DNA of 64,000 nt from Aminobacterium mobile DSM 12262 (GTDB taxonomy: Bacteria > Synergistota > Synergistia > Synergistales > Aminobacteriaceae), in assembly GCF_000526395.1 (NCBI RefSeq), contig NZ_JAFZ01000001.1:1116001-1180000 (forward strand), in the 5' to 3' direction. Under the pieces are notes generated by a model, which saw only the letters and a program-made list of their open reading frames with translations, searched no databases and was not told the DNA's origin. This document shows, one piece after another, positions 1 through 64,000 of the stretch (position 1 is its first letter; each line of letters opens with the position of its first letter). A program made the position numbers and the translations under genes.

Positions 1-785
1 TTGAGATCAGGAACCATGAGGGCGAACGGCTTATCCTTTCGATGTTTCGATTCTCTCAGTTTTTTAACGGCTTCGTGTTGAAAAGGATCACAAGCGAGAT
101 GAAACCCTCCAAGTCCCTTAATGGCGGCAGTATCCCCTTGTTGAAGTCTTTTACAACAGAGAGAAAGCGCTTCTTTACCTCTAGCTATTATATTCCCTTT
201 ATTATTTGTAAGCCATAATGAGGGGCCACACAGAGAACACGCATTAGGTTGGGCATGATAACGTCGGTTAAGTGGGGTGTCATATTCTCTCTGACACTCT
301 TCGCACATAGTAAAACTGCTCATTGTCGTGAGTGGGCGATCATATGGAAGATCTTGAATAATAGTATATCGAGGGCCGCAATTCGTGCAATTAATGAAAG
401 GGTAATGATATCGTCGGTTTGATGGGTCGTTCATTTCCCGCAAACAGTCATCGCAAGTTGCTATATCTGGTGGGATGAGGACCCGCTGATGTTCAAGGCG
501 AAGGCTTTTTTCTATAGTAAAATTCCCATTATCCTCTTCTGAACATGTCTTATCTGAGAGGAATTCTATAGACGCTATATACGAAGGGCCGGGTTTTTCG
601 TCTTGTAAGCGCTGAAGATAGCTTTCGATGGTTTCTGAAGTTCCTCGCAAGGTGATAAGCACACCATCGGAAGTGTTTTTAACACTTCCCCCTAAAGCCA
701 TTTCTTGAGCTAATCGGGCGCAGAAAGGCCTAAAACCTACCCCTTGTACAATGCCTGTCACTAAAAAAGTTGTGATCTTGAGCAT
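1..785 (-). CDS. hypF: Carbamoyltransferase HypF, N-terminal part (runs off window)
   Basis: Reading the minus strand from an ATG at 785 gives 261 open codons that continue past base 1. HypF transfers a carbamoyl group toward HypE, the first step in making the CN ligands of [NiFe] hydrogenases. Visible parts are an acylphosphatase-like domain (about residues 4-92) with the VQGVGFRPF motif at 13-21, two tandem zinc-finger units (CDDC 111-114 with CTNC 133-136, and CEEC 161-164 with CSLC 183-186), and the beginning of the YrdC-like domain with the KGLGGFHLACD stretch at 223-233. A GGAGG lies 7 bases before the ATG, which fixes the start. The gene is divergent from the downstream corrinoid adenosyltransferase. 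The C-terminal Kae1-like domain is outside the window, so completeness cannot be judged. Confidence 0.95.
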   Translation of the reverse strand, partial: MLKITTFLVTGIVQGVGFRPFCARLAQEMALGGSVKNTSDGVLITLRGTSETIESYLQRLQDEKPGPSYIASIEFLSDKTCSEEDNGNFTIEKSLRLEHQRVLIPPDIATCDDCLREMNDPSNRRYHYPFINCTNCGPRYTIIQDLPYDRPLTTMSSFTMCEECQREYDTPLNRRYHAQPNACSLCGPSLWLTNNKGNIIARGKEALSLCCKRLQQGDTAAIKGLGGFHLACDPFQHEAVKKLRESKHRKDKPFALMVPDL

Positions 786-871
786 TGACAAACCTCCATT
801 CTCTGGGCATTTTAAATCAAGATGGGCAGAGACTCAAGAATAAAAATAAAGAAGAAATGAGGAATCCCTAT
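785..871. promoter_or_regulatory. Divergent hypF / cobO intergenic region
   Basis: These 86 bases must hold promoters for both hypF (-) and cobO (+). On the plus strand TTGACA at 785-790 is a perfect -35 hexamer, but the best hexamer 17 bases later (CATTTT) is poor; an AT-rich TTTTAAAT follows slightly further on. The assignment of a plus promoter here is tentative. The hypF ribosome binding site GGAGG (minus) also lies inside this gap. Confidence 0.3.
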
Positions 872-1411
872 ATGACGAGAGAACACTCCGAAGAGCTAGG
901 TTTAGTTCAGATTTATATGGGAGATGGGAAAGGAAAAACTACTGCGGCTCTTGGTCTCGCTCTACGAGCAGCAGGATGGGGCTTTACAGTAGGGATTGTT
1001 CAATTTATGAAAGGATGGCCGCACTACGGGGAACTTGTAAGTTTATCACGTATCCCTGAAATTAAAATTATCCAGACTGGTCGTCCTGATTTTGTTGACA
1101 AGACCGCTCCTCTCCAGGTGGATTTTCTTGAAGCCCAGCGAGGTTTGGAGATTGCGGAAAAATGGATTATGGGAGGGCAGTTCAATATAGTAATATTGGA
1201 TGAGATCAATGTTGCTCTTGATTATGGGCTCTTGAAAGCGGAGAGACTTCTTGCTCTTTTGAAGAAACGCACCTCTCATGTAGAAGTTGTTCTTACGGGA
1301 CGAAATCCGCCTCAAATACTTATAGACTATGCTGATCTCGTTACGGAGATGAAAGAGATCCGTCACCCTTTCCAGAAAGGGATCTATGGCCGTAAGGGGG
1401 TCGAGTATTAA
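872..1411 (+). CDS. cobO: Corrinoid (cob(I)yrinic acid a,c-diamide) adenosyltransferase, CobO/CobA type
   Basis: ATP:corrinoid adenosyltransferase adds the 5'-deoxyadenosyl group to cobalt, giving the coenzyme B12 form. The protein from ATG 872 is 179 aa, normal for this P-loop family. The nucleotide-binding loop GDGKGKTT is at residues 17-24, and VILDEINVALDYGLL gives the Walker B-like segment typical of CobO. An in-frame TTG at 785 would add 29 residues without family similarity. ATG 872 is preferred because GAGGA lies 8 bases upstream; ATG 857 is a second possibility. The ATPase gene follows directly after its stop. Confidence 0.9.
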   Translation: MTREHSEELGLVQIYMGDGKGKTTAALGLALRAAGWGFTVGIVQFMKGWPHYGELVSLSRIPEIKIIQTGRPDFVDKTAPLQVDFLEAQRGLEIAEKWIMGGQFNIVILDEINVALDYGLLKAERLLALLKKRTSHVEVVLTGRNPPQILIDYADLVTEMKEIRHPFQKGIYGRKGVEY

Positions 1412-3973
1412 TTGAAAAGCCAAGAGAAACTGTCTAACGGGAAAACCTCCGCTCCTTACGCTTTAGCTGCCGAAGATTTCTTGGAACGTATGGGCGTGGA
1501 TATTGAACAGGGGCTCGGTGATGAAGCAGTAGAGGCTGCAAGGAAGGAATATGGGGGCAACGTTCTTTCTCAAGAGGAATTTCTTCCTTGGTGGCGTTTT
1601 TTTCTCAGACAGTTTGCTTCCCCCATGGTTTACCTTCTCTTTGTAGCCGCTCTTATAAGTTTTATGATGGGAGAACTTCTCGATAGTATCGCTATTTTGG
1701 TTGTTATTTTTATGAACAGCCTTATTGGATTTTTTACAGAATTTCGAGCAGAAAAGGCTCTACAGGCGTTGAAATCCATGACCTCTCCCCATTGTCGAGT
1801 CTTACGGAATGGGAACATATCCCTAATCTCTTCTGCGGATGTGGTCCCAGGGGATATTATGGTACTGGAAGCTGGAGATGTGATTCCAGCTGATGGGCGT
1901 CTTTTCAAAGAAGCAAATTGCATGGTAAATGAGGCTTCTTTAACAGGAGAATCTTTGCCAGTAGAGAAAATCATAGAGTCTCTCCCCCTTGAGACACTAT
2001 TGCCTGACCGCGTTAATTGTGTTTATGCAGGTACGAATATGGTTAAGGGGACAGCAAGGGCTATAGTTTTTGCTACGGGAATGGAGACGGAGATTGGACG
2101 AATAGGTCGAATGCTTCAACAGGTCTCTTCTCAGGAAACGCCTCTGGAAGAACGTTTAGCTAAATTTAGCCAGTTCCTTATATGGGCAACAATAGCTATT
2201 GCGGGAATTGTTATTGGGGCAGGAATTTTTCAAGGACGCGGTCTTTTAATGATGCTTAGTACAGGCATAGCCCTCGCTGTAGCTGCTGTTCCAGAAGGGC
2301 TACCTTTTGTGGCTACTATGACGTTGGCTCTTGGAGTTCACAGGATGGCAAAAATAAATGCCCTAGTGCGTAATTTGGCCTCTGTTGAAACGTTGGGGTC
2401 TACAACTGTTATTTGTACTGATAAAACAGGAACTCTGACAATGAACGATATGACTGTTCGTACAGTTCATTTATCTCAATCTGAGGCGGAAGAACTTTTT
2501 ATTCGTGTTGCTGTTCTCTGTAATGATGCAACTATAAACGACACGAAATCGGTGGGGGATCCTATGGAAGTAGCGCTTCTTCGTTATGCTGGGGAAAACA
2601 AACTATCTTTGCGAAACAAATTTCCTCGTATTGCAGAAGAGCCTTTCGACTCACAAACGATGCGAATGGTTACATGGCACAATGAAGGCGTGGCAATGAA
2701 AGGGGCCCCAGAAAGGGTTTTCCATGATTGCCCATTTATACTCACGTCGCAGGGGCCGGCCCCTTTTTTAGAGGAAACCAAGATAGCGTGGCATAAGAAC
2801 GTACAAGTCTTGGCTCAAAGAGGCATGCGAACTATAGCTTTAGCTTGGGGTGATTCCCTTGAAAGCCTTATGTTTTTAGGAGTGGCTGGCATAGACGATC
2901 CCCCGAGACCTGAGGTTAACGAGTCTGTAACTCTTTGTCATAAAGCAGGAATACATGTGATTATGGTTACTGGCGATCACTTAGTGACAGCTGAGGCAAT
3001 TGCCAAGGAGGTTGGTATATACAAAGAACCTTATTCTCTATCTATGATGGGTTCAGAACTTGAATCTTTGTCAGAGGAAGATGTAGTTGCACGAGCGAAA
3101 AAACTATCTGTAGTAGCCAGAGTGGCTCCAGAGCATAAAATGAGAATTGTAAAAGGCCTTCAAAAAGCTGGGGAAGTCGTAGCTATGACTGGTGACGGAG
3201 TTAATGATGCCGTAGCTTTAAAACAGGCCGATGTAGGGATAGCTATGGGTATACAGGGTACTGAGGTTAGTAAAGAAGCTTCAGACATTATTCTTCAAGA
3301 TGATCGTTTCAGTACTATCGTTGAAGCTGTGCGGGAAGGCCGGCGAATTTTTGATAATATTCGTAAAGCAGTATTATTCCTTTTATGTTGTAATCTGAGC
3401 GAAATCCTCACTGTTTTTTTAGGGATACTTCTCAAGTTGCCTACGATCCTTATCCCTTTGCAAATTCTGTGGATCAATTTGGTTACAGACGTATTGCCTG
3501 CACTCGCGTTGTCTCTTGACCCGGCAGAACCTGATGTAATGCTTTGTAGTCCTAAAAGGAGAGACGAAAATATTGTTACGAGGTCCCATAAACTGCTTAT
3601 ATTTTTCTATGGAGCAGCTATCACGAGTGGAGTTTTTGCCGCATATTATTGGTCTCTCTGGTATCATAAGGGAGATTTCTTGCGAGCTACGGAATTGAGT
3701 TTTCATACACTTGTGTTAGCTCAGCTTTTCTTTGTGTTAAACGTGCGTAAAAATAGTCTTTTAAGTCATCCAGAGCGGTTCTGGGAGAACCCGTGGCTTT
3801 TGTTGGGTATAGGGGTTTCTGTCTTATTGCAAGTTGTCATTACGTATATTCCTGTATTCCAGAATGTTTTGGATATAGTTCCTCTTGGAGCGCTAGAATG
3901 GGGAGTTGTAGTAGGATCCGCCTTGCTTCCTACAGGACTTGCTCAGTTGAGAAAAATATTGTTTGGTCTTTAG
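1412..3973 (+). CDS. P-type cation ATPase, P2A Ca2+-transporting type
   Basis: An 853-aa membrane ATPase that most resembles bacterial SERCA-like calcium pumps. Motifs in order: actuator TGES near residue 179, the M4 motif VPEGLP near 293, the phosphorylation site DKTGTLT with Asp near 337, the hinge TGDGVNDA near 593, and M6 NLVTDVLPALAL near 689. The M4 Glu and the M6 Asn/Thr/Asp correspond to calcium ligands in SERCA, which is why Ca2+ is favoured over Na+/K+ or H+. An N-terminal cation ATPase domain and a C-terminal set of membrane helices are present. The start is a TTG immediately after the cobO stop, with AAGGGGG about 12 bases upstream. Substrate is inferred from family residues and could be Mn2+ or another divalent ion. 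Confidence 0.88.
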   Translation: MKSQEKLSNGKTSAPYALAAEDFLERMGVDIEQGLGDEAVEAARKEYGGNVLSQEEFLPWWRFFLRQFASPMVYLLFVAALISFMMGELLDSIAILVVIFMNSLIGFFTEFRAEKALQALKSMTSPHCRVLRNGNISLISSADVVPGDIMVLEAGDVIPADGRLFKEANCMVNEASLTGESLPVEKIIESLPLETLLPDRVNCVYAGTNMVKGTARAIVFATGMETEIGRIGRMLQQVSSQETPLEERLAKFSQFLIWATIAIAGIVIGAGIFQGRGLLMMLSTGIALAVAAVPEGLPFVATMTLALGVHRMAKINALVRNLASVETLGSTTVICTDKTGTLTMNDMTVRTVHLSQSEAEELFIRVAVLCNDATINDTKSVGDPMEVALLRYAGENKLSLRNKFPRIAEEPFDSQTMRMVTWHNEGVAMKGAPERVFHDCPFILTSQGPAPFLEETKIAWHKNVQVLAQRGMRTIALAWGDSLESLMFLGVAGIDDPPRPEVNESVTLCHKAGIHVIMVTGDHLVTAEAIAKEVGIYKEPYSLSMMGSELESLSEEDVVARAKKLSVVARVAPEHKMRIVKGLQKAGEVVAMTGDGVNDAVALKQADVGIAMGIQGTEVSKEASDIILQDDRFSTIVEAVREGRRIFDNIRKAVLFLLCCNLSEILTVFLGILLKLPTILIPLQILWINLVTDVLPALALSLDPAEPDVMLCSPKRRDENIVTRSHKLLIFFYGAAITSGVFAAYYWSLWYHKGDFLRATELSFHTLVLAQLFFVLNVRKNSLLSHPERFWENPWLLLGIGVSVLLQVVITYIPVFQNVLDIVPLGALEWGVVVGSALLPTGLAQLRKILFGL

Positions 3974-3985
3974 GTGGTTTTATTC

Positions 3986-5044
3986 GTGGAGAAAAAAATT
4001 TTAGTGGGCATGAGTGGAGGAGTTGATAGTGCGGCGACAGCCCTCCTGCTTAAAAGAGACGGGTATGATGTATATGGGCTTTACCTCCATCTCTCAGGCC
4101 CCGAAAATAGCTTAGCTCAGCAGCAAGCTTGCGAGCTTGCTCAAAAACTCCATATCCCTTTTATTACTCTTGACGGGCGAGATATTTTTACCCAGCGAGT
4201 GCTATCTTTGGTGGTTTCTGAATATGCCAGAGGGTTGACGCCAAACCCCTGTATTCTATGTAATCCTGCCGTCAAGTTCAGGCTTCTCTTCAAAGTTGCA
4301 GAAGAAAAAAATATACCTCTTGTAGCTACAGGCCACTATGCTCGTATCCTCTCTAATAATGACGATTTTGTTTTAGCTAGAGGAAGGGATATAAAAAAAG
4401 ATCAAAGCTACATGTTATATCGTCTTCCCATGGAATGGCTTCGTAGTATTCGTTTCCCTTTAGGAAATATGACGAAAGCTGAAGTGAGAGAAATAGCTTC
4501 ATCAAAGCTTCCACTGTGGGTTGTAAAAAAAGAGGAAAGCCAAGATGTTTGCTTCGCCCCCCAGGGATTGATGCTCTTCTTGCGAAAGTATATACGGGAG
4601 GAAACTTCTCTTCCTGGGTCTATAGTTGATGGAGATGGACACGTTCTAGGGAAACATCAGGGACTTTGGCGCTATACTATAGGGCAAAGGAAAGGTTTGG
4701 GGCTTTCTGGGGGGCCATGGTTTGTTGTGGGGAAAAACCTGGCGCATAATATTTTGTATGTCAGCAATACCAGAGAACACCATCCTGGCTTTATTCAGTG
4801 TGTTCACCCGGTCATTTCTCCTTTGTTAAAGCTAGGAGAGATATATATGGCCCAGCATCGGTATAGAACCACTCCTTTCCCCGTAAAAGTAGTATCGATA
4901 GGAGAGGATTCTCTTCGCGTTCAGGTTGTATCTGAAAGTCCTATGGTAGCACCGGGGCAATCGTTAGTTTTGTACAATAGGGATGTTGTCTGTGGAGGAG
5001 GCATTATAATTTCATCTGAGGAGGTGTTCCCGTGCCTAACATAA
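3986..5044 (+). CDS. mnmA: tRNA-specific 2-thiouridylase MnmA
   Basis: MnmA thiolates U34 of tRNAs for Lys, Glu and Gln using ATP and a persulfide sulfur carrier. From GTG 3986 the protein is 352 aa, the usual length. The PP-loop SGGVDS is at about residues 10-15. The two catalytic cysteines are Cys89 in TPNPCILC and Cys189 in ESQDVCF. KKDQSYMLY is the tRNA-binding family motif. GTG 3986 is preferred to the in-frame GTG 3974 because AGGTGG (3972-3977), overlapping the previous stop, sits 8 bases before it. The reading frame overlaps the next gene by 13 bases, so the two are probably translationally coupled. Confidence 0.95.
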   Translation: MEKKILVGMSGGVDSAATALLLKRDGYDVYGLYLHLSGPENSLAQQQACELAQKLHIPFITLDGRDIFTQRVLSLVVSEYARGLTPNPCILCNPAVKFRLLFKVAEEKNIPLVATGHYARILSNNDDFVLARGRDIKKDQSYMLYRLPMEWLRSIRFPLGNMTKAEVREIASSKLPLWVVKKEESQDVCFAPQGLMLFLRKYIREETSLPGSIVDGDGHVLGKHQGLWRYTIGQRKGLGLSGGPWFVVGKNLAHNILYVSNTREHHPGFIQCVHPVISPLLKLGEIYMAQHRYRTTPFPVKVVSIGEDSLRVQVVSESPMVAPGQSLVLYNRDVVCGGGIIISSEEVFPCLT

Positions 5045-7476
5045 CGGAAGAATGTAAATTACCTTTAGAGAAGCTCAGAAAACGAGCAGATATAAATGCT
5101 CTTAACTTTCAAACGACTGAAGAACTTCCATGCCTTGAAAAATTTATTGGGCAAGAGCGAGCTGTAAAAGCCTTTTCTTTTGGACTTGCTGTAGAGAGTA
5201 AAGGATACAATATTTTTGTCCTAGGGAATCCAGGAAGTGGACGTACAACCTATTCTCTGGAGCGGCTTCGTGAAACGGCCCTTGAAAGAAAGGCGCCTGA
5301 CGACTGGATTTATGTTTATAACTTTGATGATCCGAGTCGTCCCCTGGCTATCAATCTCTCTGCTGGAAAAGGTAAAGAGATGGGAGCAGCTTTCGAAGAT
5401 CTCCTTGAGGAGCTGAAAATTGCCATAAGCAAAGCCTTTGAAAAGAGTCAGTATGAAGATGCCAAGGCTCAACTGGTAAAAAAGTTTCAGGAACAGGTTA
5501 ACTCTTTAATGGAAGAGGTACGGGCCTGGGCGGGAGAAAAAGGTTTTGCTTTAAAAAGGACGCCTCAAGGATTTGTCAATATTCCTCTCACTGAAGAAGT
5601 CAGTGAATCTGGAGAAACTTCACGGCGGGAGCTACAACAGGACGAGTTTGAATCTCTTCCAGAGGAAAAGCAGAAAGAGCTCCAGGTCAAATCGGAGGAA
5701 ATTTCTCAAAAAACTCTTGATACATTGAGAAAAATTCGAGATCTAGAGAAAGCGTTAAAAGAGGAAATTAACAAATTGGAGGCTGAAATTTGCCGCTCAG
5801 CAATTACTCCATATCTGCAAGATATTAAAGATAAGTATGGTACAACAGAGATATTATGTAAATGGATAGACAACTTAACGGAAGACATTATCAGTAATTT
5901 TAATATTTTTGTGGCTGCAGCAAAAGATGAATCTGCGGAGATAGACTTTAGTCGATATACCATTAATGTTTTTGTGGCCAATGACCCCGAGAATGGGGCG
6001 CCTGTTATTTGGGAGACAAATCCTACATATTACAATCTTACAGGGAAAGTAGAATACGAAAGCAGACAGGGGTATCTTTACACAGACTTCCATAAAATTG
6101 TTCCTGGCGCTTTCCAAAAAGCAAATGGAGGGTATTTGATCCTTGACGCAGAAAAAGTTCTCTTGAATTTTATGTCATGGGAAGCTTTAAAACGTGCCCT
6201 CCGAACGGGAGAAGCCAATATAGAAAACTTGGGAGAACAATATGGAGCTATACCAGTTTCTTCTTTGCGCCCTCAGCCGATCCCCATCAAAATGAAGGTT
6301 GTAATGGTTGGTACTCCGTACTTATATGCACTGCTTCAGTATTATGATCCTGAGTTCTTAAAGATGTTTAAAATAAAAGCAGATTTTGATAGCGACATGC
6401 CGCGAAATTTGGAAACAGAGCAGCAAATGGCTCAATTCATCTGCGGTTTTGTAAGAAGAGAGGGGAAAATTCCCTTTACTGTTGACGCTGTGGCTGAAGT
6501 TATTGAATGGGCCAGTCGTTTAGCTGATCACCAAGATCGTATTACCACGGAATTTAATAAAATTATCGAAATAATAGTGGAATCTACGGCGTGGGCTGTT
6601 GCTGAGAATGCAAAGCTTGTAGAAGCTAAACATGTTCACAAAGCCATAGAAGAAAAGAGATTTAGAAGCAATTTAATTCAGGAACGGATACAAAGAGCCT
6701 TTGAAGAGGGAGTTATTCATATACAAACAGAAGGAGCTGCTGTGGGGCAGATTAATGGTCTTTCTGTTATTGATTTGAGAGATTACGCCTTTGGTCATCC
6801 TTCAAGAATTACAGCTAATGTATATATGGGGCAAGAAGGGGTAGTGAACATAGAGCGCGAGGTTAAACTTACAGGCCCTATACATAATAAAGGGCTCCTT
6901 ATCCTTACTAGTTATCTTGGAAGGAAATATGCTCAGAATATGCCTCTTTCACTTTCGGCCCGTATTGCTTTTGAGCAAACATATAGTGAAATCGAAGGAG
7001 ATAGCGCCTCTTCTACCGAACTCTACTGTTTGCTTTCGGCTCTTGCTAATGTTCCTCTCCGGCAGGAAATTGCTGTAACGGGATCTGTGGATCAGTTTGG
7101 AAATGTACAACCTATTGGCGGCGCTAACGAGAAGATAGAAGGATTTTTCCGATATTGTAATTCGAAGGGGCTTTCTGGGAGACAAGGCGTTATGATACCT
7201 AAACGCAACGTAATTCATCTAATGTTAAGTCAGGAAGTCCTTGATGCTGTTTCGGAGGGGAAATTCCATATCTGGGCAGTGGACACTATAGATCAGGGAA
7301 TAGAGATCCTTACGGGAAAACCAGCGGGAGCTCCTGATGAGCAAGGGGTATATCCTGAAGATTCTATTCATGGCCTCGTTAAAAAACAACTTGTTTCTTG
7401 GATGAAAGAAGCTGCACGACTTAAAAAGGAATTTGGAATTGATGGAGAAAAGGAATCAGAGAAGACAGAAGAATAG
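5032..7476 (+). CDS. ATP-dependent Lon-family protease (LonB-like)
   Basis: An 814-aa protein with an AAA+ ATPase part and a C-terminal Lon protease domain. It lacks the LAN substrate domain of classical LonA. The Walker A loop GNPGSGRTT begins near residue 65. Between the two lies a long charged coiled-coil-like insertion (about 120-260). GGYLILDAEKVL is the Walker B region. The protease dyad is Ser658 (EGDSASS) and Lys701 (GGANEKIEGF), 43 residues apart as in E. coli Lon (S679/K722). The start is GTG 5032 with GAGGAGG 8 bases upstream, inside the end of mnmA. A cytoplasmic quality-control protease is expected, but its substrates are not predictable from context. Confidence 0.9.
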   Translation: MPNITEECKLPLEKLRKRADINALNFQTTEELPCLEKFIGQERAVKAFSFGLAVESKGYNIFVLGNPGSGRTTYSLERLRETALERKAPDDWIYVYNFDDPSRPLAINLSAGKGKEMGAAFEDLLEELKIAISKAFEKSQYEDAKAQLVKKFQEQVNSLMEEVRAWAGEKGFALKRTPQGFVNIPLTEEVSESGETSRRELQQDEFESLPEEKQKELQVKSEEISQKTLDTLRKIRDLEKALKEEINKLEAEICRSAITPYLQDIKDKYGTTEILCKWIDNLTEDIISNFNIFVAAAKDESAEIDFSRYTINVFVANDPENGAPVIWETNPTYYNLTGKVEYESRQGYLYTDFHKIVPGAFQKANGGYLILDAEKVLLNFMSWEALKRALRTGEANIENLGEQYGAIPVSSLRPQPIPIKMKVVMVGTPYLYALLQYYDPEFLKMFKIKADFDSDMPRNLETEQQMAQFICGFVRREGKIPFTVDAVAEVIEWASRLADHQDRITTEFNKIIEIIVESTAWAVAENAKLVEAKHVHKAIEEKRFRSNLIQERIQRAFEEGVIHIQTEGAAVGQINGLSVIDLRDYAFGHPSRITANVYMGQEGVVNIEREVKLTGPIHNKGLLILTSYLGRKYAQNMPLSLSARIAFEQTYSEIEGDSASSTELYCLLSALANVPLRQEIAVTGSVDQFGNVQPIGGANEKIEGFFRYCNSKGLSGRQGVMIPKRNVIHLMLSQEVLDAVSEGKFHIWAVDTIDQGIEILTGKPAGAPDEQGVYPEDSIHGLVKKQLVSWMKEAARLKKEFGIDGEKESEKTEE

Positions 7477-7491
7477 GCTGGTGAATGTGCG

Positions 7492-8196
7492 TTGCTGAAA
7501 TCATCATGTACAGAACTTCCTAACCCTGGCCATGTTTTAGCGGTTCTTGATCGATTGGAAAAATGTTGGCACATGGAAGAGAACCCTCCACATTTGCGGC
7601 ACGAGGAGCCTTTGGATGGTTTAATTTTGACAGTCCTTTCGCAGAACACAAATGATAAGAATCGCGATAGGGGATATGTGAACCTCAGGAAGTTGTTTCC
7701 CTCGTGGGAGTCCGTAGCAACAGCTTCTTCTGAAGATATTCGAGAAGCTATTCGGGTCGCAGGTCTTTCTGATGTTAAATCGAAGCGTATTCTTGAGATA
7801 TTAGAACAAATTTATAAGGCCTTCGGGGCGTATTCTTTGAAGAGCTTGCGAGAAAAGAGCTCGGAAGAAGCGAAATTTTTTCTTCTGCATCTACCAGGAG
7901 TGGGGGCCAAAACCACAGCATGTGTCCTGCTTTTTGACTTAGGGTTCCCATCTTTTCCTGTAGATACCCATATTTCGCGGTTTTCGAAAAGAGTGGGATG
8001 GGTTAAAGAACGTTGCAAGCCTGAGGAAATAGGGGCTGTTATGGAGCAAGTTGTTCCAGAGAATCGTTATTTAGGGGGGCATGTGAATATTATTACTCAT
8101 GGTAGGAATGTTTGTTTGGCTCGTACCCCTCGTTGTTCCCAGTGTTCCGTAGCGGATCTTTGTGTGTTTGCAGGCAAGCTAAAGGATAACAAGTAG
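7492..8196 (+). CDS. nth: Endonuclease III-type DNA glycosylase/AP lyase
   Basis: A 234-aa helix-hairpin-helix base-excision repair glycosylase. The HhH hairpin LPGVGAKTT carries the catalytic Lys140, and Asp158 in FPVDTHI is the second catalytic residue; their 18-residue spacing equals that of E. coli Nth K120/D138. The C-terminal iron-sulfur cluster loop has the exact C-X6-C-X2-C-X5-C spacing (CLARTPRCSQCSVADLC). Both catalytic residues point to a bifunctional glycosylase/lyase for oxidised pyrimidines, although the N-terminal third is divergent. The start is a TTG 16 bases after the protease stop with only a weak ribosome binding site, so it is less certain than the rest. Confidence 0.9.
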   Translation: MLKSSCTELPNPGHVLAVLDRLEKCWHMEENPPHLRHEEPLDGLILTVLSQNTNDKNRDRGYVNLRKLFPSWESVATASSEDIREAIRVAGLSDVKSKRILEILEQIYKAFGAYSLKSLREKSSEEAKFFLLHLPGVGAKTTACVLLFDLGFPSFPVDTHISRFSKRVGWVKERCKPEEIGAVMEQVVPENRYLGGHVNIITHGRNVCLARTPRCSQCSVADLCVFAGKLKDNK

Positions 8197-8230
8197 GTTT
8201 TTTCTTCAAGTATTTTTTAGCGTTTATAAG

Positions 8231-8265
8231 AAATGGCTGTCATATTATTTATATGGCAGCCATTT
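8231..8265. terminator. Bidirectional terminator between nth and yerC-like
   Basis: An inverted repeat with 14-base arms, AAATGGCTGTCATA at 8231-8244 and TATGGCAGCCATTT at 8252-8265, pairs with one G-U and a 7-base loop. AT-rich flanks lie on both sides. It sits between convergent genes, as expected for a shared terminator. Confidence 0.75.
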
Positions 8266-8281
8266 ATTTGAAAATATTTTA

Positions 8282-8590
8282 TTAAGCTTCGTCTTGTTCT
8301 TCTTGCCCTTTGAGATTGTTAAGCACAAGTCGATACCCATCAGCACCATACTCTAAGAATTTCTTTACTCTGCTAATAGTAGCTGTGCTTGCCCCAGTTC
8401 GTTGCGCTATTTGAGGATATGTATAGCTTTCATCCAGCAATCTCGCTACTTCAAGGCGTTGTGCTAAAGCTCGGATTTCTCCAATAGTGGCAACATCCTC
8501 CAAGAAGCTATATACTTCCTCTTCAGTGTTCAAGGATAAGAAAGCTTTGCACAATTGATCGGTCAGTTGATCCTTCCACTTCTCGGCCAT
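8282..8590 (-). CDS. TrpR-related protein of the YerC/YecD family
   Basis: A 102-aa DNA-binding protein of the TrpR-like fold. The C-terminal half contains a helix-turn-helix, YTYPQIAQRTGASTATISRV (about 58-77), typical of YerC/YecD. These proteins are transcription regulators of unknown effector in most bacteria. The gene follows the aminotransferase gene with a 5-base gap; its GGAGG overlaps the stop codon of that gene, so the two form an operon. Regulation of, or by, amino acid (His/aromatic) supply is suggested only by this pairing. Confidence 0.85.
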   Translation of the reverse strand: MAEKWKDQLTDQLCKAFLSLNTEEEVYSFLEDVATIGEIRALAQRLEVARLLDESYTYPQIAQRTGASTATISRVKKFLEYGADGYRLVLNNLKGQEEQDEA

Positions 8591-8595
8591 TACTA

Positions 8596-9633
8596 TTACC
8601 TCCTCGTTAAAACTATTTGGGAAAGGCAGTGCAGCACTCTGTTAAGATCTGTCTCTACACCAACAGAAACACGAATCCAAGACCCGCTCTTGCCTGAAAT
8701 ACAAAAGAATTTTACTGCGATGCCAGCTTCCTTAAAGGTTTTCTTTATTTGGCGTTCTTCTTCCGGTACATGAATAAAAACAAAATTGCTGTTACTTGGA
8801 TATGCTTGTATGCGAGGAATAAGCTGGCATTTTTTTATAAAACTATCTCTGAGATTGCAGATTTGCCGCGTTTTCTCTATAAGTAGATGAGGTTCTCTTA
8901 AGAGTATCTTAACAGTTTCAGCTGTTAAGACATTAATATTAAAAGGGCTCTTAATACTGTTAAGCTTATGAGTGACATCAGGGTGACAAACTCCATAGCC
9001 AAAGCGGATTCCAGCAAGTCCCCATGCTTTTGAAAGTGTCTTAAGTGCCACCATCCTTTTGGGGAAATCTTGTTCTCTCAATGTTTCGAGATAGGTAGAA
9101 GGAGCGAATTCTCCGTATGCTTCGTCTATGACCGTTATAGCACTGTTCTCGTAAACTACTTTTTGTATAAATTGGAGAGGCATTTGCTTCCCTGTAGGAT
9201 TATTAGGCGAATCAATAAGAACGAGGCTCGGTTTTTCTCTTTGCATAGTGTCAAAGAAAAGGTTTTCATTAAAAGAACACAACCCATCAGCCATATCTAT
9301 AGGAATTGTTATATGCCGAGCATGAAAAACCTTACAAAGATGGGCATATTCGGAAAAAGACGGTGAGAAAGTAAGGACTGTAGCACCTGGCTGTACATAT
9401 GCGGTGAAAAGAAGGCATAAAACTTCATCTCCACCGTTCCCTAAAACAAAGAATTTGTTCGGGAAATGAAGTAATGAACTTAGTGCATCCTTTATATCTT
9501 TATATCCAGAATCTGGATAGCGATTCCACTCCACTTCACGAAGCGCGGAAAGAACATTTTCTTTGATAGAAGAGGGCAACAAAAATGGGTTTTCATTTTT
9601 ATCCAGACGAACCATGTCCTCAATACGAAACAT
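8596..9633 (-). CDS. hisC: Histidinol-phosphate aminotransferase-like (class I/II PLP enzyme)
   Basis: A 345-aa fold-type I PLP aminotransferase. The N-terminus has the HisC-type LDKNENPF motif, followed by NGGDEVL (cofactor phosphate region), DSPNNPTGK and the PLP lysine Lys202 in TLSKAWGLAG. HisC converts imidazole-acetol phosphate and glutamate to histidinol phosphate. No other his genes are nearby, so related activities such as aromatic aminotransferase or threonine-phosphate decarboxylase are possible. The ATG at 9633 has a good AGGAG upstream. First gene of a two-gene operon with the YerC-like regulator. Confidence 0.8.
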   Translation of the reverse strand: MFRIEDMVRLDKNENPFLLPSSIKENVLSALREVEWNRYPDSGYKDIKDALSSLLHFPNKFFVLGNGGDEVLCLLFTAYVQPGATVLTFSPSFSEYAHLCKVFHARHITIPIDMADGLCSFNENLFFDTMQREKPSLVLIDSPNNPTGKQMPLQFIQKVVYENSAITVIDEAYGEFAPSTYLETLREQDFPKRMVALKTLSKAWGLAGIRFGYGVCHPDVTHKLNSIKSPFNINVLTAETVKILLREPHLLIEKTRQICNLRDSFIKKCQLIPRIQAYPSNSNFVFIHVPEEERQIKKTFKEAGIAVKFFCISGKSGSWIRVSVGVETDLNRVLHCLSQIVLTRR

Positions 9634-9900
9634 AAAAATCTCCTTTCCCCTTCGGGACTTCAGCTAATTAAAGAATGAAAATTAATAAATGCAGTCTATC
9701 ATTCACTGTAAAAGCTGTCAACTGGAATAAAAGAAAGTTGTGGCAAAACAGCTATAAATTTGTTTGGGGGGGAGAAATAGTATGTTTCCCTATCCGTTAA
9801 TACAAAGCATAAAAGAGAGTACATGTTTTTTTTGTTTTAGTGTAATATAGATCCATATTACATTACAAAGAATCGAATAAATATACTGCGGAGGGAGACA
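9634..9900. other. Divergent intergenic region upstream of hisC and the HD-GYP gene
   Basis: 267 bases without a gene. It must carry promoters for both flanking transcripts. A TATACT at 9883-9888 with TTACAT upstream looks like a promoter but would put the transcript start inside the ribosome binding site, so I do not call it. The one clear structure is the palindrome listed at 9841-9862. Confidence 0.6.
9841..9862. promoter_or_regulatory. Perfect inverted repeat, possible operator
   Basis: TGTAATAT (9841-9848) and ATATTACA (9855-9862) are perfect inverted arms around a 6-base centre, 39 bases before the HD-GYP start codon. The size and symmetry fit a dimeric repressor site. The cognate regulator is unknown. 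Confidence 0.45.
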
Positions 9901-11079
9901 GTGGAGGAGACTATTAAGGTATCTATTAAAGATTTAGAGAAGTGGAGAGGAATAATTGTCGAAGATGTAATGAGCCGGGATAAGGCAATTCTTATCCCAC
10001 AGGGAACTGACGTGCAATCTCTTTTTGTCAAGCATTCAGATATTATCAGAGATCTTAAACGGCATCATATAGAATGGGTGTGGATTCGTCCTCAACATTT
10101 ATTGGAGGGCGTTGCTTTTGAGTCTTTTTCTCATATATTTCCCGAATTAGATCCTCCATTGCTAGTCATCAGTCCACGATTTGCAGAAGTTATATCCTAT
10201 CAATTTGAAGTTTTTTGTAAAAACATACAGAATAAGCGGGTTCGTCGCGAAGGCATCCGCTCTTTCTTATATGCAGGGAATCTATTACAAGATGAAGTTT
10301 GTCAGGCTTCTTCCATTCCTCTCTCCCTTTTCCAAAGCGATGATAAAGAAGAGAAAAAATATTTTATACACTCTATTAATGTAGCTTTATTGAGCGGTTT
10401 TATAGTGAAGCAACTATTTCCTCACTGGAAGGACACTATCAAGAAGGCTATTATTGCTGGCTTATTGCATGATATTGGAAAAACTTTATTAGCGCTTCCC
10501 TCAGAAGAACAAGAAAAACATACAGTCCTTGGAGAAGCCCTGATAAGAGAGGGAGGAGTTGAGGACGAGGATATTTTAGAAGGAGTACGTTATCACCATG
10601 AGAGGTGGGATGGAAGGGGCTCTTGCGGACTAAAAGAGGAAGAAATTCCTTTAATGGGAAGGATTGTTGCTGTAGCTAACTCTTTTGATTCCCTATCCCA
10701 ACAAAATATTACTACCAGCTCACAGCGGCTCTCTTTCGTGATAACGAATGCTGGAGTTCGTTTTGATCCTTTTATAGTGCAGGTTCTCTTATCTACGCTA
10801 GGACTTTATCCGCCAGGAAGTGTAGTAGAGCTCTCTGATCATAGAAAAGCTGTGGTTATTGAAACCCGTTTCCGGAATATTTTACAACCTCGAGTGTATA
10901 TTTCTGAAGAGGAAGGGGCATCTTCAAAGGAAGGAAAGGTTCTTGATTTAGAACGTGTCCCTTCTTTATTCATTCGAAAAGTATGTACTGACGTTATCAA
11001 GAAACCAATAGAAAATTTATCCGATAAGGTTGTTATTGCACCTCGGAAAGGATACATCTATGAAAAATATACAGGGTAA
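9901..11079 (+). CDS. HD-GYP-like domain protein with degenerate GYP motif
   Basis: A 392-aa cytoplasmic protein. The N-terminal 140 residues show no family I recognise; DVMSRDKAILIPQGT resembles the short leader found before many HD-GYP domains. The HD pair is His190-Asp191 in LLHDIGK. The GYP region reads HHERWDGRG at 232-240 but continues S-C-G where active enzymes have Y-P-x-G. The usual downstream Asp of the VADxFDAL metal site is Asn260 (VANSFDSL). HD-GYP proteins hydrolyse cyclic di-GMP or related dinucleotides; the substitutions suggest altered or lost activity. GTG start with GGAGG upstream. It stands alone with its own upstream region, just before the efp promoter. Confidence 0.8.
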   Translation: MEETIKVSIKDLEKWRGIIVEDVMSRDKAILIPQGTDVQSLFVKHSDIIRDLKRHHIEWVWIRPQHLLEGVAFESFSHIFPELDPPLLVISPRFAEVISYQFEVFCKNIQNKRVRREGIRSFLYAGNLLQDEVCQASSIPLSLFQSDDKEEKKYFIHSINVALLSGFIVKQLFPHWKDTIKKAIIAGLLHDIGKTLLALPSEEQEKHTVLGEALIREGGVEDEDILEGVRYHHERWDGRGSCGLKEEEIPLMGRIVAVANSFDSLSQQNITTSSQRLSFVITNAGVRFDPFIVQVLLSTLGLYPPGSVVELSDHRKAVVIETRFRNILQPRVYISEEEGASSKEGKVLDLERVPSLFIRKVCTDVIKKPIENLSDKVVIAPRKGYIYEKYTG

Positions 11080-11092
11080 CGGAAAACGAACT

Positions 11093-11122
11093 TTGACTGC
11101 TCTTTGCATCCTAGACTAATAT
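11093..11122 (+). promoter_or_regulatory. Sigma70-type promoter for efp
   Basis: TTGACT at 11093-11098, an 18-base spacer and TAATAT at 11117-11122. A transcript start near 11129 would leave a leader of about 52 bases before the efp start, which is reasonable. Assigned by eye from hexamer match. Confidence 0.55.
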
Positions 11123-11180
11123 GCGGTATCCTTACTCTGATCCGTTAACAAGCTCTGAACTTTTAGGAGGTACGAAATGA

Positions 11181-11753
11181 ATGAGTCAGGTAATTGATAC
11201 AAGTGATTTTTATTCTGGAATAAAAGTAAGGTGGCAAGATGGCATTTGGGAAGTAGTAGAGTATCAGCACCATAAGATGGGGCGTGGAGGGGCTGTGGTC
11301 CGAACCAAGCTTAAGAATGTCGAGACAGGCTCCATCGTTGACACTACTTTCCGTTCCGGAGAAAAATTTGAAAGAATTATCTATGACGAAAAGCCAGCTC
11401 AGTTCCTATATCAAGAAGGGGACAATTACGTTTTTATGGATATGGCTTCTTATGATCAGCTTTATATCCCTAAAGATGTACTTGGAGATGTGGCCAATTA
11501 CCTCACTGACAATCTTGAGGCGCAGCTTGAGATGTTTGAAGGACGAATTATGGGTGTGGAGTTGCCTAAGAGCGTAGAGCTGAAAGTCATAGATACTCCC
11601 CCTGGATTTAAAGGTGACACTGTTTCTGGAGGAGGCAAACCGGCAACTCTTGAGACAGGCATCACTGTTACAGTTCCTATTTTTGTGGAAGTAGGAGATA
11701 CAGTTGTTGTCGATACCCGCAGTGGCGAATATCTTGAGCGGGCTAAAAAATAG
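11181..11753 (+). CDS. efp: Elongation factor P
   Basis: EF-P enters the ribosomal E site and relieves stalling at polyproline. The protein has the standard three-domain length (190 aa). The loop that carries the post-translational modification reads HHKMGRGGAV, so the tip residue equivalent to E. coli Lys34 is Arg35 and the preceding Pro is Met. The start is ATG 11181, 10 bases after AGGAGG; an out-of-frame ATG at 11177 opens only a six-codon frame. First gene of a run with a zinc-ribbon protein, an Asp23 protein, an unknown membrane protein, nusB and xseA, a neighbourhood related to the efp-asp23-nusB clusters of many Gram-positive-type bacteria. Confidence 0.95.
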   Translation: MSQVIDTSDFYSGIKVRWQDGIWEVVEYQHHKMGRGGAVVRTKLKNVETGSIVDTTFRSGEKFERIIYDEKPAQFLYQEGDNYVFMDMASYDQLYIPKDVLGDVANYLTDNLEAQLEMFEGRIMGVELPKSVELKVIDTPPGFKGDTVSGGGKPATLETGITVTVPIFVEVGDTVVVDTRSGEYLERAKK

Positions 11754-11773
11754 AAAATAGGGGAGGGCGGGCC

Positions 11774-12196
11774 ATGAGTGCTAAAGAGAAAATAGCATTT
11801 CTGAAAGGGTTGTTGGCTGGTCTCAATATGAAAGATGAGACAACAGTGAAAGCTTTTCAAGCTGTGACGGAGGCTTTAGATGCTCTAGCTGAGGAAATAG
11901 AAGAGCATGGAGATCTTATTGAAGAGCAGCAGGATTTATATGAAGAGCTTGCTGATGATTGGGCCCTGCTCGATGAAGATCTTGATAAACTAGAGCGCTC
12001 TTTTGCGGAGCTTGTAGGGGAAGACTTTGAAGGTAGCGAGGAAGAGGAAGAAAGCGATTTCGATGAAACGTATGAATCGGTGTCTTGCCCTAAATGCGGC
12101 CATGTTTTTTACTACCAACCAGAAATGTATGAAGAAGACGAGCCCCTTCAGTGTCCAAACTGTGGGGAGTCTTTTGCTTTACCGGCAGAAGAATAA
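11774..12196 (+). CDS. Acidic helical protein with C-terminal zinc ribbon (CD1247-like)
   Basis: A 140-aa protein. Residues 1-85 are predicted helical and very acidic, and resemble the N-terminal domain of clostridial CD1247-type proteins. Residues 86-102 are a Glu/Asp/Ser linker. CPKC (105-108) and CPNC (127-130) form a zinc ribbon. Such proteins are found in efp/nusB neighbourhoods and have no established function; the zinc ribbon could mediate nucleic-acid or ribosome contacts, which is inference. The ATG 11774 start has GGGAGGG upstream, and the gene lies 20 bases after efp, so cotranscription is likely. Confidence 0.7.
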   Translation: MSAKEKIAFLKGLLAGLNMKDETTVKAFQAVTEALDALAEEIEEHGDLIEEQQDLYEELADDWALLDEDLDKLERSFAELVGEDFEGSEEEEESDFDETYESVSCPKCGHVFYYQPEMYEEDEPLQCPNCGESFALPAEE

Positions 12197-12217
12197 AACC
12201 GGATAGGGGGTTACGGG

Positions 12218-12763
12218 ATGGATAACATTCGTGAAGACCTGGATTTTGAATCTCAGGAGAGGAATACTGAACAGGAAGAAATTCCAATGGAAGAACAAGG
12301 AATGGTAGAGGAACGAACTGTTCAGGGGAATGTTCACATCTCGGAAGAGGTTATTACTGAACTTGCAAAAAAGACTTTAACTATCATCCCAGGTGTGCAA
12401 CCGGCAAGCCCCGGCCTTGTTTCAAAACTTGGTTTAGTAGGGCGAAAATCCATGGATGGGGTCAAGGTGTCGGTAGAAGAAAACGTTACGCCACCAACAA
12501 TTACTGTGGATGTTTTTGTTTTAGTGAAATATGGTCTTCGCATTCCAGATGTAGCGTGGGATGTACAGGAGTCTATTAAAAACAATCTTGAGCAATATAC
12601 GGGATATTTTGTGAAAGCTGTTAATATTAATGTGCAGGGAGTTTTTTTTGACGACCGTACCTCTCAACAAAATCAGCCCGGGCAAATATCTCCTGATCTT
12701 GAACATACTGTCGAAGGTCATGAGGTTAAAACCGAGCCTGGCGAAGAAGCTGATTTGAAATAA
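12218..12763 (+). CDS. Asp23/Gls24 family envelope stress protein
   Basis: A 181-aa protein whose middle (about 30-140) is the Asp23 domain: GNVHISEEVITELAKKT, then IPGV, and the beta segment VSVEENVTPPTITVDVFVLVKYG followed by IPDVAWDVQESIKNNLEQYTG. N- and C-terminal tails are acidic and low in complexity. Family members sit at the membrane or in the cytoplasm and respond to alkaline or envelope stress; the exact biochemical role is unknown. In other bacteria the gene is often next to nusB, as it is here with one gene between. Confidence 0.88.
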   Translation: MDNIREDLDFESQERNTEQEEIPMEEQGMVEERTVQGNVHISEEVITELAKKTLTIIPGVQPASPGLVSKLGLVGRKSMDGVKVSVEENVTPPTITVDVFVLVKYGLRIPDVAWDVQESIKNNLEQYTGYFVKAVNINVQGVFFDDRTSQQNQPGQISPDLEHTVEGHEVKTEPGEEADLK

Positions 12764-12780
12764 GCTTGATAGCATATATG

Positions 12781-12814
12781 TACGACAGGCCGGCTAAAAA
12801 GCCGGCCTGTCGTA
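12781..12814. other. Perfect 15-bp hairpin between asp23-like and the next gene
   Basis: Arms TACGACAGGCCGGCT (12781-12795) and AGCCGGCCTGTCGTA (12800-12814) are fully complementary with a 4-base loop. No T-tract follows on either strand, so it is not a typical intrinsic terminator. It ends 18 bases before the GTG start of the next gene, next to that gene's ribosome binding site. It may act as a processing, stability or attenuation element. Confidence 0.7.
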
Positions 12815-12832
12815 TCCTGGGGGTGGTGAGAC

Positions 12833-13321
12833 GTGTATCTTTACTGGAAAAATACAACTCTTGGAAGTATCAATTTTTCCAAGGAGGGGGTTTCTGCTTT
12901 TATTAATGCAATGCTTTTGCCTTCTTATACGTGCAAAGAAGTGGCTCTTTCCAGAAGCGAAAGTTCTCTTTATATTGTATTATCCATGCCTCATCCCCAT
13001 AATGTTCTTGAAGTTAAAATGCTGGAAGATAAGCTTTCAGACGCTCTCTCTGCTATGGGGTTAGGTGTCCATATTTCATGGACAGAAGAAAAGAAAGAGG
13101 CTGTTCGAAAAGAGCTTCCCGTTCAACTTCAGAAACCTTGGTTTTGGGCTGCTTGCGCCGCAGGAGTAACGGCTCTTGTCCATTTGCGTATTCGAGGCAT
13201 CCTCTGGACGGCCGCAGTTGGTATCCTTACTTATTTAGTGGCTCAATATGCCCTTTCTAATAATGGTCAAAAAGCGATACGTGGTTTTATACAATATATT
13301 CGAGAGATCATCAGGAGGTAA
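12833..13321 (+). CDS. Unknown protein with C-terminal membrane hairpin
   Basis: I do not recognise this 162-aa protein. The first 85 residues look like a small soluble alpha/beta domain (MLPSYTCKEVAL, SSLYIVLSMP). Residues about 101-142 form two hydrophobic segments (WFWAACAAGVTALVHL and ILWTAAVGILTYLVAQYAL) followed by a basic tail, so it is probably anchored in the cytoplasmic membrane. It starts at GTG 12833 with GGTGGTGAG upstream and ends at the nusB start. Its place next to an Asp23-family gene invites comparison with the AmaP membrane anchor of Asp23 in Gram-positive bacteria, but I see no clear sequence match. Confidence 0.7.
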   Translation: MYLYWKNTTLGSINFSKEGVSAFINAMLLPSYTCKEVALSRSESSLYIVLSMPHPHNVLEVKMLEDKLSDALSAMGLGVHISWTEEKKEAVRKELPVQLQKPWFWAACAAGVTALVHLRIRGILWTAAVGILTYLVAQYALSNNGQKAIRGFIQYIREIIRR

Positions 13322-13801
13322 ATGTTGAGTAGAAACATCCTTCCCCAAAAAAGGCGCAGATCGCGAGAGATCGCTCTGCAGGTTTTATATGCTCTTGATA
13401 TTCGTAATTGTGACTCAGTAGATCAGATTCTTGATTTTTATCCCGGGGACGATGAGGAACCGGATGTAGTATCTTATGCAACTGTTTTAGTAAAAGGAGT
13501 CTGGGATTCTCGTTTTGAAATCGACACTCTTATCAGAGAACATGTGGTAGGTTGGCGGCCTGAACGTATGGTGGCTGTTGATAGGGCTGCTCTTCGTCTA
13601 GCCATTTTCGAGGGCATTATAAAGCAGATGATACCTATCCCCGTGGCTATCTCCGAAGCTGTAGAATTGGCGAAAGCTTTTGGAACAGAAGAATCTGGAC
13701 GATTTGTAAACGGAGTCTTAGGAAGAATCGTTCGAGCACTTTCTCTAGCAGAAAAGGATGAAAATCATGTCGGGGATGACTCTCCCCACTCTCACAGTTG
13801 A
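13322..13801 (+). CDS. nusB: Transcription antitermination factor NusB
   Basis: A 159-aa all-helical RNA-binding protein that works with NusE (S10) in antitermination of rRNA operons. RRRSREIALQVLYALD at the N-terminus and ERMVAVDRAALRLAIFE with VAISEAVELAKAFGTEESGRFVNGVLGRI in the C-terminal half are classic NusB. Two starts are possible: ATG 13322 lies only 3 bases after AGGAGG (13313-13318), while TTG 13325 has a more usual 6-base spacing. The end overlaps the start of xseA by about 35 bases. Confidence 0.95.
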   Translation: MLSRNILPQKRRRSREIALQVLYALDIRNCDSVDQILDFYPGDDEEPDVVSYATVLVKGVWDSRFEIDTLIREHVVGWRPERMVAVDRAALRLAIFEGIIKQMIPIPVAISEAVELAKAFGTEESGRFVNGVLGRIVRALSLAEKDENHVGDDSPHSHS

Positions 13802-14978
13802 CGAACTTACTTCTCGCATACAGGCCCTTTTTTATGCTGATGCAGTTCTTCAAAATCTTGTAGTAGTAGGTGAAATAGCTGAGATTACAAGACATACGAG
13901 TGGCCATGTATACTTCACTCTCACTGGGGATGAAGGGCGTCTTTCATGTGTTTTATTCAAATCTGATGCTGCTCGTGTCCCGTCATGGCCTAAAAAAGGG
14001 GATGAAGTCTTAGCTGAAGGTCGTATCGGTTTGTATCCGCCCCGTGGAACATATCAACTTTATGTGCGTCGTTTAACACCTCTTGGGGTAGGAGCTGCTG
14101 CTCGAGCTAAAGAAGAGCTTCGTTTACGCTTAGAAAAGGAAGGTCTCTTTGACCTGCGGCTGAAGAGGAAACTGCCTGACATTCCAAAGAAAGTAGCGGT
14201 TATAACTTCAGCTACAGGGGCTGCTATCCGAGATGTATTAAAAGTATCACATAATCGTTTCCCTCAGTGTGACATTATAATTTTACCCTGCCTTGTTCAA
14301 GGATACGATGCTCCTGTAGACATTTGTACGGCTTTCAGCCGAGTCCGCACTCTTAATTCCATAGATGCAGTGATGCTTGTACGCGGTGGAGGGAGTCGAG
14401 AGGATCTTAATCCTTTTGATGACGAGAGGGTTGTGCGGGCCATTCGAAGCTGTCCCTTCCCTGTTGTAACAGGAGTGGGGCATGAGATCGATATGACATT
14501 GTCGGATCTTGCCGCTGATGTAGCTGCTTCTACGCCATCTGCAGCTGCAGAGCGACTTTTTCCTGATAAAATAGACCTTCTCCGTAGAGTAGAATATCTT
14601 TCTTCTTCGTTGCTTGGTGCCGTGAGAAACGATGTTAGAAATTCACAAAGAAACCTGAATCTTTCTCAAGATGCGCTCACGGGAATTATGCACACATTAG
14701 TTCGAAAGAATGAAAAAGAGCTCTTTGATATTCGGAAAGACATGCTTCGACTCGTTTCCGCCCGTTTTCAGGAAAACAAGAAAGCCTTAATAGCAGCGAT
14801 AGGGGCTCTTAATGCCCTTTCACCTCTCTCTATCCTTTCGCGCGGTTTTATTAGCTGTACGAGAGAAGATGGCACAGTGGTCAGTTCGGTGAAACTTTTA
14901 CACCCTGAGGACAAGTTGGCTCTTTCTTTTATTGATGGGCGAGCACTGGTTCGAATCGAAGAAGTGCAAAGTTCATAG
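13767..14978 (+). CDS. xseA: Exodeoxyribonuclease VII large subunit
   Basis: A protein of about 403 aa with an N-terminal OB-fold (LTVDELTSRIQALF through YQLYVRRLTPLG) and the Exo VII large domain with TSATGAAIRDVL, RGGGSREDLNPFDDE and TGVGHEIDMTLSDLAAD. It degrades single-stranded DNA from either end together with several XseB small subunits. The start at ATG 13767 is chosen because AAAAGGA is 8 bases upstream; ATG 13758 is in the same frame. No xseB follows: mtnA begins 12 bases after the stop. Confidence 0.95.
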   Translation: MSGMTLPTLTVDELTSRIQALFYADAVLQNLVVVGEIAEITRHTSGHVYFTLTGDEGRLSCVLFKSDAARVPSWPKKGDEVLAEGRIGLYPPRGTYQLYVRRLTPLGVGAAARAKEELRLRLEKEGLFDLRLKRKLPDIPKKVAVITSATGAAIRDVLKVSHNRFPQCDIIILPCLVQGYDAPVDICTAFSRVRTLNSIDAVMLVRGGGSREDLNPFDDERVVRAIRSCPFPVVTGVGHEIDMTLSDLAADVAASTPSAAAERLFPDKIDLLRRVEYLSSSLLGAVRNDVRNSQRNLNLSQDALTGIMHTLVRKNEKELFDIRKDMLRLVSARFQENKKALIAAIGALNALSPLSILSRGFISCTREDGTVVSSVKLLHPEDKLALSFIDGRALVRIEEVQSS

Positions 14979-14990
14979 GAGGAGAGGTAG

Positions 14991-16001
14991 ATGGCGTTGC
15001 CTTCACCAGTTTCTTGGGATGCAGAGAAAAACAGGCTCAAAATTCTAGATCAAAGACAGCTTCCATGGAAGGTGTCTTTTCTCTTTTGTAGTTCGTATCT
15101 AGATGTCGCCGAAGCCATAGAGACTTTAGCTGTTCGTGGAGCGCCGGCTATAGGAGTTACAGCTGCATATGGAGTGGCCCTGTCTGCCCTACATGGGGAG
15201 AAAAAAAGCGTAGATTTGGCGTTGAAAAGACTTGCTTCCACCAGGCCTACGGCTGTTAACCTTTTTGGGGCACTTCATAGAATGAAAAAACGAGCGGCAA
15301 CGTTAGGTAGCAAGGTTTTGTTTACAGGACTTCTAGAAGAAGCCCATAAAATTTTAGAAGAGGATTTAAAGGCGAATCGACAGATGGGCGAATTGGGGCA
15401 AACCTTATTCCCTCAAAAATCTATAGTTTTAACCCATTGTAACGCTGGGGCTTTAGCAACTGCTGGATATGGCACTGCACTTGGAGTTCTGCGAGCTGCT
15501 CGGGAACATGGGAAAGAGATCAAGGTTTTTGTAGACGAAACTCGGCCAGTTTTTCAGGGAGCCAGGCTAACAGCGTGGGAGCTCCTTCAAGATGGTTTCG
15601 ATGTTACTGTAATTTGCGATAATATGGCGGGGGCATTAATGCAAAAAAACGCCATTACTTCTGTTATTGTGGGGGCCGACCGGATTGCTGCCAATGGAGA
15701 CACAGCGAACAAAATAGGTACCTATAGTCTTGCTATTTTAGCCCATTACCATCAAATCCCTTTTTATGTTGCAGCTCCTACAACAACCATTGATTACTCT
15801 GCGAAGGCTGGCTCTCATATTTGTATAGAGGAGAGGGATGGTACTGAAGTTCGAACTTCTTTGGGGAGTCCCCTTATTCCAGATTCTTTTCCTGTTTGGA
15901 ATCCCGCTTTCGATATAACCCCTTCGCAGCTCATTTGCGCTATTATCACTGAAAAAGGCGTGGTATTCCCGCCTTTTATTGAAAATTTGGCGAAGCTATA
16001 A
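14991..16001 (+). CDS. mtnA: S-methyl-5-thioribose-1-phosphate isomerase
   Basis: A 336-aa enzyme converting methylthioribose-1-phosphate to methylthioribulose-1-phosphate in methylthioadenosine (MTA) recycling. Family motifs are RGAPAIGVTAAYG, LTHCNAGALAT (catalytic Cys), DETRPVFQGARLTAWEL and the GADRIAANGDTANKIGT segment with the catalytic Asp. ATG start with GGAGG. It is followed by ahcY and mtaD, giving a compact set for disposal of the S-adenosylmethionine by-products MTA and S-adenosylhomocysteine. Confidence 0.93.
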   Translation: MALPSPVSWDAEKNRLKILDQRQLPWKVSFLFCSSYLDVAEAIETLAVRGAPAIGVTAAYGVALSALHGEKKSVDLALKRLASTRPTAVNLFGALHRMKKRAATLGSKVLFTGLLEEAHKILEEDLKANRQMGELGQTLFPQKSIVLTHCNAGALATAGYGTALGVLRAAREHGKEIKVFVDETRPVFQGARLTAWELLQDGFDVTVICDNMAGALMQKNAITSVIVGADRIAANGDTANKIGTYSLAILAHYHQIPFYVAAPTTTIDYSAKAGSHICIEERDGTEVRTSLGSPLIPDSFPVWNPAFDITPSQLICAIITEKGVVFPPFIENLAKL

Positions 16002-16033
16002 CAATCAGTTCTTATCCAAGGAGGAGTATTCTT

Positions 16034-17275
16034 ATGAAGGATCGCATTGCGAACATATCATTGGCTCCAAGTGGCTATAAAAAAATCCGGTGGGCGTGGC
16101 ATTTTATGCCGGTTCTCAATGCTTTATCGGAGGAATTTTCTTCTACTCAGCCTTTTCAGGGGATGACTCTTGCTGCGTGCTTACATCTTGAAGCCAAAAC
16201 GGCATGTTTGCTCCTTACCCTTAAAAAACTTGGAGCTGAAGTATGGACTGCTGGAAGTAATCCTCTTTCCACTCAAGACGATATTTGTGCCGCCTTAGTT
16301 TCTGAAGGGATCCATGTTTTTAGCCATCATGGAATGACGGAGAAAGAATATACAGAAAATTTAAGAGATGTTCTTACGTCTCGCCCTCAAATTCTTATCG
16401 ATGATGGTGCGGATCTAACTGCTATCCTTCACGCGGAATTTTCTCATCTTGTATCAAGCGTTCGAGGAGGAGCAGAGGAAACTACCACAGGGGTCAAAAG
16501 ACTTAAAGCCATGGAAAGGGAAGGCCTTTTAAAGATCCCTTTTCTTGCTGTAAATGACGCATATAGCAAATTCCTTTTCGATAATCGCTACGGCACTGGA
16601 CAATCGGTGCTCGATGGCCTTATGCGAACTACGAACATGCTTATTGCTGGGAAAAAAGTGGTAGTTGCGGGGTATGGATGGTGTGGTCGAGGTGTGGCCA
16701 TGCGAGCTCGCAGCATGGGAGCCACTGTGATTGTTGTGGAGACAGATCCTCACAGAGCCTTTGAAGCTCTCATGGATGGGCATCAAGTAATGGATATGAA
16801 GCAGGCAGCTCCTTTGGGGGATATTTTCTTAACTTTGACAGGAAATACTCGTGTGATTCGACGTGAACATTTTGAGCTCATGAAGAGTGGCGTGATTTTA
16901 GCAAATGCCGGGCACTTCGATGTGGAAATCTGTAAGGAAGATCTATTATCTCTAGCTTGTTCTGTAGAGTCGACACGAGATAATATCGAGACTTTTACTT
17001 TCCACGATGGTCGGAACGTTCATCTTCTTGGCGAGGGACGGCTTGTAAATTTAGCCTGTGCTGACGGTCATCCTATTGAAATTATGGATTTGAGTTTCGC
17101 ATTGCAGTTGGAAGCTGCTCTGTACCTGGCTACGAATAGTATGAAGCCAGGTGTTTATGGAATACCTCTGGCTCTTGATCGTCGCGTTATGGAAGTTAAA
17201 CTTGCGTCAATGAATATTTCGTTGGAGAGCCTTACTCCTGAACAGGAAAAATATATGAAGAGCTGGGAGGAATAA
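16034..17275 (+). CDS. ahcY: Adenosylhomocysteinase, short archaeal/Thermotoga-like type
   Basis: A 413-aa NAD-dependent hydrolase of S-adenosylhomocysteine. The NAD fold is at VVVAGYGWCGRGVAMRAR. The substrate side has HLEAKTACLL, GSNPLSTQDD and FDNRYGTGQS. The length and these sequences match the shorter archaeal/Thermotoga form rather than the longer proteobacterial/eukaryotic one. It lies between mtnA and an MTA/SAH deaminase, 3 bases from the latter. In some methanogens an enzyme of this type prefers the deaminated substrate S-inosylhomocysteine, so either substrate is possible here. Confidence 0.92.
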   Translation: MKDRIANISLAPSGYKKIRWAWHFMPVLNALSEEFSSTQPFQGMTLAACLHLEAKTACLLLTLKKLGAEVWTAGSNPLSTQDDICAALVSEGIHVFSHHGMTEKEYTENLRDVLTSRPQILIDDGADLTAILHAEFSHLVSSVRGGAEETTTGVKRLKAMEREGLLKIPFLAVNDAYSKFLFDNRYGTGQSVLDGLMRTTNMLIAGKKVVVAGYGWCGRGVAMRARSMGATVIVVETDPHRAFEALMDGHQVMDMKQAAPLGDIFLTLTGNTRVIRREHFELMKSGVILANAGHFDVEICKEDLLSLACSVESTRDNIETFTFHDGRNVHLLGEGRLVNLACADGHPIEIMDLSFALQLEAALYLATNSMKPGVYGIPLALDRRVMEVKLASMNISLESLTPEQEKYMKSWEE

Positions 17276-17278
17276 TAC

Positions 17279-18562
17279 ATGGCCTGTCTCTTTAAAAATG
17301 TTTACGCCTATGACGGACAAATGTCTCATGCCTATCTCTGTGATGTACTCGTAGAAAAAGGCTATATCTCTCGAATAGAAGGAGCGGGAAGAATAGCAGA
17401 GGAACACTTTTCTCTTATAGATTGTGATGGCAAAAAAGCACTACTCCCAGGTTTTGTGAATGGGCATACTCATGCTGCAATGACTCTTCTTCGAGGGTTA
17501 GGGGAAGAAACGCCTTTGATGACATGGCTTAAAGAGCAGATTTGGCCTATTGAAGCCAAATTGACTCCAGAGCGAATCTATTGGGGGACAGCTATTGCCC
17601 TTTTGGAGATGGCCTCGTGTGGGGTTACTTGTTTTGCCGATATGTATTTTGAAATGGATCAAGTAGCTCAGGCGGCAGAGATGATGGGGATGAAATGCGG
17701 TCTTTCCAGAGGGCTTATTGGTGATGACCCGAAACGAATTGAGGAGAATCTAATCCTTATCGATGAATGGCATGGGAAAAACGGACTTATAACGGTTCAA
17801 CTTGGCCCTCATTCTCCTTACACTGTTCCTATGGCCGCCATGAAGACTATTGCATCTTTGGCAATAGAACGGAACGTTCGAGTTCATACACACTTCCTGG
17901 AAACGGAGTGGGAGTTATCATATCTTGAAGACGAGCTTCATTGTCATCCTGTTGATTATTTAGAGAAAGTTGGTTTGCTTGAAACCCCTGGAACGATACT
18001 TGCTCACGGCGTGTGGTTCCCAGTAGAAGACATTTCGTCTCTTATTGGCACAAATGTGACTATCAGTCATAATCCAAATAGCAATTTAAAGCTTGGTAGC
18101 GGAATTATGCCTCTTCCCCAAATGCTCAATGCAGGGCTTCATGTTTCTTTAGGGACAGATGGGGCTGCCAGCAACAATAGGCTTGATATTTGGGAAGAAA
18201 TGCGCCATGCCGCTTTGATCCATAAAGGAGTACATAAAGATCCTACCATCGTCAAAGCCAAGGAACTTTTAAACATGGCAACCCTTTGGGGTGCTCAGAG
18301 CCTTGGGTTTGGAAAAACAGGATTGATTCGGGAAGGCTGGGATGCGGATCTTGTTTTAATTGATCTCGATACCCCTCACTACCTTGGCTTTGACGAGGAG
18401 AATCTTCCCGTATATATTGTCTATGCGGGATCTTCAGCCGATGTGGAGGCGACCATGGTGAAGGGGCGATGGATATATTTTAATGGAGAATTCCCCTCAG
18501 TTGACAGGGAAGAAATATTATCTCAGGCTGCAGAGGCCCGTAAAAATTTGATTCGTAAGTAA
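17279..18562 (+). CDS. mtaD: 5-methylthioadenosine / S-adenosylhomocysteine deaminase
   Basis: A 427-aa amidohydrolase. Metal-binding and catalytic motifs are GHTHAAMTLLRG (near 62), HTHFLETEWE, AHGVWF and SLGTDGAASNN. The WLKEQIWPIEAKLTPE segment is characteristic of the MtaD/SsnA-like branch. It deaminates MTA and SAH to the inosyl forms. GGAGG precedes the ATG and overlaps the end of ahcY, so coupling with ahcY is very likely. Confidence 0.88.
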   Translation: MACLFKNVYAYDGQMSHAYLCDVLVEKGYISRIEGAGRIAEEHFSLIDCDGKKALLPGFVNGHTHAAMTLLRGLGEETPLMTWLKEQIWPIEAKLTPERIYWGTAIALLEMASCGVTCFADMYFEMDQVAQAAEMMGMKCGLSRGLIGDDPKRIEENLILIDEWHGKNGLITVQLGPHSPYTVPMAAMKTIASLAIERNVRVHTHFLETEWELSYLEDELHCHPVDYLEKVGLLETPGTILAHGVWFPVEDISSLIGTNVTISHNPNSNLKLGSGIMPLPQMLNAGLHVSLGTDGAASNNRLDIWEEMRHAALIHKGVHKDPTIVKAKELLNMATLWGAQSLGFGKTGLIREGWDADLVLIDLDTPHYLGFDEENLPVYIVYAGSSADVEATMVKGRWIYFNGEFPSVDREEILSQAAEARKNLIRK

Positions 18563-18583
18563 TGTGAAAGAAGGGGAGAATAA

Positions 18584-21232
18584 ATGCACTGGAGAACAGG
18601 GAAAGAAATACGCTCTCTATTTGTTGACTTCTGGATATCGAAAGGGAGCAAACATTGCCCTAGCTTTTCATTAATACCGAATGATCCTACATTGCTTTTT
18701 ACAATAGCTGGTATGGTCCCATTTAAGCCTTACTATTTAGGGATTGAGCAGCCAGATTTTACGCGAGCAGTAACTTCTCAGAAGTGTGTTCGAACAAATG
18801 ATATAGAAAATGTAGGACGTACAGCACGACATCATACGTTCTTTGAAATGTTGGGGAATTTTAGTTGGGGAGATTATTTTAAGAGGGAAGCGATTACGTG
18901 GGCGTGGGAATTCCTCACTGATGTTATAGGCCTTGAACCTGAGCGTCTTTACGCTACCATCTACAAAGATGATGAGGAAGCTTACTCTGTCTGGAGGAAT
19001 GAGGTCGGACTTCCAAACGAGAGAATCTATCGCTTCGATAAAGATGAAAATTTCTGGTTTATGGGCAATGTTGGGCCGTGTGGTCCTTGTTCTGAGATTA
19101 TTTACGATCAGGGGCCGGACTTCTCTTGCGGAAAACCTACTTGTGCTGTGGGATGCAGCTGCGATAGATATTTGGAGATATGGAATCTTGTCTTCACCCA
19201 GTTTGATCTTCAGGAAGACGGAAGCCTCAAACCACTACCTAAGAAAAACATAGACACAGGGATGGGCTTAGAGCGACTCACGTCTGTCGTTCAAAGAGTG
19301 AGAACTGACTTTGAAACAGATTTATTTAAACCTTTAATTGATCATGCCTGTTCCATGACCGGCGTTACATATGGGGCTTCTCGTTCTGATGATCTTGCAG
19401 TGAGAGTCATAGCGGATCATGTACGTTCCGTTGCATTTATGATCGCTGATGGAATATTGCCCTCTAACGAGGGGCGTGGATATGTTTTGCGCCGCTTGAT
19501 ACGCAGAGCAGCTCGTTACGGGAAACTTCTCGGCTTGGATCGTCCCTTTTTACTTGATTTCCTGCCAGATGTCCTTCAGCTCATGGCGGATCCGTATAGA
19601 GAACTTGTGGACAACCGTCCAATGATTGAACAAATTGTAGCTATGGAAGAAAAACGTTTCGGGAAAACTTTACAGCAAGGTACTGAGTTGATAGATCAGG
19701 AAATTTCTTCTTTGAAAGGCCAAAGAGGGCACGAGCTTTCTGGTGCGGTGGCCTTTGAACTGTATGATACGTATGGTTTCCCTCTCGAATTGACAAAGGA
19801 AATCTGTGCAGAGAACGATGTTGATATTGATGAGAAGGGTTTCCAGGAAGAGATGGAGAAGCAGAGAGAACGTGCACGTGCCTCTAGCAAGCAAATAAGC
19901 AGTGAAATGAAGGGAGATGTTTATTCTCTCATAGCAGCGGATATAGGGCTTACAGCTTTTGAAGGATACACTCTATCTGAACAGGAGACAGAGGTTCAGG
20001 CCTTAATTAAAGACGGGCAACAGATACATACTCTTTCTGCTGGAGAACGTGGCGAAGTTGTTTTGAAAGCCACTCCCTTTTATGCAGAACGAGGAGGACA
20101 AATAGGAGATCAGGGTTTTTTGATTGCTCCTGGAATGAAAGCTCATGTTCTTGATACGACTGTCCAAACCGCTAATCTCATCGTTCACTCTGTGTCTGTT
20201 CTTGAAGGGGCTTTATCAAAAGGAGCTATAGTTAAAGCGTCAGTCAATAAAGAGCGCAGAGATGCAATTCGCAGGAATCACACGGCCACCCATCTCCTAC
20301 ACGAGGCTCTCTCAAGGGTATTAGGAAATCATGTTCGTCAGGCAGGCTCCTTAGTCAACGAACATTTTTTGCGTTTCGACTTTACTCATTTCGAACAGTT
20401 GTCAAGGGAACAAATAGATGAGGTAGAAGAAATTGTAAATAAGCGAATTCTCGATAATATCCCCCTTGAGTTTCTGGAAAGTAGTTTGGAAGAAGCGAGA
20501 ACTATGGGTGCGAAGGCTCTTTTTGATGAGAAATATGGAGATGTTGTACGGGTTGTACGTATCCCAGATTTTTCGATGGAACTGTGTGGTGGCCTCCATG
20601 TAGATGCTACTGGTGATATTGGGTTGTTCAAAATTGTTCGAGAGGAAGGAATTGGAGCTGGGACTCGACGCATTACAGCCATAACAGGGATGGAAGCGCT
20701 GAAGAAATATCAACAGAATTTTAAAGTCTTGGATAGCCTTTCAAATATGTTGGCCCTTACAGATTCTTCCTTATTGGTGGAGCGGATAGATGGGATGCAA
20801 AATGACATTCGAAACCTTACACGGAAGATAGAAGAACTTCAATTGAACAATTTGGCTGCAACTATGGATACATCTGTTCGTTCCGAGAAATATCCTGACG
20901 GGACCACTCTTTCTACAGGGAGTTTTAAGAATGTTCCCATAGATATGCTACGGGAGTTAGGGGATCGTATTAAAGCTAAAACGAAGAAAGTTGTTATTGT
21001 TCTCTTTACAAAAACAGGAGAGGGCAGTATACAGCTTATAGCTATGGCTGATAATGAAGCTGTGGCTGGAGGCATACACTCTGGGAAGATTGTACGAGAA
21101 GCTGCTGGAATTCTTGGTGGCGGTGGCGGTGGAAAACCCTCTATGGCTCAAGCAGGAGGGAAAAACCCGGAAAAAATTGCCGAAGCTATTGATGCTGTTA
21201 AATCTCTAGTGAAGAAACAGTTGGAAGCTTGA
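18584..21232 (+). CDS. alaS: Alanyl-tRNA synthetase
   Basis: A full-length (882 aa) class II synthetase. The catalytic core is N-terminal (TIAGMVPFKPYYLG, TSQKCVRTNDIENVG, FFEMLGNFSWGDYFK). The editing domain has the zinc motif HTATHLLHE near residue 565 with CGGLHV downstream, and the C-terminal DHHA1 domain ends with the glycine-rich GILGGGGGGKPSMAQAGG. The gene starts 21 bases after mtaD, leaving no room for a T-box leader. Confidence 0.97.
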   Translation: MHWRTGKEIRSLFVDFWISKGSKHCPSFSLIPNDPTLLFTIAGMVPFKPYYLGIEQPDFTRAVTSQKCVRTNDIENVGRTARHHTFFEMLGNFSWGDYFKREAITWAWEFLTDVIGLEPERLYATIYKDDEEAYSVWRNEVGLPNERIYRFDKDENFWFMGNVGPCGPCSEIIYDQGPDFSCGKPTCAVGCSCDRYLEIWNLVFTQFDLQEDGSLKPLPKKNIDTGMGLERLTSVVQRVRTDFETDLFKPLIDHACSMTGVTYGASRSDDLAVRVIADHVRSVAFMIADGILPSNEGRGYVLRRLIRRAARYGKLLGLDRPFLLDFLPDVLQLMADPYRELVDNRPMIEQIVAMEEKRFGKTLQQGTELIDQEISSLKGQRGHELSGAVAFELYDTYGFPLELTKEICAENDVDIDEKGFQEEMEKQRERARASSKQISSEMKGDVYSLIAADIGLTAFEGYTLSEQETEVQALIKDGQQIHTLSAGERGEVVLKATPFYAERGGQIGDQGFLIAPGMKAHVLDTTVQTANLIVHSVSVLEGALSKGAIVKASVNKERRDAIRRNHTATHLLHEALSRVLGNHVRQAGSLVNEHFLRFDFTHFEQLSREQIDEVEEIVNKRILDNIPLEFLESSLEEARTMGAKALFDEKYGDVVRVVRIPDFSMELCGGLHVDATGDIGLFKIVREEGIGAGTRRITAITGMEALKKYQQNFKVLDSLSNMLALTDSSLLVERIDGMQNDIRNLTRKIEELQLNNLAATMDTSVRSEKYPDGTTLSTGSFKNVPIDMLRELGDRIKAKTKKVVIVLFTKTGEGSIQLIAMADNEAVAGGIHSGKIVREAAGILGGGGGGKPSMAQAGGKNPEKIAEAIDAVKSLVKKQLEA

Positions 21233-21234
21233 TA

Positions 21235-21651
21235 ATGGAGCGCATTTTGGCTCTTGATATTGGAACCAAAAGGATAGGTGTTGCTGTATCCGATCCCCTG
21301 GGAATGTTTGCTCAGGGGATCGGTTATATTCCAGCAAAAAAAGAATGGCTGGAAGATCTCGATCGACACGTAGCTCACTTTAACCCAACTGTTATTTTAA
21401 TAGGTTTGCCATTGCGTACCAATGGACGTTGCGGCCCAGAGGCAGAAAAGATTCAATGCATAGCCAAAGAAATTGCTGATAGATATGCTAATATTTCAAT
21501 TCAGCTTTGGGATGAGCGTTTCACAACCACACTAGCTCAGCAGGCCTTGTTGGAAGGAGATGTCTCCCGCAGTAAAAGACGGGAAAAAGTAGATCAACTG
21601 GCAGCGGTACTTATTCTTCAGAATTATCTTGATTACAGGAGAGGTGTGTAA
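21235..21651 (+). CDS. ruvX: Putative pre-16S rRNA nuclease / Holliday junction resolvase-like YqgF
   Basis: A 138-aa RNase H-fold protein with ALDIGTKRIGVAVSDP at the N-terminus (first catalytic Asp), LIGLPLRTNG, and WDERFTTTLAQ toward the C-terminus. The family matures the 5' end of 16S rRNA. ATG 21235 with GGAAG 7 bases upstream is chosen over the in-frame TTG 21229. It follows alaS almost directly, as in many bacteria. Confidence 0.93.
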   Translation: MERILALDIGTKRIGVAVSDPLGMFAQGIGYIPAKKEWLEDLDRHVAHFNPTVILIGLPLRTNGRCGPEAEKIQCIAKEIADRYANISIQLWDERFTTTLAQQALLEGDVSRSKRREKVDQLAAVLILQNYLDYRRGV

Positions 21652-21654
21652 TAT

Positions 21655-24231
21655 TTGAAACTTCCTCCTAACGTAAAAATGACACCGATGCTTTCCCAAT
21701 ATGTGAAATGGAAAGGAAAATATCCAGATTGCCTCCTTTTTTTCCGAATGGGAGATTTTTATGAGATGTTTTTTGATGATGCTCATATAGCCTCAGAGGT
21801 TCTGGATATTACATTGACCAGTCGAGACCCTGAAAAGAGCATTCCTATGGCAGGAGTTCCCTACCATGCAGTGCATAATTATTTGGGACGGCTTATTAAA
21901 GCTGGATATAAGGTGGCCATTTGCGAACAGATGAGCGAGCCAGATGGGAAAACCCTTGTCGAGCGCGAAGTGATTCGCATCGTTACTCCCGGAACATATG
22001 TTCCAGAAGATGCGGGAGAGGAAGGACGACTCGCAGCTCTTTCCATCATAAATGATGACAGAGTGGCTCTGGCCATGCTTTTAGTAGATACAGGGCGTCT
22101 TGAAATGGGGACCCTCGCTACAGAAGAGGCTCTTTCTGTCCTTACCGCCTTTAATCCAGGAGAAGTGCTTATAGAAGATACGACACAGAAGGATGCCCTC
22201 CCACCAGAGCTTCAGGAATTCTTTTTACTGAAGCGTTCTCGTGAACATTTCGTACCAGAAAGTTCTACTCGATGGTTATGTCAAATGTTGAATGTTCCTT
22301 CTCTGAGTGCCTTTGGGGTTGATGATGGCTCTTCAGAATGTGGTTGCGCTGCTGCTGTGTTGCGTTACTTGGAAGAGACCCAATTCGGAGCTATTCATCA
22401 TATTACGCGTCTTTTCCCTTTAAGAGAGCAAGCATATCTTTATCTTGACACCACATCTCAACGTAACTTGGAGTTGGTGGACAGTGATGGCCCTACGTTA
22501 TACTCGGTGCTCAACAAATGTAAAAACCCTATGGGGCGCCGTTTGTTGAGGCAGTGGATTCTTCGCCCATTACTTGATGTCACAGAGATTCATAAGCGGC
22601 AAGAAGGGGTAGAGGAACTTTTACAAAATGCCACATTGCGTATTAATCTTCAGAAGACACTAAGTTTGTGCCGAGATATAGAGCGAGCGTCCTCTCGATT
22701 AAGTCTTGGAACGGGAGGGCCTCGAGATCTTGGAGCTATCCGAGACACACTTCAGCTTTTACCAGAAATACTTGAGCTGTGTATGAGCGGATCTCTTTCG
22801 TCATATGTTGAAAAGAATGAACAGTTATTAACACTCAGGACTCTTTTGTCCTCCTCTCTTAACGACGAGTTGCCACGAAGCCTTCAAAGCGGTGGCGTCA
22901 TTCGTTACGGATATAATGAGGAGCTTGATTCTTGGCGGGACGTGAAAGATCATGCTGATGAATGGTTAGGAAAATATGTGGAGAGAGAAAGAGAAAAGAC
23001 AGGCATTCCGAAACTAAAAGTAGGAAGCAACAAGGTTTTTGGTTATTATCTGGAAGTAACTCGAAGTAACGCAGACAAAGTCCCTGAAAACTATATACGC
23101 AAACAAACTCTTGTTTCTGCTGAGCGTTTTATAACTACAGAACTCAAAGAATTTGAGGAAAAAATGGTGGTTTCCGAGCAGAAAATAGTAGATATAGAGG
23201 GTGTCCTTTATAAGGAACTCGTGAAAAAGACTTTAACTCATATCATGGAAATACAAGATGCCGCCGCCATGATAGCGCAACTCGACGTTTTAGCATCGTT
23301 GGCTCAGGTTGCTTGGGAGCGAAATTATATTCGTCCAGATCTTGACGAAAGTCTTGAGATACATATAGCAGGAGGGCGTCACCCCGTTATAGAAGCTACT
23401 TTTTTGGATCAGCCTTTCGTGCCTAATGATGTAGACCTTGATGGAGAGGGCATTCGGATCGCTCTTATTACAGGGCCTAACATGGCGGGGAAATCCACAT
23501 ATCTTCGTATGGCAGCTCTTCTTGTTATTATGGCTCAAATGGGATCTTTTATTCCTGCATCCTCTGCAAAAGTGGGAGTTGTAGACCGAGTTTTTACTCG
23601 GATCGGAGCTCGAGATGAGTTGGCTCGCGGAAACAGTACTTTTATGGTGGAAATGATCGAGACAGCTAATATTCTCCATAACGTAACAGATAGAAGCTTA
23701 GTGGTGCTTGATGAGGTTGGGCGAGGCACATCTACTTACGATGGAATGAGTATTGCATGGGCTGTTCTTGAATATCTTCACAATGATTGTAATGCACGCC
23801 CAAAAGTTTTTTTTGCTACACATTATCATGAGTTAGTGGATTTGGAGAAAAAACTATCTGGGTTGAAAAACTATAGTATGGCAGTTCATGAAGGAGGGGA
23901 AGGGATTACTTTCCTCCATAAAATAGTTGAGGGACCAGCTGATCGTTCCTATGGGATAGAAGTGGCTCGCTTGGCAGGTATCCCTTCTACAGTTTTAAAG
24001 AGGGCTTTCCATCTCCTCGAAACTTTTGAAAAGACGGAAGAGATGAAACCTCTTCCTCTGGTGAATGAACCGAGTCATCAGATAAGCCTTTTTCCTGTAA
24101 CCAGTCAGGCTATAATTGAAGAACTAGCTACGATTAATCCAGATAAAACGACGCCTTTCAGAGCTTTAGAGCTCTTATATAAGATTACAGATCGCTGTCG
24201 AGAGGAGCTTCGAAAAAATGGGGATTTGTAA
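21655..24231 (+). CDS. mutS: DNA mismatch repair protein MutS
   Basis: An 858-aa mismatch recognition ATPase. The mismatch-binding Phe-x-Glu motif is in MGDFYEMFF near residue 40. The ATPase has GPNMAGKST, a signature loop RGNSTFMVEM, Walker B LDEVGRGTSTYDG and the FATHYHEL switch. Start TTG 21655 has AGGAGAGG about 10 bases upstream; ATG 21679 is an in-frame alternative. The 3' end overlaps mutL by 14 bases. Confidence 0.97.
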   Translation: MKLPPNVKMTPMLSQYVKWKGKYPDCLLFFRMGDFYEMFFDDAHIASEVLDITLTSRDPEKSIPMAGVPYHAVHNYLGRLIKAGYKVAICEQMSEPDGKTLVEREVIRIVTPGTYVPEDAGEEGRLAALSIINDDRVALAMLLVDTGRLEMGTLATEEALSVLTAFNPGEVLIEDTTQKDALPPELQEFFLLKRSREHFVPESSTRWLCQMLNVPSLSAFGVDDGSSECGCAAAVLRYLEETQFGAIHHITRLFPLREQAYLYLDTTSQRNLELVDSDGPTLYSVLNKCKNPMGRRLLRQWILRPLLDVTEIHKRQEGVEELLQNATLRINLQKTLSLCRDIERASSRLSLGTGGPRDLGAIRDTLQLLPEILELCMSGSLSSYVEKNEQLLTLRTLLSSSLNDELPRSLQSGGVIRYGYNEELDSWRDVKDHADEWLGKYVEREREKTGIPKLKVGSNKVFGYYLEVTRSNADKVPENYIRKQTLVSAERFITTELKEFEEKMVVSEQKIVDIEGVLYKELVKKTLTHIMEIQDAAAMIAQLDVLASLAQVAWERNYIRPDLDESLEIHIAGGRHPVIEATFLDQPFVPNDVDLDGEGIRIALITGPNMAGKSTYLRMAALLVIMAQMGSFIPASSAKVGVVDRVFTRIGARDELARGNSTFMVEMIETANILHNVTDRSLVVLDEVGRGTSTYDGMSIAWAVLEYLHNDCNARPKVFFATHYHELVDLEKKLSGLKNYSMAVHEGGEGITFLHKIVEGPADRSYGIEVARLAGIPSTVLKRAFHLLETFEKTEEMKPLPLVNEPSHQISLFPVTSQAIIEELATINPDKTTPFRALELLYKITDRCREELRKNGDL

Positions 24232-25984
24232 ACTCTCAAAAGAGATAGCTCTCAAAATAGCTGCGGGAGAGGTTGTAGAGCGCCCAGTATCTGTTGTAAA
24301 AGAAGCTATAGAAAACTCTTTGGATGCTGAGGCCTCCCGCATTCTTATAACTCTTATGGAAGGTGGAAAAACATCTATCGTAGTAGAAGACGATGGGGTA
24401 GGAATTACCTGGGAAGACATGCCTTTGCTCCTTACTCGATATGCGACAAGTAAAATCTCCTCCCTTGAGGATCTCTCTCATATAGGTACCTTAGGATACA
24501 GAGGTGAAGCTTTGGCAAGTATTGCTTCCGTCAGTTGTATAGATATTCGGAGCAAGGTAAGGGGCGCTGAAATTGGTGGGCTTCTTCAGGCAGAAGGGGG
24601 TACTATTACATGCTTGGATCAGCTCCCATGGAAAGAAGGAACGCGGGTTCAAGTCGAGAACCTTTTCTTTAACTTTCCTGCCCGTAAGAAGTTTCTGCGG
24701 AGCAGTTTGGCGGAACTTAAGAGAATCTCCACGGTGGTGCGAGATTATGCTGTCGCGTATCCTAGCGTTTCCTTTTCACTTTACCATAAAGGAAATAAAA
24801 CATTTGAATCTCTGGGAAATGGCGAGCGTATTAAAGTTTTACAATCTCTTTGGGGGCTAGCTCCCGAGATACGGTCTACTGTAGTGCAATGTGGTTCTGT
24901 TTCTCTGGAGTGTTGGTGGCAACCAACTCCAGGTCGGCAGCGTAATTCCATTACTACCTTTGTCAACGGAAGAAGTGTTTCTGACCCCCTTATCAAAGGA
25001 GCAGCTTCAGTAGCTTGCAAGGACTTATCAGGGAACTGGATGCTCTTTTTTTCTCTGCCAGCCGATTTAGTGGATGTGAATATTCACCCTGCCAAAGCAG
25101 AGATACGGTTCCGGTATCCTTCCGAGATTTTTGAAGTGGTAAAGGCCGCTGGTCAGGATTTGCAAAGCAGAGCTACAAAACTTTTTGTGTTCCCTGATCA
25201 TCCAGCCATGCTAGGGGAAGACAATAAAAGAGACGTTCCTTTGCCGCACTCTTACACTCCCTGTATGTTAGCGCCTGATAATTTTTTTACACGAGTTTCT
25301 TCTCCAGGTGACATTCTAAAAATAAAAACAGGAAGCGATTCCTCTATTTCTTCTTTAAGTAGTGACGATGTGGAAACGGAAAGAAAATTTCTTGACGATT
25401 TTTCTTCCAGATCGCAGGTTCGATTTATATCTCAAATGGCATCAGGATATCTTCTTTTTGAGCATAACGGGGCTTTAACTCTTATGGACCCCCATGCAGC
25501 TCATGAACGAGTGAAATATGAGGAAATAGTACGCCAGATAGCAGAGCATGGAGTTGTTTCTCAAAAATTGGCACCTTCTCTCCCTATCCCTCCCTCTCTT
25601 GCTACAGATGCAACAGAGTATTTAGATAAATTGAGAGAAGCAGGTTTTTCTTTTGAGACGGAGAATGGACAGCTTTTACTTTCATCAGCTCCCGATCTCC
25701 AAATAGAAGGAGGAAGCGGCCCTTTATTTCTTTTGAGAACAGCTATATTGATGTGGCAAGAGACAGGATCTCGATCGATTGATGACGTTCTTTGGAGGAA
25801 ATGGGCTACGGCAGCCTGTAAAAAAGCAGTTAAAATTACAACCCGATGCTCGCCCCAAGAAGCACTTCATCTTTGGGCATCTCTTCATTTATGTTCAAAT
25901 CCAGCTGTGTGTCCTCATGGTCGCCCTACTACTTTAACGCTAGAAGAACTACAGATCGAACAATATTTTGGGAGGGAAAAATAA
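24218..25984 (+). CDS. mutL: DNA mismatch repair protein MutL
   Basis: A 588-aa GHKL ATPase that couples MutS to strand incision. ATPase motifs are ENSLDAEAS, EDDGVGIT and LGYRGEALASI. The C-terminal part has the endonuclease signatures: DPHAAHERVKYE (usual form DQHAxxExxxYE, with Pro for Gln here), ACKKAVK and CPHGRPT. These zinc-site motifs mean strand nicking activity is likely, consistent with the absence of MutH in such bacteria. ATG 24218 has GAGGAG upstream within mutS. Confidence 0.96.
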   Translation: MGICKLSKEIALKIAAGEVVERPVSVVKEAIENSLDAEASRILITLMEGGKTSIVVEDDGVGITWEDMPLLLTRYATSKISSLEDLSHIGTLGYRGEALASIASVSCIDIRSKVRGAEIGGLLQAEGGTITCLDQLPWKEGTRVQVENLFFNFPARKKFLRSSLAELKRISTVVRDYAVAYPSVSFSLYHKGNKTFESLGNGERIKVLQSLWGLAPEIRSTVVQCGSVSLECWWQPTPGRQRNSITTFVNGRSVSDPLIKGAASVACKDLSGNWMLFFSLPADLVDVNIHPAKAEIRFRYPSEIFEVVKAAGQDLQSRATKLFVFPDHPAMLGEDNKRDVPLPHSYTPCMLAPDNFFTRVSSPGDILKIKTGSDSSISSLSSDDVETERKFLDDFSSRSQVRFISQMASGYLLFEHNGALTLMDPHAAHERVKYEEIVRQIAEHGVVSQKLAPSLPIPPSLATDATEYLDKLREAGFSFETENGQLLLSSAPDLQIEGGSGPLFLLRTAILMWQETGSRSIDDVLWRKWATAACKKAVKITTRCSPQEALHLWASLHLCSNPAVCPHGRPTTLTLEELQIEQYFGREK

Positions 25985-26940
25985 TGAATATCCCCCATCA
26001 GCTTATTGCTATTATAGGCCCTACTGCAGTAGGAAAAACTCAACTGAGTCTCTATTTGGCGGAGAGGCTTAATGCTGAAATTATCTCTGTAGACTCAAGG
26101 CAAGTTTATCGTTATATGGATGTTGGAACTGACAAGGTATCTCCTGAAATTCAACGTCACATCTTACATCATCTTTTAAATGTGGTAGATCCTGACGAAA
26201 TTTTTTCGGCAGCTGATTTTGTTGAAAGAAGCATGTCTTGCATAAAACGTATCGCAACAAGAGGGCACGTGCCTTTATTTGTAGGGGGGACCCCTTTCTA
26301 TTATCAGGCACTTTTCGAGGGAGTGTTAACGCAGGATCTTCCTCGTGATAGAGACGTGACTGATGAGCTTGAGATGTTTGCGCAGCAGCAAGGCAATAGC
26401 GCTCTCCATGCTAAGTTAGCCGATGTAGACCCGGTCAGAGCGTCACAGCTTCATGAAAATGATGTGCGTAGGGTAAGCAGAGCTCTTGAAATTTATACTC
26501 TTACAGGAAAAACTGCTACATGGTGGTACTCTCAGGGGAAGGAACGAGGCGCTCAATTTTGCCCCCTCTATATCGGATTGAATAGGCCTAGGCCTTTATT
26601 GTTTCAGACAATAGAAAAACGTGTTCGTGAACAATTTTCTACTGGATTTGTCGAAGAGGTAGAATGGCTGCTTGCTCATGGTTTTGATGAACGTTTCCCA
26701 TCTATGCAAGGTTTTGGTTATAAAGAAATTGTTGAATATCTTAGAGGTTCCATTACGAAGGAAGAGGCAATAGAGGGAGACATTAGCGCCACTAAAAAAT
26801 TTTCCAGAAGGCAGATGACATGGTTCAAGAAGTTTTCCCCAACTCTGTGGTATGATATCTCAGATAGAAACATAGAATCTCTATCAAGCGAGGTTTATGA
26901 TGCTTGCTTAAGGCATCTTGAAAGGGGCAACGAAATCTGA
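25984..26940 (+). CDS. miaA: tRNA dimethylallyltransferase
   Basis: A 318-aa enzyme that prenylates A37 of tRNAs reading UNN codons. P-loop GPTAVGKT at residues 12-19, DSRQVYRYMDVGTDKV, and FVGGTPFYYQALFEG are all diagnostic. The ATG overlaps the mutL stop (TAATG), with GGGAGGG upstream, so the mutS-mutL-miaA genes are coupled. Confidence 0.96.
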   Translation: MNIPHQLIAIIGPTAVGKTQLSLYLAERLNAEIISVDSRQVYRYMDVGTDKVSPEIQRHILHHLLNVVDPDEIFSAADFVERSMSCIKRIATRGHVPLFVGGTPFYYQALFEGVLTQDLPRDRDVTDELEMFAQQQGNSALHAKLADVDPVRASQLHENDVRRVSRALEIYTLTGKTATWWYSQGKERGAQFCPLYIGLNRPRPLLFQTIEKRVREQFSTGFVEEVEWLLAHGFDERFPSMQGFGYKEIVEYLRGSITKEEAIEGDISATKKFSRRQMTWFKKFSPTLWYDISDRNIESLSSEVYDACLRHLERGNEI

Positions 26941-27773
26941 GTCGTGTTATTATAGCAAACCCGACGGGGTTTTGTTTTGGTGTACGAAGGGCTATAGAAG
27001 CATTGGAAGACATTCTAACAAAAAGAGGCTTAGTATACTGTATTGGTATGCCCATACATAATCCCCAAGAAGTAGACCGTTTAGTCCGAAAGGGGCTTGT
27101 CGTTGTTGATTCTCCTGAGTTAGTTCCACCCTCGTCTCAAGTTTTCGTTAGAGCTCACGGTATATCTCCTACCCTTTTTTCGGTTCTAAAACAGCGGAGT
27201 ACATGCGTTATTGACGGAACATGCCCTTTTGTAAAAAAAGCCCAGGAACGCGCCAAACATTTGGCAGAAAGTGGCTATTTGGTCTGTATTGTCGGAGATG
27301 CGAGTCATCCGGAAGTAAAGGCCTTGCTAGGAACGGTAGGAGGGCATGCGATTGTTGTTCGAAATATAAACCAGGCAAAAGATATTGGTAAAATTTCTAA
27401 ATTAGGGGTAATATCACAAACGACACAAGATGAAAAAGATTTTTCCTCTATAGTGGCAGAGCTAACACTTCATACAAAAGACATGCGAATATATAATACG
27501 ATTTGTAATGCCACGCGGGCTCGACAGAATGCAACACGGGAACTAGCAAAAGTAGTGGAAGGTATTATTGTAATTGGTGGAAGAAATAGTGCCAATACTG
27601 GTAAACTTTACGATATTGCCAAATCTACGGGGGTTGACGTCGTCTGGATAGAGCACGCCCAAGAGTTGGATAGGGGGTGGTTATCGGGAAAGGCCCGAAT
27701 AGGAATAGCTGCTGGAGCCAGTACTCCGGATTGGCTAATTCATCAACTGAAACAAACTATGGCGATCACGTAG
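26937..27773 (+). CDS. ispH: 4-hydroxy-3-methylbut-2-enyl diphosphate reductase, apparent CTG start
   Basis: IspH makes IPP and DMAPP in the last step of the MEP isoprenoid pathway. The three iron-sulfur cysteines are Cys13 (PTGFCFGV), Cys96 (GTCPF) and Cys190 (ICNAT), numbered from the CTG at 26937; E. coli has C12, C96 and C197. The frame is closed by a TGA at 26919-26921, and between it and Cys13 there is no ATG, GTG or TTG. The first usual start, TTG 27003, would remove Cys13. CTG 26937 overlaps the miaA stop as CTGA, and AAAGGGG (26921-26927) lies 9 bases before it. From CTG the protein is 278 aa, the normal length. Confidence 0.9.
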
Positions 27774-27795
27774 GAGTCAAGGGGGATGGAAGGTT

Positions 27796-29301
27796 ATGGT
27801 AGAAGAAATGATTAATAATGAGTTTGAAGGAACTGAAAATCTTGAGAGCATGGAGACCATGCTTAAAAATTATGAAGTTGAGGAAATCCACAAAGGTAAG
27901 GTCGTAACCGGAACTATTGTGGGAGCCACGGATGATGGGTGGCTTGTGGATGTAGGATATAAATGTGAAGGTTTTCTTCCCAGAAGAGAATGGTCACATA
28001 AAATTTTGGTGGAAGAAGAAGATGAGCCTTCTGTAAATGATGAAGTACAGGTGCAGGTCATTAACGTTCGCCACGGCGAAGATGCACAGCTTCTAGTAAG
28101 TAGATGGCGCTGTGAGTTCGACAGCAGATGGGCAGAATTGGAGAACTACCTTTCCTCCCATGAACTCATTACAGTGAGAGGGCTCCGCAAGGTTAAAGGT
28201 GGCCTTATGGTAAATTGCTTTAACCTTGAGGGCTTTATTCCTATCTCTCACCTTGCTGAAGAAGGTCGAGGCGTAAATCCCGGCCGTTTTGTTGGTGAAG
28301 TTTTTGATGTGAAATTGCTGGAAAAAGATCGCCGTAAACGGAGACTCGTCCTTTCCAGACGTCTTCTTGTGGAAAAAGAAGTAGAAGAAGAAAGAGAGAA
28401 GTTCTATGCTTCAGTAGCAGAAGGGGACATCCTGGAAGGGAAAGTAAGTAGTATTACTTCTTTCGGCGTATTTGTCAATCTTGGCCCTATCGACGGTCTC
28501 GTACATATTAGTGAGCTTTCTTGGAAGCGGAATATAAAGCCCAAAGAAGTAGCTAAAAAAGGAGACACAGTGAAGGCCAAAGTCATTGGCATAGATAAAG
28601 AAAACAATCGCATTTCTCTCAGTATCAAACAAACTCAGCCAGACCCTTGGACTCTTGTTGAGGAGAACTGGAAGTCAGGAGATAGGGCTAAAGGTCTTGT
28701 AACCAATGTTACGAACTTCGGCGTTTTCGTAGAAGTAGAGCCTGGCATAGAGGGTCTCATTCATATTGGCGATCTGAGTTGGGCTCGCATTAAGCATCCG
28801 AGAGAAGTTCTGAAAAAAGGGCAGGAAGTAGAAGTTATAGTCCTAGAGGTTGATGCTGAGAAGAAACGCATGAGCCTTGGATACAAGCAGCTCCATGACC
28901 CTTGGGCTGGAATAGAAGACCGCTATTCTAAAGGACAGGATCTTACTGTTAAAGTTGTACGGCTTGCAGATTTCGGGGCTTTTGTTGAGGTTGAAGAGGG
29001 AGTAGAGGGACTTATTCATATCTCCCAACTCAGCACAAAACGAGTAGACAAGCCTGAAGATGTTTTATCTGAGGGAGAAGAAATTCTCGCTAGGGTCATT
29101 GAAATTAACCCCGCAGAGCGACGAATGAGATTAAGCATCAGCGCTCTTTACGAAGAAGAGATCCGCAAGCAGCGAGAAGAGGAAAGGAAGAAGAAACAAT
29201 CTCAGAAAGAAGAAGAGCACAAACACAAACAGCAAACCTTCCATGAAGAAGAACCCTCCATTACGATAGGGGATGTACTTAAAGATATTCTCAACAAATA
29301 A
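27796..29301 (+). CDS. rpsA: 30S ribosomal protein S1 homologue (five S1 domains)
   Basis: A 501-aa RNA-binding protein with five recognisable S1 repeats beginning near residues 34, 118, 210, 295 and 380. The last three are the most canonical ([29 protein letters not shown]). A charged, Lys/Glu/Gln-rich tail follows. S1 proteins bind mRNA to the small subunit. ATG 27796 has AAGGGGG 10 bases upstream. It follows ispH by 22 bases in a different frame; in many clostridia the two are fused into one polypeptide. Confidence 0.93.
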
Positions 29302-29309
29302 GAAGTTCA

Positions 29310-29337
29310 GGGGCTGCTCTTCATGCAGCCCCTTTTC
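29310..29337 (+). terminator. Intrinsic terminator after rpsA
   Basis: GGGGCTGC (29310-29317) pairs with GCAGCCCC (29325-29332) around a 7-base loop, followed by TTTT. It closes the long alaS-to-rpsA run. Confidence 0.85.
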
Positions 29338-29375
29338 ATAAGAATGCATAAACATAAATAAGAGGGGCGAAATTT

Positions 29376-29876
29376 ATGGGAACGCTGCAAATTAGAAAAT
29401 ACCCTGACCCAATTCTTCGGCGTGAGACTGAACCTGTAGAAGAGTATGGGCCAGATTTAGTAGAACTTATAAACGAAATGAAAACTATTATGTTAGAAGA
29501 GGATGGGGTCGGCCTAGCCGGTCCACAGGTGGGGCTTCCCAAAAAAATAGCTGTTGTTTTTTACGAGGGTACGCTCTATGTTTTGATTAACCCTGTTCTT
29601 ATTTCTAGTGAGGGCGAACAAGCAGGAGAAGAAGGATGTCTCAGCTTCCCTGGCATATATGGAAATGTGGTGCGCCCACGCAATGTTGTGGTCGAAGCCC
29701 ATGACGAGAAGGGCATTAAGCGCACGTTAGAAGCGGACGGATTTTTAGCGAGAGCTTTTCTTCATGAGATGGATCATCTAGAAGGAAAGCTTCTCATTGA
29801 TCACTTTTCCCCTCTTAAAAAAAATATTATTCGTAAAAGAATGCGACAACTGGAAAGGGATGAAAGGCAACGATGA
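29376..29876 (+). CDS. def: Peptide deformylase
   Basis: A 166-aa metal enzyme that removes the N-formyl group from new proteins. The three motifs are GVGLAGPQVG, EEGCLSFPG (metal Cys) and HEMDHLEGKL (two metal His and catalytic Glu). The ATG at 29376 has GAGGGG upstream. It overlaps fmt by 4 bases (ATGA), the standard def-fmt pairing. Confidence 0.96.
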   Translation: MGTLQIRKYPDPILRRETEPVEEYGPDLVELINEMKTIMLEEDGVGLAGPQVGLPKKIAVVFYEGTLYVLINPVLISSEGEQAGEEGCLSFPGIYGNVVRPRNVVVEAHDEKGIKRTLEADGFLARAFLHEMDHLEGKLLIDHFSPLKKNIIRKRMRQLERDERQR

Positions 29877-30808
29877 TCTCTTGGTTTATTGGGGCCGGTT
29901 CTTTCGCAGCTCTTTGTCTTCGTCATTTAACTACAGACTATGGTATGGCTTTCGATAAGATTATTACAAGTGAGCCAACACGGGGAGGACGAGGAATGAA
30001 AGAAAGACCATCTCTTGTGGAAGAGGTAGCCAAGGAACTAGGATTTCCAGTCTGTAGAACAGGAAAATTATCGCAAGATAACGGCTTAAAGGAAGCTTTG
30101 CTCACATCTATGCCAGATATAATTGTGGTAGTTGATTTTGGGCAGAAAGTTCTTGATCCTTTCCTTAGTGTTCCTCGTTGGGGTTGTTTAAATATTCATC
30201 CTTCCTTGTTGCCTCAATATAGAGGTGCCGCTCCAGTTCAACGTGCAATTATGGATGGATGTCAAGAAACAGGGGTTTCGGTCTTTAGACTTGTCGAGGA
30301 AATGGACGCCGGTCCAATCTTGGGACAAAAACGTATTCCTATCGATTCTCATATAACATCTGGGGAGCTTTTCCAGATTTTAGCCAAAGAAGGTGGCAAT
30401 TTACTGAAAGTAGTTGTAAAATCATGTATCGATGGGAATAGTGAGGTAAGAGAACAAAATTCTAAATTAGCCTCCTATGCACCGAAAATAGAGAAAAGAG
30501 AGACTTATCTTGATTGGAATCAAAAAGCAGCACATTTTCATAACCTAGTCCGAGCCTTAAATCCCCAGCCTGGTGCATATGTGCTTGTTAAAGGGCGGCG
30601 GCTCAAAATATGGAAGACAGCTTTAGGCGATACTTTCTCTGGTTCCCCTGGGGAAGTGGTTGGCTTCCATGATGAGTTCCCAGAGATAGGGGTGAACGAG
30701 GGTTCTGTTCTTCTTCTTGAAGTCCAACCGGAAGGGCGACGTGTCCAGTCAGGAGCAGAGTGGAGTAGGGGTATCCATCTCAAGAAAGGGGACTATTTAG
30801 ATGGCTAG
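29873..30808 (+). CDS. fmt: Methionyl-tRNA formyltransferase
   Basis: A 311-aa enzyme that formylates initiator Met-tRNA. The catalytic Asn/His/Asp set is in LNIHPSLLPQYRGAAPVQRAI and EMDAGPI. The N-terminus, MISWFIGAGSFAALCLRHL, differs from the common FxGTPxFA form but keeps the same fold position. A C-terminal anticodon-arm domain is present. Translation is coupled to def and the gene overlaps the following P-loop gene by 8 bases. Confidence 0.93.
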   Translation: MISWFIGAGSFAALCLRHLTTDYGMAFDKIITSEPTRGGRGMKERPSLVEEVAKELGFPVCRTGKLSQDNGLKEALLTSMPDIIVVVDFGQKVLDPFLSVPRWGCLNIHPSLLPQYRGAAPVQRAIMDGCQETGVSVFRLVEEMDAGPILGQKRIPIDSHITSGELFQILAKEGGNLLKVVVKSCIDGNSEVREQNSKLASYAPKIEKRETYLDWNQKAAHFHNLVRALNPQPGAYVLVKGRRLKIWKTALGDTFSGSPGEVVGFHDEFPEIGVNEGSVLLLEVQPEGRRVQSGAEWSRGIHLKKGDYLDG

Positions 30809-31577
30809 TCACGAAGAGGTTCTAGCACGTCTTGTTGAGCGCTACGATTGGCCAAAAGCGGTAGCTGTGACAGGAGCCCTTGGTTCTGGAAAAACAGAGT
30901 GGGTACTTAATTTAGCGGTGGGACTTCAGGCTGCTGGAGATAAAGTCACGATTGCCGACATTGACATCATTAATCCGTATTTTTGTATCCGCCAAGTGTC
31001 TGAAACTCTCGAAAGTAAAGGCCTTTCTGTAATTACTATCCCTGATCAGGGAAAATGGTTAGATATGTCTCTTGTCACTCCTAAAGTTGATTGGGCCCTT
31101 CATGATGAAACAAGCCGTTTGCTTATGGATATAGGCGGAGATGCTGAAGGTGCTTTAGCTCTAAAACAATTCGAGCCTATCATAAAAAAAGTAGGCTATC
31201 GTTTAATTCTTGTAGTAAATTCTTTTCGTCCTCAGACCTCTACAATTTTTCGCATAAAGAAAATGATGGAAAAAATGGAAAATATTTGTGGCCTTGAAGT
31301 TAATGCCCTCATTTGTAATTCTCACCTTATGAAGGAAACGACAGTAGCAGATGCTGTAGAGGGTATTCAAACGGTAATTGAGGCTGGTCAAGCTTTGGAA
31401 CTTCCCGTTCTATACGCAGGTGTGGATTCTACCCTTGCTTCGGCAGTGGAGAAAAAGTTGGATGATCTTTCTATCTCTGTTCCCATATGGCCTCTTTCCA
31501 GATATATGCTTCTCCCGTGGGAGGATGGCTATATGTGGTCAAGTAGAAAGTTAAATGAGGATAAATCCCATTCGTAG
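30801..31577 (+). CDS. P-loop NTPase of the CobQ/MinD/ParA-like class, linked to a ferredoxin oxidoreductase
   Basis: A 258-aa protein with Walker A GALGSGKTE near residues 26-34, ADIDIINPYF as a switch-like segment, and LLMDIGGDAEGALAL as Walker B. ICNSHLMKETT is the base-recognition region often seen in ParA/MinD-like and SIMIBI NTPases. The start ATG 30801 is inside fmt and has AAAGGGG upstream. The oxidoreductase genes begin 41 bases downstream, so a role in assembling or regulating that enzyme is possible, but no direct evidence is visible. Exact function unknown. Confidence 0.75.
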   Translation: MASHEEVLARLVERYDWPKAVAVTGALGSGKTEWVLNLAVGLQAAGDKVTIADIDIINPYFCIRQVSETLESKGLSVITIPDQGKWLDMSLVTPKVDWALHDETSRLLMDIGGDAEGALALKQFEPIIKKVGYRLILVVNSFRPQTSTIFRIKKMMEKMENICGLEVNALICNSHLMKETTVADAVEGIQTVIEAGQALELPVLYAGVDSTLASAVEKKLDDLSISVPIWPLSRYMLLPWEDGYMWSSRKLNEDKSHS

Positions 31578-31618
31578 AAAACCAAACGTATTAAAAAGTG
31601 GAAGGGGTGTGTCTCGTA

Positions 31619-31837
31619 ATGGCAAAGGGACGAATTCAGGTTCTTGAAGAGTATTGCAAAAGCTGTGGGCTTTGCGTAGCTGCCTGTCCCGTCAAAGTTC
31701 TCCGAATATCGGAGAAGATCAATAGTAAAGGGCACAGACCGGTGGAGCAGTTCAAAGAAGGGTGCATTGGATGCGCTATGTGTGCAACTACATGCCCTGA
31801 TGCCGCGATCGAAGTTTATAAGATCGTTGAAGGCTAA
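31619..31837 (+). CDS. 2-oxoacid:ferredoxin oxidoreductase, delta (2x[4Fe-4S]) subunit
   Basis: A 72-aa ferredoxin-like subunit with two complete 4Fe-4S motifs, CKSCGLCVAACPV and CIGCAMCATTCPD. It passes electrons from the thiamine site to ferredoxin. ATG 31619 with GGGGTG 9 bases upstream is preferred to the in-frame GTG 31598. First of four subunit genes (delta, alpha, beta, gamma order). Confidence 0.9.
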   Translation: MAKGRIQVLEEYCKSCGLCVAACPVKVLRISEKINSKGHRPVEQFKEGCIGCAMCATTCPDAAIEVYKIVEG

Positions 31838-31861
31838 CGTTTTTCTGGAGGTGGAAAACTT

Positions 31862-32926
31862 ATGGGACGAGTGCTAATGAAAGGAACTGAAGCCATAGCG
31901 GAAGCCGCTATTCAGGCTGGCTGTAAGTTCTTCTTTGGATATCCCATCACGCCGCAAAATGAGATTCCCGAATATATGTCTGCTCATCTTCCGGAAGTTG
32001 GCGGGACTTTTGTTCAGGCAGAGAGCGAAGTAGCAGCTATTTACATGATCATGGGTGGCGGTGCTACGGGACATAAAGTGATGACGACCTCTTCTAGCCC
32101 TGGTATCTCCCTTATGTCTGAAGGGCTAACATATATGGCTGGTTGTGAGATTCCGGCTGTTATAGTGAATGTTATGCGTGGTGGGCCTGGCTTGGGCGGA
32201 ATCCTTCCTTCTCAAGCAGACTATCTTCAGGCCACAAAGGGCGGGGGTAATGGAGACTATAATTTGATCGTTCTAGCTCCCAGCACGTTGCAGGAAGCAG
32301 TAAACTTGACCCAATTAGCTTTTGAGCTATCACAGAGATACAGGAATCCTGTTATGATGCTTGCCGACGGCTTCATGGGGCAGATGATGGAAGCTGTGGA
32401 AATAAAGCCTTATACAGATAAGGATATTCCTGACAATACTACATGGGCTCTCGGATATATGGAGGAGCGAAAAGGGCAAAAAAGTGCCCTGAAGAGTTTA
32501 TATCTCTCTCCTGAGGCTCTGGAAGATCACAACATCAATCTTCAGAAAAAATATGCACTCATCAAAGAACGAGAAGTTCGTTGTGAATCTTACCTAACAG
32601 AAGACGCCGAACTTGTTATAGCTGCCTATGGAACTACTGCCCGTATTTCTCGCTCTGTTATTAATAATCTTCGTCAAGAGGGGCATAAAGTAGGACTGAT
32701 TCGTCCTATTACCCTTTGGCCATATCCCTACGCAGAGTTTAAAAAACTGCCTGGATCTGTCAAGCACATTTTGGTAACAGAAATGAACTGCGGTCAGATG
32801 ATAGATGATGTCAAAGTCGCAACAGAGAGTAAAATACCTGTGTCTTTCTATGGTCGAACAGGTGGCATGTCGCCCTCTGTTAAGGAAATTGAGACTCAGT
32901 GCAGGAAATTACTCGGTCTGGAGTAG
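31862..32926 (+). CDS. vorB: 2-oxoacid:ferredoxin oxidoreductase, alpha subunit (VorB-like)
   Basis: A 354-aa subunit carrying the pyrimidine-binding domain: GCKFFFGYPITPQNEIPEYM, QAESEVAAIYMIMGGGATG and TTSSSPGISLMSEGLTYMAG. It most resembles VorB of branched-chain 2-oxoacid (2-ketoisovalerate) oxidoreductases, but the KorA 2-oxoglutarate enzymes are close relatives. An amino-acid fermenter would use Vor to oxidise the transamination products of Val, Leu and Ile. Substrate is an inference. Confidence 0.88.
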   Translation: MGRVLMKGTEAIAEAAIQAGCKFFFGYPITPQNEIPEYMSAHLPEVGGTFVQAESEVAAIYMIMGGGATGHKVMTTSSSPGISLMSEGLTYMAGCEIPAVIVNVMRGGPGLGGILPSQADYLQATKGGGNGDYNLIVLAPSTLQEAVNLTQLAFELSQRYRNPVMMLADGFMGQMMEAVEIKPYTDKDIPDNTTWALGYMEERKGQKSALKSLYLSPEALEDHNINLQKKYALIKEREVRCESYLTEDAELVIAAYGTTARISRSVINNLRQEGHKVGLIRPITLWPYPYAEFKKLPGSVKHILVTEMNCGQMIDDVKVATESKIPVSFYGRTGGMSPSVKEIETQCRKLLGLE

Positions 32927-32939
32927 GGAGGGATATGTA

Positions 32940-33686
32940 ATGAAAGAAGTTAAAGTGTATGAACGCCCCAAAACATGGATGCCTGAGGTTCATACTCACT
33001 ATTGCCCTGGCTGCGGACATGGAATAGCTCACCGTCTTATATGTGAGGTTATAGATGAACTTGGTATTCAGCAGGATGTTATTGGAGTAGCGCCAGTAGG
33101 CTGTGCTGCCATGATGTACGATTACTTTGATACTGATTTTTGTGAGGCAGCCCACGGTCGTGCACCAGCAGTCGCTACAGGATTGAAACGAGTGCGTCCC
33201 GATAAAACAGTTTTTACCTATCAGGGAGATGGGGATTTAGCCTCTATCGGTACAGCTGAAATAGTACATGCTGCAAATCGGTCTGAGAATATCACAGTGA
33301 TATTCATAAATAACGCCATCTACGGCATGACCGGTGGACAAATGGCACCTACAACTCTTATTGGACAGAAAGCTACAACGTGTCCATTGGGGAGAGATCC
33401 CAAGGTAAACGGATATCCCATTAGAGTCTGTGAGCTGCTAAACGCATTGGCGGCACCTGGCTATATAGAGCGTGTCACAGTAGCTCAGCCTAAATACATT
33501 ATTAAAGCTAAACAGGCTATAAAAAAGGCCTTCCAGTACCAATTAGATGGCAAGGGCTTCTCTTTTGTAGAAATTCTCTCTTCTTGCCCCACAAACTGGG
33601 GGATGCGCCCAGTGGAAGCTTTTGAGTGGACTATTAACAGTATGATGCCATACTATCCTCTCGGTTTATTTAAAGATTACGAGTAG
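32940..33686 (+). CDS. 2-oxoacid:ferredoxin oxidoreductase, beta (thiamine diphosphate) subunit
   Basis: A 248-aa subunit with the CPGCGHG start motif, the ThDP/Mg motif GDGDLASIGTAEIVHAANR...NN, and GMTGGQMAPTT. CPGCGHG and a downstream Cys are ligands for the proximal cluster in related enzymes. The start is ATG 32940 with GGGAGGG upstream, 13 bases after the alpha subunit. Confidence 0.9.
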   Translation: MKEVKVYERPKTWMPEVHTHYCPGCGHGIAHRLICEVIDELGIQQDVIGVAPVGCAAMMYDYFDTDFCEAAHGRAPAVATGLKRVRPDKTVFTYQGDGDLASIGTAEIVHAANRSENITVIFINNAIYGMTGGQMAPTTLIGQKATTCPLGRDPKVNGYPIRVCELLNALAAPGYIERVTVAQPKYIIKAKQAIKKAFQYQLDGKGFSFVEILSSCPTNWGMRPVEAFEWTINSMMPYYPLGLFKDYE

Positions 33687-33698
33687 GGGGCGGGATGA

Positions 33699-34259
33699 AT
33701 GACAAAGATCGATAAAAGTCTTATAGCCGCTGGTTTTGGAGGGCAGGGGGTTATGGTTCTCGGCCAGCTTGTTGCGTATACTGGGATAGAAGAAGGAATG
33801 CATGTGACATGGATCCCTTCCTACGGGCCTGAAATGAGGGGTGGGACAGCTAACTGTGGCGTGGTGCTGAGCAGCGAGGAAATAGCCTCCCCTGTGGTAG
33901 CAGAAGCTGATGCTGTCGTTATTATGAACCAGCCTTCTCTAACAAAATTTGAAAAATTTGTTAGAAAAGGCGGTGTCCTTCTTTATAATAGCGATCTTGT
34001 TACATACGCTGCTCCTCGAAAAGATATCACTGTCATTCCAGTTCCTGCAAATTCAGTAGCAATAGAACTCGGGAGCGATAAAGTAGCGAATATTGTAGCG
34101 CTAGGTGCCCTCGTAGAGGCTACTTCTATAGTTAACCCTCTTGTATGCATAGAGACGATTAAAGAAAAACTGGGGAAGAGAAAACCTAAGTTCCTTCCCA
34201 TGAATCTCGAAGCCTTTGAAAAGGGAAGGGAAATAGTCAGAAAGGTCCTTGGAAAGTAA
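33699..34259 (+). CDS. 2-oxoacid:ferredoxin oxidoreductase, gamma subunit
   Basis: A 186-aa subunit with the GFGGQGVMVLGQLVAYTGI and SYGPEMRGGTANC motifs of the gamma domain, which contacts coenzyme A in this enzyme class. It completes a four-subunit Vor/Kor enzyme. The ATG at 33699 follows GGGGGCGGG. The NUDIX gene begins directly after its stop. Confidence 0.9.
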   Translation: MTKIDKSLIAAGFGGQGVMVLGQLVAYTGIEEGMHVTWIPSYGPEMRGGTANCGVVLSSEEIASPVVAEADAVVIMNQPSLTKFEKFVRKGGVLLYNSDLVTYAAPRKDITVIPVPANSVAIELGSDKVANIVALGALVEATSIVNPLVCIETIKEKLGKRKPKFLPMNLEAFEKGREIVRKVLGK

Positions 34260-34805
34260 ATGGGTGCTATCGAAAAAGTTCTATCACGAAATCTTATCTA
34301 TCGTGGGAAAATTATAGACCTTCGTATAGACAATGTTCAACTTCAATCTGGTCGGAAAACAATCCGAGAGGTAGTGGAGCATGAGCCTGCAGTAGCTATC
34401 ATTCCTCTCACGGAAAAGAATGAAGTGCTTCTCGTACGGCAATATCGTCATCCTCTTGGAGAGGATATCCTTGAAATTCCTGCAGGTATTGTTGAAGAAG
34501 GTGAAACCTTTCGAGACACTGCGGAACGAGAATTGCAGGAAGAGGTGGGATATCGTCCTAATGACCTTGTAGAAGTTGGCAAGTTCTATACATCTCCAGG
34601 TTTTAGCGATGAAGTGATCGTTGTTTTTGTAGCTAGGAAACTAGTTCCATCTATTCTTGATGGAGATGAAGACGAGTGCATTGAAGTCGAATCTGTTCCT
34701 CTCAATGACGTGCCAGAACTTTTAGGTAGCGGAAAGATTAAGGACTGTAAAACATTTGCCGGGCTCTCATGGCTTCTTTATAAACATAGCCGGAGAGAAA
34801 TATAG
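34260..34805 (+). CDS. NUDIX hydrolase, ADP-ribose pyrophosphatase type
   Basis: A 181-aa protein with the full NUDIX box (GX5EX7REUXEEXGU) at GIVEEGETFRDTAERELQEEVGY, preceded by VRQYRHPLGEDILEIPAG, the arrangement of ADP-ribose pyrophosphatases. It likely hydrolyses ADP-ribose to AMP and ribose-5-phosphate. It is the last gene before a terminator and shares the oxidoreductase transcript. Confidence 0.88.
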   Translation: MGAIEKVLSRNLIYRGKIIDLRIDNVQLQSGRKTIREVVEHEPAVAIIPLTEKNEVLLVRQYRHPLGEDILEIPAGIVEEGETFRDTAERELQEEVGYRPNDLVEVGKFYTSPGFSDEVIVVFVARKLVPSILDGDEDECIEVESVPLNDVPELLGSGKIKDCKTFAGLSWLLYKHSRREI

Positions 34806-34817
34806 AGGCCTAAGAAT

Positions 34818-34850
34818 GTAGGGGCTGGTAGATCCAGCCCCTACTTGTTT
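34818..34850 (+). terminator. Intrinsic terminator after the oxidoreductase/NUDIX operon
   Basis: GTAGGGGCTGG (34818-34828) pairs with CCAGCCCCTAC (34834-34844) around a 5-base loop, followed by TTGTTT. Confidence 0.85.
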
Positions 34851-34871
34851 ATATTTATATGAGTGATATCA

Positions 34872-35753
34872 ATGAATAATAATTATGTCCAATTACTAAA
34901 TGATTTTCTCGATTATTTGTTCCTCGAAAGAGGTTGTAGCGAAAATACAATCTTAGCTTATCAGCGTGATATTACTGCATGGGTGAGTTTCTGCGAAGAA
35001 AAAAGACTTTCCCCCTTCCCACCCACTCCCAGCGCATTAGAAGGGTATCAAAAGAAACTAGCTTTAGAGGGTAAAAAACGTTCCACACAACAGCGATCTA
35101 TAGCAGCTCTTCGTTCGTGGTTCAAATATTTGGAAATGGAAGAATTAATTGATGAAGAGATTGAACTTCCCGCTCTTCCCTTTAAGGGGAAAAATTTGCC
35201 TCGCATCTTGAGCGAAGGAGAAGTGGAAAGAATTCTTCATGCTTGTGCAGGAGATACATTTCTTGAAGTACGAGACAGAGCACTTTTGGAGACTGCGTAT
35301 GGATGTGGATTGAGGGCGAGCGAACTGTGCTCTTTGCAAATAAAAGACTTAGATTTTTCTAGTAAAACTCTTCGTGTCTTGGGCAAAGGGAACAAAGAAA
35401 GAGTGATCCCTTTTCTGGGAGAAGTGAGCCGAAGAGTGCAACTATATGTAGATGCATTCCATAAATCTATCTTTGTGCCAGAGCTTTTTCTCTCTGTAAA
35501 CGGGAAACCTCTTCAACGAGTGGATATATGGCGGATAATTAAAAAGAGAGGGAAAACTGCAGGTATTCCTTCCAGTCGTCTTTATCCCCATATCCTCAGG
35601 CATTCCTTTGCTACCCATTTGCTACGAAGAGGAATGGATTTGAGAACCTTGCAGGAGATATTGGGGCATGCCTCTATTGCTACAACAGAAAAATATGTTC
35701 ATTTTGACCTGGAACTCAGAGACATATATGATAAGGCTCATCCAAGAGCTTAA
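34872..35753 (+). CDS. xerD: Site-specific tyrosine recombinase, XerD type
   Basis: A 293-aa tyrosine recombinase with a SAM-like N-terminal domain and a catalytic domain containing Arg (GCGLRASEL), HILRHSFATHLL, LGHASI and the nucleophile Tyr in TTEKYVHF. Length and neighbours (nucleoside phosphorylases and M23 peptidase) fit the chromosome dimer-resolution enzyme, not a phage integrase. ATG 34872 is chosen over the in-frame GTG 34863; the ribosome binding site is weak. Confidence 0.9.
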   Translation: MNNNYVQLLNDFLDYLFLERGCSENTILAYQRDITAWVSFCEEKRLSPFPPTPSALEGYQKKLALEGKKRSTQQRSIAALRSWFKYLEMEELIDEEIELPALPFKGKNLPRILSEGEVERILHACAGDTFLEVRDRALLETAYGCGLRASELCSLQIKDLDFSSKTLRVLGKGNKERVIPFLGEVSRRVQLYVDAFHKSIFVPELFLSVNGKPLQRVDIWRIIKKRGKTAGIPSSRLYPHILRHSFATHLLRRGMDLRTLQEILGHASIATTEKYVHFDLELRDIYDKAHPRA

Positions 35754-35771
35754 TTTTTAGGAGGTGCTGAA

Positions 35772-36605
35772 ATGGATTATAAGAGAAAAGTTCTTGAAGC
35801 CTTAACATGCATCAAAAAAAGAGTGACAACACAGCCTCAGGCAGCACTTGTTCTTGGTTCTGGATTGGGAGGACTTGCTGACTCTATCCAGCACCCAGTC
35901 ATCATACCGTATAAAGAAATTCCTGGTTGGCCTATTTCCACTGCTCCTGGTCATGCAGGTCGCCTTGTGTGTGGCTTCCTCGGCAACGTCTATGTTGCTG
36001 TTATGCAGGGGCGGGTGCATTTTTATGAAGGTTACTCTATGCAAGACATTGTTTTCCCTGTACGTGTTTTAGGTGAGTGGGGGATCCCTTATTTTATCGC
36101 CAGCAACGCTTCTGGAGGGATCAACCTTGGATATGTCCCTGGCGATTTAGTCATGCTCTATGATCATATTAATTTTATGGGAGTTAACCCACTCGTAGGT
36201 CCAGTTTTCTCAGAGAAAGAAGAGCGGTTCCCAGATATGTCTTATGTTTATGATAGAGACCTGTTGGATATAGGAGAGGCAGTGGCGAGAGAAGAGGGTA
36301 TAACTGTAAGACGCGGCGTTTACATTGCTTTTTCAGGCCCATCCTATGAAACCCCAGCAGAAGTGCGCATGTGTAGAACTCTTGGGGCAGATGCTGTAGG
36401 GATGTCTACTGTACCTGAAACCATAGTTGCTCATGCTATGGGAATGAAAGTTTTCGCGCTGTCTTGTATAGCTAATTATGCGGCAGGTATTACAGCGCAA
36501 AAACTATCGGAAGAGGAAGTTATTAGAGAAATGGGTAAAGCTACAGGTGCGTTGACCACTCTTCTTCGTGGCCTTCTTGCTAAAATCGGAGTGGGAAATG
36601 TTTGA
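35772..36605 (+). CDS. punA: Purine nucleoside phosphorylase (trimeric type)
   Basis: A 277-aa PNP that splits inosine/guanosine with phosphate. VLGSGLGGLAD, QGRVHFYEGYSM, ASNASGGINLGY and GADAVGMSTVPE are family motifs. AGGAGG lies before the ATG. The end overlaps the pyrimidine phosphorylase by 8 bases, so the two salvage enzymes are coupled. Confidence 0.94.
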   Translation: MDYKRKVLEALTCIKKRVTTQPQAALVLGSGLGGLADSIQHPVIIPYKEIPGWPISTAPGHAGRLVCGFLGNVYVAVMQGRVHFYEGYSMQDIVFPVRVLGEWGIPYFIASNASGGINLGYVPGDLVMLYDHINFMGVNPLVGPVFSEKEERFPDMSYVYDRDLLDIGEAVAREEGITVRRGVYIAFSGPSYETPAEVRMCRTLGADAVGMSTVPETIVAHAMGMKVFALSCIANYAAGITAQKLSEEEVIREMGKATGALTTLLRGLLAKIGVGNV

Positions 36606-37908
36606 TATTTTGCGATTTCTTGAAGATAAAAGAGATGGCAGAGCTCATTCTCCAGAAGAACTTAAGACTTTTGTAGAAAAATTTTATCAGGGAAGTATTC
36701 CAGACTATCAAGTAAGTGCTTGGCTTATGGCAGTGTTTCATCAAGGACTCTCCCAAAGCGAGCTGAGGTCCTTTACTGAGGTTTTGGCTTCTTCTGGTCA
36801 TAAAGTAGAGTTCCCTTCTGATATTAAAATTGTAGATAAACATAGTACAGGTGGCGTGGGGGATAAGACCACCCTTGTAGTAGTTCCACTTGTTGCCGCT
36901 GCTGGCGTTTCAGTGGCTAAGCTTTCAGGACGAGGATTAAGCTTTACAGGTGGGACAGTAGATAAGCTGGAAGCTATACCTGGCATGAATGTGCATCTCT
37001 CTCTCGAAAACTTTATAGAACAAATACACCATATTGGATGCGCTATTTCAGGTCACTCTCTAGAACTTGCACCAGCAGAGGGGCTTTTTTACGCTCTTCG
37101 AGATGTAACGGCCACTGTGCCGTCTCTTCCTCTTATTGCCAGCAGCATCGTGAGTAAGAAATTAGCGGGAGGAGCCTCTCGGTTTGTTTTTGATGTAAAG
37201 TGTGGTAAGGGAGCTTTTATGACAGATCTTGAAGAGGCCAGAGCTTTAGCGCAAATGCTTGTCTCTCTCTCAAAATCTCTTCGTCGGGAAAGTATGGCAT
37301 TGATCACGGCAATGGATCAACCTTTAGGGCGATGGGTAGGGAATAGTATGGAGGTATTGGAAGCCATAGAAACCTTACGCGGATGCGGCCCCGCTGATAC
37401 TGAAACCCTTTGTTTGCATCTCGCCGGAGCTATGCTTTATTTGGGGGGAGGAGCAGAAACTTTTGCAGAGGGGCTTTGTCAATGTAAAAAAGTATTGAAA
37501 AATGGAGCAGCCTTGCAGAAGTTCAAAGAACTTATTCAGGCTCAAGGTGGAGAAGCAGCGGTATGTGATACCCCTGAGCTTTTCTTGAAACGAGCCCCAT
37601 TCGAGTATGTTATTGCTGCAGATCGCGATGGGTACCTCAACTCTATAGATGCTCGGCAGGTGGGGGAAGGAATTAAACGTCTTGGTGGCGGAAGGGCGAC
37701 AAAGGAAGATATTATAGATCTATCTATAGCTATAGAAATATGTGGAAAAATAGGAGATTTTGCAAAAAAAGGAACTTCTTTACTTAAAATATATTACTCT
37801 GAGGAAGGGAAACTAGAGCAGGCTTTACCTTTTTTTCAACAGGTAGTTTCTATATCTCAAAAGAAACCTGTGCCACAAAAACTTATAATGGAGATTGTTA
37901 ACGCATGA
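36598..37908 (+). CDS. Pyrimidine-nucleoside (thymidine) phosphorylase
   Basis: A 436-aa enzyme of the thymidine/pyrimidine phosphorylase family. The phosphate-binding DKHSTGGVGDKTTLVVVPLVAAAG and SGRGLSFTGGTVDKLEAIPG segments are nearly canonical. The start is ATG 36598 (MFDILRFLEDKRDGR), matching the family N-terminus, with GGAG 6 bases upstream; the in-frame extension to 36568 is unlikely. Whether it prefers thymidine or accepts all pyrimidine nucleosides cannot be told. Confidence 0.92.
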   Translation: MFDILRFLEDKRDGRAHSPEELKTFVEKFYQGSIPDYQVSAWLMAVFHQGLSQSELRSFTEVLASSGHKVEFPSDIKIVDKHSTGGVGDKTTLVVVPLVAAAGVSVAKLSGRGLSFTGGTVDKLEAIPGMNVHLSLENFIEQIHHIGCAISGHSLELAPAEGLFYALRDVTATVPSLPLIASSIVSKKLAGGASRFVFDVKCGKGAFMTDLEEARALAQMLVSLSKSLRRESMALITAMDQPLGRWVGNSMEVLEAIETLRGCGPADTETLCLHLAGAMLYLGGGAETFAEGLCQCKKVLKNGAALQKFKELIQAQGGEAAVCDTPELFLKRAPFEYVIAADRDGYLNSIDARQVGEGIKRLGGGRATKEDIIDLSIAIEICGKIGDFAKKGTSLLKIYYSEEGKLEQALPFFQQVVSISQKKPVPQKLIMEIVNA

Positions 37909-38846
37909 AATCCAACTTCTTTCATTCTTTATACATATCTATCGTTAAAGTGTTAGCTCTATCTTTTTGTTTGTTATTTGGATCGGTTTCCATTGCCCAA
38001 GGGCGAGAAATAACCGTTTCGTGCCCACTTGATGTAGAAATTGGAGTCCCTTTCCTTCTCTCTATTACAGCTCTGGAAGGCTCTGTTTCAGGAGAAGTTG
38101 TGTGGTGCGACCAAATTATCCCCTTCGAACTCTTGCCTTCTTTATCAGAACAGAGGAAGGATTTCCTTTTAGGAACAAATGTAAGAACGGCTTACCCTGG
38201 GAAAGCTACTTTGATTGTAAAAGTAGTGGCAGAAGGGGAGCAGAAACACTTGGAGTTCCCCTTGATAATAAAGGCGAAAACCTATCCAGAAGAACATCTT
38301 ACTCTCCCTAACCATATGGTAACGCCTCCAAAAGCAGCATTGCAGAGAATAGCGAAAGAGCGAGCAGAGACCCGTAAAGTGCTCCTTCACATTAACAAGG
38401 AATCTCACTGGGAGTTACCTCTCTTCAAACCAGTAGATGGCGCAGTTACCAGCGTATATGGTAAGAGAAGAGTTCTTAACGGGAGGCCTTCAAGTCCTCA
38501 TGCTGGCGTGGATTTTAGAGCAGCACAAGGAACTAAAATAAAAGCTGCTCTTGGTGGTGAAGTAGTGTTAGTGGCTGATCATTATTTTAGCGGACGTACT
38601 GTTTTTATAGACTCTGGTTCTGGTGTTATTTCTATATACGGACATCTATCCAGGCCGTATGTAAAAAATGGAGATTTCGTTAAAAAAGGGGACGTCATAG
38701 GCGAGAGTGGGCAAACAGGGCGAATAACTGGGCCTCATCTTCACTTTTCTCTATCCCTTCAAGGGCAATTAGTAGATCCAGCACCTCTCTTTTTATTGGA
38801 TCAAGAATCAATTATTTCTCGGAATCAAAAATATTTTTTAGAATAG
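37905..38846 (+). CDS. Exported M23 (LytM-like) peptidase
   Basis: A 313-aa protein with an N-terminal signal peptide (hydrophobic core LALSFCLLFGSVSIAQG) and a C-terminal M23 domain. The zinc ligands are in HAGVDFRA (H-x3-D) and GPHLHFSL (H-x-H). The middle is a beta-rich segment without recognised family. It probably trims peptidoglycan cross-bridges or acts as an amidase activator. It overlaps the upstream phosphorylase by 4 bases (ATGA). Confidence 0.9.
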   Translation: MKSNFFHSLYISIVKVLALSFCLLFGSVSIAQGREITVSCPLDVEIGVPFLLSITALEGSVSGEVVWCDQIIPFELLPSLSEQRKDFLLGTNVRTAYPGKATLIVKVVAEGEQKHLEFPLIIKAKTYPEEHLTLPNHMVTPPKAALQRIAKERAETRKVLLHINKESHWELPLFKPVDGAVTSVYGKRRVLNGRPSSPHAGVDFRAAQGTKIKAALGGEVVLVADHYFSGRTVFIDSGSGVISIYGHLSRPYVKNGDFVKKGDVIGESGQTGRITGPHLHFSLSLQGQLVDPAPLFLLDQESIISRNQKYFLE

Positions 38847-38865
38847 AGGGCAGGGAGGCTTTTGT

Positions 38866-39360
38866 ATGAACATGTGCGACTATGCCTATAATTCTATAGT
38901 AGTGTTTTGTTTCATTATCGAAGGGAATAGGCTGTTGCTTATCCATCGAGAGCAAGATCCCTACAAAGGAACTTTAACAGTGCCAGGCGGAAAGAAAGAA
39001 CGAGGTGAAAGTATATCTCAAGCGTGTATCCGAGAGGTACGAGAAGAGACCGGATTTGTCCCATGTGCTTTAGAACTGGCAGGAGTTGTTCATAACTATC
39101 AAGAGGGCGAGGGGCATGAAACGTTAACATTCTATTTTACTTGCCATTCTTTTTCGGGAGAACTTCGGAGTGGAGAAGAGGGGAGAGTGGAATGGTACGA
39201 TATAGATGCGAGTTTCTCTCTTAAAGATACAAACCTTCACTATTTACAAATAGCCCCCTTTGTATTTGCGAGAAAGGGAAAACCGTTTGAGGGGCAGATT
39301 GTAACTTTAAAGAATGGAGAAATTATACGGTCGACCCTAGACTACTTAAAAGATATTTAA
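38866..39360 (+). CDS. NUDIX hydrolase (MutT-like)
   Basis: A 164-aa protein with the NUDIX box at GGKKERGESISQACIREVREETGF and an upstream FIIEGNRLLLIHREQDPYKGTLTVPGG, as in MutT/8-oxo-dGTPase-like proteins. The substrate is not predictable. Two in-frame ATGs (38866 and 38872) follow GGGAGG. The SUI1-like gene begins 13 bases downstream. Confidence 0.88.
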   Translation: MNMCDYAYNSIVVFCFIIEGNRLLLIHREQDPYKGTLTVPGGKKERGESISQACIREVREETGFVPCALELAGVVHNYQEGEGHETLTFYFTCHSFSGELRSGEEGRVEWYDIDASFSLKDTNLHYLQIAPFVFARKGKPFEGQIVTLKNGEIIRSTLDYLKDI

Positions 39361-39373
39361 AGAGGCGAAACAT

Positions 39374-39778
39374 ATGGCGAGGAAAAAAAATAATGAATAC
39401 AAGCTAGATAACGAACCTTTATATAATAATCCTTTCCGTTCTCTTTTAGGTGAATCGGAGTTGTCTTTAGAAGAAAAGAAGCACAATGACGAAGTTGAGG
39501 AAAATTTTCTCTCTCGTCAGGATGTTTCTCTCGGGGAGATTTTAAAGGGGAAAATAGTTCTTAGAATTGAGAAAAAAGGACGTTCTGGGAAGACGGTTAC
39601 GATTGTAGAAACCCGTTCAGGGACTCTTGAAGAAAAAAAAGTTTTGGCCCGTTGTTTGCGCAGAAGCCTTGGATGTGGTAGCACAGTAGAAAATGACCTC
39701 ATAGTAGTTCAAGGAGATCAGCGAGACCGAATTAAAAAAATTTTGGGAGAAAAGGGGAGCAAAAATATATCCCTTTAA
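39374..39778 (+). CDS. SUI1/YciH-family translation factor homologue
   Basis: A 134-aa protein with a basic/polar N-terminal tail of about 50 residues and a C-terminal SUI1 fold: RIEKKGRSGKTVTIVE, LRRSLGCGSTVEND and VVQGDQRDRIKKIL. Bacterial YciH resembles eukaryotic eIF1 and may influence initiation fidelity; its role in bacteria is not settled. ATG 39374 follows the NUDIX gene by 13 bases. Confidence 0.9.
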   Translation: MARKKNNEYKLDNEPLYNNPFRSLLGESELSLEEKKHNDEVEENFLSRQDVSLGEILKGKIVLRIEKKGRSGKTVTIVETRSGTLEEKKVLARCLRRSLGCGSTVENDLIVVQGDQRDRIKKILGEKGSKNISL

Positions 39779-39790
39779 CTGTATCGCTTC

Positions 39791-40138
39791 TTAAAGTCGG
39801 TTGTATTTCGTGGCTTTACCTTTTGAAAGAGCGACGGGGTATTTTATCCCATTTTTTTCTATTTTATTGTTTACAGCCTTCTCTAAGTCAATAGAAAGCT
39901 TGTCACAAATACGGAGGAGATAAATGGCTATATCAGCAACTTCTTCCTCAACGAATATCTTATCTTCTTTTTTGGCTATTTCGTAAGATTCTTCTTCTGA
40001 GAGCCACTGGAACAGTTCTACCAATTCGCCTGTTTCACCAGCTAGAGCCATCACCAAATTTTTAGGGGAGTGGAATTGCTCCCAATCTCGTTCTGCGGTG
40101 AAAAATCGCAAGCGTTTTTGTATTTTTTCTACATCCAT
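39791..40138 (-). CDS. MazG-like nucleotide pyrophosphohydrolase (RS21-C6/iMazG type)
   Basis: A 115-aa all-helical NTP pyrophosphohydrolase. The motif residues EXXE-12-28-EXXD are seen as ETGELVELFQWL and EEEVADIAIYLLRICDKL. It likely hydrolyses non-canonical or dCTP-like nucleotides (dCTPase/RS21-C6 relatives). The start is ATG 40138 with GGAGG 9 bases upstream, much downstream of the longest possible frame. It is convergent with the SUI1-like gene with only 12 bases between and no terminator. Confidence 0.85.
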   Translation of the reverse strand: MDVEKIQKRLRFFTAERDWEQFHSPKNLVMALAGETGELVELFQWLSEEESYEIAKKEDKIFVEEEVADIAIYLLRICDKLSIDLEKAVNNKIEKNGIKYPVALSKGKATKYNRL

Positions 40139-40397
40139 ATAGAATAACCTCCATAAAAAAACGATAAGAGAGAGGGATATACTCCCTCTCTCAACTAGAC
40201 TTAACTTAACATTATAAGAATACCATAGAAGAGTGAAGGGGGAAAATGGCAACAGCATGTGAAAGACCTTTTAGAAATGTTGCATCTACTAAATTTGCAA
40301 CACTTAGTGGATGAGTAGCGTACTTCGTATGTATTTTTTGTACCAAGGCTGCTAGCTGTTAGAAAAAACGATTTAGTTTTAGCATAACTTTATACCT
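40139..40397. other. AT-rich intergenic region between mazG-like and osmC-like
   Basis: 259 bases with no supported gene. It holds the hairpin/T-run described at 40155-40192 and a 7-base inverted repeat TGTTGCA (40278-40284)/TGCAACA (40296-40302). It marks the left edge of the AT-rich accessory stretch. Confidence 0.6.
40155..40192 (-). terminator. Hairpin and T-run upstream of the mazG-like gene
   Basis: On the minus strand GAGAGAGGGA pairs with TCCCTCTCTC (plus coordinates 40168-40192), followed six bases later by a run of seven T (40161-40155) just before the mazG-like ribosome binding site. It could end the upstream osmC-like transcript or act as an attenuator of the mazG-like gene. The gap before the T-run weakens the terminator call. 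Confidence 0.4.
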
Positions 40398-40820
40398 TTA
40401 TAACTCTGGATTTTGTACTAATCTCAATACTTTTTTTAATGTTATCCATACAGGAGATATTTTTTCTGCTTGCAATATTGTATTTTGAAGATCTAATTCA
40501 CTAGCGTCACTAGATTCTAAAATAGCTTCAAAATCGATCCTTTGGAGCGATAAAGGTTGAGTTCTATTTATGCCTATTGCATTCATCCTGAATCCCGAGA
40601 CATTTCTCCCCATTTTCCTCAATAAATACACAATCGTTGTACTTACGCATCCTGCAAAACCCATTAGTAATAATTCGAGACCTTTATAACCTCGTCCATC
40701 ACCTAAAGGGGGCAGGTAATCAAAAATAATCGGATGGTCAGGATTAGTTTTTGATACGCCATTAAATTGAACTTTTTGATTTGTTAGTTTTACATTTACT
40801 TCTGACTGGTTATTATTCAC
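40398..40820 (-). CDS. OsmC/Ohr-family protein lacking the second cysteine
   Basis: A 140-aa OsmC-fold protein. The first redox cysteine is Cys58 in LLMGFAGCVSTTIV. The second position, normally Cys in EKxCPV, is Ser122 in EKISPVW. Family members detoxify organic peroxides with two cysteines, so this one may not be a normal peroxidase; single-Cys OsmC-like proteins of unknown function are known. The start is GTG 40820 with AAGGGG upstream. It is divergent from the Cys-rich gene at 40911 and has no close operon partner. AT-rich relative to the rest of the window. Confidence 0.82.
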   Translation of the reverse strand: MNNNQSEVNVKLTNQKVQFNGVSKTNPDHPIIFDYLPPLGDGRGYKGLELLLMGFAGCVSTTIVYLLRKMGRNVSGFRMNAIGINRTQPLSLQRIDFEAILESSDASELDLQNTILQAEKISPVWITLKKVLRLVQNPEL

Positions 40821-40910
40821 ATTAATTCCCCTTCCTTTAATTGACTAAATTTTATATTGCTACAATAAGATCATTTGTAAAAAATAAAAAACAAATATGG
40901 AGGCTCTATT

Positions 40911-41345
40911 ATGAATCTAGAAGAAAAATTAAAGATGTTACAGTTGTGTTATGTTGCTGCTCTTGCTGATTCAACCTTACGATATAGTAACGAGGGGATA
41001 TTAGAGAAAATAACGGAACAGAAGCGCAATGAACAAATGGAAAATGGAGCGATGTTAGCTGGAAAATTTGGTGTCCAGGATCCTAAACGAGCATTTGTAA
41101 ATGTACAAAGTTTGTTTGGTTGTGCCAGTTGGAATTGTGAAGATGTTGCAGATGGTTTTTTTGCAGTGAATATGAGTTGTACGTTGTGTTCTATGTGTAA
41201 AAAGATGGGAACAAATAGTCCGTGTCAACTCTTTTGCCTCTCCCCAATAGAGGCTATGATTAGGAGTATAAAACCTGATTCTACTTTTTCTATTCGAAAA
41301 ACGTTATGGAATGATGATAAATGCATTGTCAAGGTAGGTTTATAA
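40911..41345 (+). CDS. Cys-rich protein resembling L-2-amino-thiazoline-4-carboxylate hydrolase family
   Basis: A 144-aa protein with nine cysteines (13, 71, 76, 90, 93, 96, 105, 109, 138). The C-terminal half, with SCTLCSMCKKMG then PCQLFCLSPIEAM...KPDSTFSIRKTLWNDDKCIVKV, looks like the pattern of ATC-hydrolase-like proteins; this is recognised by eye and is only a moderate match. The N-terminal half is helical and polar. Metal or cluster binding is possible from the CxxCxxC spacing. ATG 40911 has GGAGG upstream. TTGACT 40841-40846 and TACAAT 40861-40866 form an under-spaced promoter candidate. Markedly AT-rich. Confidence 0.55.
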   Translation: MNLEEKLKMLQLCYVAALADSTLRYSNEGILEKITEQKRNEQMENGAMLAGKFGVQDPKRAFVNVQSLFGCASWNCEDVADGFFAVNMSCTLCSMCKKMGTNSPCQLFCLSPIEAMIRSIKPDSTFSIRKTLWNDDKCIVKVGL

Positions 41346-41591
41346 ATAGATTAATCCTGTTTTAGATAAGAAGTGTATTTTAATATATTATTACATTACA
41401 ATACATTCAAAAAATATTATTTGCTCAAGAATGGTCGATGCAAGATATTTTATGCTCGTTGAATTTAATATATGGTGTTCGCTAGATTTAGAAGGTATCA
41501 GTCAGACGAGGTGAAAGAGTCAGTCGAGCCTTTCTGTTCTGTTTTGAAAAAAGGAGGAAACAACCCTACAAATAAGAGAGGAATGTAAAAA
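41346..41591. other. AT-rich leader before the methyltransferase gene
   Basis: 246 bases without a gene. A near-perfect 10-base direct repeat, GTCAGACGAG (41501-41510) and GTCAGTCGAG (41519-41528), lies about 65 bases before the methyltransferase. GAAGG at 41491-41495 can pair with CCTTTC near 41529, suggesting an RNA stem-loop in the leader. No known riboswitch class is recognised. Confidence 0.45.
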
Positions 41592-42299
41592 ATGAAAACC
41601 AAAAGAGAAGATTTATTTACTCGGGAATTCTTACTTCAAAACATGATGGGACCTAATTGTATCAGAATTCTTGATGAGCTTTTAACTTCAGTAGAATTAC
41701 ATTCGGGGATGCGTGTCTTAGATTTGGGTTGCGGCAGAGGACTAACATCAATTTTTCTAGCAGGGGTATATGATGTTGAAGTATTTGCTACAGACCTATG
41801 GATTGATGCGACAGAAAATTATGAACGGTTCAAGCTTGTTCAACTTGACCATAAAACTATTCCAATTCATGCAGATGCTCACGAATTGCCCTATGCTAAA
41901 GGTTTTTTTGATGCGATTATTAGTATAGATGCATATCACTATTTTGGTGCTAAAAGAAGCTTCTTAGACGAATATATAGTCCCCTTAACTAAAAAAGGTG
42001 GCATTATAGCAATTGCCGTTCCTGGATTGCAAAAGGATTTTTTTAATGATGTTCCTGAAGTATTGAGACCTTATTGGCAAGAAGACATGAATTTTTATTC
42101 AAGAAGTTGGTGGCATTCTTTATGGGAAGAGTCTGAGAAGGTGAAAATAGAGCAGAGCCTATCTTTGTCTTGCCATGAAAAAGCATGGGAAGATTGGTTA
42201 GAATGTGACAATCCACACGCGAAAAGAGATATAGAAATGATGAAAGCTGAAAATAACCAATATTTTGACACCATAGGGTTAATAGCAACAGTAAAATGA
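41592..42299 (+). CDS. SAM-dependent methyltransferase (class I)
   Basis: A 235-aa Rossmann methyltransferase. Motif I is VLDLGCGRG at 42-50, followed by an acidic residue segment VFATDLW and the post-motif region DAIISIDAYHYFGA. This arrangement resembles small-molecule methyltransferases of the ubiquinone/cyclopropane synthase-like superfamily; the substrate is unknown. No clear operon partner. The gene is AT-rich and has its own leader. Some coding regions in this stretch could be horizontally acquired. Confidence 0.8.
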   Translation: MKTKREDLFTREFLLQNMMGPNCIRILDELLTSVELHSGMRVLDLGCGRGLTSIFLAGVYDVEVFATDLWIDATENYERFKLVQLDHKTIPIHADAHELPYAKGFFDAIISIDAYHYFGAKRSFLDEYIVPLTKKGGIIAIAVPGLQKDFFNDVPEVLRPYWQEDMNFYSRSWWHSLWEESEKVKIEQSLSLSCHEKAWEDWLECDNPHAKRDIEMMKAENNQYFDTIGLIATVK

Positions 42300-42598
42300 A
42301 TAACATATCGATAATGTTGCATATAAAAGCCAAAGACAAACTTTTAGTGTCCACAGTTTATACTGTGTCCAGTCCATAGCCCGTTTTCGCTTGTCATAGA
42401 GCGGGAGTGATGATAAAGAAAAGCCGACTACCATATGAATTTTTACCCTCCTTTCTTCACCTTTTTAATCACAACTTAACTACACTGTGGTAAGTGTGTG
42501 TAGCAATGTGTGTAGCAAAGTGTTTATAAGGCTTTAAGGGTACAAATTCCAGTAATCGGCTTCTGAAAAGTCTGTAATATCAAGGCTCCATAAAAAAA
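42300..42598. other. Gene-free stretch between the methyltransferase and selC
   Basis: 299 bases with no supported ORF. It contains an inverted repeat CACAGT-TTAT-ACTGTG (42352-42367) flanked by two copies of GTGTCC, and a perfect 12-base tandem repeat at 42495-42518. AACAT-ATCGATA-ATGTT just after the methyltransferase is a weak stem without T-tract. Confidence 0.6.
42495..42518. repeat. Perfect 12-bp tandem duplication
   Basis: TGTGTGTAGCAA occurs twice in tandem (42495-42506 and 42507-42518). A related GTGT follows. No function is evident. Confidence 0.8.
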
Positions 42599-42697
42599 TG
42601 GCGGAGGCGTGTGAGAATCGAACTCACCAAAGACAGCCAACGCCGCCTCTCGGCCGGATTTGAAGTCCGGGGGCCCCACCAGGAACCATTCGCCTCC
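42599..42697 (-). tRNA. selC: Selenocysteine tRNA, anticodon UCA
   Basis: Reading the minus strand from 42697 gives a 99-base tRNA with encoded GCCA end. The acceptor GGAGGCG pairs with CGCCTCC. The extended 6-bp D stem (GGTTCC/GGGGCC) has a tiny TGGT loop, the anticodon stem CCGGA/TCCGG carries the loop CTTCAAA with anticodon TCA, the variable arm is long, and the T arm is GTGAG-TTCGATT-CTCAC. These are hallmarks of tRNA-Sec, the carrier for selenocysteine at UGA. The 3' end runs directly into seven T on the minus strand. It means the genome should encode SelA, SelB, SelD and selenoproteins elsewhere. Confidence 0.97.
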
Positions 42698-42757
42698 ACA
42701 GAACAATTGATAATTGTAAATGGGAAAAGCAAAAAAGTCTAGGTGTGGTGAGGGGGT

Positions 42758-42785
42758 ATAATACTTTTAATTGTTCCTTATGCAA
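42758..42785 (-). promoter_or_regulatory. Possible selC promoter
   Basis: On the minus strand TTGCAT (42785-42780), a 16-base spacer and TATTAT (42763-42758). The start would be about 50-55 bases before the mature tRNA 5' end, requiring 5' processing. Tentative. Confidence 0.35.
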
Positions 42786-42879
42786 AAGTTACTTCGTGCT
42801 CAATTTTCGTACTCTTATAAAACGACCTTTAGTATGGCATAATTTCTTGAAAATAATTATAAGAATTGGGGAGTAGATT

Positions 42880-44124
42880 ATGTTTGAAGCTAATGTCCGT
42901 AGAATACAGCAAGATTTGGAGACCATATCGACGTTTACAGCTACACCTGGCAACGGAATTACTCGTTTCTCTTTTACGGATGAAGATCGAAAAGCAAGAG
43001 ATTTTATCTGCTCTAAAATGAAAGAAGCAGGTTTGCATGTATATACCGATGCCGCAGGAAATCTTTTTGGTAGAAGAGAGGGTTTAATAGGCCAAGGCCC
43101 AATAGTTATGGTAGGGTCTCATTTCGATTCAGTTCGTAATGGCGGCATGTTTGATGGCCTGGCAGGCGTTGTGACAGGATTGGAAATAGCGCGGATTTTA
43201 CATGAGCACAATATCCAAACTCAATACCCTATAGAATTTGTAGCCATGATAGAAGAGGAAGGATCTCGCTTTGGCGCTGGACTTTATGGAAGTCGAGCTA
43301 TGGCTGGTCAAGTGTCTCAAGAAGAGCTGGATGGCTTTTATGATGAGGAAGGGGTTCCCCTTCAAGAAGCATTGCAAGAGTTTGGTTTAACTCCTTCTCG
43401 TTTTAAAGAAGCGATAAGGCAACCTGAAGATTTAAAAGCATTTATTGAACTTCACATAGAGCAGGGACCCGTATTAGAAACTGAATCTATGGAGGTAGGT
43501 ATAGTAAATACTATTGTTGGTATTACACGGTATGACATAGAAATTACAGGTCGTGCCGATCATGCGGGGACCACACCCATGCATATGAGAAAAGACGCTC
43601 TTTTGGCAGCTTTGGAAGTGGCACGTGACGTTCACCATGCAGCTTCTGAAAAAGGGGAGGGAACGGTGGGAACTGTCGGGAAACTGGTTGTTTATCCAGG
43701 TGGATCTAATATTGTACCGGGCAAAGTGCTTTTCACTGTAGATATACGCTCTACGGAGCAGAAAAACATAGAGAATGTGGTTTCTCGAATGAAAGATACT
43801 CTTAATAGAATAGAGAAAAGTGAGGGATTTACCATTCAAATAGAGCAGAAACTTCTTATTCCTCCCGTGCGTCTTTCGCGAGAAATCCAGACCTATTTTA
43901 TAGAAGAAGCGAAAAAGCGGGGAATACGTTATCGTTCTATGGTAAGTGGTGCTGGCCATGATGCCATGATTATGGCGGATCTTACAGAAGTAGGTCTTAT
44001 TTTTGTTCCAAGCAAAGATGGACGTAGCCATTGTCCAGAGGAGTGGACGGATTATGAGCAACTCAAGAAAGGTGTAGATGTTGTTTTAGGAACAGTGATG
44101 AAAATAGCCAAGGCAATAGTATAG
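42880..44124 (+). CDS. M20-family Zn hydrolase, N-carbamoyl-L-amino-acid / allantoate amidohydrolase type
   Basis: A 414-aa dinuclear zinc amidohydrolase of the HyuC/AllC branch of M20. Ligand motifs are GSHFDSV, DGLAGV, IEEEGSRFG, HIEQGP and the C-terminal GAGHDAM. These enzymes hydrolyse carbamoyl or ureido groups (N-carbamoyl amino acids, beta-ureidopropionate, allantoate). Which one cannot be told; no hydantoinase or allantoinase gene is nearby. The ATG follows GGGGAG. CATAAT near 42834 could be a -10 element with a poor -35. Confidence 0.85.
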   Translation: MFEANVRRIQQDLETISTFTATPGNGITRFSFTDEDRKARDFICSKMKEAGLHVYTDAAGNLFGRREGLIGQGPIVMVGSHFDSVRNGGMFDGLAGVVTGLEIARILHEHNIQTQYPIEFVAMIEEEGSRFGAGLYGSRAMAGQVSQEELDGFYDEEGVPLQEALQEFGLTPSRFKEAIRQPEDLKAFIELHIEQGPVLETESMEVGIVNTIVGITRYDIEITGRADHAGTTPMHMRKDALLAALEVARDVHHAASEKGEGTVGTVGKLVVYPGGSNIVPGKVLFTVDIRSTEQKNIENVVSRMKDTLNRIEKSEGFTIQIEQKLLIPPVRLSREIQTYFIEEAKKRGIRYRSMVSGAGHDAMIMADLTEVGLIFVPSKDGRSHCPEEWTDYEQLKKGVDVVLGTVMKIAKAIV

Positions 44125-44187
44125 GTATTTAATGAGGGGATATATACTTTAACGATTCCTGGGTAACTTTTGTTGGAGGAAACAATG

Positions 44188-44679
44188 ATGAATAGAAAAG
44201 TGAAGCAGTTTTTTAACGTTAAAACTATAGTTATTTCGAGTTTAATAGCAGCAATTTATGCAACATTGACGATCCTTCTGGCTCCCATCTCTTATGGCCC
44301 TATACAAGTCAGGGTATCTGAGGCCCTTACTCTTTTACCATATCTTTGGGTAGAGGCAATTCCGGGGCTTTTTATAGGTTGCCTCATTTCTAATTTTGTC
44401 GGGGGGTTCGGTTTAATAGATGTTGTTTTTGGAAGCATTGCGACTCTTGCCGCTGCTGTTGTTACCAGTCGTATGCCCAATCCCTACATGGCAGCAGTCC
44501 CTCCTGTGGTGTTCAATAGCCTTATCGTAGGGGGATATTTATCTGTTCTCGCAAAAATGCCTTTTACGTACACGGCCCTGTATGTAGGATTGGGAGAAAT
44601 AATAGCATGCGGGTTCCTCGGCATTCCGTTGGTTATCTTCCTTGAAAGGAAAGTATTAAAGCGCGAGGGGAAAGATTAA
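44188..44679 (+). CDS. queT: QueT-family ECF transporter substrate-binding subunit
   Basis: A 163-aa membrane protein with about five to six hydrophobic helices. VRVSEALTLLPYLW, IPGLFIGCLISNFVGGFGLIDVVFGS and the closing LGEIIACGFLGIPLVIFLERK are typical of QueT S-components, which import queuosine precursors (such as preQ1 or queuine) with a shared ECF energy module. ATG 44188 is chosen because GGAGGA is 7 bases upstream; ATG 44185 also fits. No preQ1 riboswitch was recognised in the 63-base leader. Confidence 0.88.
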   Translation: MNRKVKQFFNVKTIVISSLIAAIYATLTILLAPISYGPIQVRVSEALTLLPYLWVEAIPGLFIGCLISNFVGGFGLIDVVFGSIATLAAAVVTSRMPNPYMAAVPPVVFNSLIVGGYLSVLAKMPFTYTALYVGLGEIIACGFLGIPLVIFLERKVLKREGKD

Positions 44680-44701
44680 ATCCCTCCCCTGCGCTTTTTT
44701 A
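44658..44701 (+). terminator. Terminator at the end of queT, facing cysS
   Basis: AAGCGCGAGGGG pairs with CCCCTGCGCTT (one bulged base) across a loop that includes the queT stop codon, followed by a run of T. It lies between queT and the convergent cysS. Confidence 0.8.
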
Positions 44702-44710
44702 TACCACTTA

Positions 44711-46132
44711 TTAAAGTTCTTTTTTCCACTTCGTTCCTTCTGGAGTGTCCTCTAGAATAATACCTTTAAGAGCTAATTTATCTCGAATAGCATCGGATTT
44801 AGCAAAGTCTTTTGCTTTCCGGGCATTGGCTCTTTCCTGAATAAGACGTTCTATTTCTGCTATATCTATGTCCCCGCTTGAGCCCTCAGATTCTAGATTG
44901 ATAATACCCATGATAGAGTCAACTTTTTTAAAAAATGTTTCTATAGCACTGCAAGCCTCGGGGTCTAGGGTATTATTTTCTTTCAAGTATGTATTGGCGA
45001 GGCGTACGACCTCAAAAACGGAGCCAAGCGCACCTGCTGTATTGAAATCATCGTTCATTTCTTCGTGGAATTTAGAGTCAGCTTGGCGAATTTCCTCAAC
45101 GAAAGCCCGCGTACCTTCTTTTTCTTCTTGTGCTCTAGTCTCTTTAGCGTACTGTAGGTCGGACCAGCAGTTTCTTAGCCGCTCTACTGCACCAGTTGCC
45201 TGGTTAAGTCCCTCTTCGGAAAAGTTAATAGGGGAACGGTAGTGAGCACTTAACATGAAGTATCTGATAGCTAAAGGGGAATATTTCTCTCGAGCTTTTC
45301 TTACTGTAAGAAAGTTCCCTAAGGACTTAGACATTTTTTCTTTATCGATAAGCAGATAACCGTTGTGAAGCCAGTATTTCACGAATTGTTGTCCCGTCGC
45401 TGCTTCTGCTTGAGCGATCTCGTTTTCATGGTGAGGGAAGATAAGATCACTTCCACCTGAGTGGATGTCAAAACTGTCCCCTAAATATCTCGTAGACATA
45501 GCGCTGCATTCGATATGCCATCCAGGGCGTCCCAATCCCCACGGACTTTCCCATGCTGGTTCCCCGGGCTTCTGCTTTTTCCAAAGGACGAAATCGAGAG
45601 GGTGGTGTTTCTGTTCGTTAATATCGATTCTTGCTCCTGATTGTAGCTCTTCAATACTTTGTTTGGAAAGCTTTCCATACTCAGGGAAACTTTCTACACT
45701 AAAAAATACATCTCCATCGACTACATAGGCATGTCCTTTATCTACTAAGGTTTTTACCGTTTTTACAATGTCTTCCATATGTTCTGTAGCTCGGGGATGA
45801 ATGGTGGCGCGATGGACACCGAGAGCATCCGCATCTTCAAAATATTCATCGATAAAGCGATTAGCGAGCTCTGCAACAGAGATACCTTCTTCATTAGCTC
45901 TTTTTATCATCTTGTCGTCAATATCGGTAAAATTCTGTACGAAAACTACGGAGTACCCTAATTTTTCCAAATACCGTCTAAAAACATCAAAAACTATGAA
46001 AGGGCGAGCGTTACCAATATGGAAATAATCATAGACTGTCGGTCCACAGCTGTAAAAGCCAACTTCCCCTTCCTTGAGAGGAACAAAGGGCTCTTTTTTT
46101 CGTGTTAGATCATTGTATAGAACAAGACTCAC
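44711..46132 (-). CDS. cysS: Cysteinyl-tRNA synthetase
   Basis: A class I synthetase of 473 aa. The HIGH-type motif is FHIGNARPF near residue 38 and the KMSKS loop is KEKMSKSLGNF. Zinc ligands include FYSCGPTVYD and the later CSA/HHENE segment. The frame extends to a TTG at 46147, but GTG 46132 is a better start because GGAGGTGG sits about 5-7 bases before it. It is divergent from uvrC and convergent with queT. Confidence 0.95.
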   Translation of the reverse strand: MSLVLYNDLTRKKEPFVPLKEGEVGFYSCGPTVYDYFHIGNARPFIVFDVFRRYLEKLGYSVVFVQNFTDIDDKMIKRANEEGISVAELANRFIDEYFEDADALGVHRATIHPRATEHMEDIVKTVKTLVDKGHAYVVDGDVFFSVESFPEYGKLSKQSIEELQSGARIDINEQKHHPLDFVLWKKQKPGEPAWESPWGLGRPGWHIECSAMSTRYLGDSFDIHSGGSDLIFPHHENEIAQAEAATGQQFVKYWLHNGYLLIDKEKMSKSLGNFLTVRKAREKYSPLAIRYFMLSAHYRSPINFSEEGLNQATGAVERLRNCWSDLQYAKETRAQEEKEGTRAFVEEIRQADSKFHEEMNDDFNTAGALGSVFEVVRLANTYLKENNTLDPEACSAIETFFKKVDSIMGIINLESEGSSGDIDIAEIERLIQERANARKAKDFAKSDAIRDKLALKGIILEDTPEGTKWKKEL

Positions 46133-46164
46133 TCTATCCACCTCCAATTGCTAGAATACATTAT

Positions 46165-46193
46165 AATATGGTGTTATATTCCATGAACGTCAA
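46165..46193 (-). promoter_or_regulatory. Promoter upstream of cysS
   Basis: On the minus strand TTGACG (46193-46188), a 17-base spacer and CATATT (46170-46165); an overlapping TATAAT lies at 46165-46160. No T-box leader is visible between here and the cysS start. Confidence 0.45.
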
Positions 46194-46219
46194 GTAAGGA
46201 TATAGGGTGATAAAAAAGA

Positions 46220-47716
46220 ATGCACAACGATGATTCTTTAATGGTAAACCCAAAAATAAAAAACATAGTAAAAAATCTTCCTCTTCGGCCTGGCGTGTAT
46301 ATTATGCGCGATGAAGAAGGGAATGTCATCTATGTAGGAAAGGCTAAATCTCTTCGGAAACGGGTTTCTTCATATTTTAGACATCAGGGTTTTGCTTCTC
46401 CGCGGCTTCGTAAGCTTGTTGAAACTATAGCAGACATTTCAACTATTCGCACAGAAACAGAAGCTGAAGCTTTAATTGTAGAATCGAGACTTATAAAGAA
46501 GTATAAGCCCTTCTTTAACATAGATTTGAAGATGAACGAACGATATCCTTATATAAAAATTACTAATGAACGATTTCCTCGCCTCGTCATTACACGAAAC
46601 AAAGAGGATGATGGCTCTATTTATTTAGGCCCCTATATCAGCGCGAAAGACGTAAGAGTGTTGTTGCGTCTCATAGAGAGATATTTCCCTTTGCGTTCTT
46701 GTAAAGCCGAAGTACGACCTGATAAAAGACGGCGTCCTTGTCTTAACTATGCTTTAGGTCGATGCTTGGCTCCATGTGCGGGGTTATGCGGTGAAACGGA
46801 ATATAGAGAAAGAGTGGACGATATCGTTTTATTACTTCAAGGACGTTCTTCTGAACTTGTAGAACGAATGCGGAAAAGGATGGAATTATCGGCATCTGAT
46901 CTGGATTTCGAAAAGGCCGCACGGTATCGAGATACTATTCGTGCTATCTGGCGCTTATCGAGACAGAGAGTTCCTACAAGTCTTCAGGAAGATCTGAATG
47001 CAGAAACATGGGATACGCTAAACCAGCTACAAGAGATACTGAAAATGGATACGTTACCCTGGAGAATTGATGGTTTTGATATTTCCCATATGTCTGGACG
47101 GGAAACATATGGCGTTGTTGTGGTTTTTGAACAGGGTGTAGCCAATCCTTCTTTATACCGCCGTTTTAAAATCCGCACGGTGGAAGGCATAGACGATTTC
47201 CGTTCCATGGAAGAAACCGTTCATCGTCGATACCAGAAGGTGCTAGAAAACAATGAGCCCTTACCACAACTTATTCTTATAGATGGTGGGCCAGTACAGC
47301 TGGAATTTGCGAAGAAGGCTCTGTCTGATCTTGCCCTTGTAACTATTCCTGTTATTTCTCTGGCAAAAAGAGAAGAGCTGATATACCATAGCGAGAAAGA
47401 ATTGCCAATTCGGCTGGATTGGGCAGATCCTGTTTTACAGCTTTTGCAGAGGGTACGAGATGAATCTCACCGTTTCGCTATAAAAAGTCATCGCCGAGGA
47501 CGGGGAGTGAGGTTGACCCGCTCTAGGTTAGAAGATATTCCTGGTGTAGGTAAGCATACAGCGGCGTTGCTCCTTTCTCATTTTGGCAGCATGAAAAAAA
47601 TAGCGACATTATCCCCCGAAGAGCTTACTACTGTAAAAGGGATTGGTCCTGTGTTGGCAAAAAAAATAGTTTCTTTTTTTAGAGGTGAAGAGCATGAGCC
47701 TGAAACAGAGGCGTGA
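46220..47716 (+). CDS. uvrC: UvrABC excinuclease subunit C, shortened middle region
   Basis: UvrC makes both incisions in nucleotide excision repair. The GIY-YIG nuclease is N-terminal (GVYIMRDEEGNVIYVGKAKSLRKR), then a Cys region CLNYALGRCLAPC, a UVR motif LDFEKAARYRDTIRAI near 225, the RNase H-like nuclease beginning near GFDISHMSG (Asp287) with ILIDGGPVQ and SHRFAI, and a C-terminal HhH pair (IPGVGKHTA, VKGIGPVLAKKI). The total of 498 aa is about 60-100 short of typical UvrC; the missing part lies between the UVR motif and the RNase H domain. ATG 46220 or 46241 are possible starts. Confidence 0.93.
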   Translation: MHNDDSLMVNPKIKNIVKNLPLRPGVYIMRDEEGNVIYVGKAKSLRKRVSSYFRHQGFASPRLRKLVETIADISTIRTETEAEALIVESRLIKKYKPFFNIDLKMNERYPYIKITNERFPRLVITRNKEDDGSIYLGPYISAKDVRVLLRLIERYFPLRSCKAEVRPDKRRRPCLNYALGRCLAPCAGLCGETEYRERVDDIVLLLQGRSSELVERMRKRMELSASDLDFEKAARYRDTIRAIWRLSRQRVPTSLQEDLNAETWDTLNQLQEILKMDTLPWRIDGFDISHMSGRETYGVVVVFEQGVANPSLYRRFKIRTVEGIDDFRSMEETVHRRYQKVLENNEPLPQLILIDGGPVQLEFAKKALSDLALVTIPVISLAKREELIYHSEKELPIRLDWADPVLQLLQRVRDESHRFAIKSHRRGRGVRLTRSRLEDIPGVGKHTAALLLSHFGSMKKIATLSPEELTTVKGIGPVLAKKIVSFFRGEEHEPETEA

Positions 47717-48803
47717 AGACGAGTACTTCATGCAAAGAGCTATCAGCTTGGCCTGGCGTGGTACTGGGCATGTGAGCCCCAACCCCAGGGTTGGCTGTGT
47801 TTTGGTTAAAGAAGGGCATATTGTAGCAGAAGGGTATCACCAATGTTATGGTTCTCATCACGCAGAAGTAGAGGCCCTCCGTAAAGCCGGTTCTTCTGCT
47901 CAAGGGGCCACTGCATATGTAACCCTTGAGCCCTGTTCTCATTTGGGGAAAACGCCTCCATGTGCTCCTCAATTAGTAAAAGCTGGTTTAAAGAGAGTTG
48001 TAATAGGAATGAAAGACCCTCATGACGTAGTAAATGGGCGTGGCATTAGAATTTTACAAGATACCGGCGTACCTGTGGAATGGGGGATACTAGAAGAAGA
48101 GTGTAAGTGGCTTAATAGAGGCTTCATTCGAAGAGTCCGCGATGGGCGGCCGTGGGTCACTTTAAAAACAGCTTCGACGCTTGATGGGCGCGTAGCTATG
48201 CAGAACGGAGAGAGTCAGTGGATTACAGGTGAATCTGCACGAACTATGGCACACCTCCTACGAGGAGAGCACGATGCTATTATGATAGGGGTAGGAACGG
48301 TGCTTCATGATAACCCGTCCCTTACTGTTCGGTATACATCTGGAAAATCGCCGCTTCGTATTATTTTAGATACCCATTTGCGAACCCCCTTAGATGCGCA
48401 AATCCTCAACGGAGAAGGAACCGTTATTATTGCAGGTTTCTCGTCAAAAGAATCGAAGAAAGCCAAAGAGATGGGAAGAAGAGGGAAGAATGTTCTTTTC
48501 CTTCCGGAGAAAGCTGGCAAGGTAGATTTACAAAAAGTCATGTGTGCCTTAACCGATCTTGGGGTTAATATGGTTCTTGTCGAGGGTGGAGCTACGTTAA
48601 CTTCCTCTCTCTTAGCGGAAGCCCTAGCAGATGAAATATCTCTTTTTATAGCCCCTTCTTTCATGGGACAAGGTATTTCTGCTTTCGAAAAATTTATAAT
48701 TCCTTCTCTTCAAGAGCTTATTCATGTAAAACTGAGGTCAGTAACGAATGTAAGTGGAGATTTGTGGGTGGAGGGGGTCCTGGCATGTTCACCGGCCTTA
48801 TAG
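47694..48803 (+). CDS. ribD: Bifunctional pyrimidine deaminase/reductase of riboflavin synthesis
   Basis: A 369-aa protein. The deaminase half has HHAEVEAL and the zinc-binding EPCSHLGKTPPCA; the reductase half starts near RPWVTLKTASTLDGRVA and ends with LVEGGATL. It catalyses steps two and three after GTP ring opening. ATG 47694 with AGAGGTG upstream is preferred over GTG 47685. It begins inside uvrC, so no FMN riboswitch precedes it. Confidence 0.95.
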   Translation: MSLKQRREDEYFMQRAISLAWRGTGHVSPNPRVGCVLVKEGHIVAEGYHQCYGSHHAEVEALRKAGSSAQGATAYVTLEPCSHLGKTPPCAPQLVKAGLKRVVIGMKDPHDVVNGRGIRILQDTGVPVEWGILEEECKWLNRGFIRRVRDGRPWVTLKTASTLDGRVAMQNGESQWITGESARTMAHLLRGEHDAIMIGVGTVLHDNPSLTVRYTSGKSPLRIILDTHLRTPLDAQILNGEGTVIIAGFSSKESKKAKEMGRRGKNVLFLPEKAGKVDLQKVMCALTDLGVNMVLVEGGATLTSSLLAEALADEISLFIAPSFMGQGISAFEKFIIPSLQELIHVKLRSVTNVSGDLWVEGVLACSPAL

Positions 48804-49447
48804 AAAACATAGGGAAGCTCGTATCTATGACACCTTTTAACGAAGTGTATAAGATAACGATAGAAGCCCCATCAATAGCTTCATCCCTTTACTTAGGACA
48901 GTCTGTAGCCGTTTCAGGAGCATGCGTAAGTGTGGTGGCCTATGATACTTCTTCTTTTACAGCAGATTTGATGCCAGAAACACAAAAAAGAACGAAATTT
49001 AAGTATTTACGTCCAGGTGCTCTTCTTAATTTAGAAAGGGCTCTTCAGGTTGGGAACAGGCTTGATGGGCATATTGTCAGTGGACATATCGACGGGATAG
49101 GGAAGATCGCTGAAATAAAAAATGAAGGGCTTACTCGGCAGCTTTGCATAGAGACAGAGGAGAGTATTACAGAGACGATTGTTGAAAAAGGGTCTGTTGC
49201 CCTTGATGGTGTCAGTTTGACTATTATTGAAGTTTCTCGCAACTGGTTCTCGGTAGGCTTAATTCCAACAACGATGAAAGATTGCACTCTTGGACAAGCC
49301 AGAATAGGGGAGATTGTCAATATAGAAACTGATATTTTAGGAAAATATGTTTTAAAATTTATGAGTTTTGGAAGAGAGAAAAAAATATCAGATTCTCCCA
49401 ACGGTCTTACGATAGATCGCCTTCGTGAGATGGGATGGATGCAGTGA
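48785..49447 (+). CDS. ribE: Riboflavin synthase alpha subunit
   Basis: A 220-aa enzyme made of two similar lumazine-binding halves, starting [12 protein letters not shown] and containing [21 protein letters not shown] and ALDGVSLTI. It dismutates two lumazine molecules to riboflavin. ATG 48785 (19 bases inside ribD) is chosen for the family N-terminus and the GGAGGGGG before it. Confidence 0.95.
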
Positions 49448-49473
49448 TTTCAGATAGAAAGGACCGAGAATGG

Positions 49474-50715
49474 ATGAATAGCGAGCAGGAACGACTTTTT
49501 AGTTCTATAGAAGAAGCGATAGAGAATATACGTGATGGGAAAATGGTAATAGTAGTAGATGACGACAATCGCGAGAATGAAGGAGACTTAGTGATTGCCG
49601 CCGAAAAAGCAACCCATGAAGCCATCAATTTTATGGCTCAGGAAGCAAGGGGATTAGTTTGTGTTCCCATTACACAAGAGAGGGCTCATGAACTACAGCT
49701 AAACCCCATGGCACCGAATAGTTCCGATCGTCATGGTACAGCTTTTTTAATTAGTGTAGATGCCCAGGAAGGGACGACTACAGGTATTTCGGCTCATGAG
49801 AGAGCTTTAACCGCTCGTTTATTAGCTGATCCCCGTTCATGTGCTGGAGATTTTCTTAAGCCAGGGCATATGTTCCCTCTTGCAGCTCGCAAGGGCGGGG
49901 TTTTGAAAAGAGCTGGACATACAGAAGCGGCGGTGGATTTGGCTCAATTGGCAGGACTTTTTCCAGCGGGAGTTATCTGCGAAATAATGAATCCTGACGG
50001 GACTATGGCTCGCTTGGATGATCTGGTGATTTTTTCCCAAAGGCATGAAATTCCCATTATTTCTATAGAAGAGCTCATCCGATACCGAAGTCGTCGAGAA
50101 AAGCTAGTGGAACGAGTAGCAGAAGTAAAACTTCCCACTGCTTACGGATCTTTTACGGCCTGTGCCTACCATAACATTCTTGATGAGGATCAAGATCGAG
50201 TCCACATCGCCTTGGTAAAGGGTGAAGTATCTGGTCAGGAAAATGTCTTGGTTCGAGTTCACTCAGAATGTTTAACCGGAGATGTTTTTGGTTCTCTTCG
50301 TTGCGATTGCGGGCCACAGCTGCACGCTGCTATGGCTCAAATAGAAGAAGAAGGGCGAGGGGTCGTCCTTTATATGCGCCAGGAGGGGCGAGGAATAGGC
50401 ATTGTAAATAAGCTCAAAGCCTATCAGCTGCAAGAGAAAGGCCTTGATACAGTGGAGGCGAATGTTGCTCTTGGTTACGCTCCTGATCTGAGAGATTACG
50501 GTGTAGGAGCTCAAATTTTAATGGACTTGGGGTTGAGCTCTATTCGCCTAATGACGAATAACCCCAAAAAGGTTGTAGGATTGGAAGGGTATGGACTGAA
50601 AATTACTGAGCGGGTGCCACTTATCATCGAACCGAATAAGTACAACGAAAGATATCTCAGCACCAAAGAAAAAAAGCTCGGTCATATGCTCCATCTTAAA
50701 GATATACTTCGTTAG
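49474..50715 (+). CDS. ribBA: Bifunctional DHBP synthase / GTP cyclohydrolase II
   Basis: A 413-aa fusion. The N-terminal dihydroxybutanone phosphate synthase has [21 protein letters not shown] and [12 protein letters not shown]; the C-terminal GTP cyclohydrolase II has the zinc motif [17 protein letters not shown] and [13 protein letters not shown]. It supplies both precursors of riboflavin. Two starts are possible: ATG 49474 with AAAGGA about 10 bases upstream (given here) or ATG 49435, which would overlap ribE by 13 bases. Confidence 0.94.
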
Positions 50716-50738
50716 ATATAGAAAGGGGGAACATCTCC

Positions 50739-52506
<1,768 letters not shown>

Positions 52507-52531
52507 GCCTTTTTGAAAATTATACTATTTT

Positions 52532-52570
52532 GATAAAGATCGCTATAAAAATAGCGATCTTTATCCTTTT
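52532..52570 (+). terminator. Strong hairpin after serS
   Basis: GATAAAGATCGCTAT (52532-52546) and ATAGCGATCTTTATC (52551-52565) are fully complementary with a 4-base AAAA loop, followed by CTTTTCC. Likely terminator, although the T-run is short. Confidence 0.75.
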
Positions 52571-52583
52571 CCTATGGTAAAGA

Positions 52584-52612
52584 GTGCAAAAGCCTTGTAA
52601 AATTGATAAAAT
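52584..52612 (+). promoter_or_regulatory. Possible promoter for the wecG-fusion / V-ATPase region
   Basis: GTGCAA (52584-52589), a 17-base spacer and TAAAAT (52607-52612). The -10 is good, the -35 poor. It lies after the serS terminator, where a new transcript must start. Confidence 0.35.
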
Positions 52613-52659
52613 ATCACAGTGAGTGTTTTTGCTTGATTTTTTTAAACTTTAGTTGAAAG

Positions 52660-54408
52660 GTGGGGCTTGTCATAGTCAGCTTTAATTCGCTAATCCCCGA
52701 TATGAATCTTTTTGCCTTTATTGGCATTCTCGTCATTACATGTTTTCTTTTCCAGAGACTATGCAGGCGTTCTCTCGATAACAGTCAATACAATTATCTT
52801 CGAGATATTCTTCTCATCGGGGCATGGATGGTAAGCGGAATTTGGTCGGGCGATCCGGAAGTGACCCTTATTATTGGGGCTTCCGTTGTTGCTGCTGTGA
52901 TAGGAATGTATCAACACGTTTATCCCCAAAAAAAAATACGTTTCCTTTTCCTTGGTTTAGGTGTTTTATTTGCTGCTGTTGGCCCAAGAATCTCCTTTTT
53001 AGGACTACCTCATGGAGAATACTTCTATTTATCAGATTTTATCGCTGTATTTTTAACGGGCCTATGGCTTGCTGTTTTTCCCATTCTCATCCAAGAGCTC
53101 GATAATATTCCAGGGATGGCAGGACATTTGCTAGCTGTTTCTTTTTCTATATTGTTAATAGCAACGGCTCTTTCAGGACAATATCTACCCGATGCCTTGT
53201 TTACCAGTATGACGGGGCTTTTATTGCTTGGCGTTTTTTGGAGCCGGCACGGACATATGTATCGTCGTCTTGGCGAATCCCTTTCCGCTTTTTGGGGAGT
53301 TCTTGTGGCTGGTACGTCTCTGCTCGGCGTTAGCAAGGGAATTACATTCAGTACATTAATGGTTTTGCCGTTAGGATTATTTGCTATCCCTCTTATGGAA
53401 ACATCGTTGCATTTTGCCAGCTCTTTACTCTCTGCAAATCCCAAAGGGGCGATGGTTATTTATCGTAGCCTTATAGGGAGAGGGCTTGATCATCCTAGTG
53501 CTGTGAAGTTTATTACTTCGATTTGTGCTTTAACAGGTGCAATTATAGCCATGTTCCAACTCTCTGAAGGAAAAGCCTTAGTTTTCTTTGTGAGCGGCAT
53601 TATTATTTTTGCTGGTGTAACCCTCGTCCCTGTTTTTGCTCGCCTTATGAAAAACAGGTCTGTGAAAGGAGAGAAGCCTGACCTTTGGGGAGTGACTATA
53701 GATAATGTTTCTATGAACTATGCTATTACTAAAGTGTATTCTCTTCTCAGTCAAAAAGAGGGGGGAGTCCTTATTTCCACCGTTAATTCCCTTGCCGTTC
53801 AAACAGCATTAAAAGATGAGGAGTATAGGAAAATTGTGGCCCAATCGGCACTCACTTTAGCGGATGGAACAGGGCTTATATGGGCTTTACGTTTCTTAGG
53901 TAAACCTGTTCAAGAACGTATTACTGGCATAGATTTCCTCTGTCAGCTATGTCGTACCGCCAGTGTAGAGGGGTGGCCGGTCTATTTTCTGGGCAGCAAA
54001 CCTGGGGTAGCACAGAAAGCGGCAGAGAATTTAAAAGAACAATATCCCGGATTGGTTATAGCAGGTGTTCAGCACGGCTATTTTACTGAGAAGGAAGAAG
54101 AAAAGGTCATAAAGTCTATTTGTGAGTCTGGAACCCAGTTATTGTTTGTAGGGTTAGGTATTCCTCGACAGGAAAAATGGATATATAAGAATATGAAATC
54201 TCTTGGTAACGTTGTTGCTATCGGTATAGGAGGTTCCTTTGACGTAATTTCCGGATCTCTATCTCGCGCCCCTATGCTTATACAAAAAATGGGCTTAGAA
54301 TGGTTGTATCGTCTTATTCAAGAGCCATGGCGGTGGAAAAGAGATCTGGAGCTTTTTACTTTTGTCTGGCGCGTTTTGCTCACTAAAATTGGTATTATCA
54401 GGAGGTAA
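52660..54408 (+). CDS. Degenerate WecA/MraY-like membrane domain fused to a WecG/TagA/CpsF glycosyltransferase
   Basis: A 582-aa two-part protein. Residues about 10-330 form roughly ten membrane helices that line up with WecA-type polyprenyl-phosphate sugar-1-phosphate transferases (KKIRFLFLGLGVLF, GPRISFLGLPHG, LLIATALSGQ), but the catalytic sites are lost: the DD pair is absent, the NAxNLIDGLDG motif reads QELDNIPGMAG, and the HLHHRL region is not conserved. Residues about 338-560 are a GT26 WecG/TagA/CpsF domain with STVNSLAVQTAL, LADGTGLIWALRFLG, GSKPGVAQKAAE and GLGIPRQEKWI. It probably adds the second sugar to a lipid-linked glycan. The GTG 52660 start is uncertain; ATG 52702 is an alternative. 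Confidence 0.85.
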   Translation: MGLVIVSFNSLIPDMNLFAFIGILVITCFLFQRLCRRSLDNSQYNYLRDILLIGAWMVSGIWSGDPEVTLIIGASVVAAVIGMYQHVYPQKKIRFLFLGLGVLFAAVGPRISFLGLPHGEYFYLSDFIAVFLTGLWLAVFPILIQELDNIPGMAGHLLAVSFSILLIATALSGQYLPDALFTSMTGLLLLGVFWSRHGHMYRRLGESLSAFWGVLVAGTSLLGVSKGITFSTLMVLPLGLFAIPLMETSLHFASSLLSANPKGAMVIYRSLIGRGLDHPSAVKFITSICALTGAIIAMFQLSEGKALVFFVSGIIIFAGVTLVPVFARLMKNRSVKGEKPDLWGVTIDNVSMNYAITKVYSLLSQKEGGVLISTVNSLAVQTALKDEEYRKIVAQSALTLADGTGLIWALRFLGKPVQERITGIDFLCQLCRTASVEGWPVYFLGSKPGVAQKAAENLKEQYPGLVIAGVQHGYFTEKEEEKVIKSICESGTQLLFVGLGIPRQEKWIYKNMKSLGNVVAIGIGGSFDVISGSLSRAPMLIQKMGLEWLYRLIQEPWRWKRDLELFTFVWRVLLTKIGIIRR

Positions 54409-54415
54409 TATTTGA

Positions 54416-54883
54416 GTGAACACCTTTGCGCGTGAATTAATGCATAAGGACCTCGCAGCAGTAATGGAGGAAGACTCTATCCTAGATGTAGTTCGTATTT
54501 TATATAGCCATAATATATCAGGTATCCCAGTGGTGCGAGAAGACTGGGAACTTATAGGCTATATTTCAGAAACAGATATTTTAAAAGCAGCAGTTCCCAC
54601 CTATTTGGAAGTTTTAGCCCAAAGTTCCTTTCTTGACAACGGAGAAATTCGCCTTGTAGACCGTTTTAAAAACCTCGGCAAAAAAACAGTTAAAGATTTT
54701 ATGACAAAATCTCCTGTCTTCGTAGATTCGTCGGCAAGCCTCATGACTGTTGCTGACTTAATGCTGCGGAAAAAAATAAAAAGGCTCCCTGTCGTTGAAA
54801 ACAACAAGCTTATTGGAATTATTAACAGAGATGCTTTCTGTGAGTTTGTTATGGAGGAGCATGAAAGTGACGAAAGCGAATAA
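54416..54883 (+). CDS. Protein with two CBS domains
   Basis: A 155-aa protein composed of a CBS pair: ARELMHKDLAAVMEEDSILDVVRIL...ISGIPVVRED and VKDFMTKSPVFVDSSASLMTVADLML...RLPVVENNKLIGIINR. CBS pairs bind adenosine nucleotides. GTG 54416 has AGGAGG 10 bases upstream. It overlaps the first ATPase gene by about 17 bases, so it is cotranslated with the V-ATPase operon and could be an energy sensor, which is inference. Confidence 0.9.
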   Translation: MNTFARELMHKDLAAVMEEDSILDVVRILYSHNISGIPVVREDWELIGYISETDILKAAVPTYLEVLAQSSFLDNGEIRLVDRFKNLGKKTVKDFMTKSPVFVDSSASLMTVADLMLRKKIKRLPVVENNKLIGIINRDAFCEFVMEEHESDESE

Positions 54884-55208
54884 TCCCCTCGAAAACAACA
54901 CGCCTCTTGATTTCGTAGAAAAAACCATAGAAACCTACCGTCAAAAATTAGAAGAAGAGCTTGAAAATGAAAAAAAAAGGTTGTTAAAAGAAAAAGGAGA
55001 GGCTTTCAACCGTTTAAATTTGATGGAGAAAAATTCCATTGAAAAGGTTGAACAGGAATGGTATGAAAAAGAGCTTGCTATAAAGATGAGGGTCTCTGAG
55101 CGCGAAAAACAGTTGCATAGCCAATTAAATGAAGTTATGAAGACGTTAAAGACATCTGGTCGCGTTGCCCGAATAGTGGAAGAAATAGTGGAAGAAATAG
55201 TGCCATAA
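54867..55208 (+). CDS. V/A-type ATPase peripheral stalk subunit (H/G-like coiled coil)
   Basis: A 113-aa, mostly helical and highly charged protein (long Glu/Lys heptad pattern from about 20 to 100), with IVEEIVEEIVP at the end. Position at the head of the ATPase operon matches the ahaH/ntpF-type stalk subunit that pairs with subunit E. Start GTG 54867 has GGAGGAG 7 bases upstream; ATG 54861 would be too close to it. Confidence 0.75.
   Translation: MTKANNPLENNTPLDFVEKTIETYRQKLEEELENEKKRLLKEKGEAFNRLNLMEKNSIEKVEQEWYEKELAIKMRVSEREKQLHSQLNEVMKTLKTSGRVARIVEEIVEEIVP
55173..55202 (+). repeat. 12-bp tandem repeat at the end of the stalk subunit gene
   Basis: ATAGTGGAAGAA is repeated exactly at 55173-55184 and 55185-55196, with a third partial copy, giving the protein repeat I-V-E-E. 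Because the unit is a multiple of three, changes in copy number keep the frame. Confidence 0.75.
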
Positions 55209-55252
55209 GCAAAGGCTGGAGGAGGGTAGGGGGAAAGGAGATGCTTATTTAA

Positions 55253-57160
55253 TTGATTCGAGATATGTTAAGACTCGCCATATGGGGGGTAACAAGGCGT
55301 AAATCTGATATTATTGCAACCCTCCATGATTTAGGCATATTGCATTTAGATCCCCCAAAATCTCTAGACATAACATCCCCACAACTCGATAGGCTAAAGC
55401 TTCTTCGCGGGAAGTTGCTTGGCGTTCTAGAGGCATTGGAATGGACAGGTTGGGCAACTCTTAAAGAAAGCGATATTTCTCATGCTCGCTACAGTTTAAA
55501 TTTGCCCTTCGATGATATAGTGAGTGAAATTAGTCATAGCCTTGATCAATTTTCCAATAGGTTAGGGTGTTCGTTGAACGAACGTAAAGATTTACAAGAT
55601 CTTTACGTAAAGTTAAAAAATGCTCATGAAATATTGCTTCATTTCCACTCTTTCTTAAGGAAAGATATTTCTGAAGGTTATTATGTCTCCTTATGGTGGA
55701 TGAACAAAACAGACATGGCAGAAGCACTTACGCTGATTCGAAATGAAATATCTCGTATAGCTCCAATAAAAACGGGAGAATATATGCGTTATCATCCTTA
55801 TATTCAACCTGACGGAGAAATGCTAGTCGCTGTTGCTGTGAACGAACAATTTTCTGAGATGGCATCTCGAATTATGGAATCTTGTAATGGTGCTCTTTGG
55901 AAGGCTCCGAGCGAATATGAAAGGGGAAATATCCTTGAGACTAGTGATGCCATTGAGGAAGGCCTTGATTTACTGCCCCAAAAGCGGAAAGAGCTTGAAA
56001 GTGATTTAAAAAATACAGCTCAAATATGGGGGCCCAAACTTGCAGCTATCTATATATTGGCTGATGAAAAGTTAGAGGAAATTTTCTTAGGGAAAATGGC
56101 CCATTCTTTAGGAGATGCTTTTTTGATAGAAGGATGGGTCCCTGCAGATGAACTTGAAAAAGTATTATCTTCCCTTAAGAAAAATTATGGTTCTGATATT
56201 TTCATTCAATGGCGTTATCCCTCTGCTGCAGAATGGAATGACGTCCCGATTTCTCTTTCCAATTCCACTCTATCTCGTCCGTTCGAGCTTTTTTTAAAGC
56301 TACTACAACCACCTCGTTATAAAACAACTGATCCTACATCTGCTATAGCTTTATTCTTTCCCCTATTTGGAGGGTGCATGATAGGAGATGTCGGATACGG
56401 GCTCCTTGTTTTTCTACTTGGTTTTTCCCTTCGCAAAAGATCTCAAAATAGAATATGTAATGATTTAGGCGTCATTGTAATATTCATGGCTATATGGAGC
56501 ATTGCCTGGGGAGTTGCTTACGGAGAGCTTTTTGGTGATGTTGGACATCGTCTTTTTGGAATGGAACCTCTTTGGGTAGAGCGTTCCCATGCAGTTATGC
56601 CAGTTATGATTCTAACTATCGTAATGGGAGCAGCTCACATAATCTTAGGGCTTTTTATAGGTCTTTATGAAGGAATAAAAACGAAAAGACGCCATGTGTG
56701 GATGGAGAAAACAGGTAATTTATGTGTTTTGTTCGCACTCATAGGGGCTCTCGTAACTCTTAAAGGATGGTTGCCTCAAGAGGTATTCACCATTGCCCTG
56801 TCGAGCCTCATAATAGGGTTAATCCTTCTCATAGCTGGAGGAGGTATTGGTGGGCTAGTAGAGTCAATGGGGGCTATAGGGAACATCTTAAGCTACGTTC
56901 GAATTGCGGCTATAGGTCTTTCTTCAGCTATCTTAGCTCTTGTGGCTTCAAAGTTTATTGATGTTTTTGGGCTGTCTCTTTTAGGGATATTTCTTGCTCT
57001 AAGTGTTCATTTACTTAATTTTGTACTAGCCATTGGAGGAGCTAGTATCCACTCAGCGCGTCTCCACTATGTAGAATTTATGGGTAAATTCTATTCTGGT
57101 GGTGGTAAAGACTATAAACCATTTTCTCGGGGGAGGGAATTTAGATGGAGAAGGGGATAA
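55253..57160 (+). CDS. ntpI: V/A-type ATP synthase subunit I (membrane a-subunit)
   Basis: A 635-aa stator subunit. The N-terminal half (to about 330) is soluble; the C-terminal half has seven or eight membrane helices with LFFPLFGGCMIGDVGYGLLVF, LSYVRIAAIGLSSAILALV (the conserved Arg faces the rotor) and HLLNFVLAIGGASIHSARLHYVEF. It forms the ion half-channels. The TTG 55253 start has AAAGGAG upstream; ATG 55265 is possible. The end overlaps subunit K by 16 bases. Confidence 0.93.
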   Translation: MIRDMLRLAIWGVTRRKSDIIATLHDLGILHLDPPKSLDITSPQLDRLKLLRGKLLGVLEALEWTGWATLKESDISHARYSLNLPFDDIVSEISHSLDQFSNRLGCSLNERKDLQDLYVKLKNAHEILLHFHSFLRKDISEGYYVSLWWMNKTDMAEALTLIRNEISRIAPIKTGEYMRYHPYIQPDGEMLVAVAVNEQFSEMASRIMESCNGALWKAPSEYERGNILETSDAIEEGLDLLPQKRKELESDLKNTAQIWGPKLAAIYILADEKLEEIFLGKMAHSLGDAFLIEGWVPADELEKVLSSLKKNYGSDIFIQWRYPSAAEWNDVPISLSNSTLSRPFELFLKLLQPPRYKTTDPTSAIALFFPLFGGCMIGDVGYGLLVFLLGFSLRKRSQNRICNDLGVIVIFMAIWSIAWGVAYGELFGDVGHRLFGMEPLWVERSHAVMPVMILTIVMGAAHIILGLFIGLYEGIKTKRRHVWMEKTGNLCVLFALIGALVTLKGWLPQEVFTIALSSLIIGLILLIAGGGIGGLVESMGAIGNILSYVRIAAIGLSSAILALVASKFIDVFGLSLLGIFLALSVHLLNFVLAIGGASIHSARLHYVEFMGKFYSGGGKDYKPFSRGREFRWRRG

Positions 57161-57363
57161 TTGCATTGGCGGCGGCTTTAGCGGTAGGTATCCCAGCTTT
57201 TGCTACAGCGTTGGCTCAAGCAAAAATTGGAAGCGCTGGGGCTGGAACTGTTGCAGAAAAGCCAGAAACAGCCGGAGTCATGATTATTCTTGAAGCAATT
57301 CCTGAAACTATGGTCATCCTTGGTTTTGTTGTTGCCATTATGCTAATTCTTCAATTTGCCTAG
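57145..57363 (+). CDS. ntpK: V/A-type ATP synthase subunit K (rotor c-ring proteolipid, two helices)
   Basis: A 72-aa proteolipid with two membrane helices, like archaeal A-type c-subunits and half the length of the duplicated 4-helix V-type form. The ion-carrying Glu54 is in EAIPETMVILGF, with Thr55 after it and Gln25 in helix 1, positions that serve as Na+ ligands in some rotor rings. GGGAGGGAA lies before the ATG within the end of ntpI. Confidence 0.92.
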   Translation: MEKGIIALAAALAVGIPAFATALAQAKIGSAGAGTVAEKPETAGVMIILEAIPETMVILGFVVAIMLILQFA

Positions 57364-57373
57364 GTGATTGAAC

Positions 57374-58012
57374 GTGTCTGAACGCACAAACTCTCAGGAT
57401 CTTTTACAGTTCATAGAATCTCTGAGGAGGGAGCATGAGCTTAATTTAAACGACCTTAGGAAAAAAACAGAATGGGAGGTAGCGGAAGCAATTGCAACCC
57501 AAAGGATGGCTGTTGAGAAACGTATAGTTACTATGCGGGCTGATCAAGAAAACAGGGCTGATGCTTTGTTCCGTCACAATGTAACGTTGGCACATAGCCA
57601 ATTTCGTAAAAGATTTTTAGACGAATATGATTATTTTGTAAAAGAAATAGAGATAGAAGCTCAGTCTCACCTCAAGAGATTGCGTCAAACTTCATCTCGT
57701 TACGAAGATATTATGGCACGTTTGGTATTAGAAGCTATGAATTTATGTACGGGGCCTTGTCGTGTAAAGGTCCTCCCAGGAGATAGTTCTTTTGTTCCAG
57801 ATAGAGAAGAGATATTAAGCGTAAAAGAGAATCTATCTGAAGAGCTGTGGGGAGGATGTATTGTAACTTCGGAAGATAATATCTTTATTATAGATAATAC
57901 CTTTAAAACGAGGTGGCAAAGACTTGAGCCAGCCATTATTAGAAAGATTTCTAGGGAAGCTCGAACAATTCTTCAAGATACGGAGTTCATGCGAGAATTA
58001 CGGATATCTTAA
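57374..58012 (+). CDS. ntpE: V/A-type ATP synthase subunit E
   Basis: A 212-aa peripheral-stalk subunit with a long N-terminal helix (about 10-95, Arg/Glu rich) and a C-terminal globular part. Sequence similarity is weak, but operon position and the helix-then-globule pattern fit subunit E. GTG 57374 with AGGTGA 6 bases upstream is preferred over TTG 57368. The 3' end overlaps the next frame by about 89 bases. Confidence 0.8.
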   Translation: MSERTNSQDLLQFIESLRREHELNLNDLRKKTEWEVAEAIATQRMAVEKRIVTMRADQENRADALFRHNVTLAHSQFRKRFLDEYDYFVKEIEIEAQSHLKRLRQTSSRYEDIMARLVLEAMNLCTGPCRVKVLPGDSSFVPDREEILSVKENLSEELWGGCIVTSEDNIFIIDNTFKTRWQRLEPAIIRKISREARTILQDTEFMRELRIS

Positions 58013-59021
58013 TGCTCGTATTCGGGCTCGTATTTCTAATTTCCTTACAGATGGAGATTATCAGAGAATAGCAGAGGGGAATTTAGAAACCTTTGAACAA
58101 TACCTCCTCGAAAGCCCTTATTCCGAGAGCTTTCGTTTCCAGTTAGTAATGTCCCATAAAGGGATTCTTCGTCGTATAGAAGCTGCTATAGCCCATCATG
58201 TTAGTCGACAAATGCGTTTCCTTAGAGAAAAGGCGGAAGGTGAGGCTCAGAAACTATTAGAAATAGCATTGGCTCGCTCAGACCTGCTAAATGGAAGATT
58301 GATCCTGAGAGCTTCCTTTAGTGGGAACCGTGGGGGGGGAGAACCCCAGTGGCATAATTATGGGGCTTTGCCGGAAGAGTTTTATGGGGAACTATGGGGG
58401 AACCAGATAACATCCTCAGATATTATTGGGAAGTGTCGAGCTAATGGTCACCCTTTCGCCCTTATTTTAGCCCGAGCTATTTCCGAGATGGATCATTCCA
58501 GAGACATTGTTAAGGCCGAACGATTCCTATTGCAACATATGCTGGATTTTGGCTGGCAAACTATTGCCTCGTTTCATTCAAAAAACAGCCGGATGCTATC
58601 AGAATACTTAGGGCGATCTATAGATATGTGGAATTTAGGAATCTGGCTTCGATGGCAAAACGAGTATATTCAAAAGAATGAAGCCGTAGGTATGTACATA
58701 CCGAATGGTAAATGGCTTTCTCGAGAGCGCTTATCAAAAAACAGCTCCCTTAAAGAACTTGTATATTTGACCCCTTGGCAGAAGACGTTAGAAATGGAAG
58801 GGAAACAATCTCCTCATGATTATCAGAGAAGTTTATTTGTAGAATTTATGAAGTGGCAAGCGAACTTATTTAGAGGGGATCCTCTTGGGATTGAAGTGAG
58901 CTTAGGTTTTATGGGTAAATATTTTATCGAGTGGCATAATTTAAATCTCTTGGCAGTAGGGCTTTCCATAGATTTGCAGAAAGAAAATCTTTTATCCAAG
59001 CTTATTCCTGTAAGCTTTTAG
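57924..59021 (+). CDS. ntpC: V/A-type ATP synthase subunit C (AC39/d-like)
   Basis: A 365-aa protein. The family N-terminus NYGYLNARIRARISNFL appears near residue 25, and later EFMKWQANLFRGDPLGIEVSLGFMGKYFIEWHNLNLL is the typical AC39 end. It links the rotor to the c-ring. There is no ATG or GTG before the conserved region; TTG 57924 with AGGTGG 8 bases upstream is the best start, which makes an 89-base overlap with ntpE. Confidence 0.85.
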   Translation: MSQPLLERFLGKLEQFFKIRSSCENYGYLNARIRARISNFLTDGDYQRIAEGNLETFEQYLLESPYSESFRFQLVMSHKGILRRIEAAIAHHVSRQMRFLREKAEGEAQKLLEIALARSDLLNGRLILRASFSGNRGGGEPQWHNYGALPEEFYGELWGNQITSSDIIGKCRANGHPFALILARAISEMDHSRDIVKAERFLLQHMLDFGWQTIASFHSKNSRMLSEYLGRSIDMWNLGIWLRWQNEYIQKNEAVGMYIPNGKWLSRERLSKNSSLKELVYLTPWQKTLEMEGKQSPHDYQRSLFVEFMKWQANLFRGDPLGIEVSLGFMGKYFIEWHNLNLLAVGLSIDLQKENLLSKLIPVSF

Positions 59022-59038
59022 CTGGAGGGCAATAGATT

Positions 59039-59305
59039 ATGGCATCTCAAGAAAAACGAGCTGTAGTTTTAGGAAAACAATTGTTTGTAGATCTATGGAG
59101 TCTGGAAGGCTTTGAAGGGATTGTGTGTGAGAATCCTTCGGATATTGCTGGTACATATCGTGAGTTACTGGAAGAATCAATTGCTTTTATTATCGTGGAA
59201 GAACAATGGTTTAATGAACTTCCCGATACCTATCGTAAACGGTTTGAGAAGATGCAAAGACCAGTGTGGATCCCTTTCCCTTCATTACTTCTGGGAAGGG
59301 ACTGA
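59039..59305 (+). CDS. ntpF: V/A-type ATP synthase subunit F
   Basis: An 88-aa small central-stalk subunit. The alpha/beta pattern AVVLGKQLFVDLWSLEGFE...IAFIIVEEQWFNELP...PVWIPFPS resembles subunit F, which binds subunit D. ATG 59039 follows GGAGGG. Operon position between C and A supports the call. The NtpF/NtpG naming varies between systems, so only the role is firm. Confidence 0.82.
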   Translation: MASQEKRAVVLGKQLFVDLWSLEGFEGIVCENPSDIAGTYRELLEESIAFIIVEEQWFNELPDTYRKRFEKMQRPVWIPFPSLLLGRD

Positions 59306-59322
59306 GAGAGGAGGCCATAGCA

Positions 59323-61080
59323 GTGTCTTCAGGGAAAATAACGGGAATATCCGGGCCAGTTGTGCGTGGCTTTACTCTTTCTCCTGTAAAAATGTTTGAG
59401 GTTGCTTACGTTGGAGATAACAAGCTTCTAGGAGAAGTGATTCGAATAGAAGGGAACTCTGTAGATATACAGGTATACGAAGATACATCAGGAGTTACTA
59501 ACGGAGAGCCTATAGAATTTTCGGGGGAGCTTTTAGCAGTAGATTTAGGCCCTGGAATTTTGGGTAGCGTCCTTGATGGAATTGGTCGCCCTCTAAGAGT
59601 TTTAGGTGAGGAGGGTATTTATCTCAAACGGGGTATACATCTTAACTCTATAGATAGAAACAAAATATGGCATTTTACACCTCTCCTGCAACCAGAAACT
59701 TCCATAAGCTCTGGAACAATTCTAGGCTATGTAATAGAAGGTTCTTATTTGAGGCACTATATTATGGTTCCTCCAGAGATTTCAACAGCTGTTGCAGTAT
59801 GGGTGGCTCCAGAAGGAGACTATTCCGTAGGAACCCCCCTGTGTTGCCTAGAAAGTGGAGAAGAGCTTTGTATGAAACAACGATGGGAAGTAAGACGTTC
59901 CCGTCCAGTAGGAAATCGTCTTCCTTTCGATGCTCCGCTCCTCACGGGGCAACGTATCCTCGATACCCTGTTCCCTATCGCTCTTGGTGGAGCGGCAGTT
60001 TTGCCGGGAGGGTTTGGTACTGGGAAGACGGTAACTCAACAGTCTTTAGCAAAATGGTGTAATGCCGATATTATTATTTATATCGGTTGCGGTGAGCGAG
60101 GAAACGAAATGACTGAAGTTCTTGAAGAATTTCCAGAACTTAATGATCCATTCCATGCTGCTCCTCTTATGGAGCGGATGGTTTTGATTGCTAACACTTC
60201 TAACATGCCTGTTGCGGCCCGAGAGGCTAGCATATATTTAGGAATGACTTTAGCCGAGTATTTTAGAGATATGGGATACAACGTCGCTATTATGGCAGAT
60301 TCCACTTCAAGATGGGCGGAAGCTCTTAGAGAAATTGGAGGGCGTCTGGAAGAAATGCCAGGCGAGGAAGGATATCCAGCCTATCTAGGAACCCGATTGG
60401 CTCAATACTATGAAAGAGCAGGAAGAACAGTCGTGTTAGGTGTGCCTGAACGAGAAGGATCTGTAACAGTTATTAATGCTGTTTCTCCCCCGGGAGGGGA
60501 TTTTTCCGAACCTGTTACACAAGCCAGCCTGCGTCTTTCTGGCGCATTTTGGGGGTTAGATAAGCGTCTGGCTCAGCAGCGGCATTTCCCAGCTATAAAC
60601 TGGCGTCAAAGCTACACTTTATATGAAGAAAGTTTAGCTCCTATCTTCGAGAAAAAATTCGGCCCTCAATGGAAAGAACTTAAAAATTATCTAAAAGAGA
60701 TGCTAGACCGAGAGAAAGTACTTATGGACCTCGTTCAACTTGTGGGAAGAGACGGTCTTTCTGAAAAAGATAAATGGCTTTTAACTCATGCTGATACTAT
60801 AAAAGTTATTTACTTGCAACAAAATGCTTTTAGTGAAGCAGACGCAAGCTGTTCCATGAAAAAACAGTTTGCATTGCTTCATATATTACGACGTCTTGAT
60901 ACGCTTGTTCAACAACAAATAGAGGAAGGGCTCTTGTACGATCAAATAGCTAACTATCCCTTGCGCGTAGAGCTCTTACGTCTGCGAGAGGCTGCAGAAG
61001 AGGAATTAGAGGAACGAGGGACAACATGGCTTCTCCGTTTTTCAGAGAAGCTCAACGATCTGGTGGTGGTTCCCGAATGA
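59323..61080 (+). CDS. ntpA: V/A-type ATP synthase catalytic subunit A
   Basis: A 585-aa catalytic subunit with a complete P-loop ([18 protein letters not shown]), [21 protein letters not shown], and [24 protein letters not shown]. It starts at GTG 59323, 8 bases after GGAGG; this removes an upstream extension without similarity. The end overlaps subunit B by 4 bases (ATGA). Confidence 0.96.
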
Positions 61081-62459
61081 AACTTTTCTTAGAAGGTTAT
61101 CGATCTGTATCAGGCATATCAGGACCTCTTCTCTTTGTGTCTGGCATTAGAAAAGCAGGATATGGAGAGCTTGTGCGCATAGAAACACCTACAGGGATAC
61201 GGACAGGCCAGATCCTTCAGATACAGGGAGATCTCTGTGTTATTCAAGTTTTTGATGGAACGATTGGCCTCAACATAAAAAACACGACTGTGTGGTTTGA
61301 GAGAGATGTGGTAAGGATGCCAGTGGGAGATGCTCTTATAGGCCAAATTCTTAGCGGTCGTGGGCAGCCTCTTGACGGTGGCCGCTTATCTTTTATTGAT
61401 AAGGATTTGCCTATAACAGGAATGCCCATCAATCCTGTGCAGAGGATGAGCCCTAATGCATACGTTGAGACTGGCATATCTACTATTGATCTTATGAATA
61501 CTCTGGTGCGGGGGCAAAAACTGCCAGTTTTCTCAGGTTCAGGACTTCCAGCTAATGAGATAGCTGCCCAGATAGTACAGCAAGCTCGAGTTCCTGGAAG
61601 AGAAGCGGAGTTTCTTGTCGTATTTGCAGCTATGGGAATTACCCGCAGGGAGGCTCGCTATTTTATCGATACATTCCAACGTACAGGAGCTATCAATAAC
61701 GGAGTGTTTTTTTTAAATCTTGCCAGCGATTCTGCTGTAGAGCGACTCTTAACTCCACGTATGGCTCTTACTACTGCAGAATATTTTGCTTTTGAAAAAG
61801 GTTACGACGTTTTGGTCGTTATGACTGATATGCTCTATTACTGCGAAGCATTACGAGAAATCAGTGCCGCTCGAGAAGAAGTTCCAGGGCGACGAGGGTA
61901 TCCAGGCTATATGTATTCAGATTTAGCGGAGATTTATGAGCGTGCAGGCTGCGTGAAAGATTGCTCTGGAAGCGTTACTCAGATACCTATTATTACTATG
62001 CCTGATGATGACATGACTCACCCTGTAGTGGATCTTTCTGGTTACATAACAGAGGGACAAATTGTTTTAGACCGAAGCATTCACGATCGCGGAGCCTTTC
62101 CACCCATTAATGTTTTGCCTAGCTTAAGTCGTCTCATGAATAAAGGGATTGGAAAAAAGAGAACTTTTGATTATCATAGAGCTTTGGCTGACCAACTCTA
62201 TGCATCTTATGCTCGTGCTCAGGAACTTGCGAGATTGCGATTAATTGTGGGTGATGATGGACTTACAGAAACCGAACATCTTTTCCTTAAGTTCGGGGAA
62301 AAATTCGAAAAAAAATTTGTCAACCAAGGTAATATATATCGCTCCCTTCATGAAACAGTAGAAATAGCTTGGCAATGTTTAGCAGAACTTCCTGCGAGAG
62401 AGCTCTACCGTTTACCGGAGCATTATATTACAGAGAAACTTGGGACTCATTCACAATGA
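61077..62459 (+). CDS. ntpB: V/A-type ATP synthase regulatory subunit B
   Basis: A 460-aa non-catalytic subunit. It keeps the fold of subunit A, but the P-loop position reads SGSGLPANEIAAQI, as in other B subunits. Other marks are VVFAAMGITRREARYFIDTF, VVMTDMLYYCEALREISAAREEVPGRRGYPGYMYSDLA and SITQ-like GSVTQIPI. ATG 61077 is inside the end of ntpA. Confidence 0.96.
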   Translation: MKLFLEGYRSVSGISGPLLFVSGIRKAGYGELVRIETPTGIRTGQILQIQGDLCVIQVFDGTIGLNIKNTTVWFERDVVRMPVGDALIGQILSGRGQPLDGGRLSFIDKDLPITGMPINPVQRMSPNAYVETGISTIDLMNTLVRGQKLPVFSGSGLPANEIAAQIVQQARVPGREAEFLVVFAAMGITRREARYFIDTFQRTGAINNGVFFLNLASDSAVERLLTPRMALTTAEYFAFEKGYDVLVVMTDMLYYCEALREISAAREEVPGRRGYPGYMYSDLAEIYERAGCVKDCSGSVTQIPIITMPDDDMTHPVVDLSGYITEGQIVLDRSIHDRGAFPPINVLPSLSRLMNKGIGKKRTFDYHRALADQLYASYARAQELARLRLIVGDDGLTETEHLFLKFGEKFEKKFVNQGNIYRSLHETVEIAWQCLAELPARELYRLPEHYITEKLGTHSQ

Positions 62460-63109
62460 ACGAGAACCTTAAACCACCGACCAGGGAACAACTTATTGAT
62501 GTCCGTCGTCAAATGGCCACAGTTCAATATGGAAAAGAGCTTCTCGAAAAAAAACGAGATGCTCTTTTAAGGACGTTAGAAGAGGATCGACGAAATTTCA
62601 AGAAGTTGGAATCTTTCTTTAGAGAACAGATGCGCCATATCTCTTTTATATATGCTCTTATTCGAATGTATGAAGGGCAATCGGTCTTACAATTCATAAA
62701 GCCAGAAAGAGAACATACTCAAGTAGATGTGGAACGACATACCCTTATGGGATGCCGTTATTCCCAGTTCAAACCGTTAAAAGAACAAGTATTTTCTCTC
62801 TCAGGGCTTGCCTATGACCCGGCGATGGCATCGTTATATGTAGATGATTTACTCAACGAAATGAAAAAAATAGAGGAGAAAGTATGGCTTTTTATCAACT
62901 TGAAAGCTAAACTATCCGCTCTCGAAAAGGAGCTTTCTAAAACAATGCTTAAAATTAATACTCTACAATATATTTTAATTCCTACTCTTCATAAGGAAGA
63001 GAGTCGAATTCGTGATATCCTATCTGAGCGGGAACGTCAAGAACGATATGCGGTTAAAAAACTTTCCAAAAAGAAAAAGTTGCAAGGTTTTTCTTATTTC
63101 CCGGAGTAA
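62456..63109 (+). CDS. ntpD: V/A-type ATP synthase subunit D (central stalk)
   Basis: A 217-aa mostly helical rotor shaft. The N-terminal LKPPTREQLIDVRRQM...GKELLEKKRDALLRTL and the C-terminal long helix ending LIPTLHKEESRIRDILSERERQE are typical. ATG 62456 overlaps the ntpB stop (ATGA). Last gene of the ATPase operon. Confidence 0.92.
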   Translation: MNENLKPPTREQLIDVRRQMATVQYGKELLEKKRDALLRTLEEDRRNFKKLESFFREQMRHISFIYALIRMYEGQSVLQFIKPEREHTQVDVERHTLMGCRYSQFKPLKEQVFSLSGLAYDPAMASLYVDDLLNEMKKIEEKVWLFINLKAKLSALEKELSKTMLKINTLQYILIPTLHKEESRIRDILSERERQERYAVKKLSKKKKLQGFSYFPE

Positions 63110-63114
63110 GAGTG

Positions 63115-63579
63115 ATGAAAATTGTTATAATAACTATAGGGCAACCTCGGGACCGTGCTCTTAGAAACATGGTCTCCGAATATTTGAAGCGTTGTCAGCC
63201 TTATCTTCCTATAGAAATAGACTACGTTCCTGAAGGAAGAAGGGCTTCCAGTCCGGAGAAGGTTGTAGAACGGGAATCCGAGGCTTTGCTGAAGAAAGTA
63301 AAAGAACGGGATTTTCTCGTTCTTTTAGACGAAAGAGGGCAACATTTTACCAGCCGGGAGTTCTCTCAATGGCTTTATCGCCATATTGAAGAGGTACATG
63401 GGAGGCTGGTTTTTGTTATTGGAGGAGCATATGGTCTTTCAGACAAGATAAAAAAAGAGAGTGGAGAATTAATTTCTCTATCGGAAATGACTTTTCCTCA
63501 TGAGTTATGTCTTCTCTTTCTTTCAGAACAACTTTATCGAGCTATAGCAATACACGAAGGAATGGCATATCATCATTAA
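63115..63579 (+). CDS. rlmH: 23S rRNA (pseudouridine-1915-N3)-methyltransferase RlmH
   Basis: A 154-aa SPOUT methyltransferase. DFLVLLDERGQHFTSREFSQWL and VFVIGGAYGLSDKIK lead to the trefoil-knot C-terminus LSEMTFPHELCLLFLSEQLYRA and the end HEGMAYHH. It methylates the pseudouridine at position 1915 of 23S rRNA in 70S ribosomes. ATG 63115 has GGAG 8 bases upstream. Confidence 0.95.
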   Translation: MKIVIITIGQPRDRALRNMVSEYLKRCQPYLPIEIDYVPEGRRASSPEKVVERESEALLKKVKERDFLVLLDERGQHFTSREFSQWLYRHIEEVHGRLVFVIGGAYGLSDKIKKESGELISLSEMTFPHELCLLFLSEQLYRAIAIHEGMAYHH

Positions 63580-63606
63580 TTATTTTATAAAGGAGAGTAG
63601 GATGTT

Positions 63607-63915
63607 ATGAAAATGGACAAAATTATGAAACAGGCCCAGAAAATGCAAGCCCAAATGATGAGGATTCAGGAAGATTTGGCACAAGAGAGAGTGGAAGGAA
63701 ATGCTGGGGGAGGTATGGTTAAAGTCGTTGCCAATGGTCAAGGAGATATTTTATCTATAAAGATAGAGAAAGAAGTTGTGAATCCTAACGATGTTGAAAT
63801 GCTGGAAGATATGGTTCTTGCTGCAGTCTCAGAAGCTCTTAAAAACAGCAGGGATATTGCCAACGCAAAAATGGGGCAGGTTTCCGGAGCTCTTGGAGCA
63901 TTGGGGTTAATGTAA
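63607..63915 (+). CDS. Nucleoid-associated protein YbaB/EbfC
   Basis: A 102-aa small DNA-binding protein: MDKIMKQAQKMQAQMMRIQEDL coiled helix, then VEGNAGGGMVKVVANGQGDILSIKI. YbaB dimers bind DNA; the gene is usually next to recR, as here. ATG 63607 has AGGAGAG 8 bases upstream; ATG 63613 is in frame. Confidence 0.93.
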   Translation: MKMDKIMKQAQKMQAQMMRIQEDLAQERVEGNAGGGMVKVVANGQGDILSIKIEKEVVNPNDVEMLEDMVLAAVSEALKNSRDIANAKMGQVSGALGALGLM

Positions 63916-63916
63916 C

Positions 63917-64000
63917 GTGTCTCTTCCGGAACCTCTACAACAGCTAATATCTCTTTTAAAACGATTCCCCGGCGTGGGCGAAAAAAGTGCCCGCAGGATG
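63917..64000 (+). CDS. recR: Recombination protein RecR, N-terminal fragment (runs off window)
   Basis: The 28 codons visible from GTG 63917, one base after the ebfC stop, read LPEPLQQLISLLKRFPGVGEKSARRM, the N-terminal helix-hairpin-helix of RecR. RecR loads recombination proteins at gaps with RecO. The gene continues beyond base 64000. The ebfC-recR pairing is very common. Confidence 0.88.
   Translation, partial: MSLPEPLQQLISLLKRFPGVGEKSARRM

Follow-up and report, generated by a model that had tools for sequence, protein, structure and literature searches.

In Aminobacterium, ispH is, with a probability that we put at roughly 0.8, translated from a CUG codon that overlaps the stop codon of the preceding miaA gene; initiation there would be directed by a Shine-Dalgarno (SD) sequence, weak and probably fed by re-initiation, and the gene would be one of about eight of its kind. 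Judged by comparative sequence analysis, the CUG start itself is almost certainly real and conserved. The gene lies in the window, the whole stretch of 64,000 nucleotides of the A. mobile DSM 12262 genome that was analyzed here. A preliminary description had proposed a CTG start fed by coupled re-initiation. The CTG part is now strongly supported by its presence in three species, by a modal SD spacing and by the lack of an alternative, while coupling is argued for by the geometry of the junction. The features are summarized below.

Table 1. Features of the miaA-ispH junction in the window and genes with candidate near-cognate start codons in three Aminobacterium genomes (G001, A. colombiense; G002, Aminobacterium sp. 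MB27-C1)
Feature	Position	Strand	Basis or remark
miaA (tRNA dimethylallyltransferase), upstream partner of ispH, stop TGA 26938-26940	25984..26940	+	TIGR00174; open reading frame
In-frame stop TGA closing the ispH frame upstream	26919..26921	+	Kept in all three Aminobacterium species
Shine-Dalgarno AAAGGGG, inside miaA	26921..26927	+	Identical in three species; forms 7 base pairs, one of them G-U, with the 16S tail ACCTCCTTT
Putative ispH start codon CTG, sharing CTGA with the miaA stop	26937..26939	+	Conservation; SD score and spacing
ispH, 4-hydroxy-3-methylbut-2-enyl diphosphate reductase, 278 aa	26937..27773	+	TIGR00216; PDB 3dnf; single copy
First conserved cysteine, in PTGFCFGV	26973..26975	+	Would be lost with TTG 27003 as start
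rpsA-like gene for an S1-domain protein, following ispH in the cluster	27796..29301	+	Conserved ATG start; named from repeated S1-type domains, not by profile search
hemW	G000:C1:1055676; L181, L185, L189		ATA in all three; overlaps the stop of an upstream lepA-like gene as ATAA/ATAG
kdtA			CTG in all three species
polA			CTG in every species; a TTG in frame directly adjoins the SD
hypE			CTG in G001 and G002; TTG in the window genome
tlyA-like gene			ATA in all three species
DtxR-like regulator			ATT/ATC/ATA; possible ATG nearby in the window genome
fapR			ATC/ATT/ATT; possible TTG/GTG nearby in G001/G002

The predicted product of 26937-27773 is beyond doubt IspH. It scored 268.1 bits with TIGR00216 (cut-off 187.85), placing it in the IspH/LytB family, and matched the solved IspH structure 3dnf with 3e-68; no second copy is present in the genome. 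The cysteines of the [4Fe-4S] cluster, C13, C96 and C190, were invariant in the genus and its nearest relative, and C13 and C96 fall in segments aligned to 3dnf. MiaA reached 277.7 bits with NCBIfam TIGR00174 (cut-off 148.65). Within 26937-29301 the S1-domain (rpsA-like) gene lies directly 3' of ispH, and NCBIfam NF000907 was the top match by E-value. In some bacteria IspH and an S1-domain protein are joined in one bifunctional protein.

The ispH frame extends from 26922 to 27773 and is bounded at its 5' side by the in-frame TGA. From 26922 onward its codons are AAG GGG CAA CGA AAT CTG AGT CGT GTT ATT ATA GCA AAC CCG ACG GGG TTT TGT. Rereading them one by one confirmed the closing TGA and the absence of ATG, GTG and TTG between 26922 and the cysteine codon TGT, both of which had been described before. 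It also bore out the earlier statement that the earliest standard start, TTG 27003, lies 3' of the first cluster cysteine and would delete it. As C13 is kept, the start must be located upstream of 26973. In alignments CTG 26937 falls in the column where IspH proteins have their N-terminus, and the starts of relatives lie 11-13 codons 5' of the first cluster cysteine. Among 61 conserved open reading frames of the window, ispH was the only real gene with CTG as the first shared NTG. Selenocysteine insertion or read-through at TGA 26919-26921 was rejected because of more stops in the ispH frame just upstream.

The SD and the overlap were likewise found as first described, with a gap of 9 nt between AAAGGGG and the CTG and an overlap of 4 nt. 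The 3' end of the 16S rRNA was read from A. colombiense and MB27-C1 (L122/L123) as GGATCACCTCCTTTCT. In a reference set of 451 genes whose standard start is shared, the aligned SD spacing showed a mode of 6-11. For CTG 26937 an aligned spacing of 8 and a score of 16 were obtained, the latter identical to the genome median of 16.

The genus was sampled with the window genome, A. colombiense and Aminobacterium sp. MB27-C1, and a GTDB scan yielded no further Aminobacterium genome. A comparison of ispH 5' ends, suggested earlier as a check, found CTGA kept in all three species: the junctions of the two relatives, CATCTTGAAAGGGGCAACGAAATCTGA and CATCTTGAAAGGGGCAACATAATCTGA, carry it 9 nt after AAAGGGG as in the window genome, and their ispH genes likewise lack a standard start 5' of the cysteine. 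IspH identity among the three species was only 67-68%. At four-fold sites of miaA and ispH 27-55% were identical, so that synonymous sites are near saturation; codon and SD are shared at this degree of divergence. The last seven miaA codons with identical amino acids were the same in all three species (7/7), compared to 47/162 (29%) elsewhere in the gene (Fisher p = 2.6e-4). All three species have Ile ATC, the rarest Ile codon of the window genome (2,793/13,996), directly before the miaA stop. Two alternatives would be silent for MiaA but would provide ispH with a standard start, ATG in the case of ATA and TTG in the case of ATT. In the nearest outgroup, the sister genus (L004/L031), a TTG stands in the CTG column and overlaps the miaA stop as TTGA. 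With CTGA in the genus and TTGA in its sister, the 4-nt overlap predates the genus. As read from these sequences, the C of the CTG would either be an innovation or have persisted although two silent changes could lead to a stronger start. None of about 59 other distinct IspH loci, with 5' ends read automatically, lacked a standard start.

For the mechanism, we propose that the strong SD inside miaA directs initiation at the CUG, where fMet would be inserted, and that the inefficient codon would keep IspH output low relative to miaA. Ribosomes finishing miaA would probably supply much of ispH initiation, and a strong SD together with such ribosome delivery could raise a weak CUG start. Initiation at CUG, selection for a low yield, the contribution of coupled re-initiation and the discrimination by IF3 are all inferred from the sequences. 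Termination-reinitiation after miaA is plausible, the 4-nt stop/start overlap being kept between genera. The SD is, however, strong enough to initiate independently, in which case it would recruit new 30S subunits to the CTG, with CTGA reflecting compact gene packing. This possibility we hold to be somewhat unlikely. It agrees with an SD score equal to that of ordinary starts, and the near-cognate starts of hypE, the DtxR-like gene and fapR are not located at 4-nt overlaps in the sequences read, which indicates that coupling is not required for such starts. However, the overlap geometry was kept across two genera, and 4-nt overlaps with an SD have been tied to termination-reinitiation (PMC6728339). 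Predicted RNA folds of the junction differed between the three species (z of -2.25, -1.33 and -0.01), so no shared RNA fold was found.

It is very improbable that IspH starts, as in infC, at an Ile codon instead of the CTG. The column in question reads ATT (26949) in the window and ATA in both relatives, and near-cognate Ile starts occur elsewhere in the genus. Nevertheless, no SD was found at a workable spacing from ATT 26949 or ATA 26952 in the window genome. Moreover, such a start would cut four residues from the beginning of the N-terminal strand, at odds with the distance of 11-13 codons in relatives, and would leave the conserved AAAGGGG-9-CTGA unexplained. The preliminary description had placed these alternative codons 3 nt too far upstream, at 26946, which is GTT, and 26949. 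Even less credible is a -1 frameshift near the miaA stop, giving a MiaA-IspH fusion that needs no ispH start. The ispH frame is indeed -1 relative to miaA and open back to 26922, and the SD-like AAAGGGG could stimulate a shift, but the 21-nt overlap holds no X-XXY-YYZ heptamer, relatives have separate miaA and ispH genes with ordinary starts, and a fusion would give no reason to expect selection for an NTG across the stop. A sequencing error hiding an ATG or GTG, which had been named as a possible refutation and is a general possibility in a draft genome of five contigs, has a negligible chance: the same CTG with its flanks is present in two other, independent and complete Aminobacterium genomes, that of A. 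colombiense being finished with a stated error below 1 in 100,000 (PMC3035294).

Returning to the CUG start, this codon yields 0.86% of AUG initiation in E. coli (PMC11497404), a low value for an essential enzyme, unless it is raised by coupling or by ribosome features particular to this lineage. IF3, initiator tRNA, RsmI, RsmH and KsgA were checked for a cause of laxer initiation; all look normal and no cause was found. The initiator tRNA carries the GGG/CCC stem, RsmI, RsmH and KsgA were all found, and in IF3 the residues at what we take to be the sites of E. coli fidelity mutants are kept. A defective initiation machinery was discarded on these grounds. By analogy to sigR and ccpN/cvfC1, the consistent avoidance of ATG and TTG suggests that a limited output of IspH is selected for. 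A conserved CUG on an essential single-copy gene, kept despite two silent routes to ATG or TTG, would thus be evidence for a selected weak start.

The CTG of ispH does not appear to be a lone oddity, as about seven other genes of the genus look alike, with similar near-cognate starts. Stop-to-stop orthologues were searched in 598 triplets, covering about 0.8 Mb per genome in the three species. Genes were listed when no plausible standard start was present in two or three species and a near-cognate codon was found at modal SD spacing. As only part of each genome was sampled, the resulting count of about eight genes is a minimum, and for several of them one species offers a possible standard start. 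As positive control for near-cognate reading served infC, which showed ATA with GGAGGTGA in every member of the Synergistota with a readable infC start. For hemW no standard start precedes the CxxxCxxC motif in two of three species, and outside the genus standard starts are present upstream. The kdtA CTG with its SD GGGGGTGG recurs in G004, G010, G015, G043, G044 and G045 (L280-L294), i.e. in several Synergistota families, and is found close behind the upstream stop where this was read. In most Synergistota genera read (L339-L359) the fapR start column is ATA, ATT or ATC at an SD spacing of 8-10, as if an AUH start were selected for this lipid regulator. Some members of the set are of older date, given that other families share the kdtA CTG and the Ile codons of fapR. 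Where a CTG column close to the N-terminus was conserved, an SD accompanied it in 6/12 cases, compared to 289/525 for standard starts and 6% for other codons. Of these six, we judged those of ispH, kdtA and polA to be real starts; the other three adjoin a standard start. The near-cognate starts of this set are most simply read as weak starts that would limit dosage.

Two further reading frames came up. At 52657-54408 an open reading frame of 583 aa has an in-frame GTG inside its SD, and the conserved ATA at 52672 may be another start of the near-cognate kind. Outside the window, a SelD-like open reading frame (G000:C1:1102485-1103495, minus strand) is preceded in frame by MRLTELSRTSG-TGA-AAKIGPADL, near-identical in the other two species. 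Its in-frame TGA most likely encodes selenocysteine, and it was removed from the near-cognate list; as a selenophosphate synthetase with selenocysteine it indicates that the genus probably uses this amino acid.

Whether these cases reflect a general trait we regard as an even bet: Aminobacterium, and in part all Synergistota, would use near-cognate starts (CUG, AUA, AUU, AUC) with strong SDs in about 1% of genes, including the essential ispH, kdtA, polA and hemW. Each start would be a conserved attenuator, start stringency would be unlike that of model bacteria, and the annotated proteomes would contain systematic 5' errors or false pseudogenes. The ispH start and the other conserved cases offer a natural set for testing near-cognate start function and the strictness of the Synergistota ribosome. 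Gene finders normally do not consider CUG, and such genes are mis-started; ispH, hemW, kdtA, hypE, polA and fapR are probably affected in databases. CUG makes up about 0.024% of annotated bacterial starts (PMC11497404). That this lineage has more near-cognate starts than other bacteria is a comparison drawn from the literature only (PMC13009471; PMC5622118). Switches from AUG to CUG or AUU were found very rare in 36 genome groups by annotation-based counts, which may under-report them (PMC5622118).

From its sequence features, ispH belongs to a known class of conserved non-canonical starts; unusual are the CUG on a 4-nt overlap and the set within one lineage. A near-cognate start (AUU, AUC or AUA) conserved over wide distances is also known from infC. 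There it is part of the autoregulatory loop of IF3 itself, unlike in ispH, for which we know of no link to IF3. In Streptomyces, sigR has a near-universal non-canonical GTC start with an extensive ribosome binding site within one genus (PMC5472188), and the putative start of ispH is similarly shared within its genus. Canonical replacements of the sigR start over-produce the protein, and IF3 represses the GTC start (PMC5472188). SigR is a sigma factor in a regulatory pair started by GUC (PMC5472188), whereas ispH encodes a metabolic enzyme, would start at CUG and lies downstream of an overlapping gene. In Staphylococcus aureus, four non-canonical start sites were found genome-wide, and those of ccpN (AUA), cvfC1 (AUU) and citZ (AUA) were verified by Ribo-Ret (PMC13009471). 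Like ispH, these three combine a non-canonical start with a strong SD and cross-species conservation, ccpN also in B. subtilis, and in the same text such starts attenuate expression to about 10-30% of AUG (PMC13009471). Their codons are Ile codons, and no 4-nt overlap is reported in the text consulted, in contrast to the CUG on an overlap proposed for ispH; the four S. aureus sites given there are genome-wide, compared to about eight in our partial and solely computational Aminobacterium sample (PMC13009471). The closest resemblance in geometry is to the ATGA, GTGA and TTGA termination-reinitiation pairs, which, like miaA-ispH, overlap by 4 nt and have their SD inside the gene upstream (PMC6728339). 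Unlike these, the miaA-ispH overlap begins with C, and the resulting codon is about 100 times weaker in E. coli (PMC11497404).
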